64,000 bases of DNA from Phycisphaerae bacterium. Lineage in GTDB: Bacteria; Planctomycetota; Phycisphaerae; UBA1845; Fen-1342. A program made the translations under genes and the position numbers. Below, piece by piece: positions 1 through 64,000 of the stretch. Each line of letters begins with the position of its first letter. Positions within the stretch are counted from its first letter, which is position 1. Location of the stretch: positions 1-64,000 of the forward strand of contig JAJVHV010000014.1 of the NCBI GenBank assembly GCA_022072445.1. The letters run 5' to 3'. The notes under the pieces are model-generated. The model saw only the letters and a program-made list of their open reading frames with translations. It was not told the DNA's origin and searched no databases.

Positions 1-119
1 CACCGCGAGCCTCCTTGCTCTGTGCGTTCTTCCTTGAACAGAACACGCATGGTGCGGGAAGCTCGTCTTTGTTTACAGGGGACTGTCCAATTCCTCCAAA
101 AAGTGCGAAAGTCGAACTT

Positions 120-1380
120 AGAACCGCGCGAGAATCCCTCGACCGCTGCTCACACTCCGGCTTGGCCAGGAAACCGCTTGCTGACGCGCGCGGCTCGGTT
201 CCAACGCGCGCCGCTCGCGTCCAACGCCCGCGCCGGCCAGCGCCGCGACCGCGATCCGAGCCGCGACCGTCAGGGAGCGGTTTCTTAGCCCCGCGCGAGA
301 ATCCCTCGACCGCTGCTCACACTCCGGCTTGGCCAGGAAACCGCTTGCTGACGCGCGCGGCTCGGTTCCAACGCCCGCAGCTCGGTTCCAACGCGCGCCG
401 CTCGGTTCCAACGCGCGCCGCTCGGTTCCAACGCGCGCCGCTCGCGTCCAACGCCCGCGCCGGCCAGCGCCGCGACCGCGATCCGAGCCGCGACCGTCAG
501 GGAGCGGTTTCTTAGCCCCGCTCGCGAATCCCTCGACCGCTGCTCACACTCCGGCTTGGCCAGGAAACCGCTTGCTGACGCGCGCGGCTCGGTTCCAACG
601 CCCGCAGCTCGCGTCCAACGCGCGCGGCGGCCAGCGCCGCGACCGCGATCCGAGCCGCGACCGCGATCCGAGCCGCGACCGTCAGGGAGCGGTTTCTTAG
701 CCCCGCTCGCGAATCCCTCGACCGCCGCCCGCACTCCCGCTTGGCCAGGAAACCGCTTGCTGACGCGCGCGGCTCGGTTCCAACGCGCGCGGCTTGGTTC
801 CAACGCGCGCCGCTCGCGTCCAACGCCCGCGCCGACCAGCGCCGCGACCGCGATCCGAGCCGCGACCGTCAGGGAGCGGTTTCTTAGCCCCGCTCGCGAA
901 TCCCTCGACCGCTGCTCACACTCCGGCTTGGCCAGGAAACCGCTTGCTGACGCGCGCGGCTCGGTTCCAACGCGCGCGGCTCGGTTCCAACGCCCGCAGC
1001 TCGGTTCCAACGCGCGCAGCTCGGTTCCAACGCGCGCCGCTCGCGTCCAACGCCCGCGCCGACCAGCGCCGCGAGCGCGATCCGAGCCGCGACCGTCAGG
1101 GAGCGGTTTCTTAGCCCCGCGCGAGAATCCCTCGACCGCCGCTCGCACTCCGGCTTGGCCAGGAAACCGCTTGCTGACGCGCGCGGCTCGGTTCCAACGC
1201 GCGCCGCTCGGTTCCAACGCGCGCCGCTCGCGTCCAACGCCCGCGGCTCGGTTCCAACGCGCGCGGCTCGCGTCCAACGCCCGCGGCGGCCAGCGCCGCG
1301 ACCGCGATCCGAGCCGCGACCGCGATCCGAGCCGCGACCGTAAGGGAGCGGTTTCTTGGCCCCGCGGGAGAACCCCCGAC
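120..1380. repeat. Array of dispersed inverted-repeat elements, six units plus a partial
   Basis: No gene is credible here. A unit of about 110 bp recurs, with its core (gaatccctcgaccgc) near 132, 299, 526, 711, 898 and 1125, plus a degenerate partial unit near 1345-1375. Each unit has near-palindromic arms: the left arm reads toward agggagcggtttc and the right arm starts gaaaccgcttgctgacg. Arm against reverse-complemented arm matches at about 25 of 29 positions. Units are separated by variable stretches of a 20-bp tandem sub-repeat (gctcggttccaacgcgcgcc), clearest at 360-460. The same family occurs at 20.4 kb in opposite orientation and at 51.5-52.5 kb. Open frames across it give only Arg/Ala-rich repetitive translations. 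The 120 bases before the array show nothing recognisable. Confidence 0.9.
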
Positions 1381-1424
1381 CGCGGCGGGGGCGGCTGCTC
1401 TCCAGACGGCTCCACACGGCTGCA

Positions 1425-1444
1425 CACAGCCGGGGGCGGCTGTG
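1425..1444 (-). terminator. Hairpin immediately after the permease/CPBP gene
   Basis: A perfect 8-bp stem (cacagccg/cggctgtg) with a four-base loop lies directly after the stop codon at 1445 of the minus-strand gene. There is no U-tract, so it may be a weak terminator or an mRNA 3'-end stabiliser. Confidence 0.5.
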
Positions 1445-3667
1445 CTACATCACGGCGCCGATGGCGCGCTCTTGCGCGCCCTGGTCGCGGGCCGCTGGTT
1501 GCATGAAGCACAGTGCGACGCCAGCCAGGGCGACGGCACCGGCGGCGGCGATCCAGATCGGCCCCGGGAGGGTCATGGGCAAGGATCCCGGATCGGCGAG
1601 CGTCTGCCAGCCCAGCCAGTCCTTGAAGGCGCCGATGCCCTCACTCGTGGCGGTCAGCCCATTGTGCATGGCGTGCGCCACGATCGCCGGCCAGATGGAG
1701 CCAAAGCGCAGGACCAGTACGCCGAAAAGCAGCCCCAGCACGGCGGTGGGGATGATCCGATAGACGGATTGGTGGAAGAGCGCGAAAGCCAGCGCGACGA
1801 GAATCACGCCGCCGACGGCTCCCGCGCCGGCGCGTGCGCCGCTCAGCACGAATCCGCGGAAGAACAGTTCTTCGCAGATCGCCGGCACGAGCGCGAGCAG
1901 GGCGATCTGCGTGAGCAGGTCGGTGCGGTTGAGAAACTCAAGGTCGCTCATGAGCTGCTGAAGAACTTCGGGGTTCATCGGCAGAAAGTGCTGCTGAAGG
2001 ACCAGCCAGGCTTTCGCAAGAATCCAGGTCGACGCGCCGAGGCAGAGGCCGGCCGCCCAACCGCGCCCGCCGGGGGCGCGCAACGCGAGCGCACCGGCCA
2101 CGTTGACGCGCGCGTAGAGCGCGACGATCACCGGCACAACGACGAACAGCAGGATCATCCACAGCGCGACCGCGTAGAGGAACAGCACCGTGCCGCGCAC
2201 GCCGGCGGTCTGGCCCAGCGCGTTCTGGATGAAGAAATTCAACGGATAGGCGATGGCCAGCGTCAGCAGCGACTGCGACGCCGTCGGTGTCCAGCGCGGG
2301 CGGAAGAACCGCCGCCGGAAGAGCGCCCGGATCGAGGCATTGTCGGCGAACAGGACGGCCTCCTGTCCGAAGAGGCGGGCGGCGACGGCGACGGCGGCGG
2401 TGGCGTAGAGGCCGGTCGAGAGGGTGACCCAGATGATCCACTCGACCTCGAAACGGCCGACGAACAGCTCGCGCGTCATCAGCACGATGTTGGCCACCGG
2501 CATGATCAGCAGCGGGCCTTCCAGCCGCGTGCCGGGAATCACGCTGATCATGGCCGGCATCATGGCCGCCATGATCACCGGCATGACGTAGTTCTGCGCT
2601 TCCTTGAAGCTGCGGGCGAAGCTCGCCACGGCCAGCAGGATGGCGCCGAACATGATTGCCAGCGGGGCGAGGGCGGCGGCGATCCAGGGCAGCGCGCCCA
2701 GCGGCAGCGTCAGGTTCCAACTGGTGGTGAGCAGCTTGCCGATCCCACCCAGATACATCGTCCCGCCGAACGCCAGCAGATTCAGCGCGGCGCTCAGCAA
2801 GCCGATCAGCGTGACGACGATGAATTTTCCGGTGATCAGGTCGATGGGCGGGACGGGCGCGACCATGAGCGTTTCGAGCGTGCCGCGCTCGCGTTCGCCG
2901 GCCGTCAGGTCGATCGCCGGATAAACCGTCCCGGTGATGGTCAGGATAATGAGGATGGGCGGGATGATCAGGCCGGCCAGCCAGCCGTCGCGCTCTTCCT
3001 GCGTGGCGACGTCGCGTGCGACGACCGCGATGGGCTGTATCACCTGCGGGCGGATTCCGAGCCGCGCCAGGCGGTCGGCGACGAGCCGGGCGGTCGCCCG
3101 CTGGAGAATGGCCTCGATGCCCGCGGCGGCGACCTCGCTGCGGATGTCACGCTCCTTGAGCACCAGATCGACGACGACAGCAGCGTCGTCCTCCGCGGTC
3201 GGCAGCCCGCCGCTCAGCACGATGCCGACGTGCATGTCGCCGGCGACGACGGCGGCGGCGACGTCGCCGACCACGACGATCTCGTATTCGGGCGGCGATT
3301 CGCGGACGTTGAGCGACGGGCGGCCGGCCGGCGGCGGCGCCGACGGCGCGGTTGTGCCGGAAGCGTGCGGTCCCGACGCGTCCGCTGAGCCCTGAGCGGC
3401 CAGCTCCGGCGGCCGGCGGGTCGGGTCGGTGTCGATCAGGCGGCGGAGCCAGCGCCGCGCGGGCTCGTCTGCGACAGCGACGCGGTATGTGGCGCGGGTG
3501 AGCTGGTGGGTCTGAAACTCCAGCGCCAGCAGCGACGCGAGGATCAGGCCCGGGTAGAGCACCATCGGCACGACCACCATCGCGACCAGCGTTCGCCGGT
3601 CGCGCAGCGTGTCGGACAGCTCCTTGCGCCAGATGGCGTTAATGCGCGAAAACCGGCTCATTCTCAC
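1445..3667 (-). CDS. ABC-2 type permease fused to a CPBP intramembrane protease domain
   Basis: This is a membrane protein of 740 aa with two parts. The N-terminal ~400 residues look like a NatB-type ABC permease: cytoplasmic start, a first TM segment (VAMVVVPMVLYPGLIL), a long extracytoplasmic loop with a low-complexity Gly/Pro/Ser stretch, then a cluster of TM segments after the ERERGTLETLMVAPV motif. The C-terminal third carries the CPBP (CAAX/bacteriocin-processing) motif EELFFRG, with further TM segments and an H-containing FALFHQ segment. The start is GTG at 3667 or ATG at 3661. It overlaps the end of the upstream ATPase gene by 29 bp, so the two are probably translationally coupled and work as one exporter. 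The substrate cannot be told from sequence. Confidence 0.85.
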   Translation of the reverse strand: MRMSRFSRINAIWRKELSDTLRDRRTLVAMVVVPMVLYPGLILASLLALEFQTHQLTRATYRVAVADEPARRWLRRLIDTDPTRRPPELAAQGSADASGPHASGTTAPSAPPPAGRPSLNVRESPPEYEIVVVGDVAAAVVAGDMHVGIVLSGGLPTAEDDAAVVVDLVLKERDIRSEVAAAGIEAILQRATARLVADRLARLGIRPQVIQPIAVVARDVATQEERDGWLAGLIIPPILIILTITGTVYPAIDLTAGERERGTLETLMVAPVPPIDLITGKFIVVTLIGLLSAALNLLAFGGTMYLGGIGKLLTTSWNLTLPLGALPWIAAALAPLAIMFGAILLAVASFARSFKEAQNYVMPVIMAAMMPAMISVIPGTRLEGPLLIMPVANIVLMTRELFVGRFEVEWIIWVTLSTGLYATAAVAVAARLFGQEAVLFADNASIRALFRRRFFRPRWTPTASQSLLTLAIAYPLNFFIQNALGQTAGVRGTVLFLYAVALWMILLFVVVPVIVALYARVNVAGALALRAPGGRGWAAGLCLGASTWILAKAWLVLQQHFLPMNPEVLQQLMSDLEFLNRTDLLTQIALLALVPAICEELFFRGFVLSGARAGAGAVGGVILVALAFALFHQSVYRIIPTAVLGLLFGVLVLRFGSIWPAIVAHAMHNGLTATSEGIGAFKDWLGWQTLADPGSLPMTLPGPIWIAAAGAVALAGVALCFMQPAARDQGAQERAIGAVM

Positions 3668-4394
3668 CCACCAGGGTCAGGAAGACGTCGCTGAGGCGCG
3701 TGCGTCCGCTGGCGGCGCGGAGCGTCGCCAGGTCGCCTTCGGCCACGAGCCGGCCGGCGTGCATCAGGCCCATGCGGCCGCACATGCTTTCGATCTCGTC
3801 GAGCGCGTGCGTGGAGAGCAGAATCGTTTTGCCGCGCTGCGACTGCGTGCGGATGAACTCCAGAATGACGCGGTTGGTCAGCACGTCGAGGCCCAGGGTC
3901 GGCTCGTCAAGCACCAGGATGGGCGGGTCGGCGATCAGCGCCCGGGCGATGTTGGTGCGCTGCTTCTGACCGGTGGACATCGCCCCGCAGCGCAGGTCGG
4001 CGAAGCTCTCCATGTTCAGCCAGGTCAGCAGCGTGTCGATCCGGGCGCGGGCCATCACACGCGGGATGTCGTAGAGCGTTGCGAAGTACTCGAGCATCTC
4101 GCGCGGCGACAGACGCGCGTAGAGCCCGGTATTGGCGGTCAGGTAGCCGATGTTGCGTTTGACCACGTCGGGCCGTTCGGTCACGTCCTGGCCGTCGATG
4201 AAGACGCGGCCCTCGCTGGGACGCATCAGCCCGCTGATCATGCGCAGCGTCGTCGTTTTGCCCGCGCCGTTCGGACCGAGCAGTCCGTAAATCTCGCCGC
4301 GGGCCACGCCGAAACCGACCGCGTCGACGGCGGTCTTTTCGCTGCCGTCGGGGTTGGGAAAGCGCTTGGTCAGTCTTTCGACGCGGATCATCAT
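3639..4394 (-). CDS. ABC transporter ATP-binding protein, NatA-like
   Basis: This 251-aa cytoplasmic ATPase probably powers the overlapping permease/CPBP fusion. It shows Walker A GPNGAGKTTT, the ABC signature MSTGQKQR, Walker B ILVLDEPT followed by LGLDVL, and the switch histidine in LLSTHALDE. The architecture is a single short ABC domain with a C-terminal tail, as in sodium/multidrug-type ABC-2 exporters. The ATG at 4394 lies just 7 bp after the stop of the nucleoside-type permease upstream, so the exporter pair may be read through from that importer operon. The exported substrate is unknown. Confidence 0.9.
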   Translation of the reverse strand: MMIRVERLTKRFPNPDGSEKTAVDAVGFGVARGEIYGLLGPNGAGKTTTLRMISGLMRPSEGRVFIDGQDVTERPDVVKRNIGYLTANTGLYARLSPREMLEYFATLYDIPRVMARARIDTLLTWLNMESFADLRCGAMSTGQKQRTNIARALIADPPILVLDEPTLGLDVLTNRVILEFIRTQSQRGKTILLSTHALDEIESMCGRMGLMHAGRLVAEGDLATLRAASGRTRLSDVFLTLVGENEPVFAH

Positions 4395-4401
4395 GGGTCA
4401 A

Positions 4402-5295
4402 TCACCAGGGCCGCGCGAGGGCGGCCGGCGCGCCGGCGGAGCGAAAACCGGCGCTGAGCACCAGCAGCGTCAGCACGTAAGGCGCCATCAGCATCAGCGG
4501 ATAAAGCGTGTGGATCTGATCCGGTCGCAGCAGCGGCTGGAGATTTTGCTGCGTCGCCATCAGTGTCCCTACGAAGAGGGTACCTAATGTCGCGCCGCTC
4601 GGCGACCAGCGTCCGAAAATGACCATCGCCAGCGCCACGAATCCGCGGCCGGCGACCATTTCCTCCTGAAATCGTCCGGCGATGACGATCGCCAGGTGGC
4701 CGCCTCCCAGACCGGCCAGTGCGCCGCCGATCAGCACGGCCGAAAACCGCAGCCCCCGGACGCTCAAGCCGGCGGAAGCGGCGGCGAGCGGCTCGTCGCC
4801 GCAGGCGCGGATGCCCAGCCCCCACATGGTCCGATAGAGCGTCCAGGCGACCAGTAGCGTCAGCAGCAGCACGGGCAGCGCGAGCGGGTCGAGTCCCGCC
4901 AGCGTGCCGGCCGGGGCGAGCGGCGGCTGGTTCGCGAGCAGCCGCTGGGACGCGATGCCGGTCACGCCGATCGCCAGCAGATTCAGTCCCAATCCGGTGA
5001 CGATCTGGTCGCAGCGCAGCCGGACGACCAGGAGTGCGTAGAGCGCCGCGCACAGCGCGCCGGTCGCCGTGGCGGCGCTGAGTCCGATCCAGGGCGAACC
5101 TGTGGCATGCGCGGCTAACGCGGCGGCGAAGGCGCCGCACAGCATCATCCCCTCGATGCCGATGTTGATGACGCCGGAGCGCTCGACGACCACCTCGCCC
5201 AGCGCGGCCAGGGCGATCGGTACGGTCTCCGTTATGCCTTGTCGGCCAATGGCCAGCGCGAATGGCGGCGTCAGGATGTGGAGGGCGTCAGTCAT
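4402..5295 (-). CDS. BMP-type nucleoside/sugar ABC importer permease, second subunit (COG1079-like)
   Basis: This 297-aa inner-membrane permease has the characteristic start of the family: a segment reading VPIALAALGEVVVERSGV followed by NIGIEGMML. Eight or so hydrophobic segments follow, with a conserved GLGGGHLAIVIAGRFQEEMVAGRGF stretch near residues 210-240 (given only as a landmark). It overlaps the preceding permease gene by 8 bp, indicating an operon with the ATPase and first permease. The family imports nucleosides or related compounds with a BMP (basic membrane protein) lipoprotein as receptor. No BMP gene is present in this window. Confidence 0.88.
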   Translation of the reverse strand: MTDALHILTPPFALAIGRQGITETVPIALAALGEVVVERSGVINIGIEGMMLCGAFAAALAAHATGSPWIGLSAATATGALCAALYALLVVRLRCDQIVTGLGLNLLAIGVTGIASQRLLANQPPLAPAGTLAGLDPLALPVLLLTLLVAWTLYRTMWGLGIRACGDEPLAAASAGLSVRGLRFSAVLIGGALAGLGGGHLAIVIAGRFQEEMVAGRGFVALAMVIFGRWSPSGATLGTLFVGTLMATQQNLQPLLRPDQIHTLYPLMLMAPYVLTLLVLSAGFRSAGAPAALARPW

Positions 5296-6406
5296 CGGGC
5301 GTTCCGAGCGGCGTGCGGGGGCGTGTCAGGAGGACGATCACCAGCACGACGACGCCCTGGGCGACGAATTTCATCACGGTGGGAAACGACTGCATCGCCT
5401 GCTCGGGGAGTTTCTGCATGCCGCGCGTCCCGGTCTCGATCGCGGCGAAGAAGAGCGCGGCGGGTACAACGCCGAACGGAGCCAGCCGCGCGAGCAGCGC
5501 GACGGCGATGGCGGTGTAGCCGTAGCCGGCGGCGAAGCTGGTGGTGAGATAGTGGTGCGTGCCGGAAATCTCGACGGCACCGGCCAGGCCCGCCAAGCCG
5601 CCGGAGAGTCCCATGAGCATGGCGGTGAGGCTGGCGGTCGAGATGCCCGCGTAGCGGCTGGCGATGGGGTTGGCTCCCAGAGCGCGGAGTCGGAATCCGA
5701 AAGTCGATCTGGAGACGACGAACTGAAGCAGGACGGCGGCGCCCAGCGCGATCAGCACACCGGCGTGCAGACCGCCGGCCGTCCAGACCTGAGGCAGGAT
5801 GGCGGCGGAGGCGATGGCCGCCGTGCTCTCGCGATCGATCGACTGCTCGTCGACCAGCGGGCCGCGGACGATGAACTCCAGCAGCCGCAGGGCGACGAAA
5901 TTCAGCAGAATGGTACTGAGGACTTCGGGCACGCCGCGCCCCAGCTTCAGCAGCGCGGCCAGCAGCGCCCACGCCGCGCCGCCCAGCACTCCCGCCGCAA
6001 GCAGCACCGCGACGCCCACCCACGGCTCGAGGCCGGCGAGGCGCGGCCCGACGGCGGCGGCGGTCAGCGCTCCGATCAGGTATTGCCCCTCGGCGCCGAT
6101 GTTCAGGACTCCGCCGCGGAAGGCCAGGGCGCACGCGACGCCCAGCAGGCAGAGTGGGCAGGCCAAGGCGAGCGTGCTGCCGAGGCGGTAGGCATTGCCC
6201 AGCGCGCCGTCGAGAAACGCCGGCCCCAGCCGCAACGGATCGAACCCGAGGACGGCGACGGTGAACGCCATCGCAACGGCTGCGACGCCAACGGCGGTGG
6301 CCGCGAAAAGCAGATCGCGCGCCGCACGTCGAGCGAGGGTGTCGATCATCACGGTGCGAGTGTCGCCGCGCGATTCGGACATGGCAAGCGCGCGGCGGGC
6401 ACTCAC
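5288..6406 (-). CDS. BMP-type nucleoside/sugar ABC importer permease, first subunit (COG4603-like)
   Basis: This 372-aa membrane protein has a first TM segment in the LLFAATAVGVAAVAMAF region, a PLCLLGVACALAFRGGVLN motif typical of the first permease in BMP-type importers, then NIGAEGQYLIG. The chosen start is a GTG at 6406 whose GTGA overlaps the stop of the ATPase gene. ATG codons at 6382 and 6349 are alternatives. It should pair with the next permease to form the channel. The substrate class (nucleoside or purine-like) rests on family resemblance only. Confidence 0.87.
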   Translation of the reverse strand: MSARRALAMSESRGDTRTVMIDTLARRAARDLLFAATAVGVAAVAMAFTVAVLGFDPLRLGPAFLDGALGNAYRLGSTLALACPLCLLGVACALAFRGGVLNIGAEGQYLIGALTAAAVGPRLAGLEPWVGVAVLLAAGVLGGAAWALLAALLKLGRGVPEVLSTILLNFVALRLLEFIVRGPLVDEQSIDRESTAAIASAAILPQVWTAGGLHAGVLIALGAAVLLQFVVSRSTFGFRLRALGANPIASRYAGISTASLTAMLMGLSGGLAGLAGAVEISGTHHYLTTSFAAGYGYTAIAVALLARLAPFGVVPAALFFAAIETGTRGMQKLPEQAMQSFPTVMKFVAQGVVVLVIVLLTRPRTPLGTPDD

Positions 6407-7914
6407 AGGTCGAGGCCGGCCATCAGCCGGCCGATGGCGGCGACATCGCCGGCGGACCCGGTGCTGGGGCGCAGCGTGCCGCGATACATGACCATGACGC
6501 GGTCGGCCAGCTCGACGATCTCGTCCAGATCGGAGCTGACCAGCAACACCGCCGCACCCGCGTCACGTGCTGCCCGGAGCCGGGCGCGGATGGCGGCGGT
6601 CGCCGCGACGTCGACGCCGCGCGTCGGGTTGCAGACCAACAGAAGACGCGGGTGGGCGTGCAGCTCGCGGGCCACCACGAGCTTCTGCTGATTGCCGCCC
6701 GAGAGCAACGCGGCCGGGCCGTCGAGCGCGGGACCGCGAACGTCGGCCTCCGCGACGAGTTGTGCGGCGTGACGGCGCATCGTGCGGCGCGACAGCCAGC
6801 CCAGGTGCGACATCGGGCGCCGTACGAAGGTTTTCAGGCACGTGTTCTCGACCACGCTGAAGTCCAGAATCAGACCTTGCCGGCGGCGGTCGCCGGGGAC
6901 GTGGCCGATGCCGCGGCGGAGCCGTTCGCGCGGCGCGGCGCGTGTCAGATCGACGCCGTCCATGAGCACCTGACCGCGCGTCGGCGATCGAATTCCAAGC
7001 AGGGCGTCGATCAGCGCGTCCTGGCCGTTGCCGTCCACTCCCGCCACACCCACGATCTCGCCACGATGAACGTGCAGCTCGATGTCAAGCAGATCGGCGA
7101 TGCCGCGGGAGTGCGCGGACAGCCGCCGCACCTCGAGCATCGGAGGAGACGCCGTCGCTGGCGGTCGGGCAGTCGACGCCGCTGGACCGGGCGCTGGGAG
7201 AGTGGCGAAAGCCGGTGCGCCGACCATCTGCGCCGCGAGTACTTCGGGAGTCGTACCGCTGGCGTCGCCGGCATGGATGATGTGCCCGCGGCGCAGCACG
7301 ATGACGGCATCGCAGTTACCGACCACTTCCTTGAGCTTGTGGCTGATGAAGACGATCGCGACGCCGCGCGCCCGCAGCCGCCGCATCGACGCAAAAAGCT
7401 GTTCGGTTTCGGCTGGCGTGAGCGAGGCCGTCGGCTCGTCGAGGATAAGAACATTGACCCGCCGAAAAAGCGCCTTGAGGATTTCGACGCGCTGCTGCCG
7501 GCCGACCGAGAGATCGCCGACGCGGGCATCGACCTGGACGGGAAGGCCGACGTCGTCGGCGAACGCGGCGATTTCGCGTGACGCACGGTTCAGCCGGAGC
7601 CTCACGCCGCGCATTCCGAGCAGAATGTTCTCCGCTACGGTGAGCGTCGGCACGAGCATGAAGTGCTGATGCACCATTCCGACGCCGCGTTGCAGGGCGT
7701 CGCGTGGCGAGCGCGGGTTGTAGGGGCGGGCGTCGATGAACATCGATCCGGCGCTGGGTCGCAGCAGGCCGTAGAGGATGTTCATGAGCGTCGATTTTCC
7801 GGCGCCGTTCTCGCCCAGCAGTCCGAGAATCGCGCCGCGCGGGATTTGCAGCGAGACGTCCGACAGGGCGGTCAGCGTGCCGAAGGTGCGCGAAATCCCG
7901 CGAAGCTCAATCAT
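6403..7914 (-). CDS. BMP-type nucleoside/sugar ABC importer ATPase, two ABC domains
   Basis: This protein of about 503 aa carries two tandem ABC domains. The first has Walker A GENGAGKST, signature LSVGRQQRVEI and Walker B VLILDEPTASL. The second has a degenerate Walker A (GVDGNGQDALIDALLG), signature LSGGNQQKLV, and LLVCNPTRGVDV in place of the usual Walker B. That degenerate second site is typical of the RbsA/YufO-like class. The ATG at 7914 starts the conserved MIELRGISRTFG sequence; a longer frame to 7947 adds an unlikely Cys-rich leader. It is the first gene of the minus-strand importer operon. Confidence 0.9.
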   Translation of the reverse strand: MIELRGISRTFGTLTALSDVSLQIPRGAILGLLGENGAGKSTLMNILYGLLRPSAGSMFIDARPYNPRSPRDALQRGVGMVHQHFMLVPTLTVAENILLGMRGVRLRLNRASREIAAFADDVGLPVQVDARVGDLSVGRQQRVEILKALFRRVNVLILDEPTASLTPAETEQLFASMRRLRARGVAIVFISHKLKEVVGNCDAVIVLRRGHIIHAGDASGTTPEVLAAQMVGAPAFATLPAPGPAASTARPPATASPPMLEVRRLSAHSRGIADLLDIELHVHRGEIVGVAGVDGNGQDALIDALLGIRSPTRGQVLMDGVDLTRAAPRERLRRGIGHVPGDRRRQGLILDFSVVENTCLKTFVRRPMSHLGWLSRRTMRRHAAQLVAEADVRGPALDGPAALLSGGNQQKLVVARELHAHPRLLLVCNPTRGVDVAATAAIRARLRAARDAGAAVLLVSSDLDEIVELADRVMVMYRGTLRPSTGSAGDVAAIGRLMAGLDL

Positions 7915-7993
7915 GGCGCAGCAGGATATCGATGCTGCACGGAACACGGGAGCGCGCGGCGGATTACAGATATTGACTGTCGGGGATGGGTGA

Positions 7994-8021
7994 TTGAGTT
8001 TCGACGGCGGGAGGCTAGAAT
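7994..8021 (+). promoter_or_regulatory. Sigma70-like promoter for the esterase-like lipoprotein gene
   Basis: TTGAGT at 7994-7999 and TAGAAT at 8016-8021 are separated by 16 bp, which would start transcription near 8028. This supports a translation start well inside the long open frame, which begins at 7994. The interval 7915-8104 is otherwise the divergent spacer to the ABC importer operon. Confidence 0.5.
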
Positions 8022-8104
8022 CTCGGACGTGCGGGTTTGGCGCGTGGACCGGCGCGAGAGCGATCGGTCGACGCAGGCGCGGTCGATGTGACGAGGAAAT
8101 CTCA

Positions 8105-9487
8105 TTGGGATTGTGGGTCGTTGACGGACGATCGGGACGCGGCGCTGCGGGTGGGTGGCTCGCGGTGGCGGCGTTAGGGTTGCTGCTGGCGCTGACGAGC
8201 GGCTGCGTGGTGCCGCAGCCGATGGGTCGCGGGCGGCTGACGCGCGAAGTGGAGCCCGCGAGCGGGCGCGGGTATTGGCGTTATCTGCCGATCGACTACG
8301 TTGAATCGGACCCGACGGTTCGGAAATCGCGCCGCTGGCCGCTGGTGGTGACGTTTCACGGCATGAAGCCGTTCGATAATGCGCACCCGCAGGCGTGCGA
8401 GTGGCAGTCGGAAGCGGACCGATACGGCTTCGTCGTTATCGCGCCGGAGCTGCACGCGCCCGACGTGCTCCACCAGTTTCCGGTCCGCAACGTACATCCA
8501 GCATTCCGCGACGATGACAACGCGACGCTGCAGATTTTGGATCACGTCTTCGCCAACACCGACGCCGACCCGAATAACGTGCTCTCGACGAGCTGGTCGT
8601 CGGGCGGGTACATGGCGCACTACATGCTGAACAAGCACCCCGACCGGTTCACGTGTCTGGCGGTGCGGCAGTCGAACTTCTCGTCGAGCGTGCTGGACAC
8701 TTCGCTGATCGACCGCTCGCGTTTTCATCCGCTGCTGATCATCAACACGCAGAACGATTTTCAAATCTGCCGGGAGGAGTCGGCGGCCGCGGTGCGCTGG
8801 TACGAGCAGAACGGTTATCAGAACGTGTGGTGGGTGCGGATCAAGAATCTGGGGCACGAGCGCACGCCCGACATCGCCGCTGACTTCTTCGGGCGCGTGG
8901 CGGGCGTGAGGCCGTCGGGTCCGTCGGCGGTGCTGGCGCGGCGGCAGGCGATCGAAGGCAATCCGGCCGGTCTGGCGCTGCTGTCGGGTGCGACGACGGA
9001 GTTTCGTGCGCCGCCCGAGCCGGTTCGCCGGCTGGCATTTGCCGATCCTGGCCGCTCGACGCTGCCGCGGGCCGTGCCAGTGTCGAGCCGGGGTCCGGCG
9101 GTTCCGTCGGCGGGCGGCGCTTCAACGGGCAAGCCCTCGCAGGCGCCGGTGCTGGCCGCGGTGACGCCGGGACGGCAGGTGGGCGGCGCCCGCGGCAGTG
9201 CGTCGGGCAGCGTGAGCATCAACGTGTCGGCGGCGTTCGGCATTTCGCCGCTCCTGGTGGGATTCAGCGCCGACTGTCCGAGCGACTGGGCGACGTCGGC
9301 GGAGTTTGCCTGGTCGGTGAACGGCGAGGCGATCGGCAACACGATCAACGGTCAGCGGACGTTCAGCGAGCCCGGCACGTATGAGCTCTCGGTGCAGGTG
9401 TTGACGCGCGACGGCCGGGAGCATCGCGCGACGCGCACCATCCGCGTCATCCCGAAGCTGTCGTCGGAGCCGGCCGGGCGGGATTGA
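8105..9487 (+). CDS. Exported esterase/alpha-beta-hydrolase lipoprotein with C-terminal PKD-like domain
   Basis: The preferred start is TTG at 8105, seven bases after GAGGA, giving about 460 aa; an open frame continues back to 7994 through the putative promoter. The N-terminus is a lipoprotein signal ending in the lipobox LTSG-C. Residues ~30-260 resemble PHB-depolymerase or feruloyl-esterase-like hydrolases: LVVTFHGMKPF (oxyanion region), a nucleophile-like STSWSSGGYMAHYML, LLIINTQNDFQI around the acid position, and a histidine in NLGHERTPD. A Pro/Ala-rich linker follows, then a PKD/Ig-like domain ending GTYELSVQVLTRDG. It is probably anchored in a membrane facing the periplasm or surface. 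The substrate is unknown. Confidence 0.8.
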   Translation: MGLWVVDGRSGRGAAGGWLAVAALGLLLALTSGCVVPQPMGRGRLTREVEPASGRGYWRYLPIDYVESDPTVRKSRRWPLVVTFHGMKPFDNAHPQACEWQSEADRYGFVVIAPELHAPDVLHQFPVRNVHPAFRDDDNATLQILDHVFANTDADPNNVLSTSWSSGGYMAHYMLNKHPDRFTCLAVRQSNFSSSVLDTSLIDRSRFHPLLIINTQNDFQICREESAAAVRWYEQNGYQNVWWVRIKNLGHERTPDIAADFFGRVAGVRPSGPSAVLARRQAIEGNPAGLALLSGATTEFRAPPEPVRRLAFADPGRSTLPRAVPVSSRGPAVPSAGGASTGKPSQAPVLAAVTPGRQVGGARGSASGSVSINVSAAFGISPLLVGFSADCPSDWATSAEFAWSVNGEAIGNTINGQRTFSEPGTYELSVQVLTRDGREHRATRTIRVIPKLSSEPAGRD

Positions 9488-9554
9488 CACGTCCGCCGCA
9501 AATCGAACTGAAAAACCGGCGGCCGGGCGTGGCCGGACCTGCGAGCAAGGCGAA

Positions 9555-10079
9555 ATGTCCGAGACGCAGCCGAACCTCTGGGCGCCGTGGCGGATGCAGT
9601 ACATCCGCGGGACGGGCCAGCCGGCGGAGGGGGGTTGCTTTCTATGTGCCTACCGCGACGCGGCCGGGGACGATCGGGCGAATCTCGTGCTGCACCGGGA
9701 CGAGCACGCGCTGGTGCTGCTGAATCGCTTTCCCTACACCAACGGCCACGTCCTGATCGCCCCGCTGGAGCACGCACCGTCGCTGGCGGCGCTGCCCGAG
9801 GCGACGCTGGTGCGGCTGATGGCGCTGACGCGCGACGTGACGGCGGCGCTGGCGCGGGCCGTGAACGCCGAGGGGTTCAACGTCGGCATGAACCTGGGGC
9901 GCTGCGCCGGTGCGGGCGTGCCGGACCACGTTCACCTGCACGTGGTGCCGCGCTGGAGCGGCGACACGAATTTCATGTCGGTGATTGGCGACACGCGTGT
10001 GATTCCGCAATCGCTCGAGCAGGTGTACGGGCTGTTCTGCGCCGCGTGGCGCGGCGGCGGAGGCGGCGCTACTCGCTGA
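9555..10079 (+). CDS. HIT-family nucleotide hydrolase/transferase
   Basis: This 174-aa cytoplasmic protein of the histidine-triad superfamily has the triad HVHLHVVPRW near residue 126. A short Cys-containing segment (GGCFLCAY) near residue 26 and the WAPWRMQYI start are typical of the Ap4A-phosphorylase-like HIT branch. The family acts on dinucleoside polyphosphates or AMP-linked substrates; the exact substrate is not decidable here. It converges with the large minus-strand gene downstream, and the two coding ends overlap by about 11 bp. Confidence 0.88.
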   Translation: MSETQPNLWAPWRMQYIRGTGQPAEGGCFLCAYRDAAGDDRANLVLHRDEHALVLLNRFPYTNGHVLIAPLEHAPSLAALPEATLVRLMALTRDVTAALARAVNAEGFNVGMNLGRCAGAGVPDHVHLHVVPRWSGDTNFMSVIGDTRVIPQSLEQVYGLFCAAWRGGGGGATR

Positions 10080-13000
10080 CGATCAGCCGCGAAACCGGGC
10101 AGACGACCTGCGTGGGGAGGACGCGTCCGGCGACGCGCAGCTCGGGCGGGGGAAGCAGGCACGCGCCGCGGCGGACTCCGACGACGAGGTACTCGAGGCG
10201 GTGGAAACCGGCGGGGAGCCGCTCGGCGACGTTCACCTGGACGTACGAATCGCGGCGATAGGCGCGGCCGATCTGGTCGGTGGGCTGGGCCACACCCTGC
10301 CAGAAGTGGAAGAGCGACGGGGCGCGTTGCCGGATTTCGACCTGCGCCAGGTCGCCCGGCAGCTCGTACGTGTCGTTCACGCTGATGAAGCACTCGGGCG
10401 GGACGGACATTCCGTCGACGTAGGGCTCGCGCTTCCATTCGACGTGGTCGTGGGAGTCGCGAATCGGCGTTGCGAGCATGAGTTCGCGGACGATGCGAAG
10501 GGGTAGCGCGGTGGAAGCCGCTGCGCGCTGCTGCACTGGGCAGCGCACGAGAACGGCGAGCGGTACATCGCTCTGAAGGCGCGCGCCAGCGGAGAGCGAC
10601 GGCAGGCGAAAGACGCGCTGCCGGGCGTCGTGTCGCAGCTCGATTGTCCGGTCGGAGTCGGTGCATGTGACGATGCCATCCGGCGTGGCGGGCTGATCAT
10701 CGCGGGCGGACTCCGAAGCGATGCGGATGAGCCAGGCGCTGGCGGCGAGCGTGTCCCAGACGGCGCTATCGCGGGCGGCGAGCAGCTCGGCGACGAAGCG
10801 CGACGATTCGCCGGCCGCGTGCGGCAGTTCCAGGCCGACGGCGGCATGCCAGGCGCGGTCGAGCAGTGCCGTCGGCGAGGATGCACGCCAGAGCTGCGCG
10901 GCGCGCTGCGCCTGCCCGAGCCGATTCAACGCCAGCGCGAGCCACACACGGTCCGCATCGGTCAGCACCGGATCGGCGGCGGAGCGATCCAGCATCGCCA
11001 GAAGTTCGGCGCGCTGCGCATCGTCCGACTCATCGGCGAGGCAGGCCGCGGCGAGCAAACGGCCGGGCAGCGGCGTGTCGGTGCTGGCGGCGCGCTGCCG
11101 TAGCCACGACGTCGCGAGGCGCAGGGCGCCGCGTTCGGGGGAATCCGGCGGGGCGGCTGCGAGGATGGCATCGCAGGCGAGGCAGGTCGACTCGAGGTCC
11201 GAGACTCCGCCCGGCCACGCGCTCCATCCGCCGTCGCGCTCGCCCGTCGCACACAAACGCGCAAGGGCAGCGTTTCGGAATTCTTCGAGCGTTATCCGGC
11301 CGGCGGCGGCGATGCGCTCGCGCCCCAGCACGCCGGGCGACAGTTGGGAGAGGATTTCCGCGACCGGACGCGCGTCCCAATCGGGCCGCAGCCGCAGCAG
11401 GGCGGCGGACCAGTCCAGGCAGAGTGCGTTCCAGGCGGTTCCTTCGGTCGGCTCATCGAGCCATGACAGCGCGACGTCGACGACCGCCTCGGCCAGATCG
11501 CGCTCGACGAAGAGATCAAGCGCGATTGGGGAAAGCCCCCCCCGCGGGTGGGCCATTGCCGGAATGTTCAACGCCGCGCTCGGCGCGAGACTCGCCGCGA
11601 CGTACTCGAACGGACTTTCGGCGGCCGAACGAACCTCGTAGACGCAGCGGGCGTCGCCACTCGGGCTGGAAAGCTCGGCGGCGTACACCCCGGGTGTGGT
11701 GGCTTCGAGAGCGGCGAATTGAAGGTCGGGCGCGGAGGTGCTCGGCGCGCTGGCCGGCGTCGCGCCGCTGCCGGTGGCCACCTCGGCCAGGCCTGCTCCC
11801 CACGCGGGAGCCGCGCCGCCGACGGTGCGAAACGCCGCCGAAATGCGGTCTCCGACGCTGAGCATCGGCGGCACGCTGACAAGCGGAGCAACGTCGGCGT
11901 CGACGCGGACGGGCAGTCGGTGCGTCCAGAATGTTCCGTCGTCGCCGCGTGCGAGCAGCTCCAGCGCGTAGGCGCCCGGGAGGTGGGGGGCGACGGTGGC
12001 GAGGTGGGCGCTTCCGTCGGCGATCGCGGCGGAATCGAGCCGGAGCGACTCGCGCTGGCCGAGCGCGTGCAGCAGGTGCTGCGGCACGAACGCGGGTGGT
12101 TCCGCGGGTCGGCGGGCGACGTCCGCCGGGTCGCGCGGCCAGGCCGAAAGGCCGCTGCTGTTGACGAGCGACGGCCGCGGGACATGCGAATCGAAATCTG
12201 CGCCGCCAGCGCTCACCCAGCGTGCCAGGAGCAGGCCAGACTGTGCCGGGACGGAAACGTCGAAGGATGTCGGCGCGCGTGCCGTTGTCGCGGCGGGCGG
12301 CGACGCGACGACGATCGATCGCTGCGCCCCCCCCCGGGCGACGTCGGCGCTGGCCAGGACTTCGACGCCGGCGGAGCCAAGCGCGGCCAGCGTCACCTGG
12401 ACGGGGCCTTCCACCGCTGGCGGCGAGCGCAACGTGCACTCCAGCAGGCCGCGGAGCGGGCCGAGCGGTGCGGCGGAGAGCGGCTCGCCGTTTTCTGTCA
12501 GCAGCAGCAGCGGGCGATCGTCGCGCCCTGAGATTTGCACAATCAGGTTGGCGCCGTCCGCGCCGGGTTGCACGGTTATCCGCGGCGTACGGCGGCGGCG
12601 CGGATCGGGCGGCGCGTCGGGCTGCACGGTAACAACCTTCGCCGCGGTCACGATCGCGTCGCCGTCGGACGCGGCGCATTCCGCCTTGAATTCGTGTGTC
12701 CCGGCCGCGCCGGCCCGCCAAGTGGCGACCGAGCGATGTGGGCCGGCGGGAGTGACGTCGACGGCGCGCGTCTGTCCGTCCGCGGTGAGGGTCAGTGACG
12801 GCAGGCCGAGCGCTTCGCCGCTCTGCCAGTCGCGCGAGACCACCTCGACGGCGCAGGTCTCGCCCACCCGCGGGTCGGGCGGCTCGACGCTGATCCACAG
12901 GTCGAGGCGGCGCGGCGTGCGGAGCGTGTCTGCCCGGCGTCGCGCGTACAGGCCATCGCGCGTGCGGGTCGCGCACGTGAGGCTTAGCGCGGCGTACTCG

Positions 13001-15132
13001 TCAAACACGTCGAGGTCCGCAAGTGGGAAATCCAGCGCGGTGGAGCCGACGTCGTTCAACTCGATCGATCGCAGGATCGACGTCGCCTCGGTGCGCGCCA
13101 GCAAGGCCGCATCCGCCGCCTGAATTGCGCGGACGGCGACGTCGGCCTCTCGGACGGCGGCGCGATAGCCCCAGGGGAACTCGACGGCCAGGTCGGCGGA
13201 GAGATGATCGCGCGACGCGCCCCAGAGCGGCAGGTCGAAGCGGACCGCGCCGAGCGAATCGGGGCGGTCGGGAACGGCGATGTTCGGCGGACGTCCAATC
13301 GTGGGGACGACGTGCGCACCGTCGAGCAGGGCGACACTGAGATTCCGGGCGCGCAGCGCGGCGCTGATTGGGACGTGCACGACAAACGCGCCGCAGGCGT
13401 CGGTGGTCAGGCTGGTGCGGAAGTGGGCCAGGTCGTTCACGTCACGCAGCTCGAGTGAAAGCCCTCGGTCGGGCGCGTCGTTCGGCAGGCCGCCGTTGCG
13501 GTCGAGCAGCCAGCCGGCGATGTCGAGGCCGCGGTCGGCCTGGGGCCGGAGCGAGCTGACGGCGACCAGGGCAAGCGTGTCGGACGAGGAGGCGGGCGTC
13601 GAGGGAAGCACGCCGTTGCAGAGCGCGAGCTGACCACCGGCCTCCACCAGGCAGGACCAGTTGCGTTCGGTCAGCACGCGTGCCTCGCCGGGCATGGGCA
13701 TGCGTGCCAGACCGTGTTGCATCGAAGCTCGGCGCGGCACGAACGCGCCCTGCACCCAGAAGCGGGCCTCGGCGCTTTCCACGGGCGGCGCGCCCAGGTC
13801 CTGGCTGGTGCACCAGATGAGCAGTTGCGTGCGTCCGGCGAAGAGCGCGGCGCGAAGCGGGGAGACGATCAGCAGGCGCTTGACGATCGTCTCGGCGCCG
13901 CCGGACGAGGAGCCGCGCGCGATGGCGACGTAAGCGCCGGCGTCGGGTGCGAAGGGCTGCGGGGCGGCGCTCCACCATGCCAGCGGCCGCGGCGCGCTCG
14001 ATTCGAATGACTCGACGGCGAGCGAGGATGCGGATTCGGGCAGTTGCCCCTCGTCGAGCCGGCCGCGATGCTGATCGAGCCACGCGCGCAGCGCGATGCG
14101 GCGCAGCTCGAACTGAACCCGTGTCGTATTACGCGTCCGGATGGCGGGGGCGAGCGGTTGGCCCGGGGCGAGCTGCGCCGGCAGATCGAGCTCGATGTCG
14201 GGCCTGCGCAGTGCAACCACCCGCTGCCGGGCCTTGGCGGCCAGTGGCGAGTTGCCGGCGGCAAGCGATTCATAGAGTTCCGCAGCGCGCTCCTCGCCTC
14301 CGTGACGCTCGGCATGCTCGGCCAGGTTCATGGCTGCCCGGTCCGCAGCATCGCCCCCGCGCTGAAGGAGCGCGTCCAGCAGCGCGACGCCCTCAGCGGC
14401 GTTGTCGGGCGTCTGGAGCAGAAGTCCGGCGAGCGTGCAGTCGACGCGGGCGACGGCCGCCGCGCTGTCCGGCAGCGCCGCGAGTCTGGCACGCACGGCG
14501 CGGACGCGGGCGATGCGCGTCTGTGCCGCGGCGGCCGGACCGGCCGGCACCGGCACGCCGAGATGCGGCGGCATGCGCTCCCACTCGGCGTGCGCCGCCC
14601 AGGTTTCCGCCAGAAGGACGAGCGCTTCGGCGGCGCGCTGCGAGCGGCCCGCGGCGATGAAGCCGTCGGCCGCGGCCGAGAGGCACTCGAGCGCCGCGGC
14701 GGTTTCATGCAGGCCGGCGTGAGCGTCGCCGAGAGCGAGCAGGCACTCCGGCCGATCGCCGAGCGAAGCGTCGTGAACGACCAGCTCGGCAAGCATGGCG
14801 CGGCCCTGCTCGCGCGCTTTGCGCTCGGGTGAGCGCATCAGGCCGAGGGCGGCGACGGCGCGGGCCTCGCGGCGGAGGCGCACGTCGGGCGCTGCGTCGG
14901 CCAGTGCGATGCCGCGCGCGATTACCTCGGTGTAGCGCCCGTCGCGGTAGAGCTCCAGCAGTGCAGCGAGCTCCGGCGGAAAGTCGCCAGCCGTCGCGGC
15001 TGGACCATGAGACTGCTGCGGCGTGGCGACGGCGGCCGCACAGAAGATCAGCAGAGCGGCACGGGCGATGGCTGCCAACCGGGCGCGCGGCGCGTCGAAC
15101 GCGGCGGATCGATTCGCGGCGCGGCGGCTCAA
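10069..15132 (-). CDS. Large exported alpha-2-macroglobulin-like protein with N-terminal TPR-like region
   Basis: The protein is about 1687 aa. The chosen start is TTG at 15132, whose TTGA overlaps the stop of the upstream membrane-protein gene. A hydrophobic signal (ALLIFCAAAVA) follows at residues ~21-33. The frame stays open to 15672, but that extension is Arg-rich shadow sequence of the two genes upstream. Residues ~40-250 are helical and TPR-like. A long run of beta-rich segments follows, resembling macroglobulin (MG) domains. Near residue 1300 is an alpha-toroid-like region with DGGWSAWPGG. I see no CGEQ-type thioester motif. The role could be protease trapping or envelope defence, by family analogy only. 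Two homopolymer tracts lie inside the gene (12327-12335 and 11536-11543). Confidence 0.75.
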   Translation of the reverse strand: MSRRAANRSAAFDAPRARLAAIARAALLIFCAAAVATPQQSHGPAATAGDFPPELAALLELYRDGRYTEVIARGIALADAAPDVRLRREARAVAALGLMRSPERKAREQGRAMLAELVVHDASLGDRPECLLALGDAHAGLHETAAALECLSAAADGFIAAGRSQRAAEALVLLAETWAAHAEWERMPPHLGVPVPAGPAAAAQTRIARVRAVRARLAALPDSAAAVARVDCTLAGLLLQTPDNAAEGVALLDALLQRGGDAADRAAMNLAEHAERHGGEERAAELYESLAAGNSPLAAKARQRVVALRRPDIELDLPAQLAPGQPLAPAIRTRNTTRVQFELRRIALRAWLDQHRGRLDEGQLPESASSLAVESFESSAPRPLAWWSAAPQPFAPDAGAYVAIARGSSSGGAETIVKRLLIVSPLRAALFAGRTQLLIWCTSQDLGAPPVESAEARFWVQGAFVPRRASMQHGLARMPMPGEARVLTERNWSCLVEAGGQLALCNGVLPSTPASSSDTLALVAVSSLRPQADRGLDIAGWLLDRNGGLPNDAPDRGLSLELRDVNDLAHFRTSLTTDACGAFVVHVPISAALRARNLSVALLDGAHVVPTIGRPPNIAVPDRPDSLGAVRFDLPLWGASRDHLSADLAVEFPWGYRAAVREADVAVRAIQAADAALLARTEATSILRSIELNDVGSTALDFPLADLDVFDEYAALSLTCATRTRDGLYARRRADTLRTPRRLDLWISVEPPDPRVGETCAVEVVSRDWQSGEALGLPSLTLTADGQTRAVDVTPAGPHRSVATWRAGAAGTHEFKAECAASDGDAIVTAAKVVTVQPDAPPDPRRRRTPRITVQPGADGANLIVQISGRDDRPLLLLTENGEPLSAAPLGPLRGLLECTLRSPPAVEGPVQVTLAALGSAGVEVLASADVARGGAQRSIVVASPPAATTARAPTSFDVSVPAQSGLLLARWVSAGGADFDSHVPRPSLVNSSGLSAWPRDPADVARRPAEPPAFVPQHLLHALGQRESLRLDSAAIADGSAHLATVAPHLPGAYALELLARGDDGTFWTHRLPVRVDADVAPLVSVPPMLSVGDRISAAFRTVGGAAPAWGAGLAEVATGSGATPASAPSTSAPDLQFAALEATTPGVYAAELSSPSGDARCVYEVRSAAESPFEYVAASLAPSAALNIPAMAHPRGGLSPIALDLFVERDLAEAVVDVALSWLDEPTEGTAWNALCLDWSAALLRLRPDWDARPVAEILSQLSPGVLGRERIAAAGRITLEEFRNAALARLCATGERDGGWSAWPGGVSDLESTCLACDAILAAAPPDSPERGALRLATSWLRQRAASTDTPLPGRLLAAACLADESDDAQRAELLAMLDRSAADPVLTDADRVWLALALNRLGQAQRAAQLWRASSPTALLDRAWHAAVGLELPHAAGESSRFVAELLAARDSAVWDTLAASAWLIRIASESARDDQPATPDGIVTCTDSDRTIELRHDARQRVFRLPSLSAGARLQSDVPLAVLVRCPVQQRAAASTALPLRIVRELMLATPIRDSHDHVEWKREPYVDGMSVPPECFISVNDTYELPGDLAQVEIRQRAPSLFHFWQGVAQPTDQIGRAYRRDSYVQVNVAERLPAGFHRLEYLVVGVRRGACLLPPPELRVAGRVLPTQVVCPVSRLIVSE

Positions 15133-15533
15133 AAATCCCTCGCGGCGGCGGGCAGGCTCCACAGATATGTCCCGAGTGCCGTCAGCGCGCAGGCGGCGCT
15201 GGCGACGCCAGTCACCAGCGCGGGGGTCTCGAATCCGCTCAGGTAGGTCATGAGGGCCGCAGCCAGCAGCACGAGGCTGACGATGATCATCGATCCGGCC
15301 AGCACCGCGGCGCCGCCGCGAATCGAGCGCCCGCCCGGCACCGGCAGAACGCGGGCCGCGGCGCCCTGCGCTCCGATGAAGAGAAGCTGCAGCGCGAGGC
15401 CGGCGGCGGCGGCGCCGAGGAGCGTCATGCGGACGCGCGGCACGAACTCGTCGTGCTTGTAGGCCTCGGCCAGCACGATCGCCGCGAGCAGGCAGCCGAG
15501 GCACAGCGGCGCGTAGTAGGACCAGCGGCTCAT
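15129..15533 (-). CDS. Four-TM membrane protein of unknown function
   Basis: This 134-aa protein has four hydrophobic helices near residues 5-25, 33-55, 73-98 and 103-126, and almost no soluble domain. I do not recognise the family. Its ATG overlaps the stop of the M42 peptidase gene (ATGA) and its own stop overlaps the TTG start of the alpha-2-macroglobulin-like gene. The three are therefore likely one coupled operon. A role in the localisation or export of the giant protein would be an inference from order alone. Confidence 0.75.
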   Translation of the reverse strand: MSRWSYYAPLCLGCLLAAIVLAEAYKHDEFVPRVRMTLLGAAAAGLALQLLFIGAQGAAARVLPVPGGRSIRGGAAVLAGSMIIVSLVLLAAALMTYLSGFETPALVTGVASAACALTALGTYLWSLPAAARDF

Positions 15534-16678
15534 GTGCGCGGGCTCCGCGAGGCGGCCGCGGCGGCGGACTTGCGCAGCAGCGGTTCGTAGCCCTTGAAGC
15601 GCTCATCGAGCCGGCGACGAAGGTCGTCGGGTGCGGGTGCGTAACCGGGCAGATCGAGCACGAGTGCCTCAAACCAATCGACCATCGAGCGCCAGTCGTT
15701 CAGGTCGATGGTTTCGCTGGCGATTCTCCGCCGGCGCTCGTCCATATTGTGGTAGTTCCCAAGTGCGACGCAAATGCCGGTCGTGTCGTAGCCGTAGGTC
15801 AGGAATGCAGTCGACTCGCACGTGCCGCCGTCCATGAGCTTGCGCTGGAATCGGAAGGACTTTCGGCGGCGTGCCAGGCTGGCGGCGACGCGCTCGCAGA
15901 ACGCGGTCAGGCCGGGCGAGAAGATGCTCGTGCGGTCGCCGACGCGCAGGATCGGGCCGGCGCCCTGCGGGGCGTTCGGCAGGGCTTTGCTCGTTTCGAT
16001 GGCGATGACCGGCAGGCCGCGGGGGATGGTGCCCAGCCGGGCGGCGCCGATCGCACCGATGAAGCCGACTTCTTCGGCACGCGTGAACAGGCAGTACGCC
16101 TCGGCGCGCGCCCGCCGCCGCGCGAGCCGTTCGAGCAGCGCGAGCAGGGCGGCGGCGCCGGCGAGGTCGTCGCAGCCGCGGGCGGCGACGCATTCGCCTT
16201 GCGTGCGCGGGTCGGGCAGATCCCACATGCCGGGTGAGTTGGGCGCCACGGCGTTCGACACTGCGATGGCGAGCTCTTTCGGTGGGGGCGTTCGGCCGGT
16301 GAACCTGTTCAATTCGCCGGGTTTCGTAATCGTGCGGACGCGCCCCTTGACCCACGCGCCATCGGACCAGAACCTCACGCCCGTGCCGATAAAATAGTCG
16401 GGTTCGACCCAGCCGCGGAACTCGGCCCGCAGGGTGCCGCGTGATCGCGGCGTGGTCGAGACGAATCCGGGGTGGTCGGTGTGCGCGGTGAAGACCAGTG
16501 GCGTACGCGACTGTGGGGAATGAGAATAGCGCGCCAGAATGTTGCCATAACGGTCGGTGCTGAGTGTGACGTGTTTCAGGCGGGCGCAGCACTGGCGAAC
16601 AGATTCGAGGACGGCCTGCTCGAGAAACGGCGCCGTCGGCAGGGACAGCATGTCGCGCAAAATCGGCGGGATCGTCAT
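15530..16678 (-). CDS. M42-family metal-dependent aminopeptidase-like protein
   Basis: This 382-aa cytoplasmic protein carries the co-catalytic metal set of M42/M28-type peptidases. AHTDHPGF supplies the first His and the Asp. RGCDDLAGAAALL supplies the bridging Asp. TRAEEVGFIGA supplies the general-base Glu pair. MDGGTCESTAF and NYHNMD carry the final ligands. All key residues appear intact. It is the first gene of the coupled three-gene minus-strand unit and is divergent from the ECF sigma operon. Its peptide substrate is unknown; some relatives are glutamyl or general aminopeptidases, and a few are endoglucanase-annotated homologues. Confidence 0.87.
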   Translation of the reverse strand: MTIPPILRDMLSLPTAPFLEQAVLESVRQCCARLKHVTLSTDRYGNILARYSHSPQSRTPLVFTAHTDHPGFVSTTPRSRGTLRAEFRGWVEPDYFIGTGVRFWSDGAWVKGRVRTITKPGELNRFTGRTPPPKELAIAVSNAVAPNSPGMWDLPDPRTQGECVAARGCDDLAGAAALLALLERLARRRARAEAYCLFTRAEEVGFIGAIGAARLGTIPRGLPVIAIETSKALPNAPQGAGPILRVGDRTSIFSPGLTAFCERVAASLARRRKSFRFQRKLMDGGTCESTAFLTYGYDTTGICVALGNYHNMDERRRRIASETIDLNDWRSMVDWFEALVLDLPGYAPAPDDLRRRLDERFKGYEPLLRKSAAAAASRSPRT

Positions 16679-16812
16679 GGATCGGTCCGCGGGCCATGCG
16701 TCGCGGCCGGACCTTTCCGTTCAGGCCGCCCGCGACGAGAGCGACATGGTACGGCGGCGGGCGGCGCCGTCCAGCCCGGAAACGTCCGGAAACAAGTGGG
16801 GGATTTCTTGTC

Positions 16813-17418
16813 ATGCGGCGTGAGTCGGCGCGGTCTACTGCTGACGAGATGCTGACCGTGACGATGGACACGCGTTCGGCGGGTCGGCCGTTGGCCGATG
16901 CGCGGCAGGGCGACCCGGGCGCCGCCGCCGCTTTGGTGCGCGAGCACGACCGCTGGATTCGCAGTGTGATTTATGCGGTGTGCGGGCGGGCGGAGCTGGT
17001 GGACGACATCGCGCAGCAGGTTTGGACGCAGGTGTGGGAGCGGCTCGACACGCTGCGCGATCCCGAGCGGATCCGCTCGTGGCTGTACAACATTGCCCGC
17101 AACGCCGCCATCGACGCGTCGATGGCGCATCGTCGGCGGCAGCGCGGCATGGTGAGCCTGGAGGCGGGGCCGGAGCCGGCCCGCGGAAGCCAGGCGGGTC
17201 CGCTGGCGGTGGTGATTGCCGATGAGACCGAGCGTTTTCTGCTTGACGCGGTTCAGTCGCTGCCGGCGATCTATCGCGAACCGTTCGTGCTGCGGCACCT
17301 GGAAGACTGGCCGTACGCACAGATTGCCGACGTGCTGGGCTTATCGGTCGAATCGGTCGAAACGCGGCTGGTGCGGGCGCGGCGGCTCTTGCGGGAAGCG
17401 CTGAAAGGCAAGGTATGA
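16813..17418 (+). CDS. ECF-type RNA polymerase sigma-70 factor
   Basis: This protein of about 201 aa has region 2 (LVREHDRWIRSVIYAVCG through DIAQQVWTQVWERL, then RSWLYNIARNAAID) and region 4 (SLPAIYREPFVLRHLEDW then QIADVLGLSVESVETRL). There is no region 1.1 or 3, as expected for an extracytoplasmic-function sigma factor. The start at 16813 has GGGGG about 10 bases upstream; ATGs at 16849 and 16864 are alternatives and the conserved domain begins later. Two CGGAAAC motifs lie at ~16776-16793 and could be an autoregulatory -35-like element, weakly supported. The gene overlaps the next one by ATGA. Confidence 0.9.
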   Translation: MRRESARSTADEMLTVTMDTRSAGRPLADARQGDPGAAAALVREHDRWIRSVIYAVCGRAELVDDIAQQVWTQVWERLDTLRDPERIRSWLYNIARNAAIDASMAHRRRQRGMVSLEAGPEPARGSQAGPLAVVIADETERFLLDAVQSLPAIYREPFVLRHLEDWPYAQIADVLGLSVESVETRLVRARRLLREALKGKV

Positions 17419-17945
17419 ACATGAGTCATCCGGCGGACGAAGGGTTGGAACGGCTCATCTCGCGCTGCCTCGACCACGAGGCGACGCCGCACGAGCTGCG
17501 GCGGCTCAACGAGCGGACGCGGCGTGACGCGGTGGCGCGGGCGCTGCGTGACGAGATCACGACGATCGACCGCGACACCGGCCAGGCGTTGCGGCGCGTC
17601 ATGAGGCGGACGGTCGTCGTGCGGCCGGCGCCTCCGGTGTGGCAGCGGATCGGCCGGGCGTTGTCGCTGGCGGCGGCGGCGTGCCTGGCGATCGCCATCT
17701 GGACCACACCCGCCGGGCGCCAAAGCGGCGACACGCGCTCCCGGCAGGCGTCGTCGCTGTTTCTTGATTCGCCCTGGGCGGATGCGGCGGATACCGGCCG
17801 GCCGACGATCGAGCGGCCGCACATCCGCCGAAACGACACGGAACGCCGCTGGATCGTCGTGCCAAGCGATCGGGCGGGTGAGTACATGCTGATCGAAGTC
17901 AACCGGGTCAAGACGCGCGTGGTCGGAATTCATCAGGACTATTAG
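17415..17945 (+). CDS. Probable membrane-anchored anti-sigma factor
   Basis: This 176-aa protein has a helical N-terminal cytoplasmic domain of about 70 residues (LERLISRCLDHEATPHELRRL), a single TM segment (LSLAAAACLAIAIW) near residue 80-97, and a C-terminal exposed tail. The lone Cys and the His residues in the first helix are only a partial ZAS-like zinc motif. Position and topology indicate an anti-sigma factor for the ECF factor whose gene overlaps it by 4 bp; that role is inferred from context rather than from a recognised domain. Confidence 0.7.
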   Translation: MNMSHPADEGLERLISRCLDHEATPHELRRLNERTRRDAVARALRDEITTIDRDTGQALRRVMRRTVVVRPAPPVWQRIGRALSLAAAACLAIAIWTTPAGRQSGDTRSRQASSLFLDSPWADAADTGRPTIERPHIRRNDTERRWIVVPSDRAGEYMLIEVNRVKTRVVGIHQDY

Positions 17946-17996
17946 GCCGCCGCGCCGCGGCGGGCCGAAAACGGCTGATCAAAAGGAGTCATTCAC

Positions 17997-20219
17997 ATGC
18001 TGAAAGCGTTATGGGCAACGGCGATTCTGCTGCTGGGCCAGCAGAAAGCGGTCGTGATCAACGAAGACGGGAAAGTGTGCAACGCCTCGACGGGAGAGTG
18101 CAGGATCGTGGTCGCCGGCGAGGACGACGGACAGCACCAGGTCCGGATCGTCAAGCCGGGCGGCGCGGCCGTCGGCAGCGAGCAGGACGGCGTGCAGTGC
18201 TGGACGACCGACGACGGTCAGAAGTGCATCGTCGTCCGCGTGGGCGACGAGGACGAGAAGGCCGCGGCCGGCCAGCAGAAGATCGTCGTCCACAAGATTG
18301 ACAAGGATGGCACCGGCAAGGTCGGAGTCTCGGTTCACGGCGGCGCCGCTACGTGCGACGCCGAGTGCATCGCGAAATGTATCGCCGAGTGCATGGCGTC
18401 GTGCGCGGGGGCCGGCCAGAGCGACGGCGAGCACGACGTGATCATCCTGAAAGACGGTGACGGAAAAGTCACCGGGCAGAAGCGGATCGTCATTCCGCGC
18501 GGCGCGGCGCGGGCCGGGGCGAAATCGGCCGACCCCGAGAAGGAGATCACGCTGCACGTGGTCGCTGGCGACGATGACGACGACGCGGACGATGCGAGAA
18601 CGGCCCAGGTGTGGGTCAGCGCGGGTGAGCCGCAGATCAAGGCCTTCAAGGGCGGGCAGGCCGGCTGCTGCCCCGACGCCTGCTGCAAGGCCGGCGCGTG
18701 CTGCCAGACGAAAAAGGCCCCGGCCGGCAAGCCGCAGATGTTCTTCACACCGGCGGGCAAAGGGAAAGTTCTGAAACTCAACGCTCTTCCGGGCGGCCTG
18801 CTGGAAATCCCGCACCAGGCCCTGCAACTGGGCGGGGTCGCCGCACCGCACGCGCTCAGCCCGGTATCCATTCTCAGCAGCGAAGATGACGATCCGCAGA
18901 GCGTGCAGACCGCGCCCGATGCGTACATCGGCGTGCGGGTGGCGCCGGTGCCCGGTGCGCTGGCGGCTCACCTGGGCGACAAGGGCGTCATGGTTGCCAA
19001 CGTCGTCGAGGGCAGCCCGGCCGACGAAGCCGGCCTGGAGCGGCACGACATCATCGTGTCGGTCGATGGCGAGGCGATCAATGACGGCAACGACCTGATT
19101 TCGGCCATCGGTGAGGCGGGCGTCGGCGCGACGCTCAAGATGGGCGTTATTCAGCACGGCAAGAGCAACACGCTGAAGCTCAAGACCGCCAGGCGGCCCG
19201 ACGGCGAGGCAAAATTCAAGTACGAGGAGGCCGAAGACGCGATCGTCGACAACTCGGTGCAGTTTCGCGGCAAGGCATTGCGGATGGGTCCGGACGGCCA
19301 GTGGCTGCTGGAGGACCTGGGCGATCTCAAAGAGCTGCCCGACAAGCTCAAGCTGTGGGTGGATGAGAAGGGGCTCTTCGACCCGAAGGACTTCAAGTTC
19401 GATCTCGATCTCAAGATGAGCCCCGACGACGAACACACCATGATCATCACGCCGGATGACGCCGACGGCGGCAAGGCCAAGATGCGGGTCGAGGTGCGCG
19501 TCGAATCCGACCAAGACGGCAACTGCATCACGGTGAATCGCGGCGGCGACGGCAAGATCACCGTGAAGCGCAAGACGGCGGACGGCAACGAGTCGGAGAA
19601 GACCTACGACAGCATGAAGGCCCTGGCCGAGGACGACGACGAAGCTCATCGCATGCTGGAGAAATCGGGCGTCTGGGCGGGCGGCGGCGGCCGGAAGTTC
19701 ATCCTTCAGCACCCCTCCGGTGAAGAGCTGGGCGAGTGGCGGACGCGCTGGCAGGAGCAGATCGAGAAGCACCTGAACGAAGCGCAGCAGCAGATCGAGA
19801 GCAACATGAAGCAAGGCCGCGAGCAGATCCGCCGCGAGCTGGAGAAGGCCCGCGAGTCGATCGAGGGCACGCGCGCCAAGCTGCGCGAGAAGCGCGGCGA
19901 GAAGAAGTCGCAGGAGCAGAGCGAGAAGCGCTCGAAGGAAGAGTCGGCGAAGCGATCCGCCGCGCGGGCCGAGTGGCGCGCCGCGGCGGGCGGCGGCGCG
20001 TCGGCGGGGGGGAGCGGCGGTGCGTCGGCGGACAGCAGCGGCGCGGCGACCGTCAATCCGGCGGCCAGCGCGGTCGCCGTCGAGAAGCACGACGACGGCT
20101 CGATCACCGTGACGACGCAAACGGACGGTCGCAACGTGCGGCGGACGTTTGAGAGCGCCGCGGAGATGAAGAAAGCCGATCCCGAGCTGTACGAGCGCAT
20201 CCACGGTCTGTTGGAGTAG
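17997..20219 (+). CDS. PDZ-domain protein with cysteine ladder and C-terminal coiled coil
   Basis: The protein is 740 aa. A strong AAAGGAGT ribosome site sits 10 bases before ATG 17997. A short hydrophobic N-terminus (ALWATAILLLG) could be a weak export signal. Residues 120-136 hold cysteines at exactly every fourth position (C120, 124, 128, 132, 136); residues 224-236 hold three CC pairs. A PDZ domain occupies ~308-398 (IGVRVAPVPG, GVMVANVVEGSPADEAGL, IIVSVDGEAIND). A highly charged coiled coil (REQIRRELEKARESIEGTRAK) spans ~575-660. The tail contains Gly/Ala/Ser low complexity and a short folded end. It follows the sigma/anti-sigma pair by 51 bp and may be their target or a sensor. Function unknown. 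Confidence 0.75.
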   Translation: MLKALWATAILLLGQQKAVVINEDGKVCNASTGECRIVVAGEDDGQHQVRIVKPGGAAVGSEQDGVQCWTTDDGQKCIVVRVGDEDEKAAAGQQKIVVHKIDKDGTGKVGVSVHGGAATCDAECIAKCIAECMASCAGAGQSDGEHDVIILKDGDGKVTGQKRIVIPRGAARAGAKSADPEKEITLHVVAGDDDDDADDARTAQVWVSAGEPQIKAFKGGQAGCCPDACCKAGACCQTKKAPAGKPQMFFTPAGKGKVLKLNALPGGLLEIPHQALQLGGVAAPHALSPVSILSSEDDDPQSVQTAPDAYIGVRVAPVPGALAAHLGDKGVMVANVVEGSPADEAGLERHDIIVSVDGEAINDGNDLISAIGEAGVGATLKMGVIQHGKSNTLKLKTARRPDGEAKFKYEEAEDAIVDNSVQFRGKALRMGPDGQWLLEDLGDLKELPDKLKLWVDEKGLFDPKDFKFDLDLKMSPDDEHTMIITPDDADGGKAKMRVEVRVESDQDGNCITVNRGGDGKITVKRKTADGNESEKTYDSMKALAEDDDEAHRMLEKSGVWAGGGGRKFILQHPSGEELGEWRTRWQEQIEKHLNEAQQQIESNMKQGREQIRRELEKARESIEGTRAKLREKRGEKKSQEQSEKRSKEESAKRSAARAEWRAAAGGGASAGGSGGASADSSGAATVNPAASAVAVEKHDDGSITVTTQTDGRNVRRTFESAAEMKKADPELYERIHGLLE

Positions 20220-20250
20220 ACGTAGAGACGGAGCAAGGCAGTCCGCAGCA

Positions 20251-20287
20251 CGTCGCCGGCCGCGCGGATCGCGCGCGACCGGCGACG
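20251..20287 (+). terminator. Strong GC hairpin after the PDZ gene
   Basis: A 16-bp stem with one mismatch (left arm 20251-20266, right arm 20272-20287) and a 5-base loop lies 32 bp after the PDZ stop codon. It is followed by a second small palindrome (cgaaccgcgcggttcg). A U-tract is lacking. Confidence 0.5.
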
Positions 20288-20377
20288 GCGTTTGAACGAA
20301 CCGCGCGGTTCGAACGGAAGGCGTCGACGGACTCGACGAGGATCGGCGCCGAGTCGGATGGCAACTCGCGGTCGAAC

Positions 20378-21028
20378 CCCTCCCTGACGGTCGGGGCTCG
20401 GATGGCGCGTCGCGGCTCGGGCGGGCGCGTGAGCCGAGCCGCGCGCGTCAGCAAGCGGTTTCGTGGCCGAGCCGGAGTGCGAGCCGCGGTCGAGGGATTC
20501 TCGCGCCGGGCTAAGAAACCGCTCCCTGACGGTCGCGGCTCGGACCGCGCGTCGCGGCTCGGGCGGGCGCGCGAGCCGAGCGGCGCGCGTCAGCAAGCGG
20601 TTTCGTGGCCGAGCCGGAGTGCGAGCCGCGGTCGAGGGATTCTCGCGCCGGGCTAAGAAACCGCTCCCTGACGGTCGCGGCTCGGACCGCGCGTCGCGGC
20701 TCGGGCGGGCGCGTGAGCCGAGCCGCGCGCGTCAGCAAGCGGTTTCGTGGCCGAGCCGGAGTGCGAGCTGCGGTCGAGGGGTTCTCGCGCGGGGCTAAGA
20801 AACCGCTCCCTGACGGTCGCGGCTCGGACCGCGCGTCGCGGCTCGGGCGGGCGCGTGAGCCGAGCCGCGCGCGTCAGAGGCTGTCGAAATACTAGATTCA
20901 GCATGCACGGAATACCAAGAATGGGGCTTCCGACCCCGGTCTTGCGAGCGAAAGAGTGCATTCGCGGGCCTGTCGAAGTACCCAAGAGTGAGTATTTCGA
21001 CAGCCTCTGACGGTCGGGGCTCGGCTGG
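20378..21028. repeat. Second array of the dispersed inverted-repeat element, opposite orientation
   Basis: Three full units occur with cores near 20491, 20633 and 20775, a period of exactly 142 bp. They are the reverse complement of the units at 132-1125. A partial arm sits at 20378-20403. A fourth unit keeps both outer arms (gcgcgtcag ... ctgacggtcggggctcgg), but its core is replaced by a different palindromic element (20875-21009). No coding sequence is credible between 20220 and 21160; the remainder (21029-21160) is GC-rich with no feature seen. Confidence 0.9.
20875..21009. mobile_element. 135-bp mini-element with 19-bp perfect terminal inverted repeats
   Basis: The left end cagaggctgtcgaaatact (20875-20893) and the right end agtatttcgacagcctctg (20991-21009) are perfect reverse complements; the match extends to 22 bp if the flanking cgt/acg is counted. 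The interior is lower in G+C than the surroundings, has no coding capacity, and contains a second degenerate copy of the end (tgtcgaagtac, near 20971). The structure is MITE-like, and the terminal sequence resembles insertion-sequence ends. The transposase family was not identified. Confidence 0.7.
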
Positions 21029-21160
21029 GAGCGCCGCCTTGGGGTCGAGGCCCGTCGCCGGCGCTCCCGGTTCGGATTCTCCGGTAGGCGCGCGTGCCGG
21101 CGGCGCCGGCGGCGCCGGCGACCTCACCCTTCGCCACCGGTTGGCGGTACATTTGCGGCG

Positions 21161-22060
21161 ATGAAGGATCGCTTGGGCAGGTCATTCCAGCTCGCCGAGC
21201 CGCCGCGGCGTGTGGCGGCCAGCACCGCGGTCGCCGTGGCGCTGGGCCATCCGCTGGCGACGTGGGGCTGGCTGGTCGTTGCGCTTGGGATGGTGGTCGT
21301 CTGGCTCTTCGCGGTGAATGCGGACGTTGTGTCGCTGTATTTCGACCGGCTGCCGACCAAACGGGTCACCGGCGTCGTGACGAGCGTCGAGCCGACGGGA
21401 TTCAGCGAGGGCGGCGGCAAGCACCGCCGCGGCCGGCCGATCGACGCGATCTCATTTGAATTCGAGCTCGACGGTGGGAAGTGGGCCGGACGTTCCTATC
21501 TGACGCAGCCGCATCAGCGCAGCGCGGGCAAGACCTGTCATCTGGATTACCCGGCGGGCATGCCGCAGCACGCGCGGGTTCAGGGTGCGCGGCGGGCGGT
21601 GTTCGGCTGGCCGGCGGCGCTGGGCGTCGTGGTGCCGTTGATCGGCGTGGGGCTGTTCGGGGCGGGGCTTTGGCGCGGGATTCGCGCAGTGGGATTTCTG
21701 CGGCGCGGCAAGCCGGCGCTGGCGCGTCTGGTGCGGAAACGGGGATTGAACCAGCACGTCAACAAGAAGCAGGTCTTCGAGCTGACGTTCGCATTCCGGA
21801 CCGATGAGGACGTCGAACAGGAATTCAAGGTGCGGACGGCCGACGTCGAGCCGCTCTCGGACGACGCGGAAGAGCGGATTCTCTACGATCCGGCGCGGCC
21901 CAGCCGAGCGGCAACCGTCGACACGTTGCCGGGGCGGCCCACGATCGAGGAAGGCGGCGAGATCGGGCGTGTGCGGGCGTGGCACGCGTGGGCGGCGGTG
22001 GGCTGGCCGCTGCTGGTGGTGGCGGGGCATGCATGGTATGGATGGTATCGCTACGCGTGA
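21161..22060 (+). CDS. DUF3592-like membrane protein
   Basis: This 299-aa protein has TM segments near residues 32-55 (WLVVALGMVVVWLFAV), 148-172 (ALGVVVPLIGVGLFGAGLW) and at the C-terminus (AAVGWPLLVVAGHAW). The two soluble parts between them repeat the same theme: a stretch of beta structure (VTGVVTSVEPTGF, ISFEFELDGGKW) with YDPARPSRA-like ends. This matches the DUF3592 pattern of membrane proteins with small beta domains. Function is unknown. It stands alone between two non-coding, repeat-bearing regions. Confidence 0.7.
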   Translation: MKDRLGRSFQLAEPPRRVAASTAVAVALGHPLATWGWLVVALGMVVVWLFAVNADVVSLYFDRLPTKRVTGVVTSVEPTGFSEGGGKHRRGRPIDAISFEFELDGGKWAGRSYLTQPHQRSAGKTCHLDYPAGMPQHARVQGARRAVFGWPAALGVVVPLIGVGLFGAGLWRGIRAVGFLRRGKPALARLVRKRGLNQHVNKKQVFELTFAFRTDEDVEQEFKVRTADVEPLSDDAEERILYDPARPSRAATVDTLPGRPTIEEGGEIGRVRAWHAWAAVGWPLLVVAGHAWYGWYRYA

Positions 22061-22099
22061 GACTGTGACGAAAAGGTTCGTGCGTTGACGGACACGGCC

Positions 22100-22132
22100 C
22101 CTCCCTGACGGTCCCGGACGGTCGGGGCTCGA
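22100..22132. repeat. Partial arm of the dispersed repeat
   Basis: The sequence ctccctgacggtc followed by ggacggtcggggctcg is a fragment of the arm found in the arrays at 1, 20 and 52 kb. It lies in the spacer 22061-22311, which otherwise holds the rpsJ promoter. Confidence 0.6.
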
Positions 22133-22213
22133 CTGGGTGGCGTCGGTTTACGCCGGGTGCGGTTGCGGCCGAGCAGGCCCGGCGTGCGGGGGTGTCAATT
22201 TTTGCCGTGCAGC

Positions 22214-22241
22214 TTGACGGCGGTGTGCCGGTCGCTATTCT
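22214..22241 (+). promoter_or_regulatory. Sigma70-like promoter of the ribosomal protein operon
   Basis: TTGACG (22214-22219) and TATTCT (22236-22241) have a 16-bp spacer, predicting a start near 22248 and a leader of about 64 bases before rpsJ. It is the best promoter match ahead of the operon. Confidence 0.6.
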
Positions 22242-22311
22242 AGCACGACTCGGCTCATGGTTACGGGCCGGGCGACGATGTCGAGGTTTGACAGACGCTA
22301 GGTACGGTGTA

Positions 22312-22620
22312 ATGAGCGCTGATCGTATTCGGATTCGAATGGAAGCGTACGACCATCGCGCTTTGGACGCGTCGGCGAGAGAGATCGTCGACCAGGCCAA
22401 GCGGACTTCAGCGAAAGTCTGCGGCCCTGTCCCGCTGCCTACGCGAATTGAGCGTTACACAGTCCTGCGTTCACCTCACATTGACAAGAAGTCCCGGGAG
22501 CAGTTCGAGATGCGCACGCACAAACGCGTGATCGACATCTTCGAGCCGACCGCGCGCACCGTCGAAGCGCTCAACCGGCTCGTGGTTCCCGCGGGCGTCT
22601 TCGTGAAAATCAAGGCCTGA
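22312..22620 (+). CDS. rpsJ: 30S ribosomal protein S10
   Basis: This 102-aa protein is the first gene of the S10-spc-alpha operon. It contains the S10 signature region [19 protein letters not shown] and the ending [12 protein letters not shown]10 sits in the 30S head and also takes part in transcription antitermination with NusB. The ATG at 22312 matches the usual family length; the frame continues upstream to 22192 across the promoter, so that extension is rejected. No elongation-factor or S12/S7 genes precede it here. Confidence 0.97.
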
Positions 22621-22758
22621 CGGGCCTTGAGCAGCGGGTCCGGGCTTCGCTCCCGGGCTCGTTTGCGTTTTCGAGCTTCAACGCCGACCGGGTCGGCGAC
22701 GCGTAGGACGTGATCGGCGCGAGCCGCTGTCGGGCCGCCCGTGTGGGAGTATCGTCGA

Positions 22759-23415
22759 ATGCTGCCAGCGATCCTGGGAAGAAAAATCGGCATGACGCAG
22801 GTCTTCGGCGAAGACGGCGTGCGTATCCCCGTCACGATCGTCGAGGCCGGGCCGTGCACCGTGCTGCAGGTCAAGCGCACCGACGGGCCGGACGGATACA
22901 ACGCGATCCAGCTCGGTTTCTCGGACGTCAAGCCGCACCGCGCGACCGTCCCGATGATCGGTCACGCCCGGCGGGCCAATACGGCGCCGAAGCACTTCGT
23001 CCGCGAGATCCGGCTGCTCGAGCCGACCGACAAGACCGTCGGCGACGTGGTGACGGTGGACATCTTTTCGAGCAACGAAGTGAAGTTCGTCGACGTGGTG
23101 GGCACCACCAAGGGGAAAGGTTTTCAGGGCGTGATGAAGCGCTACGGGTTCGGCGGACAGCCGGCCTCGCACGGCACGGAGCGCAAGCACCGTTCGCCCG
23201 GAAGCATCGGCGCCCACGCCCAGAACCGCGGAACGAGCGGCGCGGTCAAGAAAGGCAAACGCATGGCCGGGCACATGGGGGCCGCGGGCGGCACCTCACG
23301 CTGTCAGAAGCTGGTGGGCGTCGACGCCGAGAAGAACATGCTGCTGATCAAGGGCAGTGTGCCGGGTCCCAATGGCGGTTATGTGATCGTTCGCAAGGCC
23401 AAGACGCGTTCGTAA
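22759..23415 (+). CDS. rplC: 50S ribosomal protein L3
   Basis: This 218-aa protein starts at ATG 22759 (MLPAILGRKIGMTQVF); an in-frame GTG at 22741 is possible but adds residues outside the family pattern. The L3 signature GKGFQGVMKRYGFGGQPASHG, followed by KHRSPGSIG, is intact. L3 is an early-assembly protein near the peptidyl-transferase centre. It lies 138 bp after rpsJ, a wider gap than elsewhere in the operon, and in that gap I see no other gene. Confidence 0.97.
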   Translation: MLPAILGRKIGMTQVFGEDGVRIPVTIVEAGPCTVLQVKRTDGPDGYNAIQLGFSDVKPHRATVPMIGHARRANTAPKHFVREIRLLEPTDKTVGDVVTVDIFSSNEVKFVDVVGTTKGKGFQGVMKRYGFGGQPASHGTERKHRSPGSIGAHAQNRGTSGAVKKGKRMAGHMGAAGGTSRCQKLVGVDAEKNMLLIKGSVPGPNGGYVIVRKAKTRS

Positions 23416-23424
23416 GGTGAAGTG

Positions 23425-24066
23425 ATGCTCTCGATCCCAGTTTATGACGAATCGGGCAAGCAGGTCGGCAGCGAGCAGATCGACCCTGCGGCGCTGGGCG
23501 GCGAGGTCAACGTACCGCTCCTCAAGCAGGCGGTGGTGATGTATCACGCCAACCGCCGCCAGGGCACCGTCGCGCAGAAATCCCGCGGGATGGTGGAAGG
23601 CTCGACCAAGAAGATCTACCGGCAGAAGGGCACGGGCAACGCGCGGCAGGGTCCGGCGCGCGCCCCGCATCGTCGCGGCGGCGGGCGGGCGTTCGCGCGG
23701 GCGCCGCGCGATTTTTCGAAGGACATGCCGCGGCAGATGCGGCGTCTGGCGCGGGACAACGCGGTGCTGGCGAAGATCAACGGCAACGCGGTGCGGATCG
23801 TCGACCGGCTGGCGTTTGAGGGGCCCAAGACCAAGCGGTTCAGCGCCATGCTCAAGGCGCTCGATTCGACGCGCGGCTGCACGTTTGCGACGCGCGGCAT
23901 CGACGCGGTGCTCTATCGCAGCGGACGCAATATTCCGCGCACCAACATCGTCGACGTGGCACAACTGAACGCCTACGACATTCTGAGCCGTCCGCGGCTC
24001 ATTTTTACGCGCGACGCGTTTGTGACGTATCGCGACGGCCTCGGCGGCGCCAAGGACAAGGCGTAA
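23425..24066 (+). CDS. rplD: 50S ribosomal protein L4
   Basis: This 213-aa protein has the extended loop region KGTGNARQGPARAPHRRGGG typical of L4, which reaches into the exit tunnel, and the FSKDMPRQMRRLA segment. The ATG at 23425 is preceded by GGTGAAG; the GTG at 23422 is an alternative. In many bacteria L4 is the autogenous repressor of this operon. Whether that applies here is not visible in the leader. Confidence 0.96.
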   Translation: MLSIPVYDESGKQVGSEQIDPAALGGEVNVPLLKQAVVMYHANRRQGTVAQKSRGMVEGSTKKIYRQKGTGNARQGPARAPHRRGGGRAFARAPRDFSKDMPRQMRRLARDNAVLAKINGNAVRIVDRLAFEGPKTKRFSAMLKALDSTRGCTFATRGIDAVLYRSGRNIPRTNIVDVAQLNAYDILSRPRLIFTRDAFVTYRDGLGGAKDKA

Positions 24067-24072
24067 GCGACC

Positions 24073-24366
24073 ATGGACATCTATCACACGATCATCCGTC
24101 CGCTGGTGACCGAGAAGGGCTCGCACCAGGCCAGCAGCGGCGACGAGCAGCACGGCGGGGCATACAGCTTCGAGGTGCACCCCGAGGCGAACAAGACGCA
24201 GATTCGCCAGGCCGTCGAGCGGATTTACAACGTCCGGGTGACCGACGTCCGCACGTCGAACCGGCCGGGCAAGGTGCGCCGCTATCGCTTCCGGTTCGGA
24301 CGGACGCGCAAGACCAAAAAGGCAGTCGTCGTGCTGGCCGCGGGCCAGCACATCGATCTGTTCTAG
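24073..24366 (+). CDS. rplW: 50S ribosomal protein L23
   Basis: This 97-aa protein shows the L23 pattern: an N-terminal IIRPLVTEKGSHQ, the central FEVHPEANKTQIRQAVERIY, then VRTSNRPGKVRR. It is located at the tunnel exit, where it docks trigger factor and SRP. A small insertion (SSGDEQHGGA, residues ~18-29) lengthens the first loop compared with E. coli. It follows rplD by only 6 bp. Confidence 0.96.
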   Translation: MDIYHTIIRPLVTEKGSHQASSGDEQHGGAYSFEVHPEANKTQIRQAVERIYNVRVTDVRTSNRPGKVRRYRFRFGRTRKTKKAVVVLAAGQHIDLF

Positions 24367-24393
24367 GCCGCGCCGCAAGGCAGGAGTCTTTCG

Positions 24394-25266
24394 ATGGGCA
24401 TCAAAATCTACAAGCCAACGTCGGCCGGCCGGCGGAACATGAGCGTGAACGACTACGCCGAGATTACGCACAAGCATCGCAACCAGCCGGAAAAATCGCT
24501 GGTCGTCCCGCGGCGCAAAACCGGCGGCCGCAATCACTCCGGCAAGATCACGAGCTGGTGGCGCGGCGGCGGCAACAAGCGGATGTACCGCATCATCGAC
24601 TTCAAGCGCAATCGCGACGACATGCCCGCCAACGTGCTCGAAATCCAGTACGACCCCAACCGCACCTGCCACATCGCCCTGATTCAGTATTCCGACGGCG
24701 AGAAGCGCTACATCCTGGCTCCGCTCGGGCTCAAGGCGGGCGACGTGGTCGAGAGCGGCGAGCGGGTCGAGCCGAAGCTGGGCAACGCCATGCCGCTGCG
24801 GAACATCCCGATCGGGTTGGACATCCACAACGTCGAGATGTCGCCGGGGCAGGGGGGCAAGCTGGTCCGGTCGGCGGGCGGCGTGGCCCGCCTGATGGCG
24901 ATCGAAGGCGACTACGCGGTGCTGACGATGCCGTCGGGCGAGATGCGTCAGGTGCACGCGCGCTGCCGGGCGACCATCGGCCAGATCGGCAACCTGGACC
25001 ACCAGAACATCCGCATCGGCAAGGCCGGCAAGTCGCGCTACCTGGGCCGCCGGCCGCACGTTCGCGGCAAGGCCATGAATCCGATCGACCACCCGATGGG
25101 CGGCGGCGAAGGCCGCAGCAACGGCGGGCGGCATCCGTGTTCGCCCTGGGGTCAGTTAGCCAAGGGCGGGCGGACGCGCAGTCCGCGGGCGCGCTCGAAC
25201 CGCCGGATCATTCGCCGCCGGCGCAGCGTGCGTTACGGCATTGTGTCGCTGAAGCGTCGCAAGTAG
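24394..25266 (+). CDS. rplB: 50S ribosomal protein L2
   Basis: This 290-aa protein is slightly longer than the usual 273-280. The highly conserved region [20 protein letters not shown], containing the functionally important histidine near the peptidyl-transferase centre, is intact, as is the RNA-binding domain [20 protein letters not shown]2 bridges 23S domains and is required for subunit association. Gly/Lys-rich ends are normal for the family. The gene uses an ATG with an AGGAG-like site upstream. Confidence 0.97.
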
Positions 25267-25288
25267 GACGAGCGTTGAGGATTGAACG

Positions 25289-25561
25289 ATGTCGCGAAGC
25301 ATGAAGAAAGGCCCGTTCGTCGACGAGCGGCTGTTCAACAAGGTGTCGGCGGCCAAGGAGTCTGGCAATCGCGCGCCGATCAAGGTCTGGAACCGCGCGT
25401 GCACGATCGTGCCGGAGTTCGTGGGAGTGAACTTCGAGATTCACAACGGCAAGAACTTTGCGAAGGTCTACGTGACCGAGGACATGGTCGGGCACAAGCT
25501 GGGCGAGTTCGCCCCGACGCGGACGTTCCGCGGGCATACGTCGCGCGTGGTGGCGCCGTGA
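25289..25561 (+). CDS. rpsS: 30S ribosomal protein S19
   Basis: This 90-aa protein begins [13 protein letters not shown], the standard S19 start, and contains [15 protein letters not shown] and [13 protein letters not shown], which contact 16S rRNA in the 30S head next to S13. Length and ends are typical. Confidence 0.97.
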
Positions 25562-25586
25562 GGCCGGCCGGCGGCAGGGTGATCCG

Positions 25587-25916
25587 ATGAGCTATCAAGC
25601 GACACATCGTTACGCACGGATTTCGGAGCGCAAGGCGCGGCTGGTCGTCGGTCTGATCCGCGGCCGGCGCTGCGACGACGCGCTGTCGATCCTGAAGTTC
25701 ACGCCCACGCGCGCCAGCCACATGGTGGCCCGCGTGCTGAACTCGGCGATCGCCAACGCCAACGAGCAGGAGGCGAACATGAGCCGCCTGTTCGTGGCGG
25801 AAGCGTTCGTCAACGCCGGGCCGATCATCAAGCGTTTTCAGCCCAAGGACCGCGGGCGGGCGCACCCGATCCACAAGCGCACCTGCCACATCACCGTCCT
25901 GGTAGACGAGAGGTAA
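25587..25916 (+). CDS. rplV: 50S ribosomal protein L22
   Basis: This 109-aa protein contains the conserved SERKARLVVGLIRGRRCDDAL start and the PRFQPKDRGRA-type hairpin (here KRFQPKDRGRAHPIHKRTCH) that lines the exit tunnel. L22 contacts all six domains of 23S rRNA. It is followed after 4 bp by rpsC. Confidence 0.96.
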   Translation: MSYQATHRYARISERKARLVVGLIRGRRCDDALSILKFTPTRASHMVARVLNSAIANANEQEANMSRLFVAEAFVNAGPIIKRFQPKDRGRAHPIHKRTCHITVLVDER

Positions 25917-25920
25917 CGCC

Positions 25921-26619
25921 GTGGGACAGAAGTGCAATCCAATCGGTTTTCGCGTCGGCATCACGGAAGGGTGGCGCTCGCGCTGGTTTGCTCCCAAGGG
26001 GGCCTTCGGCGAGTTCCTGGTGGAAGACCAGAAGGTCCGTCGGTTCATCGACGACACCTTCAACCGCCAGCCGCCGTTCGCCGGCGTCGCCAAGGTCGAG
26101 ATCGAGCGGACGCGCGACGAGGTGAAGGTGATCATCCACACGGCCCGGCCGGGGATCATCATCGGGGCCAAGGGCGCCGAGGTCGAGAAGCTCAAGGAAA
26201 AGGTCGAGGACCTGATCGACCGCAAGGTGGCCGTCGAAATCCGCGAAATCAAGAACCCCGACATCGACGCGAAGCTGATCGGCGAGAGTATCGGCGAGCA
26301 GCTCAAGAAACGCGCCAGTTTCCGCCGCGTGATGAAGCAGAAGTGCGAAGCGGCGATGGGGTCCGGGGCGCGGGGCGTGAAGATCATCTGCTCCGGCCGG
26401 CTGGGCAACGCCGAGATGGCCCGCACCGAGAAGCAGATGATGGGCTCGATTCCGCTCCAGACGCTTCAGGCCAACGTGGACTACGCCCAGAGCACCGCGG
26501 TGACGACGGTCGGGTCCATCGGCATCAAGGTGTGGGTCTACAAGGGCATGTACGGCGACGAGCCGATCGAGCAGCAGGCGCCGAGCGGCGAGCGTTTTCG
26601 TCGCCGCGGGCGTCGCTAG
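25921..26619 (+). CDS. rpsC: 30S ribosomal protein S3
   Basis: This 232-aa protein starts at GTG 25921 and reads MGQKCNPIGFRVGI, the standard S3 N-terminus. The KH domain has the GxxG loop as GAKG (IIIGAKGAEVEKLK). The C-terminal domain includes GVKIICSGRLGNAEMARTE. S3 forms part of the mRNA entry channel with S4 and S5, and its basic residues belong to the ribosomal helicase. Confidence 0.97.
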   Translation: MGQKCNPIGFRVGITEGWRSRWFAPKGAFGEFLVEDQKVRRFIDDTFNRQPPFAGVAKVEIERTRDEVKVIIHTARPGIIIGAKGAEVEKLKEKVEDLIDRKVAVEIREIKNPDIDAKLIGESIGEQLKKRASFRRVMKQKCEAAMGSGARGVKIICSGRLGNAEMARTEKQMMGSIPLQTLQANVDYAQSTAVTTVGSIGIKVWVYKGMYGDEPIEQQAPSGERFRRRGRR

Positions 26620-26648
26620 AGACACGATCGACAGGAGGTTTGTGAGAC

Positions 26649-27071
26649 ATGGCTGGCAACATGCCGAAACGCGTCAAGTGGCGCAAGGCCCAGAAGGGCC
26701 GCGTCCGCGGCAACGCGACCGCCGGCAACACGGTTTCGTACGGCGAGTTCGGCCTACAGTCGCTGGAGCCGGCGCGGATCACGTCGCGGCAGATCGAGGC
26801 GGGTCGCGTGGCGGCCGCGCACTTCCTGCAGCGCGAGGGGCGGGTGTACATCCGCATTTTCCCGCACAAGCCCGTGTCGAAGAAGCCGCTGGAGACGCGC
26901 ATGGGGCACGGCAAGGGCGAGCCGGAGTACTGGGTCGCGGTCGTCAAGCCCGGCACGGTGATGTTCGAGATCGGCGGGGTGAGCGAGGACCTGGCCAAGA
27001 CTGCGTTTCTGCGCGTGGCTCACAAGATGCCGGTGCGGACGCGCTTTGTGTATCGGCGGCACGCGCTGTGA
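26649..27071 (+). CDS. rplP: 50S ribosomal protein L16
   Basis: This 140-aa protein has an N-terminus ([17 protein letters not shown] after a short MAGN leader) and the segment [22 protein letters not shown] that are diagnostic of L16. L16 binds near the A-site and organises tRNA placement. A GGAGG ribosome site lies at 26633-26637. Confidence 0.97.
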
Positions 27072-27081
27072 GGATCGGGCG

Positions 27082-27327
27082 ATGAAGATCGAGACAGTCC
27101 GGACGATGAAGGTCGACGAGCTGCACGGCGAGCTGGATCGCCTGCGGCGGCACCTGTTCGACCTTCGCGCCCAGGCCGTGACGGAGAAGCTGGAGGATCC
27201 GACCCAGCTCGGCAAGGCCAAGCGCGACATCGCGCGGGTGCTGACCGTGCTGCGCGAGCGGGGCGAGGCGCGCATCGAAGAGCAACAGTCCCACCTGGAA
27301 GCGGTGGCCGCGAAGCGGAAGAAGTAA
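27082..27327 (+). CDS. rpmC: 50S ribosomal protein L29
   Basis: This 81-aa protein starts at ATG 27082. The conserved two-helix hairpin is visible: MKVDELHGELDRLRRHLFDLR and then AKRDIARVLTVLRER. Its C-terminal tail is somewhat longer than the common 65 residues. L29 sits beside L23 at the tunnel exit. Confidence 0.94.
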   Translation: MKIETVRTMKVDELHGELDRLRRHLFDLRAQAVTEKLEDPTQLGKAKRDIARVLTVLRERGEARIEEQQSHLEAVAAKRKK

Positions 27328-27357
27328 TCGGTACAGGAAAGTGAGACGACTCTGACC

Positions 27358-27657
27358 ATGGCAACGCAAGCTCCGGGCAACGCACCCGCCGCACCGCGCA
27401 CGACGCGCACCACGCGTGTCGGCGTGGTGACGTCCGACAAGCGTGACAAGACGCGCCGCGTCGCGGTGCGCTACCAGGTTCAGCACCCCAAATACGGCAA
27501 GCGGCTGCGCCGCGAAGTGGTGCTGCACGTGCACGACGAGAAGAACGAGGCCAGGCTGGGCGACACGGTCGAAGTCGCCGAGTGCCGTCCGGTCAGCAAG
27601 ACCAAGTGCTGGCGGCTGCTGCGGATCGTCCGCAAGGGCGCCGGGGGCGAGTCATGA
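27358..27657 (+). CDS. rpsQ: 30S ribosomal protein S17
   Basis: This 99-aa protein has the OB-fold of S17 from about residue 20: [54 protein letters not shown]. The first ~18 residues form a low-complexity Ala/Pro/Thr extension. Its stop overlaps the rplN start (ATGA). Confidence 0.96.
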
Positions 27658-28043
27658 TCCAGCAATACACGTGGCTCGACGTGGCGGACAACACCGGCGC
27701 TAAGCAGGCGATGTGCATCCAGGTGCTCAAGGGCTCCGCGTCCGGCTGGGGCAAACGCCGCCTGCGGACCTGCGGCGTGGGTGACATCGTCATGTGCTCG
27801 GTGAAGCAGGCGCTGCCGGCGGCCGAGGTCAAGAAGGGCGACGTGGTGCGCTGCGTGGTGGTGCGGACGAAGTACCCGACGCGGCGTGCCGACGGAACCA
27901 CCGTGCGGTTTGACACTAACGCCGCGGTGATTATCGACAACGACGGCAACCCGAAGGGCACGCGCGTCTTCGGCCCGGTGGCCCGCGAGCTGCGCGAAAA
28001 GAATTTCGGCAAGATTATCTCGCTGGCCGAGGAGGTCTGGTAG
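27654..28043 (+). CDS. rplN: 50S ribosomal protein L14
   Basis: This 129-aa protein starts at ATG 27654, overlapping the rpsQ stop by 4 bp, which suggests translational coupling. It contains [18 protein letters not shown] at the start and [25 protein letters not shown] at the end, both diagnostic. L14 contributes to intersubunit bridges and is the binding site of the silencing factor RsfS in many bacteria. Confidence 0.97.
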
Positions 28044-28045
28044 CG

Positions 28046-28423
28046 ATGGCGGCCCGCATCAAGAAGGACGACATGGTCGAGGTGATCTCCGGCGATCATC
28101 GCGGGGCGCGCGGCAAGGTGCTGCGCGTGCTGACCGATCAGGACCGTGTGGTGATCGAAGGCGTCAACATGGTTTACCGCCACGTGCGGAAGAGCCGCAA
28201 GAACCCGCAGGGCGGCCGTATTCAGAAGGAAGCGCCGATCCACGCGTCCAACGTCATGCCCGTCGATCCGAAGACCGGCCGCGCCACGCGCGTCCGCTTC
28301 GACGTGCGGCGCGACGCGACGGGCCGCGTGATCAGCAAGCGACGGATGAGCGTCGGCGGCACGGAGCTGAGCGAAGTGACCCGCGCCGATCGGTCCAAGA
28401 AGTCGAAATCGGAGGCGCGCTGA
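28046..28423 (+). CDS. rplX: 50S ribosomal protein L24
   Basis: This 125-aa protein has the KOW motif KKDDMVEVISGDHRGARGKV and the segment GGRIQKEAPIHASNVM, both diagnostic. It is one of two assembly-initiator proteins of the 50S subunit. The C-terminus carries an additional basic tail. Its stop TGA overlaps the rplE ATG. Confidence 0.96.
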   Translation: MAARIKKDDMVEVISGDHRGARGKVLRVLTDQDRVVIEGVNMVYRHVRKSRKNPQGGRIQKEAPIHASNVMPVDPKTGRATRVRFDVRRDATGRVISKRRMSVGGTELSEVTRADRSKKSKSEAR

Positions 28424-28983
28424 TGGCCCGTCTGCTCGACAAGTACAAGCAGGAAGTCATGCCGCGGCTGCGCGAGGAGTTGGGCCGCGAGAACCCGATG
28501 TCGCTGCCCAAGGTGACCAAGGTCGTGATCTCGACCGGCCTGGGCAAGGCCGTGGCCGAGTCGGGCAGCAAGGTGCGCGAGAGCAAGCGCTTTACCGAGG
28601 CCGAGACGCAGCTCACGACCATCACCGGCCAGAAGCCCGTCGTGACCAAGTCGAAAAAGAGCGTCTCGAACTTCAAGCTTCGCGAAGGTTGGGACGTCGG
28701 CCTGATGGTCACGCTCCGCCGCAAGCGCATGTACGAATTCCTCGACCGGCTGATCTCGCTGGCTATTCCGCGCGTTCGCGACTTCCGCGGCCTGGATCCC
28801 AGCGCCTTCGACGGCCGCGGCAATTTTGGATTGGGTCTGACCGAATTCGGCGTTTTCCCCGAGGTCGACCCCGACAAGATCACCTATCAGCAGGGCATGA
28901 ACATCACGATCTGCACGACGGCGCGCAACGACGCTGAGGCTCGCGCGCTTCTCACCCTGCTGGGAATGCCGTTCAGGAGCTAG
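28423..28983 (+). CDS. rplE: 50S ribosomal protein L5
   Basis: This 186-aa protein contains the L5 hallmarks ITGQKPVVTKSKKSVSNFKLR and GLTEFGVFPEVDPDKI. L5 binds 5S rRNA with L18 and contacts P-site tRNA. It overlaps rplX by one base, so it is likely coupled to it. Confidence 0.97.
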   Translation: MARLLDKYKQEVMPRLREELGRENPMSLPKVTKVVISTGLGKAVAESGSKVRESKRFTEAETQLTTITGQKPVVTKSKKSVSNFKLREGWDVGLMVTLRRKRMYEFLDRLISLAIPRVRDFRGLDPSAFDGRGNFGLGLTEFGVFPEVDPDKITYQQGMNITICTTARNDAEARALLTLLGMPFRS

Positions 28984-28989
28984 AGACGC

Positions 28990-29175
28990 ATGGCCCGTCT
29001 GGCGCTACGCATCAAGTGCAAGCAGAAGCCCAAGTATCGCGTCCGGGCGTACACGCGCTGCGAACTCTGCGGCCGGTCGCGGGCGGTCTATCGAAAATTC
29101 CGCGTCTGCCGCCTTTGCTTCCGCAAGCTCGCGAGCGAAGGGATGATCCCCGGCGTGCGCAAGGCCAGTTGGTAG
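28990..29175 (+). CDS. rpsN: 30S ribosomal protein S14, zinc-binding type (Z)
   Basis: This 61-aa protein carries two CxxC pairs, CELC and CRLC, that form the zinc-ribbon of the short S14 type, and ends VRKASW as expected. It belongs to the 30S head. The short zinc type rather than the long zinc-free type is worth noting for zinc-limitation biology; no alternative zinc-free copy is visible in this window. Confidence 0.96.
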
Positions 29176-29184
29176 GAGCGACCG

Positions 29185-29583
29185 ATGCCGACGTCCGACC
29201 CGATCGCCGACATGCTGACACGCATCCGCAACGCGGTGCGCGCCCGGCACGCCCAGGTGCGCGTCAAACGCAGCCACGTCTGCCTGGGCATTGCCGGCGT
29301 CCTGCAGCAGGAAGGCTACATCAACAGCTACGACTCGATCGACGACACCGCCCAGGGCACCATCCGCGTGCAACTGAAATACGGCGAGACCGGCGAGCAG
29401 ATCCTGCGGGACTGCCAGCGCGTCAGCCGCCCCGGCTGCCGTGTTTACCGCGGGGCGCGCCAGTTGCCGCGGGTCATGGACGGCCTGGGCATCAGCATCG
29501 TCTCGACGCCTCTGGGCGTGTTGAGCGACCGCGAGTGCCGGCAGCGAAACGTCGGTGGTGAAGTCCTTTGCAACGTGTGGTGA
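29185..29583 (+). CDS. rpsH: 30S ribosomal protein S8
   Basis: This 132-aa protein begins DPIADMLTRIRNAVRARH and closes with GISIVSTPLGVLSDRECRQRNVGGEVLCNVW, the conserved S8 C-terminal RNA-binding core. S8 organises the 16S central domain. In many bacteria it represses the spc operon; no such operator was recognised here. Confidence 0.97.
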   Translation: MPTSDPIADMLTRIRNAVRARHAQVRVKRSHVCLGIAGVLQQEGYINSYDSIDDTAQGTIRVQLKYGETGEQILRDCQRVSRPGCRVYRGARQLPRVMDGLGISIVSTPLGVLSDRECRQRNVGGEVLCNVW

Positions 29584-29587
29584 ACGA

Positions 29588-30175
29588 ATGTCTCGAATCG
29601 GCAAGAAACCGGTCGCGCTGCCCTCGAACGTCAAGGTCGAGATCAGCGGTCAAACCGTCAAGTTGACCGGCCCGAAGGGCTCGCTCAGCCTCGCGGCGCC
29701 GCGTCCGATCACGGTCGCCGCCGAAGGAGCGACGGTCGTCGTCCGCCGACCGGATGACGGCCCGCTGAACCGCGCCCTGCACGGCACCACGCGCGCCCTG
29801 CTGGCCAACATGGTTAAGGGCGTCACCGAGGGCTACCAGATCGGCCTCGAGGTTTACGGCACCGGCTACAGCGCCAAGAAGATCGGAAAGCAGTTGCACC
29901 TCAACATCGGCTACATGGGCCGTGGCGTCGGGCGGGCAGCACAGTACATGCTCGACATCCCGGCCGGCCTCGAGATCGACGTGCAGGCCGAGCAGGCCCG
30001 TGGCGAGAACGAGCCGGCCAAGTTCACCGTGCGCGGGTGCGACAAGCAGCTCGTTGGCCAGTTCGCCGCCGAGGTCCGGCGGCTGCGCAAGCCCGAGCCC
30101 TACAAAGGCAAGGGCATTCGCTACGCCGGTGAGCAGATTCGCCGCAAGGCCGGCAAGGTCTTCGCCGGTGGTTGA
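29588..30175 (+). CDS. rplF: 50S ribosomal protein L6
   Basis: This 195-aa protein starts at ATG 29588 with MSRIGKKPVALPSNVKVEI; an upstream extension to 29555 overlaps rpsH and is rejected. It has two homologous domains; the C-terminal one ends RRLRKPEPYKGKGIRYAGEQ, the L6 signature next to the factor-binding centre. Confidence 0.97.
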   Translation: MSRIGKKPVALPSNVKVEISGQTVKLTGPKGSLSLAAPRPITVAAEGATVVVRRPDDGPLNRALHGTTRALLANMVKGVTEGYQIGLEVYGTGYSAKKIGKQLHLNIGYMGRGVGRAAQYMLDIPAGLEIDVQAEQARGENEPAKFTVRGCDKQLVGQFAAEVRRLRKPEPYKGKGIRYAGEQIRRKAGKVFAGG

Positions 30176-30202
30176 TGAGCGCGGCGTGAAGAGGAACGCA
30201 GG

Positions 30203-30571
30203 ATGAGATCGCAGATTCGCAAGCAGGTTCGCCGCGGCCGGCGGATCGTCCGTGGCCGCAAGAAGGTGCGTGGAACGCCGGAGCGGCCGCGCTTGGCCGT
30301 GACGCGCTCGCTGCGGCACATTCAGGCGCAGATCATCGACGACGACACGGGGCGGACGCTCTGCTCGGCGTCGACGCGCTCAAAGAGCTTCGCCGCGGGC
30401 GGCGCCTATGGCGGCAATGCCAAGGCCGCGGCGGCGGTGGGGCAGATGATCGGCGAAATGGCGAAGTCCAAGGGAATCGAGCAGGTCGCGTTTGACCGGC
30501 GCGGCAGCCGCTATCACGGCCGCGTGAAGGCCCTGGCCGACGCGGCCCGAGCCGCCGGCCTGAAGTTTTGA
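30203..30571 (+). CDS. rplR: 50S ribosomal protein L18
   Basis: This 122-aa protein has a basic N-terminus ([18 protein letters not shown]), [21 protein letters not shown] and the ending [20 protein letters not shown], typical of L18. It binds 5S rRNA together with L5. Confidence 0.96.
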
Positions 30572-30588
30572 CGAGGAATGTGAGCACG

Positions 30589-31149
30589 ATGGCCAAGCAC
30601 GGAAGACCGGATCGACGGGAACGCGAAGAGGATCACGGCGGCTTCGAGGATTCGCTCGTCAAGCTGTATCGCTGCGCCAAGGTGGTCAAGGGTGGCCGGC
30701 GCTTCTCCTTCGCGGCGCTGGTCGTCGTGGGAGATCGCCGCGGGCAGGTCGGCTTCGGCTATGCCAAGGCCAACGAGGTACCGGCGGCGGTCGAGAAAGC
30801 GACCAAAGCAGCGCGGCGGAATCTGATCCGCGTCCCGCTTCGCAAGACCACCATCCCGCACCGCATCGTCGGCCGCTTCGGCGCCAGCAAGATCGTCTTG
30901 ATTCCGGCGTCGGCTGGAACCGGCGTGATCGCCGGCTCGTCGGCGCGCGCCGTGCTCGATCTGGCGGGGGTGCAGGATGTGCTGACCAAGAGCTACGGCT
31001 CGACCAGCCCGAAGAACCTCGTCAAGGCCGTGGTTGAAGGGCTCAAGGGGCTGCGCTCGCGCGAGACCGTCGAGCGGCTGCGCGGTGTGAAAATCGACAT
31101 CGGCTTCGGCGAGCCACGCGCCGCTGAGGCCGCCGCCAAGGTGGGCTGA
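30589..31149 (+). CDS. rpsE: 30S ribosomal protein S5
   Basis: This 186-aa protein starts at ATG 30589. The conserved double-stranded-RNA-binding-like domain contains [23 protein letters not shown], and the second domain contains [22 protein letters not shown]5 lines the mRNA entry channel and influences accuracy. Only 26 bp separate it from rplO; the rpmD (L30) gene often found at this point is absent. Confidence 0.97.
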
Positions 31150-31175
31150 TCGGCCCGCAGGAAGGATCGCACAGC

Positions 31176-31745
31176 GTGTCCAGCATTCATGAAATCACGG
31201 CGGAGGCCGGCGCCCGGCATCGCCGCAAGCGCGTCGGACGCGGCCGTGGCAGCGGTCACGGCAAGACCTGCGGCCGCGGCACGAAGGGCTGCCAGTCGCG
31301 GGCCGGCGGCGGCGTGCGGCCCTTGACCGAGGGCGGGCAGATGCCGCTCTTCCGGCGTGTGGCGAAGCGCGGCTTCAACAACTTCAACTTCCGCACCGAG
31401 TACGAGATCGTCAACCTCGACCAGATCGAAAAGACCTTCACCACCGGCGGCAGCGTCAACATCGCGTCGCTGCGGCAGAATCGGCTGATTCGCGGCGCCG
31501 AGCCGCTCGTCAAGGTGCTCGGTCGCGGCGCGGTGGCCCGCAGATACGCTCTGGAAGTGCACGCCGTCAGCGGCAGCGCGCGCGAAGCGATTGAGAAGGC
31601 TGGCGGCAGCGTCACGCTCATTGAGCGGCGCGACCCGGCCGCCGCCGCCAAGGCCAAGCGCAACAGCGCCAAGGGTCGGCCGCGCCCCAAGCCGCAGGAG
31701 CGCCGCGGGCGGCGTCCGGGCGAGTCGAGCGGGAAGCAGAACTGA
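31176..31745 (+). CDS. rplO: 50S ribosomal protein L15
   Basis: This 189-aa protein starts at GTG 31176. The N-terminal RNA-embracing region RKRVGRGRGSGHGKTCGRGT, then GCQSRAG, is diagnostic. It is longer than the usual ~145 residues because of a basic Ala/Lys/Arg/Pro tail after residue ~155. It precedes secY. Confidence 0.95.
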   Translation: MSSIHEITAEAGARHRRKRVGRGRGSGHGKTCGRGTKGCQSRAGGGVRPLTEGGQMPLFRRVAKRGFNNFNFRTEYEIVNLDQIEKTFTTGGSVNIASLRQNRLIRGAEPLVKVLGRGAVARRYALEVHAVSGSAREAIEKAGGSVTLIERRDPAAAAKAKRNSAKGRPRPKPQERRGRRPGESSGKQN

Positions 31746-31766
31746 CCGTAGGCAGCGGAGCCGGCG

Positions 31767-33134
31767 ATGTTCAGCGCCTTTGTTAACGTCTTCAAGATCC
31801 CGGAGCTGCGCAAGAAGGTCCTCTTCACGCTCATGCTCCTGTGCGTCTACCGCGTCGGCAAGTACGTGCCGCTTCCGGGCATCGACCAGGATCGCCTGGC
31901 GCACTTCTTCAGCCAGCAGTCGGGCAGCGCCGCGCAGATGTTCGCCGATTACTTCGCCATGTTCACCGGCGGCGACCTGGGCCAGAGCACGCTCTTTGGT
32001 CTGGGCATCATGCCCTACATCAGCGCCTCGATCATCCTTCAACTTCTCGTGACCGTCGTTCCGGCGCTGGAGAAGCTCAAGAAGGAGGGCGAGTCGGGCT
32101 ATCGCAAGATTCAGGAATACACGCGCTACGGCACCGTCTTTCTGTGCCTGTTCCAGGCCGCCTTCTGGGTCCGCTATCTCAACGCGAACAACCTGATCTA
32201 CCCCGAGTATGAGGGCAGCATCTCGTTCGCGCTCATCGCCGTCACCGGCCTGATGGCCGGCACGCTGCTGCTGATGTGGATGGGCGAGCAGATCGACGAA
32301 TACGGCATCGGCAACGGCGTCAGCCTGATCATCATGGCCGGCATCATCGCCCGCCTGCCCTCGGTCTTCATCGAAGTGTTCCAGGGCCTGGCGATGGGCA
32401 GCGCGGACGGCAGCGGCCTCGACATGCAGAAAATCGTCTTTATCGTCGTCTCGTTCGTCGTCGTCGTCGCGGGCGCTATCCTCATCACGCAGGCCCAGCG
32501 GCGCATTCCCATCCAGCAGGCCAAGCAGACCCGCGGCCGGCGGATCGTCGGCGGACAGCGGCACTACCTGCCGCTGCGCGTCAACCACGGCGGCGTGATG
32601 CCCATCATCTTCGCCAGCTCGCTGCTGCTCTTCCCGAACATGCTCTTCCACTGGCTCAGCTCGGCCCGCATCTGGCCGAACAGCCTCTGGGACGTCCTCG
32701 CAACCGAGATGACGGCCGGCCGCTGGATGTACGAGGTCTCGTACATCGCGATGGTCTACTTCTTCGCCTACTTCTGGACCTCCGTTCAGTTCCAGCCCAA
32801 AGAGCTGGCCAACAACCTGCGCGACATGGGCAGCTTCATTCCCGGTCTGCGCCCCGGAAAACGCACCGCCGACTATCTCGAAGCCGTCATGATGCGCATC
32901 ACCTACGTCGGCGCCGGCTTCCTCTCGATCATCGCCGTCATCCCGTCGGTCTTCGCCGTCCAGTTGGGGATTCCCTTCCGGATTTCAGGCTTCCTCGGGG
33001 GCACCGGTCTGCTGATCGTGGTGAGCGTCGCGCTGGATCTGATCCAGCGCATCGAGGCAAACCTGATCATGCGAAACTACCAGGGCTTCCTCGGCGGCGA
33101 GGGCGTCGGACGCATCAAGGGACGGCAGTATTGA
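31767..33134 (+). CDS. secY: Protein translocase subunit SecY
   Basis: This 455-aa inner-membrane channel has ten hydrophobic helices. Recognisable family segments are YRVGKYVPLPGID near the N-terminus, GIMPYISASIILQLL in TM2b, RRIPIQQAKQTRGRR in the ribosome-binding loop, PLRVNHGGVMPIIFASSLL and LRDMGSFIPGLRPG. It forms the SecYEG pore for export and membrane insertion. Its stop overlaps the adk ATG (TGATG). Confidence 0.97.
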   Translation: MFSAFVNVFKIPELRKKVLFTLMLLCVYRVGKYVPLPGIDQDRLAHFFSQQSGSAAQMFADYFAMFTGGDLGQSTLFGLGIMPYISASIILQLLVTVVPALEKLKKEGESGYRKIQEYTRYGTVFLCLFQAAFWVRYLNANNLIYPEYEGSISFALIAVTGLMAGTLLLMWMGEQIDEYGIGNGVSLIIMAGIIARLPSVFIEVFQGLAMGSADGSGLDMQKIVFIVVSFVVVVAGAILITQAQRRIPIQQAKQTRGRRIVGGQRHYLPLRVNHGGVMPIIFASSLLLFPNMLFHWLSSARIWPNSLWDVLATEMTAGRWMYEVSYIAMVYFFAYFWTSVQFQPKELANNLRDMGSFIPGLRPGKRTADYLEAVMMRITYVGAGFLSIIAVIPSVFAVQLGIPFRISGFLGGTGLLIVVSVALDLIQRIEANLIMRNYQGFLGGEGVGRIKGRQY

Positions 33135-33787
33135 TGAATCTCATCCTGCTCGGTCCGCCCGGCGCTGGCAAAGGCACCCAGGCCGTGCGCATCGCCGAAC
33201 GGAACCGGCTGACGGCGCTGTCGAGCGGGGATATTCTGCGCGGCGAGATTCGCGCTGGCAGCGACGTCGGCCAACGGGCCGCACCGTTCGTCCAGTCGGG
33301 CGGTCTGGTGCCCGACGAGATCATCACCGCGGTGATGCTGGCCGGTCTGCGGCGGCTGCCGGCCGGGCAGGGGTTCATATTGGATGGATTCCCTCGCACG
33401 GTGGCACAGGCGGAAGCACTGACGGCCGGTCTGGCGGCGGCCGGGATTCGGATCGACGCCGTCCTTAATTTCCATCTGGACGACGCTCAGATCGTCCGAA
33501 GAATTGCCGGCAGGCGGACTTGCGGCTCGTGCCAAGCCACCTATAATGTACATTTTTTGCCGCCCAGGTCGCCCGACGTGTGCGACCGTTGCGGCTCGGC
33601 GCTCGTGCAGCGCGCCGACGATCGTGAGGACGTTGTGCAGAATCGATTGGCGACGTATCGGCAGCAGACGGCGCCGCTGGTTGACTATTATCGGAAAATC
33701 GGGCTGCTCAAGAACATCGACGCGGCCGCCGTCCCGGAACACGTCGAGCAGCAGGTCGCTCGCGTGCTCGACGGGCTCGGGGGCTGA
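33134..33787 (+). CDS. adk: Adenylate kinase, zinc-type LID
   Basis: This protein of about 217 aa catalyses ATP + AMP to 2 ADP. It shows the P-loop GPPGAGKGTQ, the AMP-binding SSGDILRGEI and the FILDGFPRT motif. The LID carries four cysteines (CGSCQ and CDRCG) forming the structural zinc site typical of Gram-positive-type and other adenylate kinases. It overlaps secY by one base, as in many spc operons. Confidence 0.97.
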   Translation: MNLILLGPPGAGKGTQAVRIAERNRLTALSSGDILRGEIRAGSDVGQRAAPFVQSGGLVPDEIITAVMLAGLRRLPAGQGFILDGFPRTVAQAEALTAGLAAAGIRIDAVLNFHLDDAQIVRRIAGRRTCGSCQATYNVHFLPPRSPDVCDRCGSALVQRADDREDVVQNRLATYRQQTAPLVDYYRKIGLLKNIDAAAVPEHVEQQVARVLDGLGG

Positions 33788-33791
33788 GCGC

Positions 33792-34589
33792 ATGGGTGTG
33801 GCAGCCGGCAAGGTCGTGGTCAAGTCGCCGCGCGAAGTCGAGCTGATGCGCGACGCGGGACGTGTGGTGTGTCGTGTTCTGGACGCCCTGGGGGAGATGA
33901 TCCGCCCGGGTGTGACGACGGCGGCCCTGGACGCCGAAGCGGCGCGCATCATCCGCGAAGCCGGCGCTACCGCCCTGTTTCTAGGTGTCCGGAATCCGCA
34001 GGCGCGGTTTCCGTTTCCGGCGAGCATTTGCTCGTCGGTGAATGACGAAGTGGTTCACGGCATTCCCGGTCCGCGGGAGCTGCGCGAAGGTGACATTGTC
34101 AGCGTCGATTGCGGCGTGCGGCTGAAGGGTTATTGCGGCGACGCGGCCCGGACGTATGCGGTCGGCCCGATCAGCGCGTTGGATCAGCAACTGCTCGATG
34201 TGACGCGTGCGTGTCTGACGGTAGCAGTCGAGCAGATGCGGCCGGGCGTGCGTTGGAGTGCCGTGGCGCGTCAGATACAGGACTGCGCCGAGCGTGCCGA
34301 GTTCGGCGTGGTTCGCGAGTTCGTCGGCCATGGGATCGGCCGCGAGATGCACGAGGATCCGAAGGTGCCGAATTACGACGACCGCCGCCATCGCCGGGAC
34401 GATTTCGAACTGGTTCCCGGGATGACGCTGGCGGTCGAGCCGATGGTGACGGCGGGCCGGCCGGCGGTTGAGTTTAAGGATTCGGCCCGCTGGACGGTGG
34501 CGACCAAGGACGGGTCGAACGCGGCCCATTTTGAGCACACGATCGCCGTCACGCCCTCGGGAAACAGCGTGCTGACGGACGGCCGCTGA
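33792..34589 (+). CDS. map: Methionine aminopeptidase, type I
   Basis: This protein of about 265 aa removes the initiator methionine. The metal ligands are visible: [19 protein letters not shown] (two Asp), [12 protein letters not shown] (His), TLAVEPMVT (Glu) and FEHTIAVT (Glu). Substrate-binding [12 protein letters not shown] is intact. The ATG at 33792 is 4 bp after the adk stop; a long upstream frame to 33504 is an adk shadow. infA, which often lies between map and rpmJ, is not present. Confidence 0.96.
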
Positions 34590-34609
34590 GGCCGGCGGAG
34601 AACACTGGT

Positions 34610-34723
34610 ATGAAAGTCAGAAGCAGCGTCAAACGGATCTGCGAACACTGCAAGGTTGTGCGGCGCCGCGGCGTCGTGCGGGTGATCTGCACGAACCCGC
34701 GGCACAAGCAGCGACAGGGTTGA
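34610..34723 (+). CDS. rpmJ: 50S ribosomal protein L36
   Basis: This 37-codon gene, too short for most gene callers, starts at ATG 34610 with [14 protein letters not shown] and ends [14 protein letters not shown]. The C-x2-C ... C ... H zinc motif (CEHC, CTNPRH) is intact. It lies 20 bp after map and 18 bp before rpsM. Confidence 0.96.
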
Positions 34724-34741
34724 CCAGAGCAGGGAGAGGAC

Positions 34742-35125
34742 ATGCCCCGTATTGCCGGCGTTGACATACCCAGCGACAAGCGGATCGACATCTCGCTGCG
34801 CTACATCTTCGGCGTCGGGCCGTCGAACGCGCTCGACATTCTGCAAGCCGCGCGCGTCGAGCCCGGCACGAAGGCTTCCGCCCTGAGCGAAGACGAAATC
34901 AGCCGCATCGCCAACATCATCGACCGCGACTACGTGGTCGAGGGGCAGTTGCGGCGGCAGGTGGCGCAGAACATCGCCCGGCTGCGCGACATCCGCTGCT
35001 ACCGCGGCTCGCGCCACGCGCGCGGCCTGCCGGTCCGCGGCCAGCGCACCCGGACCAACGCTCGCACGCGCAAGGGTCCGCGCAAAACCGTCGCCGGTAA
35101 GAAGGGCGTCAAGGAACAGAAGTAG
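34742..35125 (+). CDS. rpsM: 30S ribosomal protein S13
   Basis: This 127-aa protein begins [19 protein letters not shown] and contains the helix-two-turn-helix region [20 protein letters not shown] with the basic tail [16 protein letters not shown]13 lies in the 30S head and contacts the 50S subunit and P-site tRNA. A GGAGAGGA ribosome site precedes the ATG. Confidence 0.97.
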
Positions 35126-35157
35126 TCGAAACGGCCGCTGATCACGGAGAATCGAGC

Positions 35158-35562
35158 TTGGGCAAATCCGTAGCAAAACGAACCGGCAAGCGTAACGTTG
35201 CCAAGGCGATCGCCCACATCAAGGCGACCTTCAACAACACGCTCATCACGATCACCGACACCGGCGGCGATACCATCTGCTGGGCCTCGTCCGGATCGAC
35301 GCCCATGAGCGGCAGCGAGAAGAAATTCACCGGGGCGCGCAAGAGCACGCCCTTCGCCGCCCAGCGCGCCGCCCAGTACGCGGCCAACGAGGCCAAGCGA
35401 CACGGCGTCATCGAGATCGACGTGCGCGTCAAAGGGCCCGGCGCCGGACGCGAGTCGGCCATCACCGCCTTGCAGGCCGCCGGCCTGAAAATCCAATCCA
35501 TCGAAGACGTCACGCCGCTGCCGCATAACGGCTGCCGGCCCAGGAAGAGACGGAGAGTGTAG
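35158..35562 (+). CDS. rpsK: 30S ribosomal protein S11
   Basis: This 134-aa protein starts at TTG 35158. It contains [37 protein letters not shown] and the ending [17 protein letters not shown], all diagnostic of S11, which sits on the 30S platform near the mRNA exit. Confidence 0.97.
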
Positions 35563-35565
35563 AAG

Positions 35566-36204
35566 ATGTCGAGAGGACTCGGTCCAGCGTGTCGGAAATG
35601 CCGGCGGGAGGGCATCAAGCTGATGCTCAAGGGTGTCCGTTGCCAGACGGCCAAGTGCCCCATGGAGCGCGAAGCCCGCAACAAGCCGCCCGGAATGCAC
35701 GTTCACCGGCGGGGCACCCGCTCGGAATACGGCGTCCGCCTGCGCGAAAAGCAGAAGGTGAAGCGTTACTACGGCGTGACCGAGCGGCAGTTCCGTCTGC
35801 TGTTCGGCGAGGCCGAGCGCTCCAACGAGAACACCGGCCTGGCGCTGCTTCAGCTGCTGGAGCGGCGGCTGGACAACGTCATGCTCAAGTCGGGCCTGGC
35901 GCCGTCGCGGAAGTGGGCCCGGCAGGCCATTTCGCACGGACACGTTTACCTGGCCGGACGCAAGATGGACCGCAGCGGCTATCTCGTCCGCTCCGGCGAC
36001 AAGATTACTGTCTCGCCGCGCGAAAAGTCGGCGGCGTATCTGCGGGCGGGTATCGAGCTGGCGGGCGGCTCGCGCTCGCAGCCCGTCGCCTGGCTCGAGA
36101 CGGATATGAACAAGCTCGAAACCGTCGTGACCGGCATGCCCTCGCGCGACGACGTGCAGATTCCGGTCGAGGAGCACCTGATTGTCGAGTTCTGCTCGCG
36201 GTAG
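35566..36204 (+). CDS. rpsD: 30S ribosomal protein S4, zinc-binding type
   Basis: This 212-aa protein has an N-terminal cysteine cluster (CRKCRREG ... CQTAKC) indicating the zinc-containing form, followed by the conserved KQKVKRYYGVTERQFRLLF region. The S4 RNA-binding domain (RRLDNVMLKSGLAPSRKWARQ ... ISHGHVYLAGRK) is complete. It initiates 30S assembly and lies 3 bp after rpsK. Confidence 0.97.
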   Translation: MSRGLGPACRKCRREGIKLMLKGVRCQTAKCPMEREARNKPPGMHVHRRGTRSEYGVRLREKQKVKRYYGVTERQFRLLFGEAERSNENTGLALLQLLERRLDNVMLKSGLAPSRKWARQAISHGHVYLAGRKMDRSGYLVRSGDKITVSPREKSAAYLRAGIELAGGSRSQPVAWLETDMNKLETVVTGMPSRDDVQIPVEEHLIVEFCSR

Positions 36205-36271
36205 TTAGACGTGCGGTCGGCGGGCGACGGATAACCAACTAACCGGGGCTGGTTCCCGGGAGGCAACATAG

Positions 36272-37288
36272 ATGAGGATCGTTTGGCGCGGACTCGAGCT
36301 GCCCAGCAGAGTTCAGCGGGATGACTCCGTCAGTACGGACAAATTCGGCCGTTTCATCATCGAGCCATTCGAGCGCGGCTTCGGAACCACCGTCGGCAAC
36401 AGCCTGCGCCGCATCCTGTTGTCGAGCCTGGAGGGCTCGGCCGTCACGCATATGCGGCTGGGAGGCGCCGACCACGAGTTCACCTCGCTGCCCGGCGTCG
36501 TCGAGGACGTGACCGACATCGTCCTGAACGTCAAGTTCGTCATCGTTTCGGTCGAGTCGGACACGCCCAAACGCATGCGAATCGAGACGCACGGCCCGCG
36601 CGAGATCCGCGCCGGAGACTTGGTCTGCGATGAGGGCGTCACCGTCTTCAACCCCGAAATGCTCATCGCCACGCTGACCGACAAGAGCCCCTTCTCCATG
36701 GAGCTCACCGTCGCCCGCGGCCGCGGCTACGTCAGCGCGGCCGAGAATCAGGCCGAGGACATGCCCATCGGCGTGATCGCGGTGGATTCGATCTACTCCC
36801 CGGTGACGCGCGTCCGCTACAAGACTGAGGAGACGCGCGTCGGCCAGAAGACCAACTACGACCGCCTGATCATGGAAATCTGGACCAAGGGGACGATGCG
36901 CCCGGAAGATTCGCTGGTCGAAGCTGCCAAGATTCTCCGCAAGCACCTCAACCCCTTCGTGCAGTATCACGAGCTGGGTGGCCAGCTCGCCGCGGTCGAC
37001 ATGTCGGCCGAGGTCGCCGCCCCCATGGGTGACGACGAGCTCCGCCGCAAGCTGGCCATGCCGATTTCAGCGCTCGATCTCTCCGTGCGCTCGTCAAACT
37101 GCCTGGACGCCGCCAAGATCGTTACCGTCGGCGAGCTCGCCTCGCGCGACGAGACGCAGTTGCTCCAGATTCGAAGCTTCGGGAAGACCTCGCTCATGGA
37201 GGTCAAACAGAAACTGGCCGAGCTCGGACTGACGCTCGGCCTGCAGATCGACGCGGTCGGCGCTTCCGCCGTCTCGTCTCAGTTCTAG
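36272..37288 (+). CDS. rpoA: DNA-directed RNA polymerase alpha subunit
   Basis: This 338-aa protein has a complete dimerisation domain (FIIEPFERGFGTTVGNSLRR; LSSLEGSAVTHM) and a C-terminal DNA/activator-binding domain with two HhH-like stretches (LDLSVRSSNCL, VGELASRDETQLLQIRSFG). It forms the scaffold for RNAP assembly. Both domains are at the standard positions with a linker near residue 240. Confidence 0.97.
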   Translation: MRIVWRGLELPSRVQRDDSVSTDKFGRFIIEPFERGFGTTVGNSLRRILLSSLEGSAVTHMRLGGADHEFTSLPGVVEDVTDIVLNVKFVIVSVESDTPKRMRIETHGPREIRAGDLVCDEGVTVFNPEMLIATLTDKSPFSMELTVARGRGYVSAAENQAEDMPIGVIAVDSIYSPVTRVRYKTEETRVGQKTNYDRLIMEIWTKGTMRPEDSLVEAAKILRKHLNPFVQYHELGGQLAAVDMSAEVAAPMGDDELRRKLAMPISALDLSVRSSNCLDAAKIVTVGELASRDETQLLQIRSFGKTSLMEVKQKLAELGLTLGLQIDAVGASAVSSQF

Positions 37289-37303
37289 CGAGGTTATCAC
37301 GCC

Positions 37304-37960
37304 ATGCGACACGCCGTCGCCGGACGAAAGCTCAACCGCACCTCCGCCCATCGCCTGGCGCTGCGCCGCAATCTGGTGCAAAGCCTCCTCGAACATGGCG
37401 AGGTCCGCACAACCATCACCAAGGCCCGAGAGGTCCGCCGCTTCGCCGAACGTCTGATTTCGCTCGGTATCCGCGGAACGCTCGCCGACCGCCAGCGGGC
37501 CATCGCCCTGCTCGGCGACCGGGCGGTCATCCCGGCCGAAAACAAGGACGAGTACGACCGCATGAGCGACGCCAAGCGCGCCAAGACGCTCCGCGCGCGG
37601 TCCGGCCGCCGCTATCGCACGTCGACGACGCGCCCCGGCGTGAAGTGGACCGCCGACTCCATCATCAGCCGGCTCTTCAAAACCGTCGCCCCGGCCCTCA
37701 AACGCCGCGGCGAGGCGGTCGGCTCGGCCGGCGGATACACGCGCATCATCAAGCTTGCCGAACGCCGCATCGGCGACGCCACGCAGCTCGCCCTGCTGCA
37801 ACTGGTCAAGGAAGCCGACAAGCGCCGCCCCAAGCTGACCGACAAGACGCAGCGCAAGCGCCGCAGCAAGGTGCGCTACGCCTTCTACGCCGGCAAGCCG
37901 CTCGCCAAACGCGGCCGCAGCGCCGCCAAACCCGCCGAAGCGGCCGCCAAGAGCGATTAG
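37304..37960 (+). CDS. rplQ: 50S ribosomal protein L17, long form
   Basis: This 218-aa protein is longer than the ~120 aa typical of E. coli. The N-terminal core MRHAVAGRKLNRTSAHRLAL and the segment VRTTITKAREVRRFAERLI are diagnostic. The rest carries inserted charged segments after GRRYRTSTTRPG, a motif GGYTRIIKLAERRIGDATQLA (the normal L17 C-terminus) and a long Lys/Arg/Ala tail. It is the last gene of the operon and is followed by a strong hairpin. Confidence 0.95.
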   Translation: MRHAVAGRKLNRTSAHRLALRRNLVQSLLEHGEVRTTITKAREVRRFAERLISLGIRGTLADRQRAIALLGDRAVIPAENKDEYDRMSDAKRAKTLRARSGRRYRTSTTRPGVKWTADSIISRLFKTVAPALKRRGEAVGSAGGYTRIIKLAERRIGDATQLALLQLVKEADKRRPKLTDKTQRKRRSKVRYAFYAGKPLAKRGRSAAKPAEAAAKSD

Positions 37961-37998
37961 CTCGCTCTGCCGGCGAAACGCCACGGAATCATGTCAGC

Positions 37999-38032
37999 GG
38001 CGGGGCGCCTCGCGCCCCGCCCTGTATTTTGC
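37999..38032 (+). terminator. Rho-independent terminator of the ribosomal operon
   Basis: A perfect 10-bp stem (ggcggggcgc 37999-38008 and gcgccccgcc 38012-38021) with a 3-base loop is followed by a T-containing run (ctgtattttg). It lies 38 bp after the rplQ stop and just before the next gene. Confidence 0.75.
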
Positions 38033-38055
38033 TGAGAGCCTTCACGGACATCCCC

Positions 38056-38478
38056 ATGAGTCCTAGCGACCCGCAATGCGTCTTCTGCCGCATCGCCGCT
38101 GGCGGCATTCCCTGCCACAAGGTGCTCGACCAGGCCGGCGTGCTCGCCTTTCTGGACATCGCGCCCATCGCCGCCGGCCACACGGTCGTGATTCCCCGGC
38201 GGCACGCGGCGCGGCTCGACGAGCTCGAGGCCGATGCGCTGCGAGAACTGGCCGGAGTGCTTGGACCGCTGGCGAAGCGCGTCTGCCGCGAGGTGGGCGC
38301 ACCAGCCTACAACATCCTTCAGAACAATGGCTTGCCCGCCGGCCAGGTCGTGATGCACGTGCACTTCCACATCATCCCGCGCCGCGACGGCGACGGACTG
38401 GGTTTCCGCTGGCCGGCCGGCTCGCCGGCCCCGGCCGAACTGGCCGCGCTCGCCGAGCGCATCCGCGCCGCGGGTTGA
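38056..38478 (+). CDS. HIT-family protein (Hint-like)
   Basis: This 140-aa protein has the start CVFCRIAAGGIPCHKV, which is typical of the small HINT branch, and the histidine triad HVHFHIIPRRDGDG near residue 100. It is distinct from the other HIT protein at 9.6 kb, which is longer. HINT-type proteins hydrolyse AMP-lysine or adenosine phosphoramidates; that assignment is from family. It lies just after the operon terminator, 34 bp from the hairpin. Confidence 0.9.
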   Translation: MSPSDPQCVFCRIAAGGIPCHKVLDQAGVLAFLDIAPIAAGHTVVIPRRHAARLDELEADALRELAGVLGPLAKRVCREVGAPAYNILQNNGLPAGQVVMHVHFHIIPRRDGDGLGFRWPAGSPAPAELAALAERIRAAG

Positions 38479-38523
38479 ACCGTTCGAACACGGCGCTTGT
38501 CTGGGGCGCCCCAAGGGACCGCC

Positions 38524-39900
38524 ATGTCGGCAGACCAGCTTCGTCGTGTGCTCGGCCCGGTTGGCGCCACCTGCGTGGTGATCGGGGCGATCATCGGCGT
38601 CGGCATCTTCTTCACGCCCAGCTCGGTGGCCAAGTTGGCCGGCTCTTCGGGCATGGCGCTCGCGGCCTGGGCGGTCGGCGGATTCATCGCCATGATGGGG
38701 GCTCTCACGTTCGCCTCGCTGGGCCGGGTCTATTCCGGCGCGGGCGCGCAGTACGAGATTCTGCGCGACGCCTATGGGCCACTGCCGGCCTTCCTGTTCG
38801 TCTTCTGCAACGCCACCGCCATCCAGGCCGGTGCCACGGCTATCATCGCCATCGTCTGCATGGAGAACATCGGCGTACTCGTTCGCGGCGCCGCGCCCGC
38901 CGGTTCGACGCTGGCGGCCGGCTCGGCGGCGCTCATCGTCGGGCTGGCGCTCGTGAACGTCTTCGGCGTGCGGTTCGGTTCCGGCGTTCAGAATTTCACG
39001 GTCTTTGCCAAAGTGATCGTCCTGATCACGATCGTCGTGCTCGCCGCGTTGATCACCCCGGCCGCGCCGCCTCCAGCCGCGTCCGTCGCATCGAGCGCGG
39101 CAGCCGCGGCGCAATCTGCTGGGGCCGCGGACCTTCCGCTGCTCGCAGTGCTCTTCGCGGCGATCGTGCCGACGTTCTTCTCGTACGGCGGCTGGCAGCA
39201 CGCGCTCTGGATCGCCGGCGAAGTGCGCGACGCGCGCCGCAACGTTCCGCTGGCGATCATGCTGGGTGTGTCGCTGGTGGTGCTGGTGTATGTTTCTTCG
39301 AACTGGGCGTATCTGCGGCTGCTGGGTTTTGAAGGCGTCAGCAGCAGCCCGACGCTCGCCGCCGACGCCATCTCCGCCGTCTGGCCGCGCTACGGGCGTA
39401 CCGTGATCGCCGCCGGCGTCGCCATCTCCGCCCTGGGCGTGCTGAACGCCCAGTTGCTCTCCGGGCCGCGGCTGGTCTATCGCATGGCCGCCGACGGACG
39501 CTTCTTCGCCGCCTTCGCGCGCGTCCACGGCTCGTGGGGAACGCCCATCGCCGCGATCCTGCTGATCGGCGGGCTGGCCCTGGTGCTGCTCTTCGCCGCC
39601 GGCCGCGACGGCGTCGACAAGCTGCTGGCGGGCGTCGTCTTCATCGACGGCGTGTTCTTCGCGCTCACCGGCCTGGCGCCGCTCGTGCTCCGTCGCCGGC
39701 CCACCCTGGCCGCTCCCGAATTTGGCTACGGGTATCCGGTCGTCCCGCTCATCTTCGTGCTCGGCGAAGTCGGCATCATGTTCGGCGCCTACGCCGCTCC
39801 AGCCACGCGCCAGGCGGCGCTGATCGGCGTCGGCTGGATCGTGGCGGCGGCAGCCGTCTTCCTGATTCGCTTCCGCCGCCCGGCTTCACGGCCGGCCTGA
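38524..39900 (+). CDS. APC-superfamily amino acid/amine transporter
   Basis: This protein of about 458 aa has twelve hydrophobic segments. The first carries GAIIGVGIFFTP (the TM1 break motif GxGIF that binds the substrate carboxyl/amine in the APC fold). Next come TFASLGRVYSGAGAQYEILRDAYG, and later FFSYGGWQHALWIAGEVRDARRNVP, the conserved TM6 and following loop. It is probably a secondary amino acid exchanger or symporter; the substrate is not determinable. It lies 45 bp after the HIT gene and may be co-transcribed with it. Confidence 0.88.
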   Translation: MSADQLRRVLGPVGATCVVIGAIIGVGIFFTPSSVAKLAGSSGMALAAWAVGGFIAMMGALTFASLGRVYSGAGAQYEILRDAYGPLPAFLFVFCNATAIQAGATAIIAIVCMENIGVLVRGAAPAGSTLAAGSAALIVGLALVNVFGVRFGSGVQNFTVFAKVIVLITIVVLAALITPAAPPPAASVASSAAAAAQSAGAADLPLLAVLFAAIVPTFFSYGGWQHALWIAGEVRDARRNVPLAIMLGVSLVVLVYVSSNWAYLRLLGFEGVSSSPTLAADAISAVWPRYGRTVIAAGVAISALGVLNAQLLSGPRLVYRMAADGRFFAAFARVHGSWGTPIAAILLIGGLALVLLFAAGRDGVDKLLAGVVFIDGVFFALTGLAPLVLRRRPTLAAPEFGYGYPVVPLIFVLGEVGIMFGAYAAPATRQAALIGVGWIVAAAAVFLIRFRRPASRPA

Positions 39901-39903
39901 CGG

Positions 39904-42900
39904 CTATTTCGTCCCGCGCGTCGCGTCGCCCTTGGACTGAAAACTCGCTCCGGCCAGGTCTTCGCGCCGCGGCGGAAGTTCCGGCGCGGGCCGATGAGCG
40001 AATTTGTCCGCCAGCCGCGAATGCTGACTGTCGAGCAGCACGGGTCTGCCGCGCACGAGCACGTCCGTCACCACGTTCGTCGCCTGGCAGACGTGGTCCG
40101 TCGTGATGATGACGTCCGCCACCTTGCCGACCTCCAGCGATCCGAGCCGGTCCGAAACGCCCAGAATCTCCGCCGCCGAAAGCGTCATCGCCCGAACCGC
40201 CGCGTCGGGGTCGAGGCCGTGCGCCACGGCGAACCCGGCCTCCACCGGCACAAGCTTGGCCAGCGACGCGGAGCGCTGCCCGATCGCGAACGTCACGCCC
40301 GCTTTCGACAGGATGCTCAGCGCGCGGTATTGCGCGTCCCACGCGTCGGGCTCGCGCGGCACGCCGAACGTCCCTTCGAAAATCACCGGAATCCGCCGCG
40401 CCGCCAGCACGTCGGCACAGCGCCACGCGTCGCGCCCGCCCAGAATGACCGCCTTCAGCTTGAGCTGCTCGGCGAACATCACGGCTTCGAGGATGGACTT
40501 GTACGAGCCGGCGATGAAGAGCACTGGCTTTTCGCCCAGCACATACGGCATCATCGCCTCGAAACGCGGGTCGGCCGGGCTCGGCCGCGGTTCCCCGCCG
40601 GCGCGCGCCGCGCGCGACGCCTCGGCAAACAGCCGCGCGTCGCGGAAGAACCGCTCGGTCTCCTTCAGTTCGCGCGCCGTCGCGTCCGGCGTCTCGTCCT
40701 CCTGCTCCGGCGGCCGATTCGGACCGCGGCCGCGCCGCCCGCGCGGGCGGTCTTCGTCATCGGAGATGCCCTCCGCCGGCTTCGACGGCAGGTTCACGAT
40801 CAACCCCACGCGCGGCTCGATCAGCATCTCCGGCATCGTCCAGCCGGCCAGGTTCACCAGCCCGGCCTGCGCCGCGACACGCGGCGACTCGGGGATCAGC
40901 AGCGCCGTCGTGATGCCCTCCGCACGCGTCGTCTCGATCATGGCGCTCTGCGGATTCAGCGCCGAAACCGCCAGATTGTCGGGCTGATACGTTCCGGGTT
41001 CAGCCGTGTCGAGCGTCACGTCGATCGACTCGATCTCCTGCATCCCCGCTTCCGTCGCCGCGTTGATCAGGCCCGGCCAGACGTGCCGGCCCGTCGCATC
41101 GACGACGGTCGCACCGGCCGGAGTCGAAACGTCGCGCCCGATCGCCGCGATGCGACCCTCGCGGATCACGAGCGTCCCGCGCTCGATCGGCGGCCCGCTG
41201 ACCGGGTGCAGCGTCGCATTCGTGATCGCATAGACGTTCGCCGCGCCGCCACGCGCCGCACCGCCCGCCGGCGGCACGCTCGTGACACTCGCCGGCGGCG
41301 GGGCGCCGTCCGCCGACGGCGGCAGAGCCGCCAGCTCGGCGAACGTTCTCACCGAGCGCGGCGCACCCCGCGTCTGACGGGGGTCGAAATCGCGGTGCCG
41401 GAAGTAAACCTCCCCCTCGATGATCGTCATCACGCACCGCGAAAACGTGTCGAGCGGGTGGCCGTCGAACACCGCCACGTCGCCGTCCTTGCCCACCTCC
41501 AGACTCCCGACGTGGCTGTCGACGCCGACCAGGCGGGCCGCGTTGACCGTCACCAGCCGCAGCGCCTCGGCGGCCGTCAAGCGCGAGAACTTCATGCACT
41601 TGGCTGCTTCGAGGTTCAGATGCCGCATCAGATCCGACGAATCCGACTTGATCGCCGAGTTCACCCCGCCACGCAGCAGCATGCCCGCGTTCTGCGGAAC
41701 CGCGTGGTACGCCTCGATCTTGTAGGCCCACCAGTCGGAGAACGTCGCCGTGCCGCAGCCGTGCCGGGCGATTTCGGGGATGATCTGGTATCCCTCCAGC
41801 ACGTGGTGCAGCCCGCCGACGCGGAAGCCATAGTCCTCGGCGACCGAGAGCAGCCGCAGAATTTCGTCCGCGCGGTAGCAGTGACACTGCACGATCAGCT
41901 TGCCGTCGAGAATGTCGCTGAGAGCCTCCAGCCGCAGGTCGCGCCGCATCGGCTTCACGTCCTGCGCGTCCGCCGCTTCCGCCAGTTGCGATTCATGCCC
42001 GCGGCGCTGCTCGCCGTATCGGCGCGCCTCGCTCATCGCCCGGCGCATGGTCGTCTCCACGCCCATTCGCGTGCCGGGAAAACGCCGCTGCCGCTCGCCT
42101 TCGCCGAAACGCTGCCCGGTCATTCCGCCGCGCTTCACGTTCTCGCCCGTCGCCCACTTCACCGTGCGCGGCGCGTCGTGCACGATCAGCTCCGCCGCCG
42201 GCCGGCCATACTTCATCTTCAGCACCACGTTCTGCCCGCCGATCGTGTTCGCCGAGCCGTGCATGGCGTGGATGGTCGTCGTCCCGCCGGCCGCCGCGCG
42301 GTAGATCATCACGTCGTCGTGCCGGACGACGTCGGCACAGCGCACCTCGGGTGTGACGCTGAGCGCCCCTTCGTTGATCGAATCCAGCGCGATGTGCGCG
42401 TGCGGGTCGATCATCCCCGGCATGATCACGCAGCCGGTCAGATCCAGCTCCGTCACGCCCTCCGGCGCCTGCACCGAGCGGCCGATTTCCGCGATCTTCC
42501 CGTCGCGGATCAGGACCGACGCTTCCGGCAGGTCGTCGCCCGCCATCGTGATGACCGTCGCGTGCCGCAGCAGTACGCTGCCGCCCAGCTTCAGGCCCGG
42601 ATCGCGCACCAGATCGTTCTCGATCGGCCACTCCGGCGTGTGCAGCAGCAGATCGTCGAGCGGGCCGGGCGGCGGCGCCGCCTGGCTCGACGTGACCGGC
42701 TTCGACGTCGACGCGTCGCCCTCCTCATGCTTCTCGTCGCTCTTCTCGTCCGCGCCGCGCGCCTCGCGCGGCTCGTCCCCGCGCTCGCGCCCCCGGCCGC
42801 GGCCACGCCCGCGCTCTCCGCCGCGCTCCGCGCCACGTTCGCCGCGGCGCCCGCCCTCCGCCGCCGCGCCCTCGCCGTCGCCATACTCGTATTGCCGGCC

Positions 42901-44301
42901 GTCGACGAAGACCCAGCGCAGCTGCGCGTCCTTGTCCGCCAGCGGCTTGCTCAACACCGCCAGATTGGCGCGCTTCCCGACCTCGACCGTCCCCAGCTCG
43001 CGCTCCAGACCGAACAACCGCGCCGGCGTGACAGTCAGCGCCCGCAGTGCCGCATCCGACGGCAGCCCGGCCTCGATCGCCTCGCGCAGGTTGACGAGGC
43101 TTTCCTCTGGCCGTTTCATGTCGCAGCTTGACAAACACCATGTCAGGCCCGCCGCCTCGACCTTCGCCATGTTCGTCAACGTCTCGTCGCGAACACGTTT
43201 TCCCTCGTCGTACGCACCCTTCGGCTGAAACGGCCGCTTGTCCCAACTCTTGCCGTACAGCGTCTCGTCTTTCTCGGCCTTGCGATAATCCTTCGCCTCC
43301 AGCTTGTACTCCTTGATCTTCGCCGGAACCTCCAGCGAGAGAATCAGCGGAATGTTCGCCGCCTTCAGCGCGTCGAGCGCCTTGTACGCCTCGCGCCCGC
43401 CCGCGATCAGCGGCCGAATGCCGAATTCCGCCGCCAGCTTCAGCGCCCGGTGAATCTCATCCTCGCGCTGCGCCTCCCAGATCAGCGGCAACTTCCCGCC
43501 GATCACCGCCTGCAACGCCACCAGGTCCGGATCGTACGGAACCTCCGCCAGCGCCTCGCCGTGCCGCCCCGCGTACGCCGTCATCTGCCGATACCAATCC
43601 GCGTCGCTGAACGTCTGCCGCAGGTGCGCGATCACGCCAAACTCCGTCGACGGATAGCGGCCGCGCTCCGGCAACGCCCGCCCGTCCGGCGGCGCCAGCG
43701 ACGCCGTCTGCGCAAGTCCAGTCCGCAACAGGCTCCGCCGCAGCGGATTCTCACCCAGCAGAATCACGCTGGCGCCGCCGCCCAGCGGAGCACGCGGCCC
43801 GGCGATCAGCGCCGCCGCAAAACCCGCCTGCCGCTGCTTCTCGAACGTCGTCTTCTCGATGTTGATCACCGATTCGACGTCGCGCCGCGCGAACACACCG
43901 CTGCGGTTCGCCTCCACCGTCTGCGGCAGCGGACCGTCGCTGGCCGATGGAAACTCGCCCTCCGTCCGGCGCTCCACCGCCGCGTCAGGCTTGTTCTCGT
44001 CGACTCCGGCGCGTGTCAATCCGTCAATGAAGCCCGCATACGCGATCAATCCGCTCCCATCGAGCTCCCGCGCTCCGGGCGGGACCTTCGCGTCGGCCCC
44101 GACCGCGACGAAGCGGCCCTTGTCCATCACGACCGTCACGCCTTCCAGCTTCTCGCCCGGCTGCGGAATGAGCGTCAGATTGCGGATCGCAACCGGCGCC
44201 TCGTACTCGACTTCGCCCGCCGGAATCGCGGCCGGAAGCAGCGCCAGCAGGAAGACAGCAAGGATCACGACCAGCACAAAAGTGCACCGCGCACGTGGCA
44301 T
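39904..44301 (-). CDS. Exported triple amidohydrolase-like protein
   Basis: The protein is about 1465 aa with a signal peptide (FVLVVILAVFLLALLP). The start chosen is ATG 44301; an in-frame extension to 44349 exists. Three amidohydrolase-like modules occur in order: ~30-480, ~565-985 and ~1010-1465. A Gly/Arg/Glu low-complexity linker (~485-560) separates the first two. Each module has a small beta-sandwich-type flank ending in LEVGK-type motifs (TVEVGKRANLAV, SLEVGKDGDVAVFDGHP, SLEVGKVADVIITTDH). Only the middle one shows the metal HxH (PGMIDPHAHIAL) and later His residues (VQCHCYRADE, GLHHVLEG). The first has FIDGLTRAGV and the third PGLINAATEAG in its place. Modules 1 and 3 are probably non-catalytic. 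The substrate is unknown. Confidence 0.85.
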   Translation of the reverse strand: MPRARCTFVLVVILAVFLLALLPAAIPAGEVEYEAPVAIRNLTLIPQPGEKLEGVTVVMDKGRFVAVGADAKVPPGARELDGSGLIAYAGFIDGLTRAGVDENKPDAAVERRTEGEFPSASDGPLPQTVEANRSGVFARRDVESVINIEKTTFEKQRQAGFAAALIAGPRAPLGGGASVILLGENPLRRSLLRTGLAQTASLAPPDGRALPERGRYPSTEFGVIAHLRQTFSDADWYRQMTAYAGRHGEALAEVPYDPDLVALQAVIGGKLPLIWEAQREDEIHRALKLAAEFGIRPLIAGGREAYKALDALKAANIPLILSLEVPAKIKEYKLEAKDYRKAEKDETLYGKSWDKRPFQPKGAYDEGKRVRDETLTNMAKVEAAGLTWCLSSCDMKRPEESLVNLREAIEAGLPSDAALRALTVTPARLFGLERELGTVEVGKRANLAVLSKPLADKDAQLRWVFVDGRQYEYGDGEGAAAEGGRRGERGAERGGERGRGRGRGRERGDEPREARGADEKSDEKHEEGDASTSKPVTSSQAAPPPGPLDDLLLHTPEWPIENDLVRDPGLKLGGSVLLRHATVITMAGDDLPEASVLIRDGKIAEIGRSVQAPEGVTELDLTGCVIMPGMIDPHAHIALDSINEGALSVTPEVRCADVVRHDDVMIYRAAAGGTTTIHAMHGSANTIGGQNVVLKMKYGRPAAELIVHDAPRTVKWATGENVKRGGMTGQRFGEGERQRRFPGTRMGVETTMRRAMSEARRYGEQRRGHESQLAEAADAQDVKPMRRDLRLEALSDILDGKLIVQCHCYRADEILRLLSVAEDYGFRVGGLHHVLEGYQIIPEIARHGCGTATFSDWWAYKIEAYHAVPQNAGMLLRGGVNSAIKSDSSDLMRHLNLEAAKCMKFSRLTAAEALRLVTVNAARLVGVDSHVGSLEVGKDGDVAVFDGHPLDTFSRCVMTIIEGEVYFRHRDFDPRQTRGAPRSVRTFAELAALPPSADGAPPPASVTSVPPAGGAARGGAANVYAITNATLHPVSGPPIERGTLVIREGRIAAIGRDVSTPAGATVVDATGRHVWPGLINAATEAGMQEIESIDVTLDTAEPGTYQPDNLAVSALNPQSAMIETTRAEGITTALLIPESPRVAAQAGLVNLAGWTMPEMLIEPRVGLIVNLPSKPAEGISDDEDRPRGRRGRGPNRPPEQEDETPDATARELKETERFFRDARLFAEASRAARAGGEPRPSPADPRFEAMMPYVLGEKPVLFIAGSYKSILEAVMFAEQLKLKAVILGGRDAWRCADVLAARRIPVIFEGTFGVPREPDAWDAQYRALSILSKAGVTFAIGQRSASLAKLVPVEAGFAVAHGLDPDAAVRAMTLSAAEILGVSDRLGSLEVGKVADVIITTDHVCQATNVVTDVLVRGRPVLLDSQHSRLADKFAHRPAPELPPRREDLAGASFQSKGDATRGTK

Positions 44302-44487
44302 CGCATTCACGGAGATGTTCCTCGTCGATCGGATCGGCCCGGAACACACATCTTAACCGCCGTGGCCCGCGAAGGCATCGATCGACCCCGTCCGGACCGA
44401 AAATTGCGTCTGGCCCCGCTCACGTCTACGCTACTTCATGCCCGCTCTGCCCGCCGCCCGGCCGGCAGACGCCGCCCCGGAGAGACG

Positions 44488-45723
44488 ATGCCAGCCCCAT
44501 TCGAAGCCTGCGAGCTGCCCAACGGCCTGCGAATCGTGTGCGAGCCCATGGCCTCCGTCCAATCCGCCGCCCTGGGCTTTCTCGTCCGCACCGGCTCGCG
44601 GCACGAGCTGCCCGAAGAGCACGGCATCAGCCACTTCCTCGAGCACATGTGCTTCAAGGGAACCGCCAAGCGCGACTCGCACCAGGTCAACGTCCGCTTC
44701 GACGAGCTCGGCAGCATCTACAACGCCTTCACCAGCAAGGACCACACCTTCTACTACGGCTGGGTCCCCGCCCTGCGCACCAGCGAGCAGCTCGAACTGC
44801 TCGCAGACATCCTCCGCCCCAGCATCCCGCCCGACGGCTTCGAGACCGAGCGGCAGGTCATCCTCGAAGAAATCGCCATGAGCGACGACAGTTTCGAAAA
44901 ACACGTCGCCAACACGCTGCACGAGCAGGTCTTCGGCGATCACCCGCTGGCGCACGAGATTCTCGGCGACGACGCCAGCCTGACCGCCATGACCCGCGTG
45001 CAGATGCTCGCCTATCACCGCCAACGCTACGCCGCTGATAACGTCGTTCTCGTCGCGGCGGGCGCGATTGACCCGCAGACGCTCTTCGCCGACGCCCGCC
45101 GCCTCTGCGCCGCCTGGAACACCGGCTTGCAGCCGCGCGACTTTCCCGCGCCAACGTCGTTCACACCAGGCGTGAGCCGGACCGTCCTCCCGCAGTTCCA
45201 GCAGCAGTGCATCATCCTGGCCTATCCATCCGTACCCGAGGGCCACGCCGACGAGGAAAGCATCGAAGCTTTCTGCGCGATCTTCGGCGGCGCCAATTCC
45301 CGCTGCTACTGGAACATCGTGCAAAAGGGCATCTGCTCGCAAGCCGGCGCCGCGTGGATCGCCTACGCCGACTGCGGCATCATGGCGCTCTATGCCTACG
45401 GCGAACCCGAGCGCTGCGACGAAATCCTCGCCGCCCTGCGCCACGAAGCCGCCGAGATCGTGCGCGGCGGCGTGCGGGTCGACGAAGTACAGCGCGTCAA
45501 GAATCATCGCCGCACGCACCTGGCCCTGGAGGCCGAGGCGCCGCGCTCGCGCATCACGCAGATCGCCGACGACATCGAGATCTTCGGCCGCCCTCGCTCC
45601 GTCGGCGAGCGGCTCGCCGCCGCCGAAGCCGTCTCGCAGGACTCCATCGCGGACCATCTCGCCCGGTTCCCGATCACCGGCGAGAGCCGGCTGATTTCGG
45701 TCGGGCCGCGTGATTGGCCCTGA
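44488..45723 (+). CDS. M16-family zinc metallopeptidase (pitrilysin-like)
   Basis: This protein of about 411 aa has the inverted zinc motif HFLEH (HxxEH) at ~45-50, with the distal Glu in the ETERQVILEEIAMSDD segment around residue 125. A second homologous domain follows; it has the family-type RTVLPQFQQQCIILAYPSVP start. This single-chain, ~410-residue form resembles processing peptidase or PqqL-like M16B proteins, which usually function as dimers. The ATG at 44488 has an AGAGAC-like upstream region. It is divergent from the amidohydrolase gene across a 186-bp spacer in which no firm promoter was seen. Confidence 0.9.
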   Translation: MPAPFEACELPNGLRIVCEPMASVQSAALGFLVRTGSRHELPEEHGISHFLEHMCFKGTAKRDSHQVNVRFDELGSIYNAFTSKDHTFYYGWVPALRTSEQLELLADILRPSIPPDGFETERQVILEEIAMSDDSFEKHVANTLHEQVFGDHPLAHEILGDDASLTAMTRVQMLAYHRQRYAADNVVLVAAGAIDPQTLFADARRLCAAWNTGLQPRDFPAPTSFTPGVSRTVLPQFQQQCIILAYPSVPEGHADEESIEAFCAIFGGANSRCYWNIVQKGICSQAGAAWIAYADCGIMALYAYGEPERCDEILAALRHEAAEIVRGGVRVDEVQRVKNHRRTHLALEAEAPRSRITQIADDIEIFGRPRSVGERLAAAEAVSQDSIADHLARFPITGESRLISVGPRDWP

Positions 45724-45735
45724 CGCGTCGCCCCT

Positions 45736-46734
45736 ATGGCCATGCTCACCAAGGCAACAGTCGTCGGCGCCGGTGCCATGGGCACGATCATGGCCGAGCT
45801 ACTGGCCAGCAATCACGTCCGCGTGGCCCTGCTCGCCCTTCGCCCGGAGCGCGCCCAGGAGCTTCTGCAGACTCGCGAGAACCGCCGCTATCTCCCCGGC
45901 CTGATGCTCTCGTCGAACGTGCGGCCCACGTCCGATGTCGCTGGTGCCATCGCGAACTCGGAGCTGATCATCACCGCCGTTCCCTGCCAGCACCTCCGCG
46001 ACGCCGTCGCGCGCTGCGCCCCGCACGTCGCCTCCGGCGCGCCGGTCTGCAGCGTGACCAAGGGAATCGAGAACCGCACGCTCAAACGTCCGACCGAGAT
46101 CATCGCCGATTACCTGCCGCACAACGCCCTGGCCGCCCTCTCCGGCCCGAGCATCGCGCCCGAGCTCGCCCGCCGCCTGCCAGCCACCGTCGTCGTCGCC
46201 GCCGCCGCGCCCGAAACCTGTCAGTTGCTCCAGTCCACCCTCAGCACGTCCTGGTTTCGCGTTTACACCAGCCGCGATCTCGTCGGCGTCGAACTGGCCG
46301 GCGCGGTCAAGAACGTCATCGCCCTGGCCGCCGGCATCCTCGACGGCCTCCAGGCCGGCGATAACGCCAAGTCTGCCCTGGTCACGCGCGGCCTGGTCGA
46401 AATCACACGCCTCGGCGCCGCACTCGGCGCCCGCCCGGACACCTTCGTCGGCCTCGCCGGCGTCGGAGACCTCGTCACCACCTGCATCTCGCCCGTCGGC
46501 CGCAATCGCTCAGCCGGCGAACGCATCGGCCGCGGCGTCCCGGTCGACGCCGTCCTTCGCGAGTCACCCTCCGTCATCGAGGGCATCCCCACCACCCGCA
46601 GCGTCGTCGAGCTGGCCGCCCGCCATCAGATCGAAATGCCCATCACCCAGGCCGTCCACGACATCCTCTTCTCCGGCAAAGACCCCCTCGCCGCTCTCAC
46701 CGAACTCATGTCCCGCCCGCCGAAACGCGAGTGA
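45736..46734 (+). CDS. gpsA: Glycerol-3-phosphate dehydrogenase [NAD(P)+]
   Basis: This 332-aa cytoplasmic enzyme reduces dihydroxyacetone phosphate to sn-glycerol 3-phosphate for phospholipid synthesis. It has the Rossmann motif GAGAMGTIMA, SGPSIAPELA, the catalytic lysine in GAVKNVIALAAGILDGL, and GLAGVGDLVTTCISPVGRNR (substrate and helix-capping region). The gene begins 12 bp after the M16 peptidase gene, so it is probably co-transcribed with it. ATG at 45736; a second in-frame ATG lies 6 bp further on (45742). Confidence 0.95.
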   Translation: MAMLTKATVVGAGAMGTIMAELLASNHVRVALLALRPERAQELLQTRENRRYLPGLMLSSNVRPTSDVAGAIANSELIITAVPCQHLRDAVARCAPHVASGAPVCSVTKGIENRTLKRPTEIIADYLPHNALAALSGPSIAPELARRLPATVVVAAAAPETCQLLQSTLSTSWFRVYTSRDLVGVELAGAVKNVIALAAGILDGLQAGDNAKSALVTRGLVEITRLGAALGARPDTFVGLAGVGDLVTTCISPVGRNRSAGERIGRGVPVDAVLRESPSVIEGIPTTRSVVELAARHQIEMPITQAVHDILFSGKDPLAALTELMSRPPKRE

Positions 46735-46820
46735 GTGGTGAGCCCCGGTCTACGTTCGGATCGGAAGTCGCACCGAACAGCCGACCCGAGTGCGTCCGTC
46801 GACTTGATCTGCGCGCGGGC

Positions 46821-46848
46821 CTGACAGCGGCTCCCCGGCCGCTACAAT
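46821..46848 (+). promoter_or_regulatory. Sigma70-like promoter ahead of nuoD
   Basis: CTGACA (46821-46826) and TACAAT (46843-46848) are separated by 16 bp, each one base from consensus. Transcription should start near 46855, giving nuoD its own promoter and a ~26-base leader. Confidence 0.65.
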
Positions 46849-46880
46849 GCGCACGGATTCGTATAACGACGGATGGCCCA

Positions 46881-48137
46881 ATGACCGCAACCGCCTCATT
46901 TCAGCCCACCACCCTTCAACCCGCCGACTTCGACTCCGACCTCTGGACCCTCAACTTCGGCCCACAGCACCCCGCCACCCACACCACGCTCCACCTCGTC
47001 CTCCAGCTCGACGGCGAACGCGTCGTCGCCTGCACGCCGCACATCGGCTATCTGCACAGCGGCTTCGAGAAGCTCGCCGAGCACCTGAATTACAACCAGT
47101 ACGTGGTCGTCACCGACCGCATGAACTACGTCTCGCCCATTGCCAACAACATCGCCTGGCACACGGCCGTGGAGAGGCTGTTCGGCCTCGAGCTGACCCC
47201 GCGCTGCAAGGCCATCCGCACCATCTGCGCCGAACTCGCCCGAATCCAGGATCATCTGCTCTGCGTCGGAGCCTCCGCCCTCGACCTCGGCGCCCTTACG
47301 GCCTTCCTCTGGGGCTTCAACGAGCGCGAGTTCATCTACGACATCCTTGAAGACTTGTGCGGGGCACGCTTCACGGTCAGCTACACGCGCGTCGGCGGCG
47401 TCATGCAGGACGCCCGGCCCGGCTGGACCGACAAGGTGCTCAGCTTCATTCGCAACCGCCTGCCCAAGGCGCTCGCCGACGTCGAAACGCTGCTGCTGCG
47501 CAATCGCATCTTCATCGAACGCACCAAAGGCATCGGCGTCATCAGCCATGACGACGCCATCAGTTGGTCGCTCACCGGCCCGCTCGCCCGCGCCAGCGGC
47601 GTTCGCCGCGACCTGCGCAAGGACGAGCCCTATCTCTGCTACGCCGAGAACTGGGACGGCAAGGGTGCTCCCGCCGTGCAGTTCAAGGTGCCGATCGCCA
47701 CGGGCGGCGACGTGCTGGCCCGCTTCATGGTCCGCATGGAGGAGATGCGCCAGTCGGTTGGCATCATCGAACAGGTCATCAGGATGATGCCCGACGGTCC
47801 CGTCAACGTCGGCCCCGGCGAAAAGCTCACCCTGCCCGACAAGCGCGAAATCTACTTCTCGATCGAGGGCCTCATCCACCACTTCGAGAAGATCATGACC
47901 AACCGCGGCTTCCAGCCCCCGCTGGGCGAAGCCTACGGGGCGAACGAGACGGCGAACGGCGAGCTGGGCTTTTACCTGGTGAGCGCCGGCGGCAACTGCG
48001 CCTACCGCGCCCGCTGCCGCCCGCCGAGCTTCATCAACTACCAGACGTTCCCGAAACTGATCGTCGGCCACCAGATCAGCGACGTGGTCGCCGTCCTCGG
48101 CAGCCTCAACATCATCGCCGCCGAATTGGATCGATAG
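46881..48137 (+). CDS. nuoD: NADH-quinone oxidoreductase subunit D (49-kDa subunit)
   Basis: This protein of about 418 aa is part of complex I's peripheral arm near the quinone site. It starts at ATG 46881 and has LNFGPQHPATHTTLHLVLQLDGE at the start, the HxxRGxEK region variant GYLHSGFEKLAEH, VTDRMNYVSPI, and the final SFINYQTFPKLIVGHQISDVVAVLGSLN then IIAAELDR. It is complete, although no other nuo gene lies nearby. The last 234 bp plus 10 bp downstream are repeated exactly at 51092-51335. Confidence 0.96.
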   Translation: MTATASFQPTTLQPADFDSDLWTLNFGPQHPATHTTLHLVLQLDGERVVACTPHIGYLHSGFEKLAEHLNYNQYVVVTDRMNYVSPIANNIAWHTAVERLFGLELTPRCKAIRTICAELARIQDHLLCVGASALDLGALTAFLWGFNEREFIYDILEDLCGARFTVSYTRVGGVMQDARPGWTDKVLSFIRNRLPKALADVETLLLRNRIFIERTKGIGVISHDDAISWSLTGPLARASGVRRDLRKDEPYLCYAENWDGKGAPAVQFKVPIATGGDVLARFMVRMEEMRQSVGIIEQVIRMMPDGPVNVGPGEKLTLPDKREIYFSIEGLIHHFEKIMTNRGFQPPLGEAYGANETANGELGFYLVSAGGNCAYRARCRPPSFINYQTFPKLIVGHQISDVVAVLGSLNIIAAELDR

Positions 48138-48147
48138 TGCGGCGCGA
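47904..48147 (+). repeat. Left copy of a 244-bp perfect direct repeat (3' end of nuoD)
   Basis: The sequence from 47904 to 48147 is identical by eye to 51092-51335; both copies are exactly 244 bp and diverge immediately outside. It covers the last 78 codons of nuoD, including its stop, and 10 bp beyond. Confidence 0.97.
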
Positions 48148-48198
48148 AGAGAGCCTCAGGGACCTGCCGCCGCGCCGGAAAAAACTCTCAGATTGGAA

Positions 48199-48226
48199 TT
48201 GACAAATATCGGGGGGGGGGGAGAAT
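48199..48226 (+). promoter_or_regulatory. Promoter-like sequence with an 11-G tract in the spacer
   Basis: TTGACA (48199-48204, perfect -35) is followed by aatatc, 11 G residues (48211-48221), then agaatag. With GAGAAT (48221-48226) as -10 the spacer is 16 bp, and the last G of the tract belongs to the -10. The tract could equally act as a purine-rich ribosome site for ATG 48235 (11-12 bases downstream). Slippage of the tract would change spacing in either model. Confidence 0.55.
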
Positions 48227-48234
48227 AGTCATTC

Positions 48235-49239
48235 ATGTTCCGCGGGCGAATCACGTCTCGGTTCGTCGGTTGCGCTATCCTGGCCGCACTGGCCGGTGGA
48301 TTAGGTTACTGGCGTGCCACGGAGCGAGCATCTTGTCCCGGCTCCGTCGATGAAACTTCGGGCCCAGAACCTGGTTTTCAGCCGGGAATTGTCGATGTTG
48401 GCAGAGTGCCGTGGGGGAGCGAGTTGGCTGGCGACCTCGTCTTCGTCAATGCCGGCAGATCGTCGCTTACCATTCGCGCTATCGTGACGGATTGTGGCTG
48501 CACCGCATTGGATGAGAGCGCGGTCATCGGTCAGACGCTGGAGCCGGGTGACTCGCTGCCCATACGGTTCACCGTCCGCGCCGGAACCAACCCGGGAAAC
48601 AAGCGAACCAGGGTCACGCTGCATACGACCAGCGGGCGCATGTATCGTGCTGACGTGCTGGTTGACGTCGTGGGGACCTGGAGCATTGAACCTGCGTCCG
48701 TTGATTTTGGAACCGTCGAGATCGACGGCGCCGAAACGCACGAATCGATACTCACGTTTAGTTCTCAGGTGGACCAAGTACAAGCCGTCGAAGCCGAGGA
48801 CGCCCCGTGGCTTACGGTGCGCCGGACACCCCGGGGTTCGGACGGTGTCGCGATCCTGGTTGCCCTCGACGCATGCAACCTCCGACCGGGAGCGCACGTG
48901 GCCGCGTTGACGGTGCGGACGAATTGCCGGCTGAAACCCGATGCTCTGATTCCCGTTCGGGTGGTCGTTGTCCCATCGCTTCGGCCGTCCAGTTACCGCG
49001 TTGGCTTGGTCGCTTCCGATCCCAAGCTCGTCCATTTCTTTGATTCACACGACCGTCCGGTCCAGATTGCCGAAGTACACTGTGATGACGGGCGGATCGT
49101 CTCGACAATAGTGCCGCCAAACGGGGTCGAGCTTCGTAATCCGGAAGACAGCGACTTCGACATGGATATTCCAATTGAGATCACTTCTCATGGAGGTCAT
49201 CGATGCACAATCCACGCGTGCAGGTTTCCTGGCCAGTAG
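48235..49239 (+). CDS. DUF1573-type exported protein
   Basis: This 334-aa protein has an N-terminal signal or anchor (FVGCAILAALAGGLGYW). The first mature domain (FQPGIVDVGRVPWGSELAGDLVFVNAG, then VTDCGCTALDES) is the DUF1573 Ig-like fold with its conserved DCGC motif. A second similar domain follows (FGTVEIDGAETHESILTFSS), and a C-terminal beta-rich region of unclear type. It probably acts outside the cytoplasm. Base composition is lower in G+C than nuoD and the ribosomal genes. It is the first of three genes lying between the two copies of the nuoD 3' end. Confidence 0.8.
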   Translation: MFRGRITSRFVGCAILAALAGGLGYWRATERASCPGSVDETSGPEPGFQPGIVDVGRVPWGSELAGDLVFVNAGRSSLTIRAIVTDCGCTALDESAVIGQTLEPGDSLPIRFTVRAGTNPGNKRTRVTLHTTSGRMYRADVLVDVVGTWSIEPASVDFGTVEIDGAETHESILTFSSQVDQVQAVEAEDAPWLTVRRTPRGSDGVAILVALDACNLRPGAHVAALTVRTNCRLKPDALIPVRVVVVPSLRPSSYRVGLVASDPKLVHFFDSHDRPVQIAEVHCDDGRIVSTIVPPNGVELRNPEDSDFDMDIPIEITSHGGHRCTIHACRFPGQ

Positions 49240-49640
49240 CGTCTCGCTGTGTGGCCGCGGCAACTGTGGTCTCCCTCATTGTCGGTCTGGCGTACTACGC
49301 GGGCGTCGCGTCCGCCTCCGATCCTTGCCGGCGCTTTCTCTCCGGGACCGTGATCGCGTGCAGCGGATGTACTGACTATTTCAACTGTGGGAACTGTAAC
49401 GGGTCCATTTGCGCAGCGAGCATCTACAGCGTCTGCGCGAAATCAACGCCATCCGTACCTGGAGACACACACAAGAACTCGGAGGGGCCGGTGCCCTGTT
49501 CGATACAGTACTGGTGCAACGCGGTCGGTGCGACCTGTACCGGCAGCGGTCCGTGCACGGCGTCGGGTATCTTCTTTTCACAGGACGAAGATACGGAGGT
49601 GACAAGTAACCCGAACGGACCGTGTGACGCCCCGCACTGA
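49203..49640 (+). CDS. Cysteine-rich exported peptide
   Basis: This 145-aa protein has a TM-like signal (CVAAATVVSLIVGLAYYAG) ending GVASA before SDPC. The mature part of about 105 residues holds 12 cysteines (for example CSGC, CGNC, then C at regular intervals), consistent with disulfide bonding outside the cell. No family is recognised. The ATG at 49203 overlaps the 3' end of the DUF1573 gene by 37 bp; it has GGAGG at 49192-49196, seven bases upstream. Co-expression with its neighbours is likely. Confidence 0.75.
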   Translation: MHNPRVQVSWPVASRCVAAATVVSLIVGLAYYAGVASASDPCRRFLSGTVIACSGCTDYFNCGNCNGSICAASIYSVCAKSTPSVPGDTHKNSEGPVPCSIQYWCNAVGATCTGSGPCTASGIFFSQDEDTEVTSNPNGPCDAPH

Positions 49641-49677
49641 GTTCCGCTGAGGTCTGACCGCCGAGAGGAGCCTGACC

Positions 49678-51069
49678 ATGACCCGAATGTTTGTGTGCAG
49701 CGTTGCGCTCTGGACGACAGCGTCGTACCCGGCAGAACAGGCGTCTGAGCGCTGCCCGGAGCAGCTTGTGAAGCTGGAGCGTGAACGAGCCGCCTGGTCC
49801 AGGTTTTCCGTCGAATGGACGGATACGGTGCCGGGCAGACCCATCCCGCGCCGTCACACCACGAGTCGGTACGCCGGCGATGACGCGATCATGGTCATTC
49901 ATGGCGACGACGAAGGCACCGTCGGCCGAGATCGAAACGGCAACATCCGCGAGTGTGATTTTGGGCCGGATGTGACGCTTGCCCGCCCGGGTGAGTTTTG
50001 GCATGTCCCCGCGCGTGGGTCCGTCGATCACTTCGCACGTCAGACCAAGGGTGGTCTGGTTTACGATTTGCGCACGCTGGGGTTGACATATGTGAATTCG
50101 CTCAACAACGTCTCGGAAGCGCTGCGGACCGACGACGTGGCGATGGCATCACCGAGAAAGTACGAGGTCTCGCGCGATGGGGACATCGAGACAGTCTCGG
50201 CCATCACCGATTACGGGAAGATCACATGGCGACTGGATTCGGTGAGGGGCGGGCTTCCCGTGCGCGTTACGCTCGAGCGCGATGGCCGCGTGATCCACGA
50301 GGCGCGCAGCAGCCTGCGGCGCTTTGGAGACGTCTGGTTTCCCGATCGCGTCGAGTTCTACAGCGGCGGACGCGAGCCTATTCAGATCGTTGAAGTGCAT
50401 TCTATCGCGATCAACCAGCCCGACATGAAAACTGGTTTCAAGCCAGAGGATGTCGGGCTGGATTGCGGAACGTACGTTATGAGCTACGATGACAAGGGTT
50501 TTGTCGGGCCACGACAGTGGACAGGTGCGTCTCTCGTCCCGCCGGAGGAGTTCGATCGACGACTGAAGGCTGGCGAACTGCAGTGGGGCGCGTCGTTCCT
50601 GGCGAAGCGCGCCAGTCAGGCGCCCAGTTCTGCGAGGGGTGCTGCCGGTACGTCAGGTTCGTCAACCAGCGTGGCGCAACCCGATCAACTCGGTGCCGCC
50701 AGCCCCAATCGGCGACTGACCGAGTGGGAAGAGTACACAGCGGAATTCGTCCGACGTCATGCGCTGCTCGATGAGCAAGCGCAGAAGGCGTGGCAGGTCT
50801 GCCGACGGTGTCAAACCGATGCCCGGGAGTACTTGGCGGCCCACCGAGCGGAGTTGAAGACCATCGAGACTAGAATCGCCGCCCTGCGTTCGACCGACCC
50901 TTCAGAGGCCCGCGAAGGGGCCCTGGTTGGAGCGGACTCAGATTACACCCGGCTGCTCAAGAGACTGGACGACATCTTCGAAACACGCCTGAAACCCGAC
51001 TTGGAAAAGATTCCGACGCGTGCCCAGCGGCATGCGGTCGATGAAGCCCAAAAGTCGCACGCACCCTGA
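49678..51069 (+). CDS. Exported protein of unknown function, LolA/outer-membrane-lipoprotein-like body
   Basis: This 463-aa protein has a short hydrophobic N-terminus (MFVCSVALWTTA) as probable signal. A beta-rich region of about 270 residues follows (DIETVSAITDYGKITWRLDS ... LPVRVTLERDGRVIHEARSS, FGDVWFPDRVEFYSGG), reminiscent of the folded-sheet fold of LolA-like carriers; the resemblance is weak. A low-complexity Ser/Ala linker (~305-330) precedes an alpha-helical C-terminus with a CRRC pair. A GAGAGGAG ribosome site lies upstream. It is the third gene of the module between the nuoD repeats. Confidence 0.7.
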   Translation: MTRMFVCSVALWTTASYPAEQASERCPEQLVKLERERAAWSRFSVEWTDTVPGRPIPRRHTTSRYAGDDAIMVIHGDDEGTVGRDRNGNIRECDFGPDVTLARPGEFWHVPARGSVDHFARQTKGGLVYDLRTLGLTYVNSLNNVSEALRTDDVAMASPRKYEVSRDGDIETVSAITDYGKITWRLDSVRGGLPVRVTLERDGRVIHEARSSLRRFGDVWFPDRVEFYSGGREPIQIVEVHSIAINQPDMKTGFKPEDVGLDCGTYVMSYDDKGFVGPRQWTGASLVPPEEFDRRLKAGELQWGASFLAKRASQAPSSARGAAGTSGSSTSVAQPDQLGAASPNRRLTEWEEYTAEFVRRHALLDEQAQKAWQVCRRCQTDAREYLAAHRAELKTIETRIAALRSTDPSEAREGALVGADSDYTRLLKRLDDIFETRLKPDLEKIPTRAQRHAVDEAQKSHAP

Positions 51070-51091
51070 TTTGTTCACGAAGTTAAGGCAA

Positions 51092-51335
51092 CGCGGCTTC
51101 CAGCCCCCGCTGGGCGAAGCCTACGGGGCGAACGAGACGGCGAACGGCGAGCTGGGCTTTTACCTGGTGAGCGCCGGCGGCAACTGCGCCTACCGCGCCC
51201 GCTGCCGCCCGCCGAGCTTCATCAACTACCAGACGTTCCCGAAACTGATCGTCGGCCACCAGATCAGCGACGTGGTCGCCGTCCTCGGCAGCCTCAACAT
51301 CATCGCCGCCGAATTGGATCGATAGTGCGGCGCGA
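51092..51335 (+). pseudogene. nuoD: Duplicated 3' fragment of nuoD (right copy of the 244-bp direct repeat)
   Basis: This fragment encodes the last 77 residues and stop of NuoD and no more. The open frame is continuous from ATG 51020, but its first 24 codons are the out-of-frame end of the preceding gene. With perfect identity over 244 bp the duplication is recent or under gene conversion. It is probably non-functional. Confidence 0.9.
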
Positions 51336-51344
51336 CGGTCGGGC

Positions 51345-52520
51345 GGGTGGCGGTCGATAGAGTGGGGCGGGTGGCGGCCGCGACTGCGATCCGAGCCGCA
51401 CCCGCACAATCCGAGCCGCGGCCCCCGCCTGTCCGGGCCGCGGCCCCGCCTGTCCGAGCCGCGACCGCACAATCGGAGCCGCGACCGCACAATCGGAGCC
51501 GCGACCGTAAGGGAGCGGTTTCTTAGCCCCGCGCGAGAATCCCTCGACCGCAGCTCGCACTCCCGCTCGGCCAGGAAACCGCTTGCTGACGCGCGCGGCT
51601 CGGTTCCAGCGCCGCGCGATCCGAGCCCCGACCCCGCATGTCCGAGCCCCGACCGTAAGGGAGGGGTTTCTTAGCCCCGCGCGAGAATCCCTCGACCGCA
51701 GCTCGCACTCCCGCTCGGCCTGGAAACCGCTTGCTGACGCGCGCGGCTCGGTTCCAGCGCCCGCGCGATCCGAGCCCCGACCCCGCATGTCCGAGCCCCG
51801 ACCGTAAGGGAGGGGTTTCTTAGCCCCGCGCGAGAATCCCTCGACCGCAGCTCGCACTCCCGCTCGGCCTGGAAACCGCTTGCTGACGCGCGCGGCTCGG
51901 TTCCAGCGCCGCACAATCCGAGCCGGGACCGCACGATCCGAGCCGCGACCGTAAGGGAGCGGTTTCTTAGCCCCGCGCGAGAATCCCTCGACCGGAGCTC
52001 GCACTCCCGCTCGGCCAGGAAACCGCTTGCTAACGCGCGCGGCTCGGTTCCAGCACCCGCACAATCCGAGCCGCGGCCCCGCCTGTCCGAGCCGCGACCG
52101 CACAATCGGAGCCGCGCCCGTAAGGAAGCGGTTTCTTAGCCCCGCGCGAGAATCCCTCGACCGCAGCTCGCACTCCCGCCCGGCCAGGAAACCGCTTGCT
52201 GACGCGCGCGGCTCGGTTCCCTCGATCCGAGCCGCGACCGTCAGGGAGCGGTTTCTTAGCCCCGCGCGAGAATCCCTCGACCGCAGCTCGCACTCCCGCC
52301 CGGCCAGGAAACCGCTTGCTGACGCGCGCGGCTCGGTTCCAGCGCCGCACAATCCGAGCCGCGTCCCCGCCTGTCCGAACCGCGACCGTAAGGGAGCGGT
52401 TTCTTAGTCCCGCGCGAGAATCCCTCGACCGCAGCTCGCACTCCCGCTCGGCCAGGAAACCGCTTGCTAACGCGCGCGGCTCGGTTCCAGACAATCCGAG
52501 CCGCGACCCCGCATGTGATC
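51345..52520. repeat. Third array of the dispersed inverted-repeat element, seven units
   Basis: Cores lie near 51537, 51685, 51833, 51981, 52150, 52270 and 52418, in the same orientation as the array at 1 kb. Spacing is 148 bp for the first three intervals, then 169, 120 and 148. The arms again are gaaaccgctt(g)ctgacgcgcgcggctcgg and the near-reverse arm ccgagccgcgaccgtaagggagcggtttc. Inter-unit sequence differs (repeated ccgcacaatccgagccg, cccgcctgtccgagccg). No credible gene exists between 51336 and 52559. Confidence 0.9.
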
Positions 52521-52559
52521 CACTCGCCCCCCGCGTCCGTCAGACCCTACGTCCCTCTC

Positions 52560-53381
52560 TCAGTTGTACTGCTCCGGCACCGTCGTGAACCACCGGAGCC
52601 GCAGGCCCAGCGTGTTCGGCCAGCCCACGTCCATCTTCTGAAGCCGCATCGTTTCAGCGTGCCCGTCGAAGAAGCCGGCGTTAATGCCGCCCGGGTGGCG
52701 CTGGTCGCTGGCGATGCGCGGGTACGTGCCAAATGGCAGCATCGAGCCCCACCACGGGTGGTGGAAGCGGATGTTGTGCCACGGCAGTGAAACGTGTCCC
52801 TCGGTCGTATAGATGATCTTCGCCGGCGCGGACCGCACCTTGATCAGCTCTTCGATCTTGAAGTACGACGCGTAGTCATAGTCCGAACTCTGACCCTGCC
52901 AGCGATCCCCCGCCTCGCCTCCCCCCGACACATCCGCCTGAATGTTACGCTCCGTTTGCGGAATCGGATACGCACTCGAGACGTAATCCACCGTCTGCCG
53001 CGGATCGGGATGGTCCGGGCACTGATACGGCTTGATCGTCTTCATCACCGCGATCAGCTGCGTCTGCTCATTCGGCCACGGCCGCCACCACGCCGGCGGC
53101 GTAAAGCCGTCGTACGCCAGGTACTTCAGCATGCGCACGAAGTACGACGAACGCTGCTCGTCATCGATCCCGCGCGGAAACACGTCGCGGTTATCGGCCG
53201 CGTACAGAAACGCCGCCTGTCCCTGCGAGCGCAGGTTCGTCGAGCAGATCAGGCTCCGCGCCTGTTTCCGGGCCTGGCCCAGTGCGGGCAGCAGAATGCT
53301 CACCAATAGCGCGATGATTGCCACGACCACTAGCAACTCGATCAGCGTAAATGCGCGGCGGCGCCCCACGGGGCTCATCAT
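52560..53381 (-). CDS. Prepilin-like exported protein with planctomycete-type C-terminus
   Basis: This protein of about 273 aa has a type IV prepilin leader: [19 protein letters not shown], then [14 protein letters not shown]. Its C-terminal part carries [22 protein letters not shown], the motif seen in the large prepilin-like protein families of Planctomycetota. ATG 53381 has a GAGGAG ribosome site 8 bases upstream; the longer frame to 53564 is rejected. The protein would be processed by a prepilin peptidase and assembled into a pseudopilus or surface structure. Numerous copies per genome are usual in these bacteria. It is single and isolated here. Confidence 0.9.
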
Positions 53382-53566
53382 GTGTGCCTCTCCTCGTTTC
53401 CGATCGATGACGTGTGCGGCCGGATCAAAAGCCGATGGCAGCCGGACTCGGCCCGGTACGTTGAACAAACTAGCTGGAGTATACCAGACCCCGTCAGCCG
53501 CGCGAAGCGATTCGAGCGCCGGTTTCACCACGTCCCAGCGGCGGAGCAGCACGCCGAGGTTCACCG

Positions 53567-53850
53567 CCGATCAGGCCAGCGTTCATTCGGCCGCCACGCC
53601 CGCCAGGGCCTCGACCACAGAGGCGCAGAGGCACGGAGAAAGACGCCAGGATTTCATCGGATTTCTCTGTGTCTCTGTGCCTCGGTGGTGATTCTTTCGG
53701 CGGCGACTGCCGATGAGGCCAGCGTTCATTCGGCCGCCACGCCCGCCAGGGCCCCGACCACAGAGGCGCAGAGGCACGGAGAAAGACGCCAGGATTTCAT
53801 CGGATTTCTCAATGTCTCTGTGCCTCTGTGGTGACTCTTTTCGGCGGCGT
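53567..53850. repeat. Two tandem copies of a 143-bp repeat with a cacagaggc-type palindrome
   Basis: The segment starting near 53567 recurs 143 bp later. Each copy contains accacagaggcgcagaggcacggag, and after about 30 bp the near reverse complement (tctctgtgcctc..tggt), forming a long hairpin. The spacer 53382-54035 holds no gene. Confidence 0.85.
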
Positions 53851-54035
53851 GCGAAAGCCGACCGCCCGGTGACGAGTTCGACAGCCTCGGCAGCGAGGGA
53901 TTCGACCTGAGTGCGTCATCGAACTCGCCGATCGGCCCCCAGCCTTCCTTCATCCTTGCGTCCCCGCGTCCCTCTGTTCCCGCGTTATGACCACGCTCAA
54001 CGCCATCGCCACCCGCTACCGCTCGCACTACCCCG

Positions 54036-56243
<2,208 letters not shown>

Positions 56244-56404
56244 GGGGATCGTCCAGCATCGATGCGTCGCCGGCGCGCGGCCGACGTACGAAGGTAGCCC
56301 GTTGGAGCGATTATAGCGCTGGTGGCGTGGCGCAGGTGGCAAGTGAAAAGTGGCAACTACCAGGCGAGGCGCTTTGAAGGACTTGGCGCCGCGGGGGCGG
56401 GTAT

Positions 56405-56488
56405 TGCCCGGGACAGGATTCGAACCTGCACGAAGTTGCCTTCACCAGCCCCTCAAGCTGGCGCGTCTGCCAGTTCCGCCACCCGGGC
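56405..56488 (-). tRNA. tRNA-Leu (anticodon GAG)
   Basis: An 84-nt gene reading from 56488 to 56405. The acceptor stem is GCCCGGG/CCCGGGC with discriminator A at 56405. The anticodon stem is CCAGC/GCTGG with loop TTGAGGG (anticodon GAG), and the T arm contains GTTCGAATC. There is a long variable arm as for leucine tRNAs. The 3' CCA is not encoded. Confidence 0.93.
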
Positions 56489-56520
56489 AGCGTGGTGCGA
56501 CGGTCTCCAGCGAAGCGCGT

Positions 56521-56549
56521 ACGTTATGCCGGGCCGGGCCGAGCGTCAA
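56521..56549 (-). promoter_or_regulatory. Sigma70-like promoter for tRNA-Leu
   Basis: Read on the minus strand: TTGACG (56549-56544), a 17-bp spacer with TAACGT (56526-56521), or 15 bp with CATAAC (56528-56523). The predicted start lies ~26 bases before the tRNA. Confidence 0.45.
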
Positions 56550-56610
56550 GAAATCGGGTGCCGTGTGCGTAGCGCGTGGCCGCATGCGGAGCCGTGCGGC
56601 CGGCCACGCG

Positions 56611-57444
56611 TCAGGCGCCGGGTGCAGCGCGGTCATCCTCGATGATGTGCGGGCGCTCGGTGCGATTGCGCTCGAGACGCGCCTCGCGCAGGACTCGCGC
56701 GAGCGGGAACGGCAGCCAGAGTGCCGCCAGCCCGAAGGCGACAGCCGTCGCACCGGTGACGAAGAGCAGGGCGCCCGCGGGCATCAGGACCCGCGCGAGC
56801 AGCGCGAAGACGGCCGAGGCGATCCACGAGAAAAAGTAGCCCGAACCGATGAGCAAGGCGCGCGACTCGAGCGCGGCATGACCGCCACGCCGCGCCAGTT
56901 CCGACGCGACGTGCAGCCAGGCCATCACGCCGAGTGCACCGGCGAGCCCGAGCGGCGAGAGCAGGATCCCGCCGGCGAGCAGCGCGGCGCCGCACGGCGC
57001 GCCGAGCAGCCCGGCGACACTCAGGGCCGAGCTCGGCGCGGCGAGCAGCAGCATGGCGCGGGCGATGCGGCGATAGGACGCGCGGCGCTCGTGGCCGAAG
57101 GCGGCCGGATTCGGGGCGGTGAGCAGCCACAGACCGGCGGCGTACGCAGCGGCGCCGGCGGCGGCGGCGAGCACTCGAAGCACGCGGCTTTCCAGGGTCG
57201 AAACAGTAATCAGAAGAACTACGGAAACGAGCAGCGCGGCGTTGCAGGTCGCGGCGCCGGCCTGGAGGCGGCGGAGCCAGGCCTCGTCGGCGGAGGCGAG
57301 CGAGTCGTCGCCGACACTCAGCCACGTGGGCGCGCCGCACTCCGGGCAGCGGCCGCGCAGCTCCAGTCCGCGCAAGTTATAGCCGCAGCGGCCGCACGGC
57401 GCGTCCCAATCCACCGTGCTGCTGAGAGTGCCTGGAGCTGCCAT
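56611..57444 (-). CDS. Zinc-ribbon membrane protein (CGYNLRGL type)
   Basis: This 277-aa protein has an N-terminal zinc ribbon (CGRCGYNLRGL ... CPECG) at residues 17-37, followed by about six TM segments (LLVSVVLLITVSTL; ASYRRIARAMLLLAA; FFSWIASAVFALLARVLM). This architecture with the CxxCGYNLRGL...RCPECG start is characteristic, in my recollection, of Planctomycetota. Function is unknown. It lies downstream of nothing obvious; its start ATG 57444 leaves a 108-bp spacer to the divergent lipoprotein gene. Confidence 0.8.
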   Translation of the reverse strand: MAAPGTLSSTVDWDAPCGRCGYNLRGLELRGRCPECGAPTWLSVGDDSLASADEAWLRRLQAGAATCNAALLVSVVLLITVSTLESRVLRVLAAAAGAAAYAAGLWLLTAPNPAAFGHERRASYRRIARAMLLLAAPSSALSVAGLLGAPCGAALLAGGILLSPLGLAGALGVMAWLHVASELARRGGHAALESRALLIGSGYFFSWIASAVFALLARVLMPAGALLFVTGATAVAFGLAALWLPFPLARVLREARLERNRTERPHIIEDDRAAPGA

Positions 57445-57552
57445 GTGCGGGAAGCCGCCTAACCTTGTGCCGCCGCGCGTGTCCGGGGATGGACGGGGCG
57501 CTGCATCGGCACGCTCCGTCCCCCATGTTTCGTCAGCTCAGGAGAATGGTAC

Positions 57553-57777
57553 ATGAAGCGACCCATGCTGTTCAGTGTTGTCGCGGCGATGGCGTGTTGC
57601 GCGGGCTGCGTCGCGGTGTCGGCCAAGGACATCAACACCGGGATGCGCTACCAGGTGGTGGCGGCGGGCGAGCACATCTACGTGGTCGACGTGCGGACGC
57701 AGACCGCGGCGCCGGTGACGATGGTCGAGGAGCTGGATTTCGAGGATGGCTGCCGGGGAGAAGTGACGACGAACTGA
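57553..57777 (+). CDS. Small lipoprotein of unknown function
   Basis: This 74-aa protein has a type II signal with lipobox CAG-C at ~residue 19 (MACCAGCVAV) and a mature part of about 55 residues with a beta-rich look (YQVVAAGEHIYVVDVRTQ). A CAGGAGAATGG ribosome site lies upstream of ATG 57553. No family is recognised. It is followed by a homopolymer of 10 G (57785-57794) and then a GC-rich repeat. Confidence 0.7.
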   Translation: MKRPMLFSVVAAMACCAGCVAVSAKDINTGMRYQVVAAGEHIYVVDVRTQTAAPVTMVEELDFEDGCRGEVTTN

Positions 57778-57784
57778 AGGCGGC

Positions 57785-57880
57785 GGGGGGGGGGCGAACG
57801 TGAGCGGGTGGGGTGCGCGGCGCGGCTCGCCGGCCGGCCGGCCGGCGGAGAACGCCGCGGCCGGCCGGCGGAGAACGCCG
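57785..57880. repeat. G10 tract and a tandem 23-bp GC-rich repeat
   Basis: Ten consecutive G residues (57785-57794) are followed by two exact copies of a 23-bp unit (cggccggccggcggagaacg plus ccg) at 57835-57857 and 57858-57880. The unit is palindromic in part, so a hairpin could terminate both the lipoprotein and the converging flagellin gene. Confidence 0.6.
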
Positions 57881-57924
57881 GCCGGCCGCGTGTGTGCCGG
57901 TGAGGCTCGTCCTGTGCGCGTCGC

Positions 57925-59325
57925 CTACCGCAGCAGGCTCAGAATCTGAGCGCTCTGCTGGTTGGCCACGCCCAAGAGCGAGATCGACGACTGGAGCAGC
58001 ACATTCTGCCGGTTCAGCTCCGCCGACTCGGTCGCGTAGTCGACGTCCGCGATGATGCTGCGGGCGTCTTCGAGGCCCTTCTTGTTGGCCGACAGCGAGT
58101 TGAGCGCCGTCTGCACCTGGAACTTCTGGAACCCGCCGACGCGTCCCTGCAGTTTGGCGAGCTGCGCCTTGGCCTGCGAGGCGATCAGGGCGGCCTGGTT
58201 CGGGTTCGTGATCAGGCTGTTCGAGTTGCCGGACTTGAGCGACGAGAGGTAACCGTCGCTGGCATTGCCGAGCTGTTGCGTGAACATGCCGTCAATGCCG
58301 ATCGTGGCCCGCGTCGACGAGTCGGTGCCAAGCTGGAACGTCGCACCGCCGTCCGTCACCGTGAACGACGTTGAACCCGTGGCCTGGTTGAATGTGTTCG
58401 TCAACCGGAAACTCACGCTCACGCCGTTGGACGCGAACGAGACGTTCAGACCGTCGACGGCGGCGGTCTGGCCGTTGACCGTGACGGCGGCGTTCGTGCC
58501 GGTCGCGTTCTGGCTGGTGTAGTTGGTCGTGTCGCCCGACAGCGTCGAGACGCGGACGAACGAGCTCGTGCCGTATTCCTGGCTGTTCAGCGACAGGTTG
58601 GTGTTGCCCGAGTTCGCCGACGCCACCACGCCCGTTTGGGCGGTCGCGGCGTTGATCTTCGAGGCCACCGCCGAAAGGTTGTCGCCCGCCGAGATGTCGA
58701 TGACGGCGGTGCCGAGCTTGCCCTGGATGCTGATGGAGGTGTTCGAGCTGGCGGAGGTGGTCGCGTAGCCGCTGATGCTGGCCTTGGTGGCGGCGGTTGT
58801 GACGCTGATTGACAACGACGTGCTGGTCGAGCTGCTGCTGCGGCTGAAGACCTTCACGTCGGTGATGTTCGAGGCGCTCACGCCGCTGACGTTGATGCCC
58901 TGCGTGCCGTCCAGCAGCTTCTTCCCGTTGAAGGCAGTGGTGCGGACGATGCGGTCGATCGACTCGATCGCGTTGTCAATCTGGGACTGGTTGGCTGCAA
59001 TCTCGTCGGCGCTCAGGCCCGACGCGTTACTGGACTTCTGCGCCAGCTCCTGAATTTCGCTCAGCAGCGAGCTGACCTCGTTCAGCGCGGCGTCCGCCAC
59101 GCCCAGGATCGCATTCGTGCGCGAGTTGCTCGAAATCGCCGAATCGACCGCGGTCAGCTCCGTCTCCAGACTGCGCAACGCGATGAGGCCGGCCGGATCG
59201 TCCGCACCCTTGTTGATGCGCGAGCCGGTGGCCAGGCGTGTCAGCGAGTCGCTTTGAAGGGCGGATGTGCGGTTGAGTGTGTTCAGAAGTGTGAGCGTGT
59301 TCGTGTTGGTGATTGTGATTCCCAT
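57925..59325 (-). CDS. Flagellin
   Basis: This protein of about 466 aa starts at ATG 59325 after GGGGGTAACTCGC. The conserved D0/D1 N-terminus is clear (NTLTLLNTLNRTSALQSDSL, then RLATGSRINKGADDPAGL), as is the C-terminal D1/D0 part (NKKGLEDARSIIADVDYATE, then SAELNRQNVLLQSSISLLGV, with the ending SAQILSLLR). The middle (~170-390) is a variable Ser/Thr-rich domain. It is exported and polymerised into the filament. No other flagellar genes lie near it; a small hairpin (gcggga/tcccgc) sits in the upstream leader at about 59360-59377. Confidence 0.95.
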   Translation of the reverse strand: MGITITNTNTLTLLNTLNRTSALQSDSLTRLATGSRINKGADDPAGLIALRSLETELTAVDSAISSNSRTNAILGVADAALNEVSSLLSEIQELAQKSSNASGLSADEIAANQSQIDNAIESIDRIVRTTAFNGKKLLDGTQGINVSGVSASNITDVKVFSRSSSSTSTSLSISVTTAATKASISGYATTSASSNTSISIQGKLGTAVIDISAGDNLSAVASKINAATAQTGVVASANSGNTNLSLNSQEYGTSSFVRVSTLSGDTTNYTSQNATGTNAAVTVNGQTAAVDGLNVSFASNGVSVSFRLTNTFNQATGSTSFTVTDGGATFQLGTDSSTRATIGIDGMFTQQLGNASDGYLSSLKSGNSNSLITNPNQAALIASQAKAQLAKLQGRVGGFQKFQVQTALNSLSANKKGLEDARSIIADVDYATESAELNRQNVLLQSSISLLGVANQQSAQILSLLR

Positions 59326-59610
59326 GCGAGTTACCCCCAAGGTCCTTTCGTGACTGGCGCGGGATAGCACTCCCGCTACGCGGTGAATTCTTCAATATGC
59401 GAGTCGCAAATGCCAAATCGCCGCGGTGTCGCACCACGCGTGAGAGGACCTGCCCGGGCGGAGTGTCCCAGAAATCTGGCGCGTCCGCCGCGCCACGCGG
59501 GCGCGGCGCCGCACAGCGTCGCGAATAATCTTTGAAACCCGGCCCTTGACGAATGGGAGCGCGGCTGCGCGTCCGAAGATCGCTGCCAGTCATTCTCGGC
59601 CGCGGGCGCG

Positions 59611-61893
59611 TCAGAGAAAGTCGAGCGGATCGACGTCGATGACGAAACGCTGCACGCGCGGATGCAGCAGCTTCTCGGCCGCGGCCGATAGCAGCAGCCG
59701 CTGCACACCGCCGTCGCGCGGCGCCGCGACCAGGACGTGATAACGCAGCAGGTCGCGCAGCCGCGGCGCGACGCACCGCGCCGCGTCCGATACCCGGATG
59801 CGCGCGTCGAGCGTCTCGCCGCAACGCCGCAGCCCGCGCGACAGGCGGCGGGCCTCGTCGCGGGCCTGCGCGGGCCGCGGGTCAGCCAGTATCAGACGCA
59901 CGAGCCGCGCGAAGGGTGGATAAAAGAGCCGCTCGCGGTGGGCGAGTTCGTCGGCGGCGAAGCCCTCATAATCCAGCGTGCGGGCGCAGCGCAGCGCGGG
60001 CAGATTCGGCGAGCGGGTCTGAATGATGGCGCGCGAGGTGCCGGGGCGACGGCCGGCGCGTCCGATCACCTGGGTGACAAGCTGGAACGTCCGTTCTGCG
60101 GCGCGGAAGTCCGGTATCCAGAGCGAGGCGTCGGCCTCGATCACGCCGACCAGCGCGACGCCCGGAAAGTCGAGCCCCTTGGCCACCATCTGCGTGCCCA
60201 ATAAGACGTCGGCCTGGCGCTGCTCGAAGGCGTGCAGGGCCCGGGCGTAGTCGTCGCGGCGGCGCATGGTGTCGCTGTCGAGGCGCAAGAGCCGGGCCTG
60301 CGGAAAACGCTGCGCCAGCAGATCGTGGAGATACTGAATGGCCAGCCGAGTCGCGACCAGCTTCGTGCCGCAGGTAGCGTCGGGGCAGTTGGCCGGCGCG
60401 GGCAGCGCCAGATGGCAGGCGTGACAGCGCGCCACGTGATCGGCGCGATGGTACACGAGGGCGGCGGTGCAACGCGGGCAGCGGGCCAGCAGTCCGCAGG
60501 CCGGGCAGCGGAGTTGGGCGGCGAAGCCGCGCCGGTTCAGCAGCAACACTATCTGTTCGCCGGCCTGCAACGTTTCGCGGATGGCGGACTCGAGCGGCGG
60601 CGAGAGCATGCCCTGCGCGCCGTCCGCCGGCGAGTCGGCGGCGGCGACGATCTGCACGTCGGGCAGGCGCGCGTCGCCGACGCGGTCCGGGAGCCGCAGC
60701 AGCCGGAAGTGGCTGGCGGTGTGGGCATTGTGCCAGGTTTCCAGCGCGGGCGTCGCCGAGCCGAGCAAGACCGTGCCGCCGCGCAACTGGGCGCGCTTGA
60801 TGGCCACGTCGCGGGCGTGGTAGCGCGGCGCGGCGAGGTTCTTGAGGCTGTGATCCTGTTCCTCGTCGACGATGATCAGGCCCACGTCCGGAAGGGGGGC
60901 GAAGACCGCCGTCCGCGTGCCGATGACGACGTCGACGGCGCCGCTGGCGATCGCGGCGAGGGCACGGCCGCGCGCCGCGGGTGTCAGCCGGCTGTGAAGA
61001 ACGCAGACGCGCTGGAAGCGCCGCGCCAGGCGGGCGACGATCTGCGTGGCCAGCGCGATTTCCGGAACGATCAGGATCGCCTGCCGCCGCCGCTCCAGCG
61101 CGGCGCGGATGGCGCGAACGTACACCTCGGTCTTGCCGCTACCGGGAACGCCGAACAACAGGTGCACGAGAAAGGTGTGCTCCTGCGAGAGGGCGCTGCT
61201 GACGGCGTCGAGCGCGGCGCGCTGCGCGGGGCTGAGCTCGAAACGGTCCTCAGGCGCGTCGGGGTCGAAGGCGCCGCCCGTGCAGGCCTCGGGCAGGGCT
61301 GTGGCCGGTTCGGGCTGGGTGAATTCCTCGAGCAGCGCGGCGCGCAGCAGTGTCCGCAGCCGCGCCGGCGTCACGCCGAGGTCGCGCGTCAGGTCGCTGC
61401 GCAGGCGCGGACCGTCGCGCAGCGCGTCGAGGATGCTCTGCTGCGCCGGCGTCAGCGGCCGGGCGGCGACGGCGTCGGTCTTGCGCAGGTAGCGGAGCAT
61501 GCGCGGCGGCGCGTCGCGCGACAAGATCGGAGCGACCGCCGCCAGCGCCACCCCGGGCGGACAGAAGTAGTATTCGGCGACCCAGAGCGCGAGCTGGATC
61601 AGCTCGGGAGTCAACGGCGTCCGCGCCGCGAGCAATTCGCCGATGGCGGGCAACGTCTGGTCCCACGGCGCTTCGCTGGTCTGGACGCAGACGCCGACGG
61701 CGGAGCGGCGGGGGTCCTTCAGCGGCACGCGCAGCAGCGCGCCGGACGCGACCATCGGCCGCAGCGGGTCGGGAACGGCGTAGGTTCGCGTCCGCCGCTC
61801 GCGGTTCAGCAGAGCGACCTCGGCGACGACGTGCGTCGCCGGCGTGCCGGTCGCCGGGATGAGCCAGAGTTGCTGCCGGTCGGCTTGTTTCAC
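59611..61893 (-). CDS. priA: Primosomal protein N' (PriA helicase)
   Basis: This protein of about 760 aa carries the PriA-type fold in order: a 3'-DNA-binding domain (LIPATGTPATHVVAEVALLN ... RTYAVPDPL), Walker A GVPGSGKTEVY, Walker B of DEEQ type (IIVDEEQDHSLKN), a zinc-binding part with eight cysteines (CPACG, CPRCT, CHACH, then C...C), and helicase motifs LLNRRGFAAQL, GTQMVAKGLDFPGVALVGV and VIGRAGRRPG. It restarts stalled replication forks. GTG at 61893 with AGGGA upstream is the preferred start; an in-frame ATG extension reaches 62028. It is followed by flagellin after a 285-bp spacer, in which I see no gene. Confidence 0.93.
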   Translation of the reverse strand: MKQADRQQLWLIPATGTPATHVVAEVALLNRERRTRTYAVPDPLRPMVASGALLRVPLKDPRRSAVGVCVQTSEAPWDQTLPAIGELLAARTPLTPELIQLALWVAEYYFCPPGVALAAVAPILSRDAPPRMLRYLRKTDAVAARPLTPAQQSILDALRDGPRLRSDLTRDLGVTPARLRTLLRAALLEEFTQPEPATALPEACTGGAFDPDAPEDRFELSPAQRAALDAVSSALSQEHTFLVHLLFGVPGSGKTEVYVRAIRAALERRRQAILIVPEIALATQIVARLARRFQRVCVLHSRLTPAARGRALAAIASGAVDVVIGTRTAVFAPLPDVGLIIVDEEQDHSLKNLAAPRYHARDVAIKRAQLRGGTVLLGSATPALETWHNAHTASHFRLLRLPDRVGDARLPDVQIVAAADSPADGAQGMLSPPLESAIRETLQAGEQIVLLLNRRGFAAQLRCPACGLLARCPRCTAALVYHRADHVARCHACHLALPAPANCPDATCGTKLVATRLAIQYLHDLLAQRFPQARLLRLDSDTMRRRDDYARALHAFEQRQADVLLGTQMVAKGLDFPGVALVGVIEADASLWIPDFRAAERTFQLVTQVIGRAGRRPGTSRAIIQTRSPNLPALRCARTLDYEGFAADELAHRERLFYPPFARLVRLILADPRPAQARDEARRLSRGLRRCGETLDARIRVSDAARCVAPRLRDLLRYHVLVAAPRDGGVQRLLLSAAAEKLLHPRVQRFVIDVDPLDFL

Positions 61894-62299
61894 GCGAAGC
61901 GTCCCTGTGGCGTTGCCGGCAGATTGTATCGTCGGCGCGGACGGGACCCAGCGTTGACGCCTGCAAGAGCGTCCGTGCGTCTGGGTTGCCGGCAAAGCAA
62001 GCATGCCGGCGTCGTCATGCCGGCCCACGGCCGCCAGGTCGCCGCCTCATCGATTCCATTCGCCGACTACAAGCGCAAGCGTGGCGACGGGTGGCGTGGG
62101 CGTCCCCGCCCGCGAACGGGCTGAACTGGCGCATCCCGCTCGTCGGCAGCCGGCGGTCGGTCCGGCACGCCCGTGTTCGACACGAAACACTGAAAGAGCT
62201 TCGTCCACGCCCGCCTCGCGGTCCCGATGGGCGACCCGGGCTGCCTGTGGCTCTTCGGCCGCACGGGTAGGATGGGCGTCCCGCCCGCCAATCAGCAGC

Positions 62300-62534
62300 A
62301 TCGCCTGCTCGCTGGGCACCCGACCAGCGAGTACCGCGTGAAGACAGAAGGCCGCGGCCGGACGGTCGACGAGTGGAAGCTGCGCGTCGACGGCCTCGAT
62401 AATCACTGGCTCGACTGTCTCGTCGGCTGCGCCGTCGCCGCGTCGATGCAGGGTGCGACGCTTTCGGCACCGAGTCGAAGCCCATTGCGCGACCGCGCGT
62501 CCGCCTGTCGGCGCTTCAAGGGGTGCGGCGATGA
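62300..62534 (+). pseudogene. C-terminal fragment of a phage terminase large subunit (GpA-like), frameshifted
   Basis: Frame 62329 onward reads SEYRVKTEGRGRTVDEWKLR, then DNHWLDCLVGCAVAASMQGATL. This is a stretch that resembles the end of GpA-type terminases as I know them. The match ends near 62462. After a one-base shift in the ctttc run the following frame reads FGTESKPIARPRVRLSALQG and VRR, with stop at 62532-62534. No other part of the gene is present upstream; 61894-62300 has only short repeats, including gtgggcgtccccgcccgc (62095-62112) and a related gggcgtcccgcccgcc. Confidence 0.6.
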
Positions 62535-62794
62535 AGGCCCAGCCGTCGACGCCGAAGCCCACCGAGAAGCAGGAAGAGCAGCGCGGTCTGATCTGTCCGA
62601 AGTGCGGTTGCGCGGAGTTCCGAGTCCGATACACTCGTGCTGCATGGGGAAACTGGATCATACGTCGCCGTCAGTGCAGGTATTGCGGTCGGAGGCTGAG
62701 TACGGCGGAACGCGTAGTTGGAGGAGCGGCAGCCGCATTCGGCCCGGCAAAGGAGCACGATCGACGCAACCTCGGTACACTCGGCGGCTGCTGA
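62531..62794 (+). CDS. Small zinc-ribbon protein, NrdR-N-terminus-like
   Basis: This 87-aa protein starts with ATG 62531 overlapping the terminase-remnant stop (ATGA). Residues ~22-52 hold CPKCG ... CRYCGRRLSTAERV, spaced by WIIRRRQ, like the zinc finger of NrdR or zinc ribbons of phage origin. The sequence after ERVV looks like a frame-shifted tail: reading the other frame from 62715 gives LEERQPHSARQRSTIDATSV, continuing to a stop at 62853-62855 that overlaps the TIR gene start. The true C-terminus may therefore have been lost by a +1 change. Function is unknown. Confidence 0.6.
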   Translation: MKAQPSTPKPTEKQEEQRGLICPKCGCAEFRVRYTRAAWGNWIIRRRQCRYCGRRLSTAERVVGGAAAAFGPAKEHDRRNLGTLGGC

Positions 62795-62851
62795 TGATAC
62801 GATCAGCGAACTTTCGCAATCTCGCGAGCGTGCCCAGGCGGAGTCGTCGTC

Positions 62852-63715
62852 GTGAGCCGTGTCTTCTTGAGCCACAGTCACAAAGACAAGCCGTTTGCGC
62901 GACGCCTTGCTGACGACCTGAGACGACACGGTCATGTCGTTTGGATTGATGAAGGCGAGATTCAGGTCGGTGACTCGCTAACCGAGAAGATCCGCGATGG
63001 GATTGACCGGGTTGATTTTGTCATAGCGGTTATCTCTGAGCATTCTGTTTCGAGCAGTTGGGTCAGGAAAGAGCTAGACCTTGCGTCGAACCGTGAGATG
63101 GAAGCGGGACGGGTGATCGTCTTGCCGGCACTTCTCGGCGATGTGAAGCTGCCAGGCTTGCTGCTCGGCAAACGCTACGCGGATTTTCGTGATGAAACTC
63201 GCTACGACGAGGCGCTCGATGCACTCTTGAAACCTCTGGGCCCGAGCCAGCCGTTACCTTCAATGCCGATGGAAGATCTAGCGTCCCTGCGCAAGGAGGC
63301 CGACGCGCTAAGATCCTTAGTTCAGGCGCACGTCCGGGACTCCGCACGAGTGCGAGCGTTGCTCAAACAAACGCGTAGCGAGCAACTGCAACGTGATATC
63401 GACTTTGAGAACGAGCGCCGTCCCGAGTTCGCCGCGATAAACGACGCGTACGCGTTTGAGGTAATGGGAATCCCGGTGACGTTGGGCTATCTCCTGCATG
63501 CGGTTCGGAAGGCTGATATGAAGGGGATGCACTCGCTCGACGTTGCGCTACGGTTAGATGACAAATGGGATCGCGTAGATCTGATGGTTGACGCATATCG
63601 CGACTATCTCAAACTGCTGGCGCCGGACGCGCCGTCGCGTGGTGCTCGCGCGGAATCACGGCCAGCGAGGTCGCCCAGAAGTGCGCGCACTCGGGGCAAA
63701 CAGCGCGGAAAGTAA
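62852..63715 (+). CDS. TIR-domain protein
   Basis: This 287-aa protein starts at GTG 62852. The TIR domain occupies ~1-140: FLSHSHKDKPFARRLADDL, HVVWIDEGEIQVGDSL, IRDGIDRVDFVIAVISEHS and SWVRKELDLA, with the catalytic-position Glu in the last motif (E ~74). A helical C-terminus follows (RARALLKQT-like), with a basic tail. TIR domains in bacteria often cleave NAD+ and act in phage defence or signalling; that activity is inferred. Base composition is lower in G+C than the neighbours. The interval 63716-64000 has no recognisable gene. Confidence 0.85.
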   Translation: MSRVFLSHSHKDKPFARRLADDLRRHGHVVWIDEGEIQVGDSLTEKIRDGIDRVDFVIAVISEHSVSSSWVRKELDLASNREMEAGRVIVLPALLGDVKLPGLLLGKRYADFRDETRYDEALDALLKPLGPSQPLPSMPMEDLASLRKEADALRSLVQAHVRDSARVRALLKQTRSEQLQRDIDFENERRPEFAAINDAYAFEVMGIPVTLGYLLHAVRKADMKGMHSLDVALRLDDKWDRVDLMVDAYRDYLKLLAPDAPSRGARAESRPARSPRSARTRGKQRGK

Positions 63716-64000
63716 GAGCCGATGCGAACTCGAGCGCCGCTTCGCGTGCATCCAGCGATCCTTCGCCTCGCGCGGACCGGGCCGAACCACGTTGCACTCG
63801 TCCCGGCGCTGACGTATGCATCTGGTATAGAACTGAAACCGGGCCTTTCCGGAGGCGAGCGGTCGGCGGCTGATCCCCGCCGGCTCTCACGTGAGCAAAC
63901 AGGCCGTACGGGGCCGTACCCCCACGCGGCCATTTCGTTTGGCCTCGCCTCGCGGAGCGCCCGGCCGGTCGGCGGGATGGAGTAACGGCAAGATGCAGGC

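Follow-up and report, generated by a model that had tools for sequence, protein, structure and literature searches.

The window analysed here, a stretch of 64,000 nucleotides from a Phycisphaerae bacterium (GCA_022072445.1, contig JAJVHV010000014.1, positions 1 to 64,000), contains an intact nuoD gene, the 3' end of which is present a second time further downstream. A repeat search of the window revealed the direct repeat 47904-48147 / 51092-51335, with its copies lying 3188 nt apart from start to start and comprising the last 77 sense codons of nuoD, the TAG stop codon (48135-48137) and 10 bp beyond. Aligned base by base the copies are identical at 244 of 244 positions, which agrees with the perfect 244-bp duplication of the nuoD 3' end described in the initial annotation, and with one gapped base the repeat extends to 248/247 nt at 99.6% identity. 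As no longer exact non-tandem (dispersed) direct repeat occurs in the 827,629 bp of this genome that were sampled, an origin by chance is excluded; a third copy was not found in the genome. The left copy (R1) completes nuoD, and the right copy (R2) is a tail fragment without the 5' part of the gene. The locus is composed of the following features, given with window coordinates:

46881..48137, + strand: nuoD, intact, presumed host gene of an insertion (Complex1_49kDa, E 5e-99; NuoD models; full-length relatives 71-79% identical)
47904..48147, + strand: R1, near copy of the nuoD 3' end, completing nuoD (exact 244/244 repeat)
48148..51091, + strand: X, the cargo, 2944 bp (GC 0.609; deviant tetranucleotide usage)
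48199..48230, + strand: candidate promoter of gene A, TTGACA, a run of 11 G, then AATAGT; possible slippage switch (from the sequence and a pattern search of the same genome)
48235..49239, + strand: gene A, exported DUF1573 protein, 334 aa (Pfam DUF1573, E 4e-9)
49203..49640, + strand: gene B, 145 aa, small and rich in Cys, signal-like segment at the N-terminus (open reading frame; relatives adjoin gene C in the genome G008)
49678..51069, + strand: gene C, 463 aa, multicopy family, fold without known match (12 matches in the same genome)
51092..51335, + strand: R2, far copy of the nuoD 3' end (exact repeat), by analogy with empty sites at lepA and nuoF probably the displaced native tail
51336..52520, + strand: Y, flank beyond R2, an array of short interspersed repeats (repeat families D1-D4; copies elsewhere in the genome)

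The DNA between the copies had initially been annotated as distinct and of lower G+C content, with three genes and neither an integrase nor a transposase, and this was confirmed. With a GC content of 0.609, compared with 0.669 +/- 0.024 in genome windows, X falls into the lowest 1.8% of windows, and in tetranucleotide usage it belongs to the most deviant 2.9%. Its GC3 values amount to 0.65-0.70 versus 0.88-0.90 in gpsA and nuoD, and loci of the gene C family elsewhere lie in between (0.77-0.83). Three open reading frames were recovered, and neither these nor searches with Pfam and other domain models revealed an integrase or transposase in X. Genes B and C matched nothing in Pfam, NCBIfam, PHROGs or PADLOC, gene C had no match among solved structures, and PADLOC returned no hit for the cargo A-B-C, restriction-modification genes included.

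The view that the module is unique, or a special mobile unit in itself, did not hold. Gene C is multicopy, its family being represented by 12 matches in this genome and by matches in 80 of the 101 genomes searched; a small Cys-rich B gene precedes C at many loci of the family, the B-C pair recurs at several of them, and A, B and C occur together also in the genome G019. Flanking gene-tail repeats were absent from other C-family loci in 20 sampled regions, and the duplication is thus not a property carried by the module. A-B-C belongs to a resident family, and what sets this copy apart is its placement in the genome.

Among 231 genomes with a match to the nuoD tail, only this one has the tail duplicated adjoining nuoD, and the second matches listed for other genomes lie elsewhere, away from the gene. 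Conserved gene order around nuoD, sought in order to establish the ancestral arrangement, was not found in 99 loci of relatives. A hairpin across the R1-X junction was considered as proof of a native junction and dismissed, being no more stable than in shuffled sequences. The complete identity of the two copies means that the event was recent, which fits a source within the same species, or that homogenisation continues; it also deprives the copies of any allele signal, so that donor and local origin are inseparable at nuoD itself. Intergenic arrays of interspersed repeats with a period of about 150 bp occur in the window at 51370-52520 and 117-1345 and on other contigs, with many diverged copies across the genome.

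Ten further cases with the order tail, cargo, tail were recovered by a repeat scan and by gene-tail searches, at lepA in eight genomes and at nuoF in two. The unbiased scan looked for low-copy direct repeats on either side of 0.3-15 kb of DNA, in 2.04 Mb of the present genome and in about 1.7 Mb from relatives, and gave two more loci of this anatomy: lepA on contig C8 of the same genome (R of 252 bp, 249 identical, cargo VapBC) and nuoF in L129, a locus of a relative (R of 78 bp, cargo a ParE/RelE-type toxin and its partner). With the last 109 aa of LepA as query, 348 of 397 genomes of the class yielded a match, and eight of the 348 possess a second tail copy, always downstream and on the same strand. 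In the seven genomes beyond our own this copy is C-terminal-only and lies 0.6-2.6 kb downstream; at the DNA level homology reaches as far as the stop codon, the alignments ending at -6 to 0 bp, the cargo measures 576-2627 bp, and R begins 118-290 bp before the stop and has that same length. The nuoF search added one more locus, L191, with the order R1, VapBC, R2, native gene, R3 and second VapB. Each analogue consists of an intact gene, a tail R1 reaching to the stop codon, a cargo of about 0.6-2.6 kb and a second tail R2, with R ranging from 78 to 290 bp across lepA and nuoF. Searches started from C-terminal queries could detect only repeats that include gene ends; repeats running past the stop codon, which would show in the DNA alignments of these cases, were not present there, and the nuoD, C8 lepA and L129 cases were detected by scans in which gene tails did not serve as queries.

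In L191 (14842-16991) three consecutive nuoF tails are found, the first followed by VapBC and the third by another VapB, and the unit seems to have been inserted or amplified twice. On contig C8 of the present genome a HicB-like antitoxin reading frame directly follows the second lepA tail (from 23729 on), and the region downstream of lepA may therefore have received more than one module. Recent direct repeats were also encountered at exported dockerin-like genes of this genome (C1:125996-127604, 98.5%; C4:84684-86736, 99.5%) and were left out as cases of the same anatomy, since in them the repeated 3' end precedes the complete gene.

What was inserted can be read from congeneric empty sites. 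The genome G042 matches G016 through lepA to the stop codon and then continues unbroken in the second tail and downstream DNA of G016, the cargo being absent; the same relation exists between G325 and G293 and between G097 and G082 at lepA, and between L123 and L191 at nuoF. In these three lepA cases and one nuoF case R2 and the downstream DNA are consequently native and R1 and the cargo were inserted, which shows that a unit of gene tail and cargo entered the end of a gene and that a long stretch of the target was thereby duplicated. Codon differences between R1 and R2, summed over the eight lepA cases, comprise 60 synonymous and 27 nonsynonymous ones, whereas under neutrality about 65 of the 87 would be expected to be nonsynonymous; the synonymous bias is weaker in G060 and G391 than in the other cases. 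As the divergence is mainly synonymous, the copies diverged as functional alleles and the insert brought its own gene end: R1 at lepA derives from another functional allele. The proposal of the initial annotation that an element had integrated at a gene's 3' end and rebuilt it, or that a module had been captured by recombination, is supported by the ten analogues, while for nuoD the empty site is supplied by analogy, and the polarity of the locus, R2 being native and R1 with X inserted, is inferred from lepA and nuoF.

The cargos comprise VapBC (at lepA and nuoF), ParE/RelE, two MNT nucleotidyltransferases whose HEPN partners were identified by eye, DUF2442 together with a zinc-finger protein, a pair resembling MqsRA, likewise identified by eye, the toxin of which has no Pfam match, and Septu (PtuA and PtuB by PADLOC); exported proteins are encoded in G016, in G391 and at nuoD. 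In 10 of 11 cases the cargo is oriented like its host gene (p 0.006 against a coin toss; orientation as judged from the reading frames), which is consistent with read-through transcription.

The nuoD locus is probably the result of an insertion with long target duplication, the likely route being a single homologous crossover of circular DNA made up of tail and cargo. A unit of the nuoD 3' end (R1) and A-B-C would have entered inside the nuoD 3' end; the incoming tail would complete the gene, and the displaced native tail (R2) would be left behind the cargo. The foreign-looking composition of X speaks in favour of this. The unit may have come, as a circle of tail and cargo, from this species or a relative of it, and may have been integrated by one RecA-type crossover within the shared tail, for which no integrase would be needed. 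Recombination between R1 and R2 would be expected to excise the same circle and restore a clean nuoD, or amplify the cargo in tandem, and since circle and clean gene would be regenerated, the unit could cycle. Cargo that is costly to lose, such as toxin-antitoxin or defence genes, would persist best in so unstable a frame, and this may account for the frequent occurrence of addiction and defence cargo. Two copies of a shared segment of variable length flank the inserts, as single-crossover integration of circular DNA requires, and in E. coli circularised donors from which part of the homologous segment was missing gave rise, by a single crossover, to partial target duplications of 109-950 bp (PMC3240628). 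These duplications, together with the variable length of R and the lack of integrases, point to a circle and a single crossover. The cargo edge lies 0 bp from the stop codon for lepA and nuoF and at +10 for nuoD, and the chance of one such edge at a stop codon is about 0.015; this counts against random circle formation, which does not predict such edges.

It could alternatively be assumed that A-B-C already stood 3' of nuoD and that a copy of the 244-bp tail was placed 2.9 kb downstream while a break was being repaired or through a template switch, with nothing inserted. For a single locus one such event would suffice, the copies are identical and situated on one contig, and the repeats at the dockerin genes on C1 and C4 represent other short direct duplications in this genome. 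However, the empty sites of the analogues reveal inserted cargo, the lepA tails differ in the manner of functional alleles and not of a source and its decaying copy, and X is compositionally unusual, so that a local templated duplication is considered unlikely. The edge at the stop codon, on the other hand, would be better explained than by random circles if the locus were what remains of, or a satellite to, an element that depends on an integrase, targets the 3' ends of genes and carries a replacement tail, its integrase being lost or acting from elsewhere; islands of the icd and prfC type carry replacement tails that end at the stop codon. Against this stand the absence of an integrase or other recombinase from every cargo read, a cargo size down to 0.58 kb and R lengths of 78-290 bp without a shared core, the left edges of R at lepA displaying no common motif by eye. 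The variable R lengths, the dissimilar left edges and the missing integrases likewise give no support to the attachment-site-like recombination product for which a test was suggested initially. Tails of lepA in phages, plasmids and viral contigs, examined as carriers of attachment sites, aligned over almost their entire length at about 58-73% identity, and no planctomycete carrier was recognisable among them. Dependence on an integrase is accordingly regarded as decidedly improbable. An assembly artefact, be it a wrong join, a collapsed repeat, or a path that merges the chromosome with an extrachromosomal circle, might be suspected, as the genome consists of 50 contigs, the relatives are mostly metagenome-assembled, and an exact 244-bp repeat forms a loop in the assembly graph behind which an insertion, an array or a circle may equally stand. 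Such a loop nevertheless requires both junctions in the reads, and the same anatomy with diverged copies of R recurs in ten other cases from independent assemblies, which leaves very little room for this explanation.

In its anatomy, insertion with long target duplication as proposed here resembles the elements that target the 3' ends of icd (e14) and prfC (SXT), supply a replacement end and displace the native end to the far side of the insert. In contrast to these, the present loci have neither an integrase gene nor a fixed attachment core at one edge (X and analogues; left edges at lepA by eye), R is variable in length, and the cargo can be very short. A composite transposon was rejected, because the flanking repeats are nuoD coding sequence and not IS copies. 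Closest is the known insertion with long target duplication (ILTD; Nobusato et al. 2000; Furuta et al. 2010), described in the accounts covered here for restriction-modification genes, mainly of Helicobacter (PMC3031569, PMC3874152, PMC1643837, PMC4978471), where addiction-type cargo is situated between long direct target duplications of variable length (order of 100 bp), without a transposase and with an empty site in relatives. The same traits were found here, namely a long direct target duplication (244 bp at nuoD, 78-290 bp at lepA and nuoF), an insert free of transposase and integrase, and a single-copy empty site in close relatives at the analogous loci (three lepA pairs, one nuoF pair). 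The cargo differs, consisting of toxin-antitoxin genes, Septu and exported modules at the tails of lepA, nuoF and nuoD, and the edge at the stop codon and the allele divergence between the copies differ as well. While the ILTD anatomy is known, cargo, targets and stop-codon edge therefore look new within the open-licence literature. Single-crossover integration of circular donors and homology-facilitated illegitimate recombination share the one-sided homology and the partial target duplication of variable length (PMC3240628, PMC5361080), but were laboratory or effector-locus events, whereas natural insertions at housekeeping gene ends with an edge at the stop codon are at issue here. Effector and Rhs arrays, in which sequential insertion pushes old gene ends downstream, are comparable to the three nuoF tails of L191 (PMC5361080); there a toxin gains a new domain, while here the host is a conserved housekeeping gene with an unchanged product.

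These loci bear on how toxin-antitoxin and small defence modules spread without mobility genes: small blocks, often of such genes, were repeatedly inserted at housekeeping genes of related bacteria without a recombinase gene of their own. The loci offer a concrete anatomy of gene tail, cargo and gene tail, a recurrent site at the lepA 3' end and relatives with empty sites, and the allele test at lepA argues for transfer over local duplication. The model predicts an excised circle, tandem amplification, RecA dependence and transfer by homology alone. Only tentatively, and with doubt outweighing confidence, might a general integrase-free traffic of cassettes in Phycisphaerae be proposed, in which circular units of a housekeeping gene tail and cargo (toxin-antitoxin, defence or exported modules) would be excised and re-integrated across species boundaries, with homologous recombination acting at the ends of conserved genes such as lepA, nuoF and nuoD, the target being rebuilt each time and the cargo edge fixed at the stop.

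A separate observation concerns the start of the module. In several genomes TTGACA-like -35 boxes with a run of 8-12 G are found just upstream of C-family modules: in this genome, besides the site in the window (48199-48230), at C17:44424-44445 and C8:199136-199156 (both on the reverse strand), and in relatives at C2:185071 and C5:24189 (the latter reverse) of G015 and at C110:15890 of G010. Of the four distinct TTGACA-N-G8 sites in this genome, three are situated upstream of C-family modules, against a background of only about 13 runs of at least eight G or C per Mb. Judging from the sequence, the G-run spacers look like candidate phase-variable promoters governed by spacer length. In a gene A homologue of G019 (locus L084, contig C131) the beginning of the coding sequence contains, immediately after the signal-like segment, a run of 15 C (3470-3484), which may constitute a translational phase switch.
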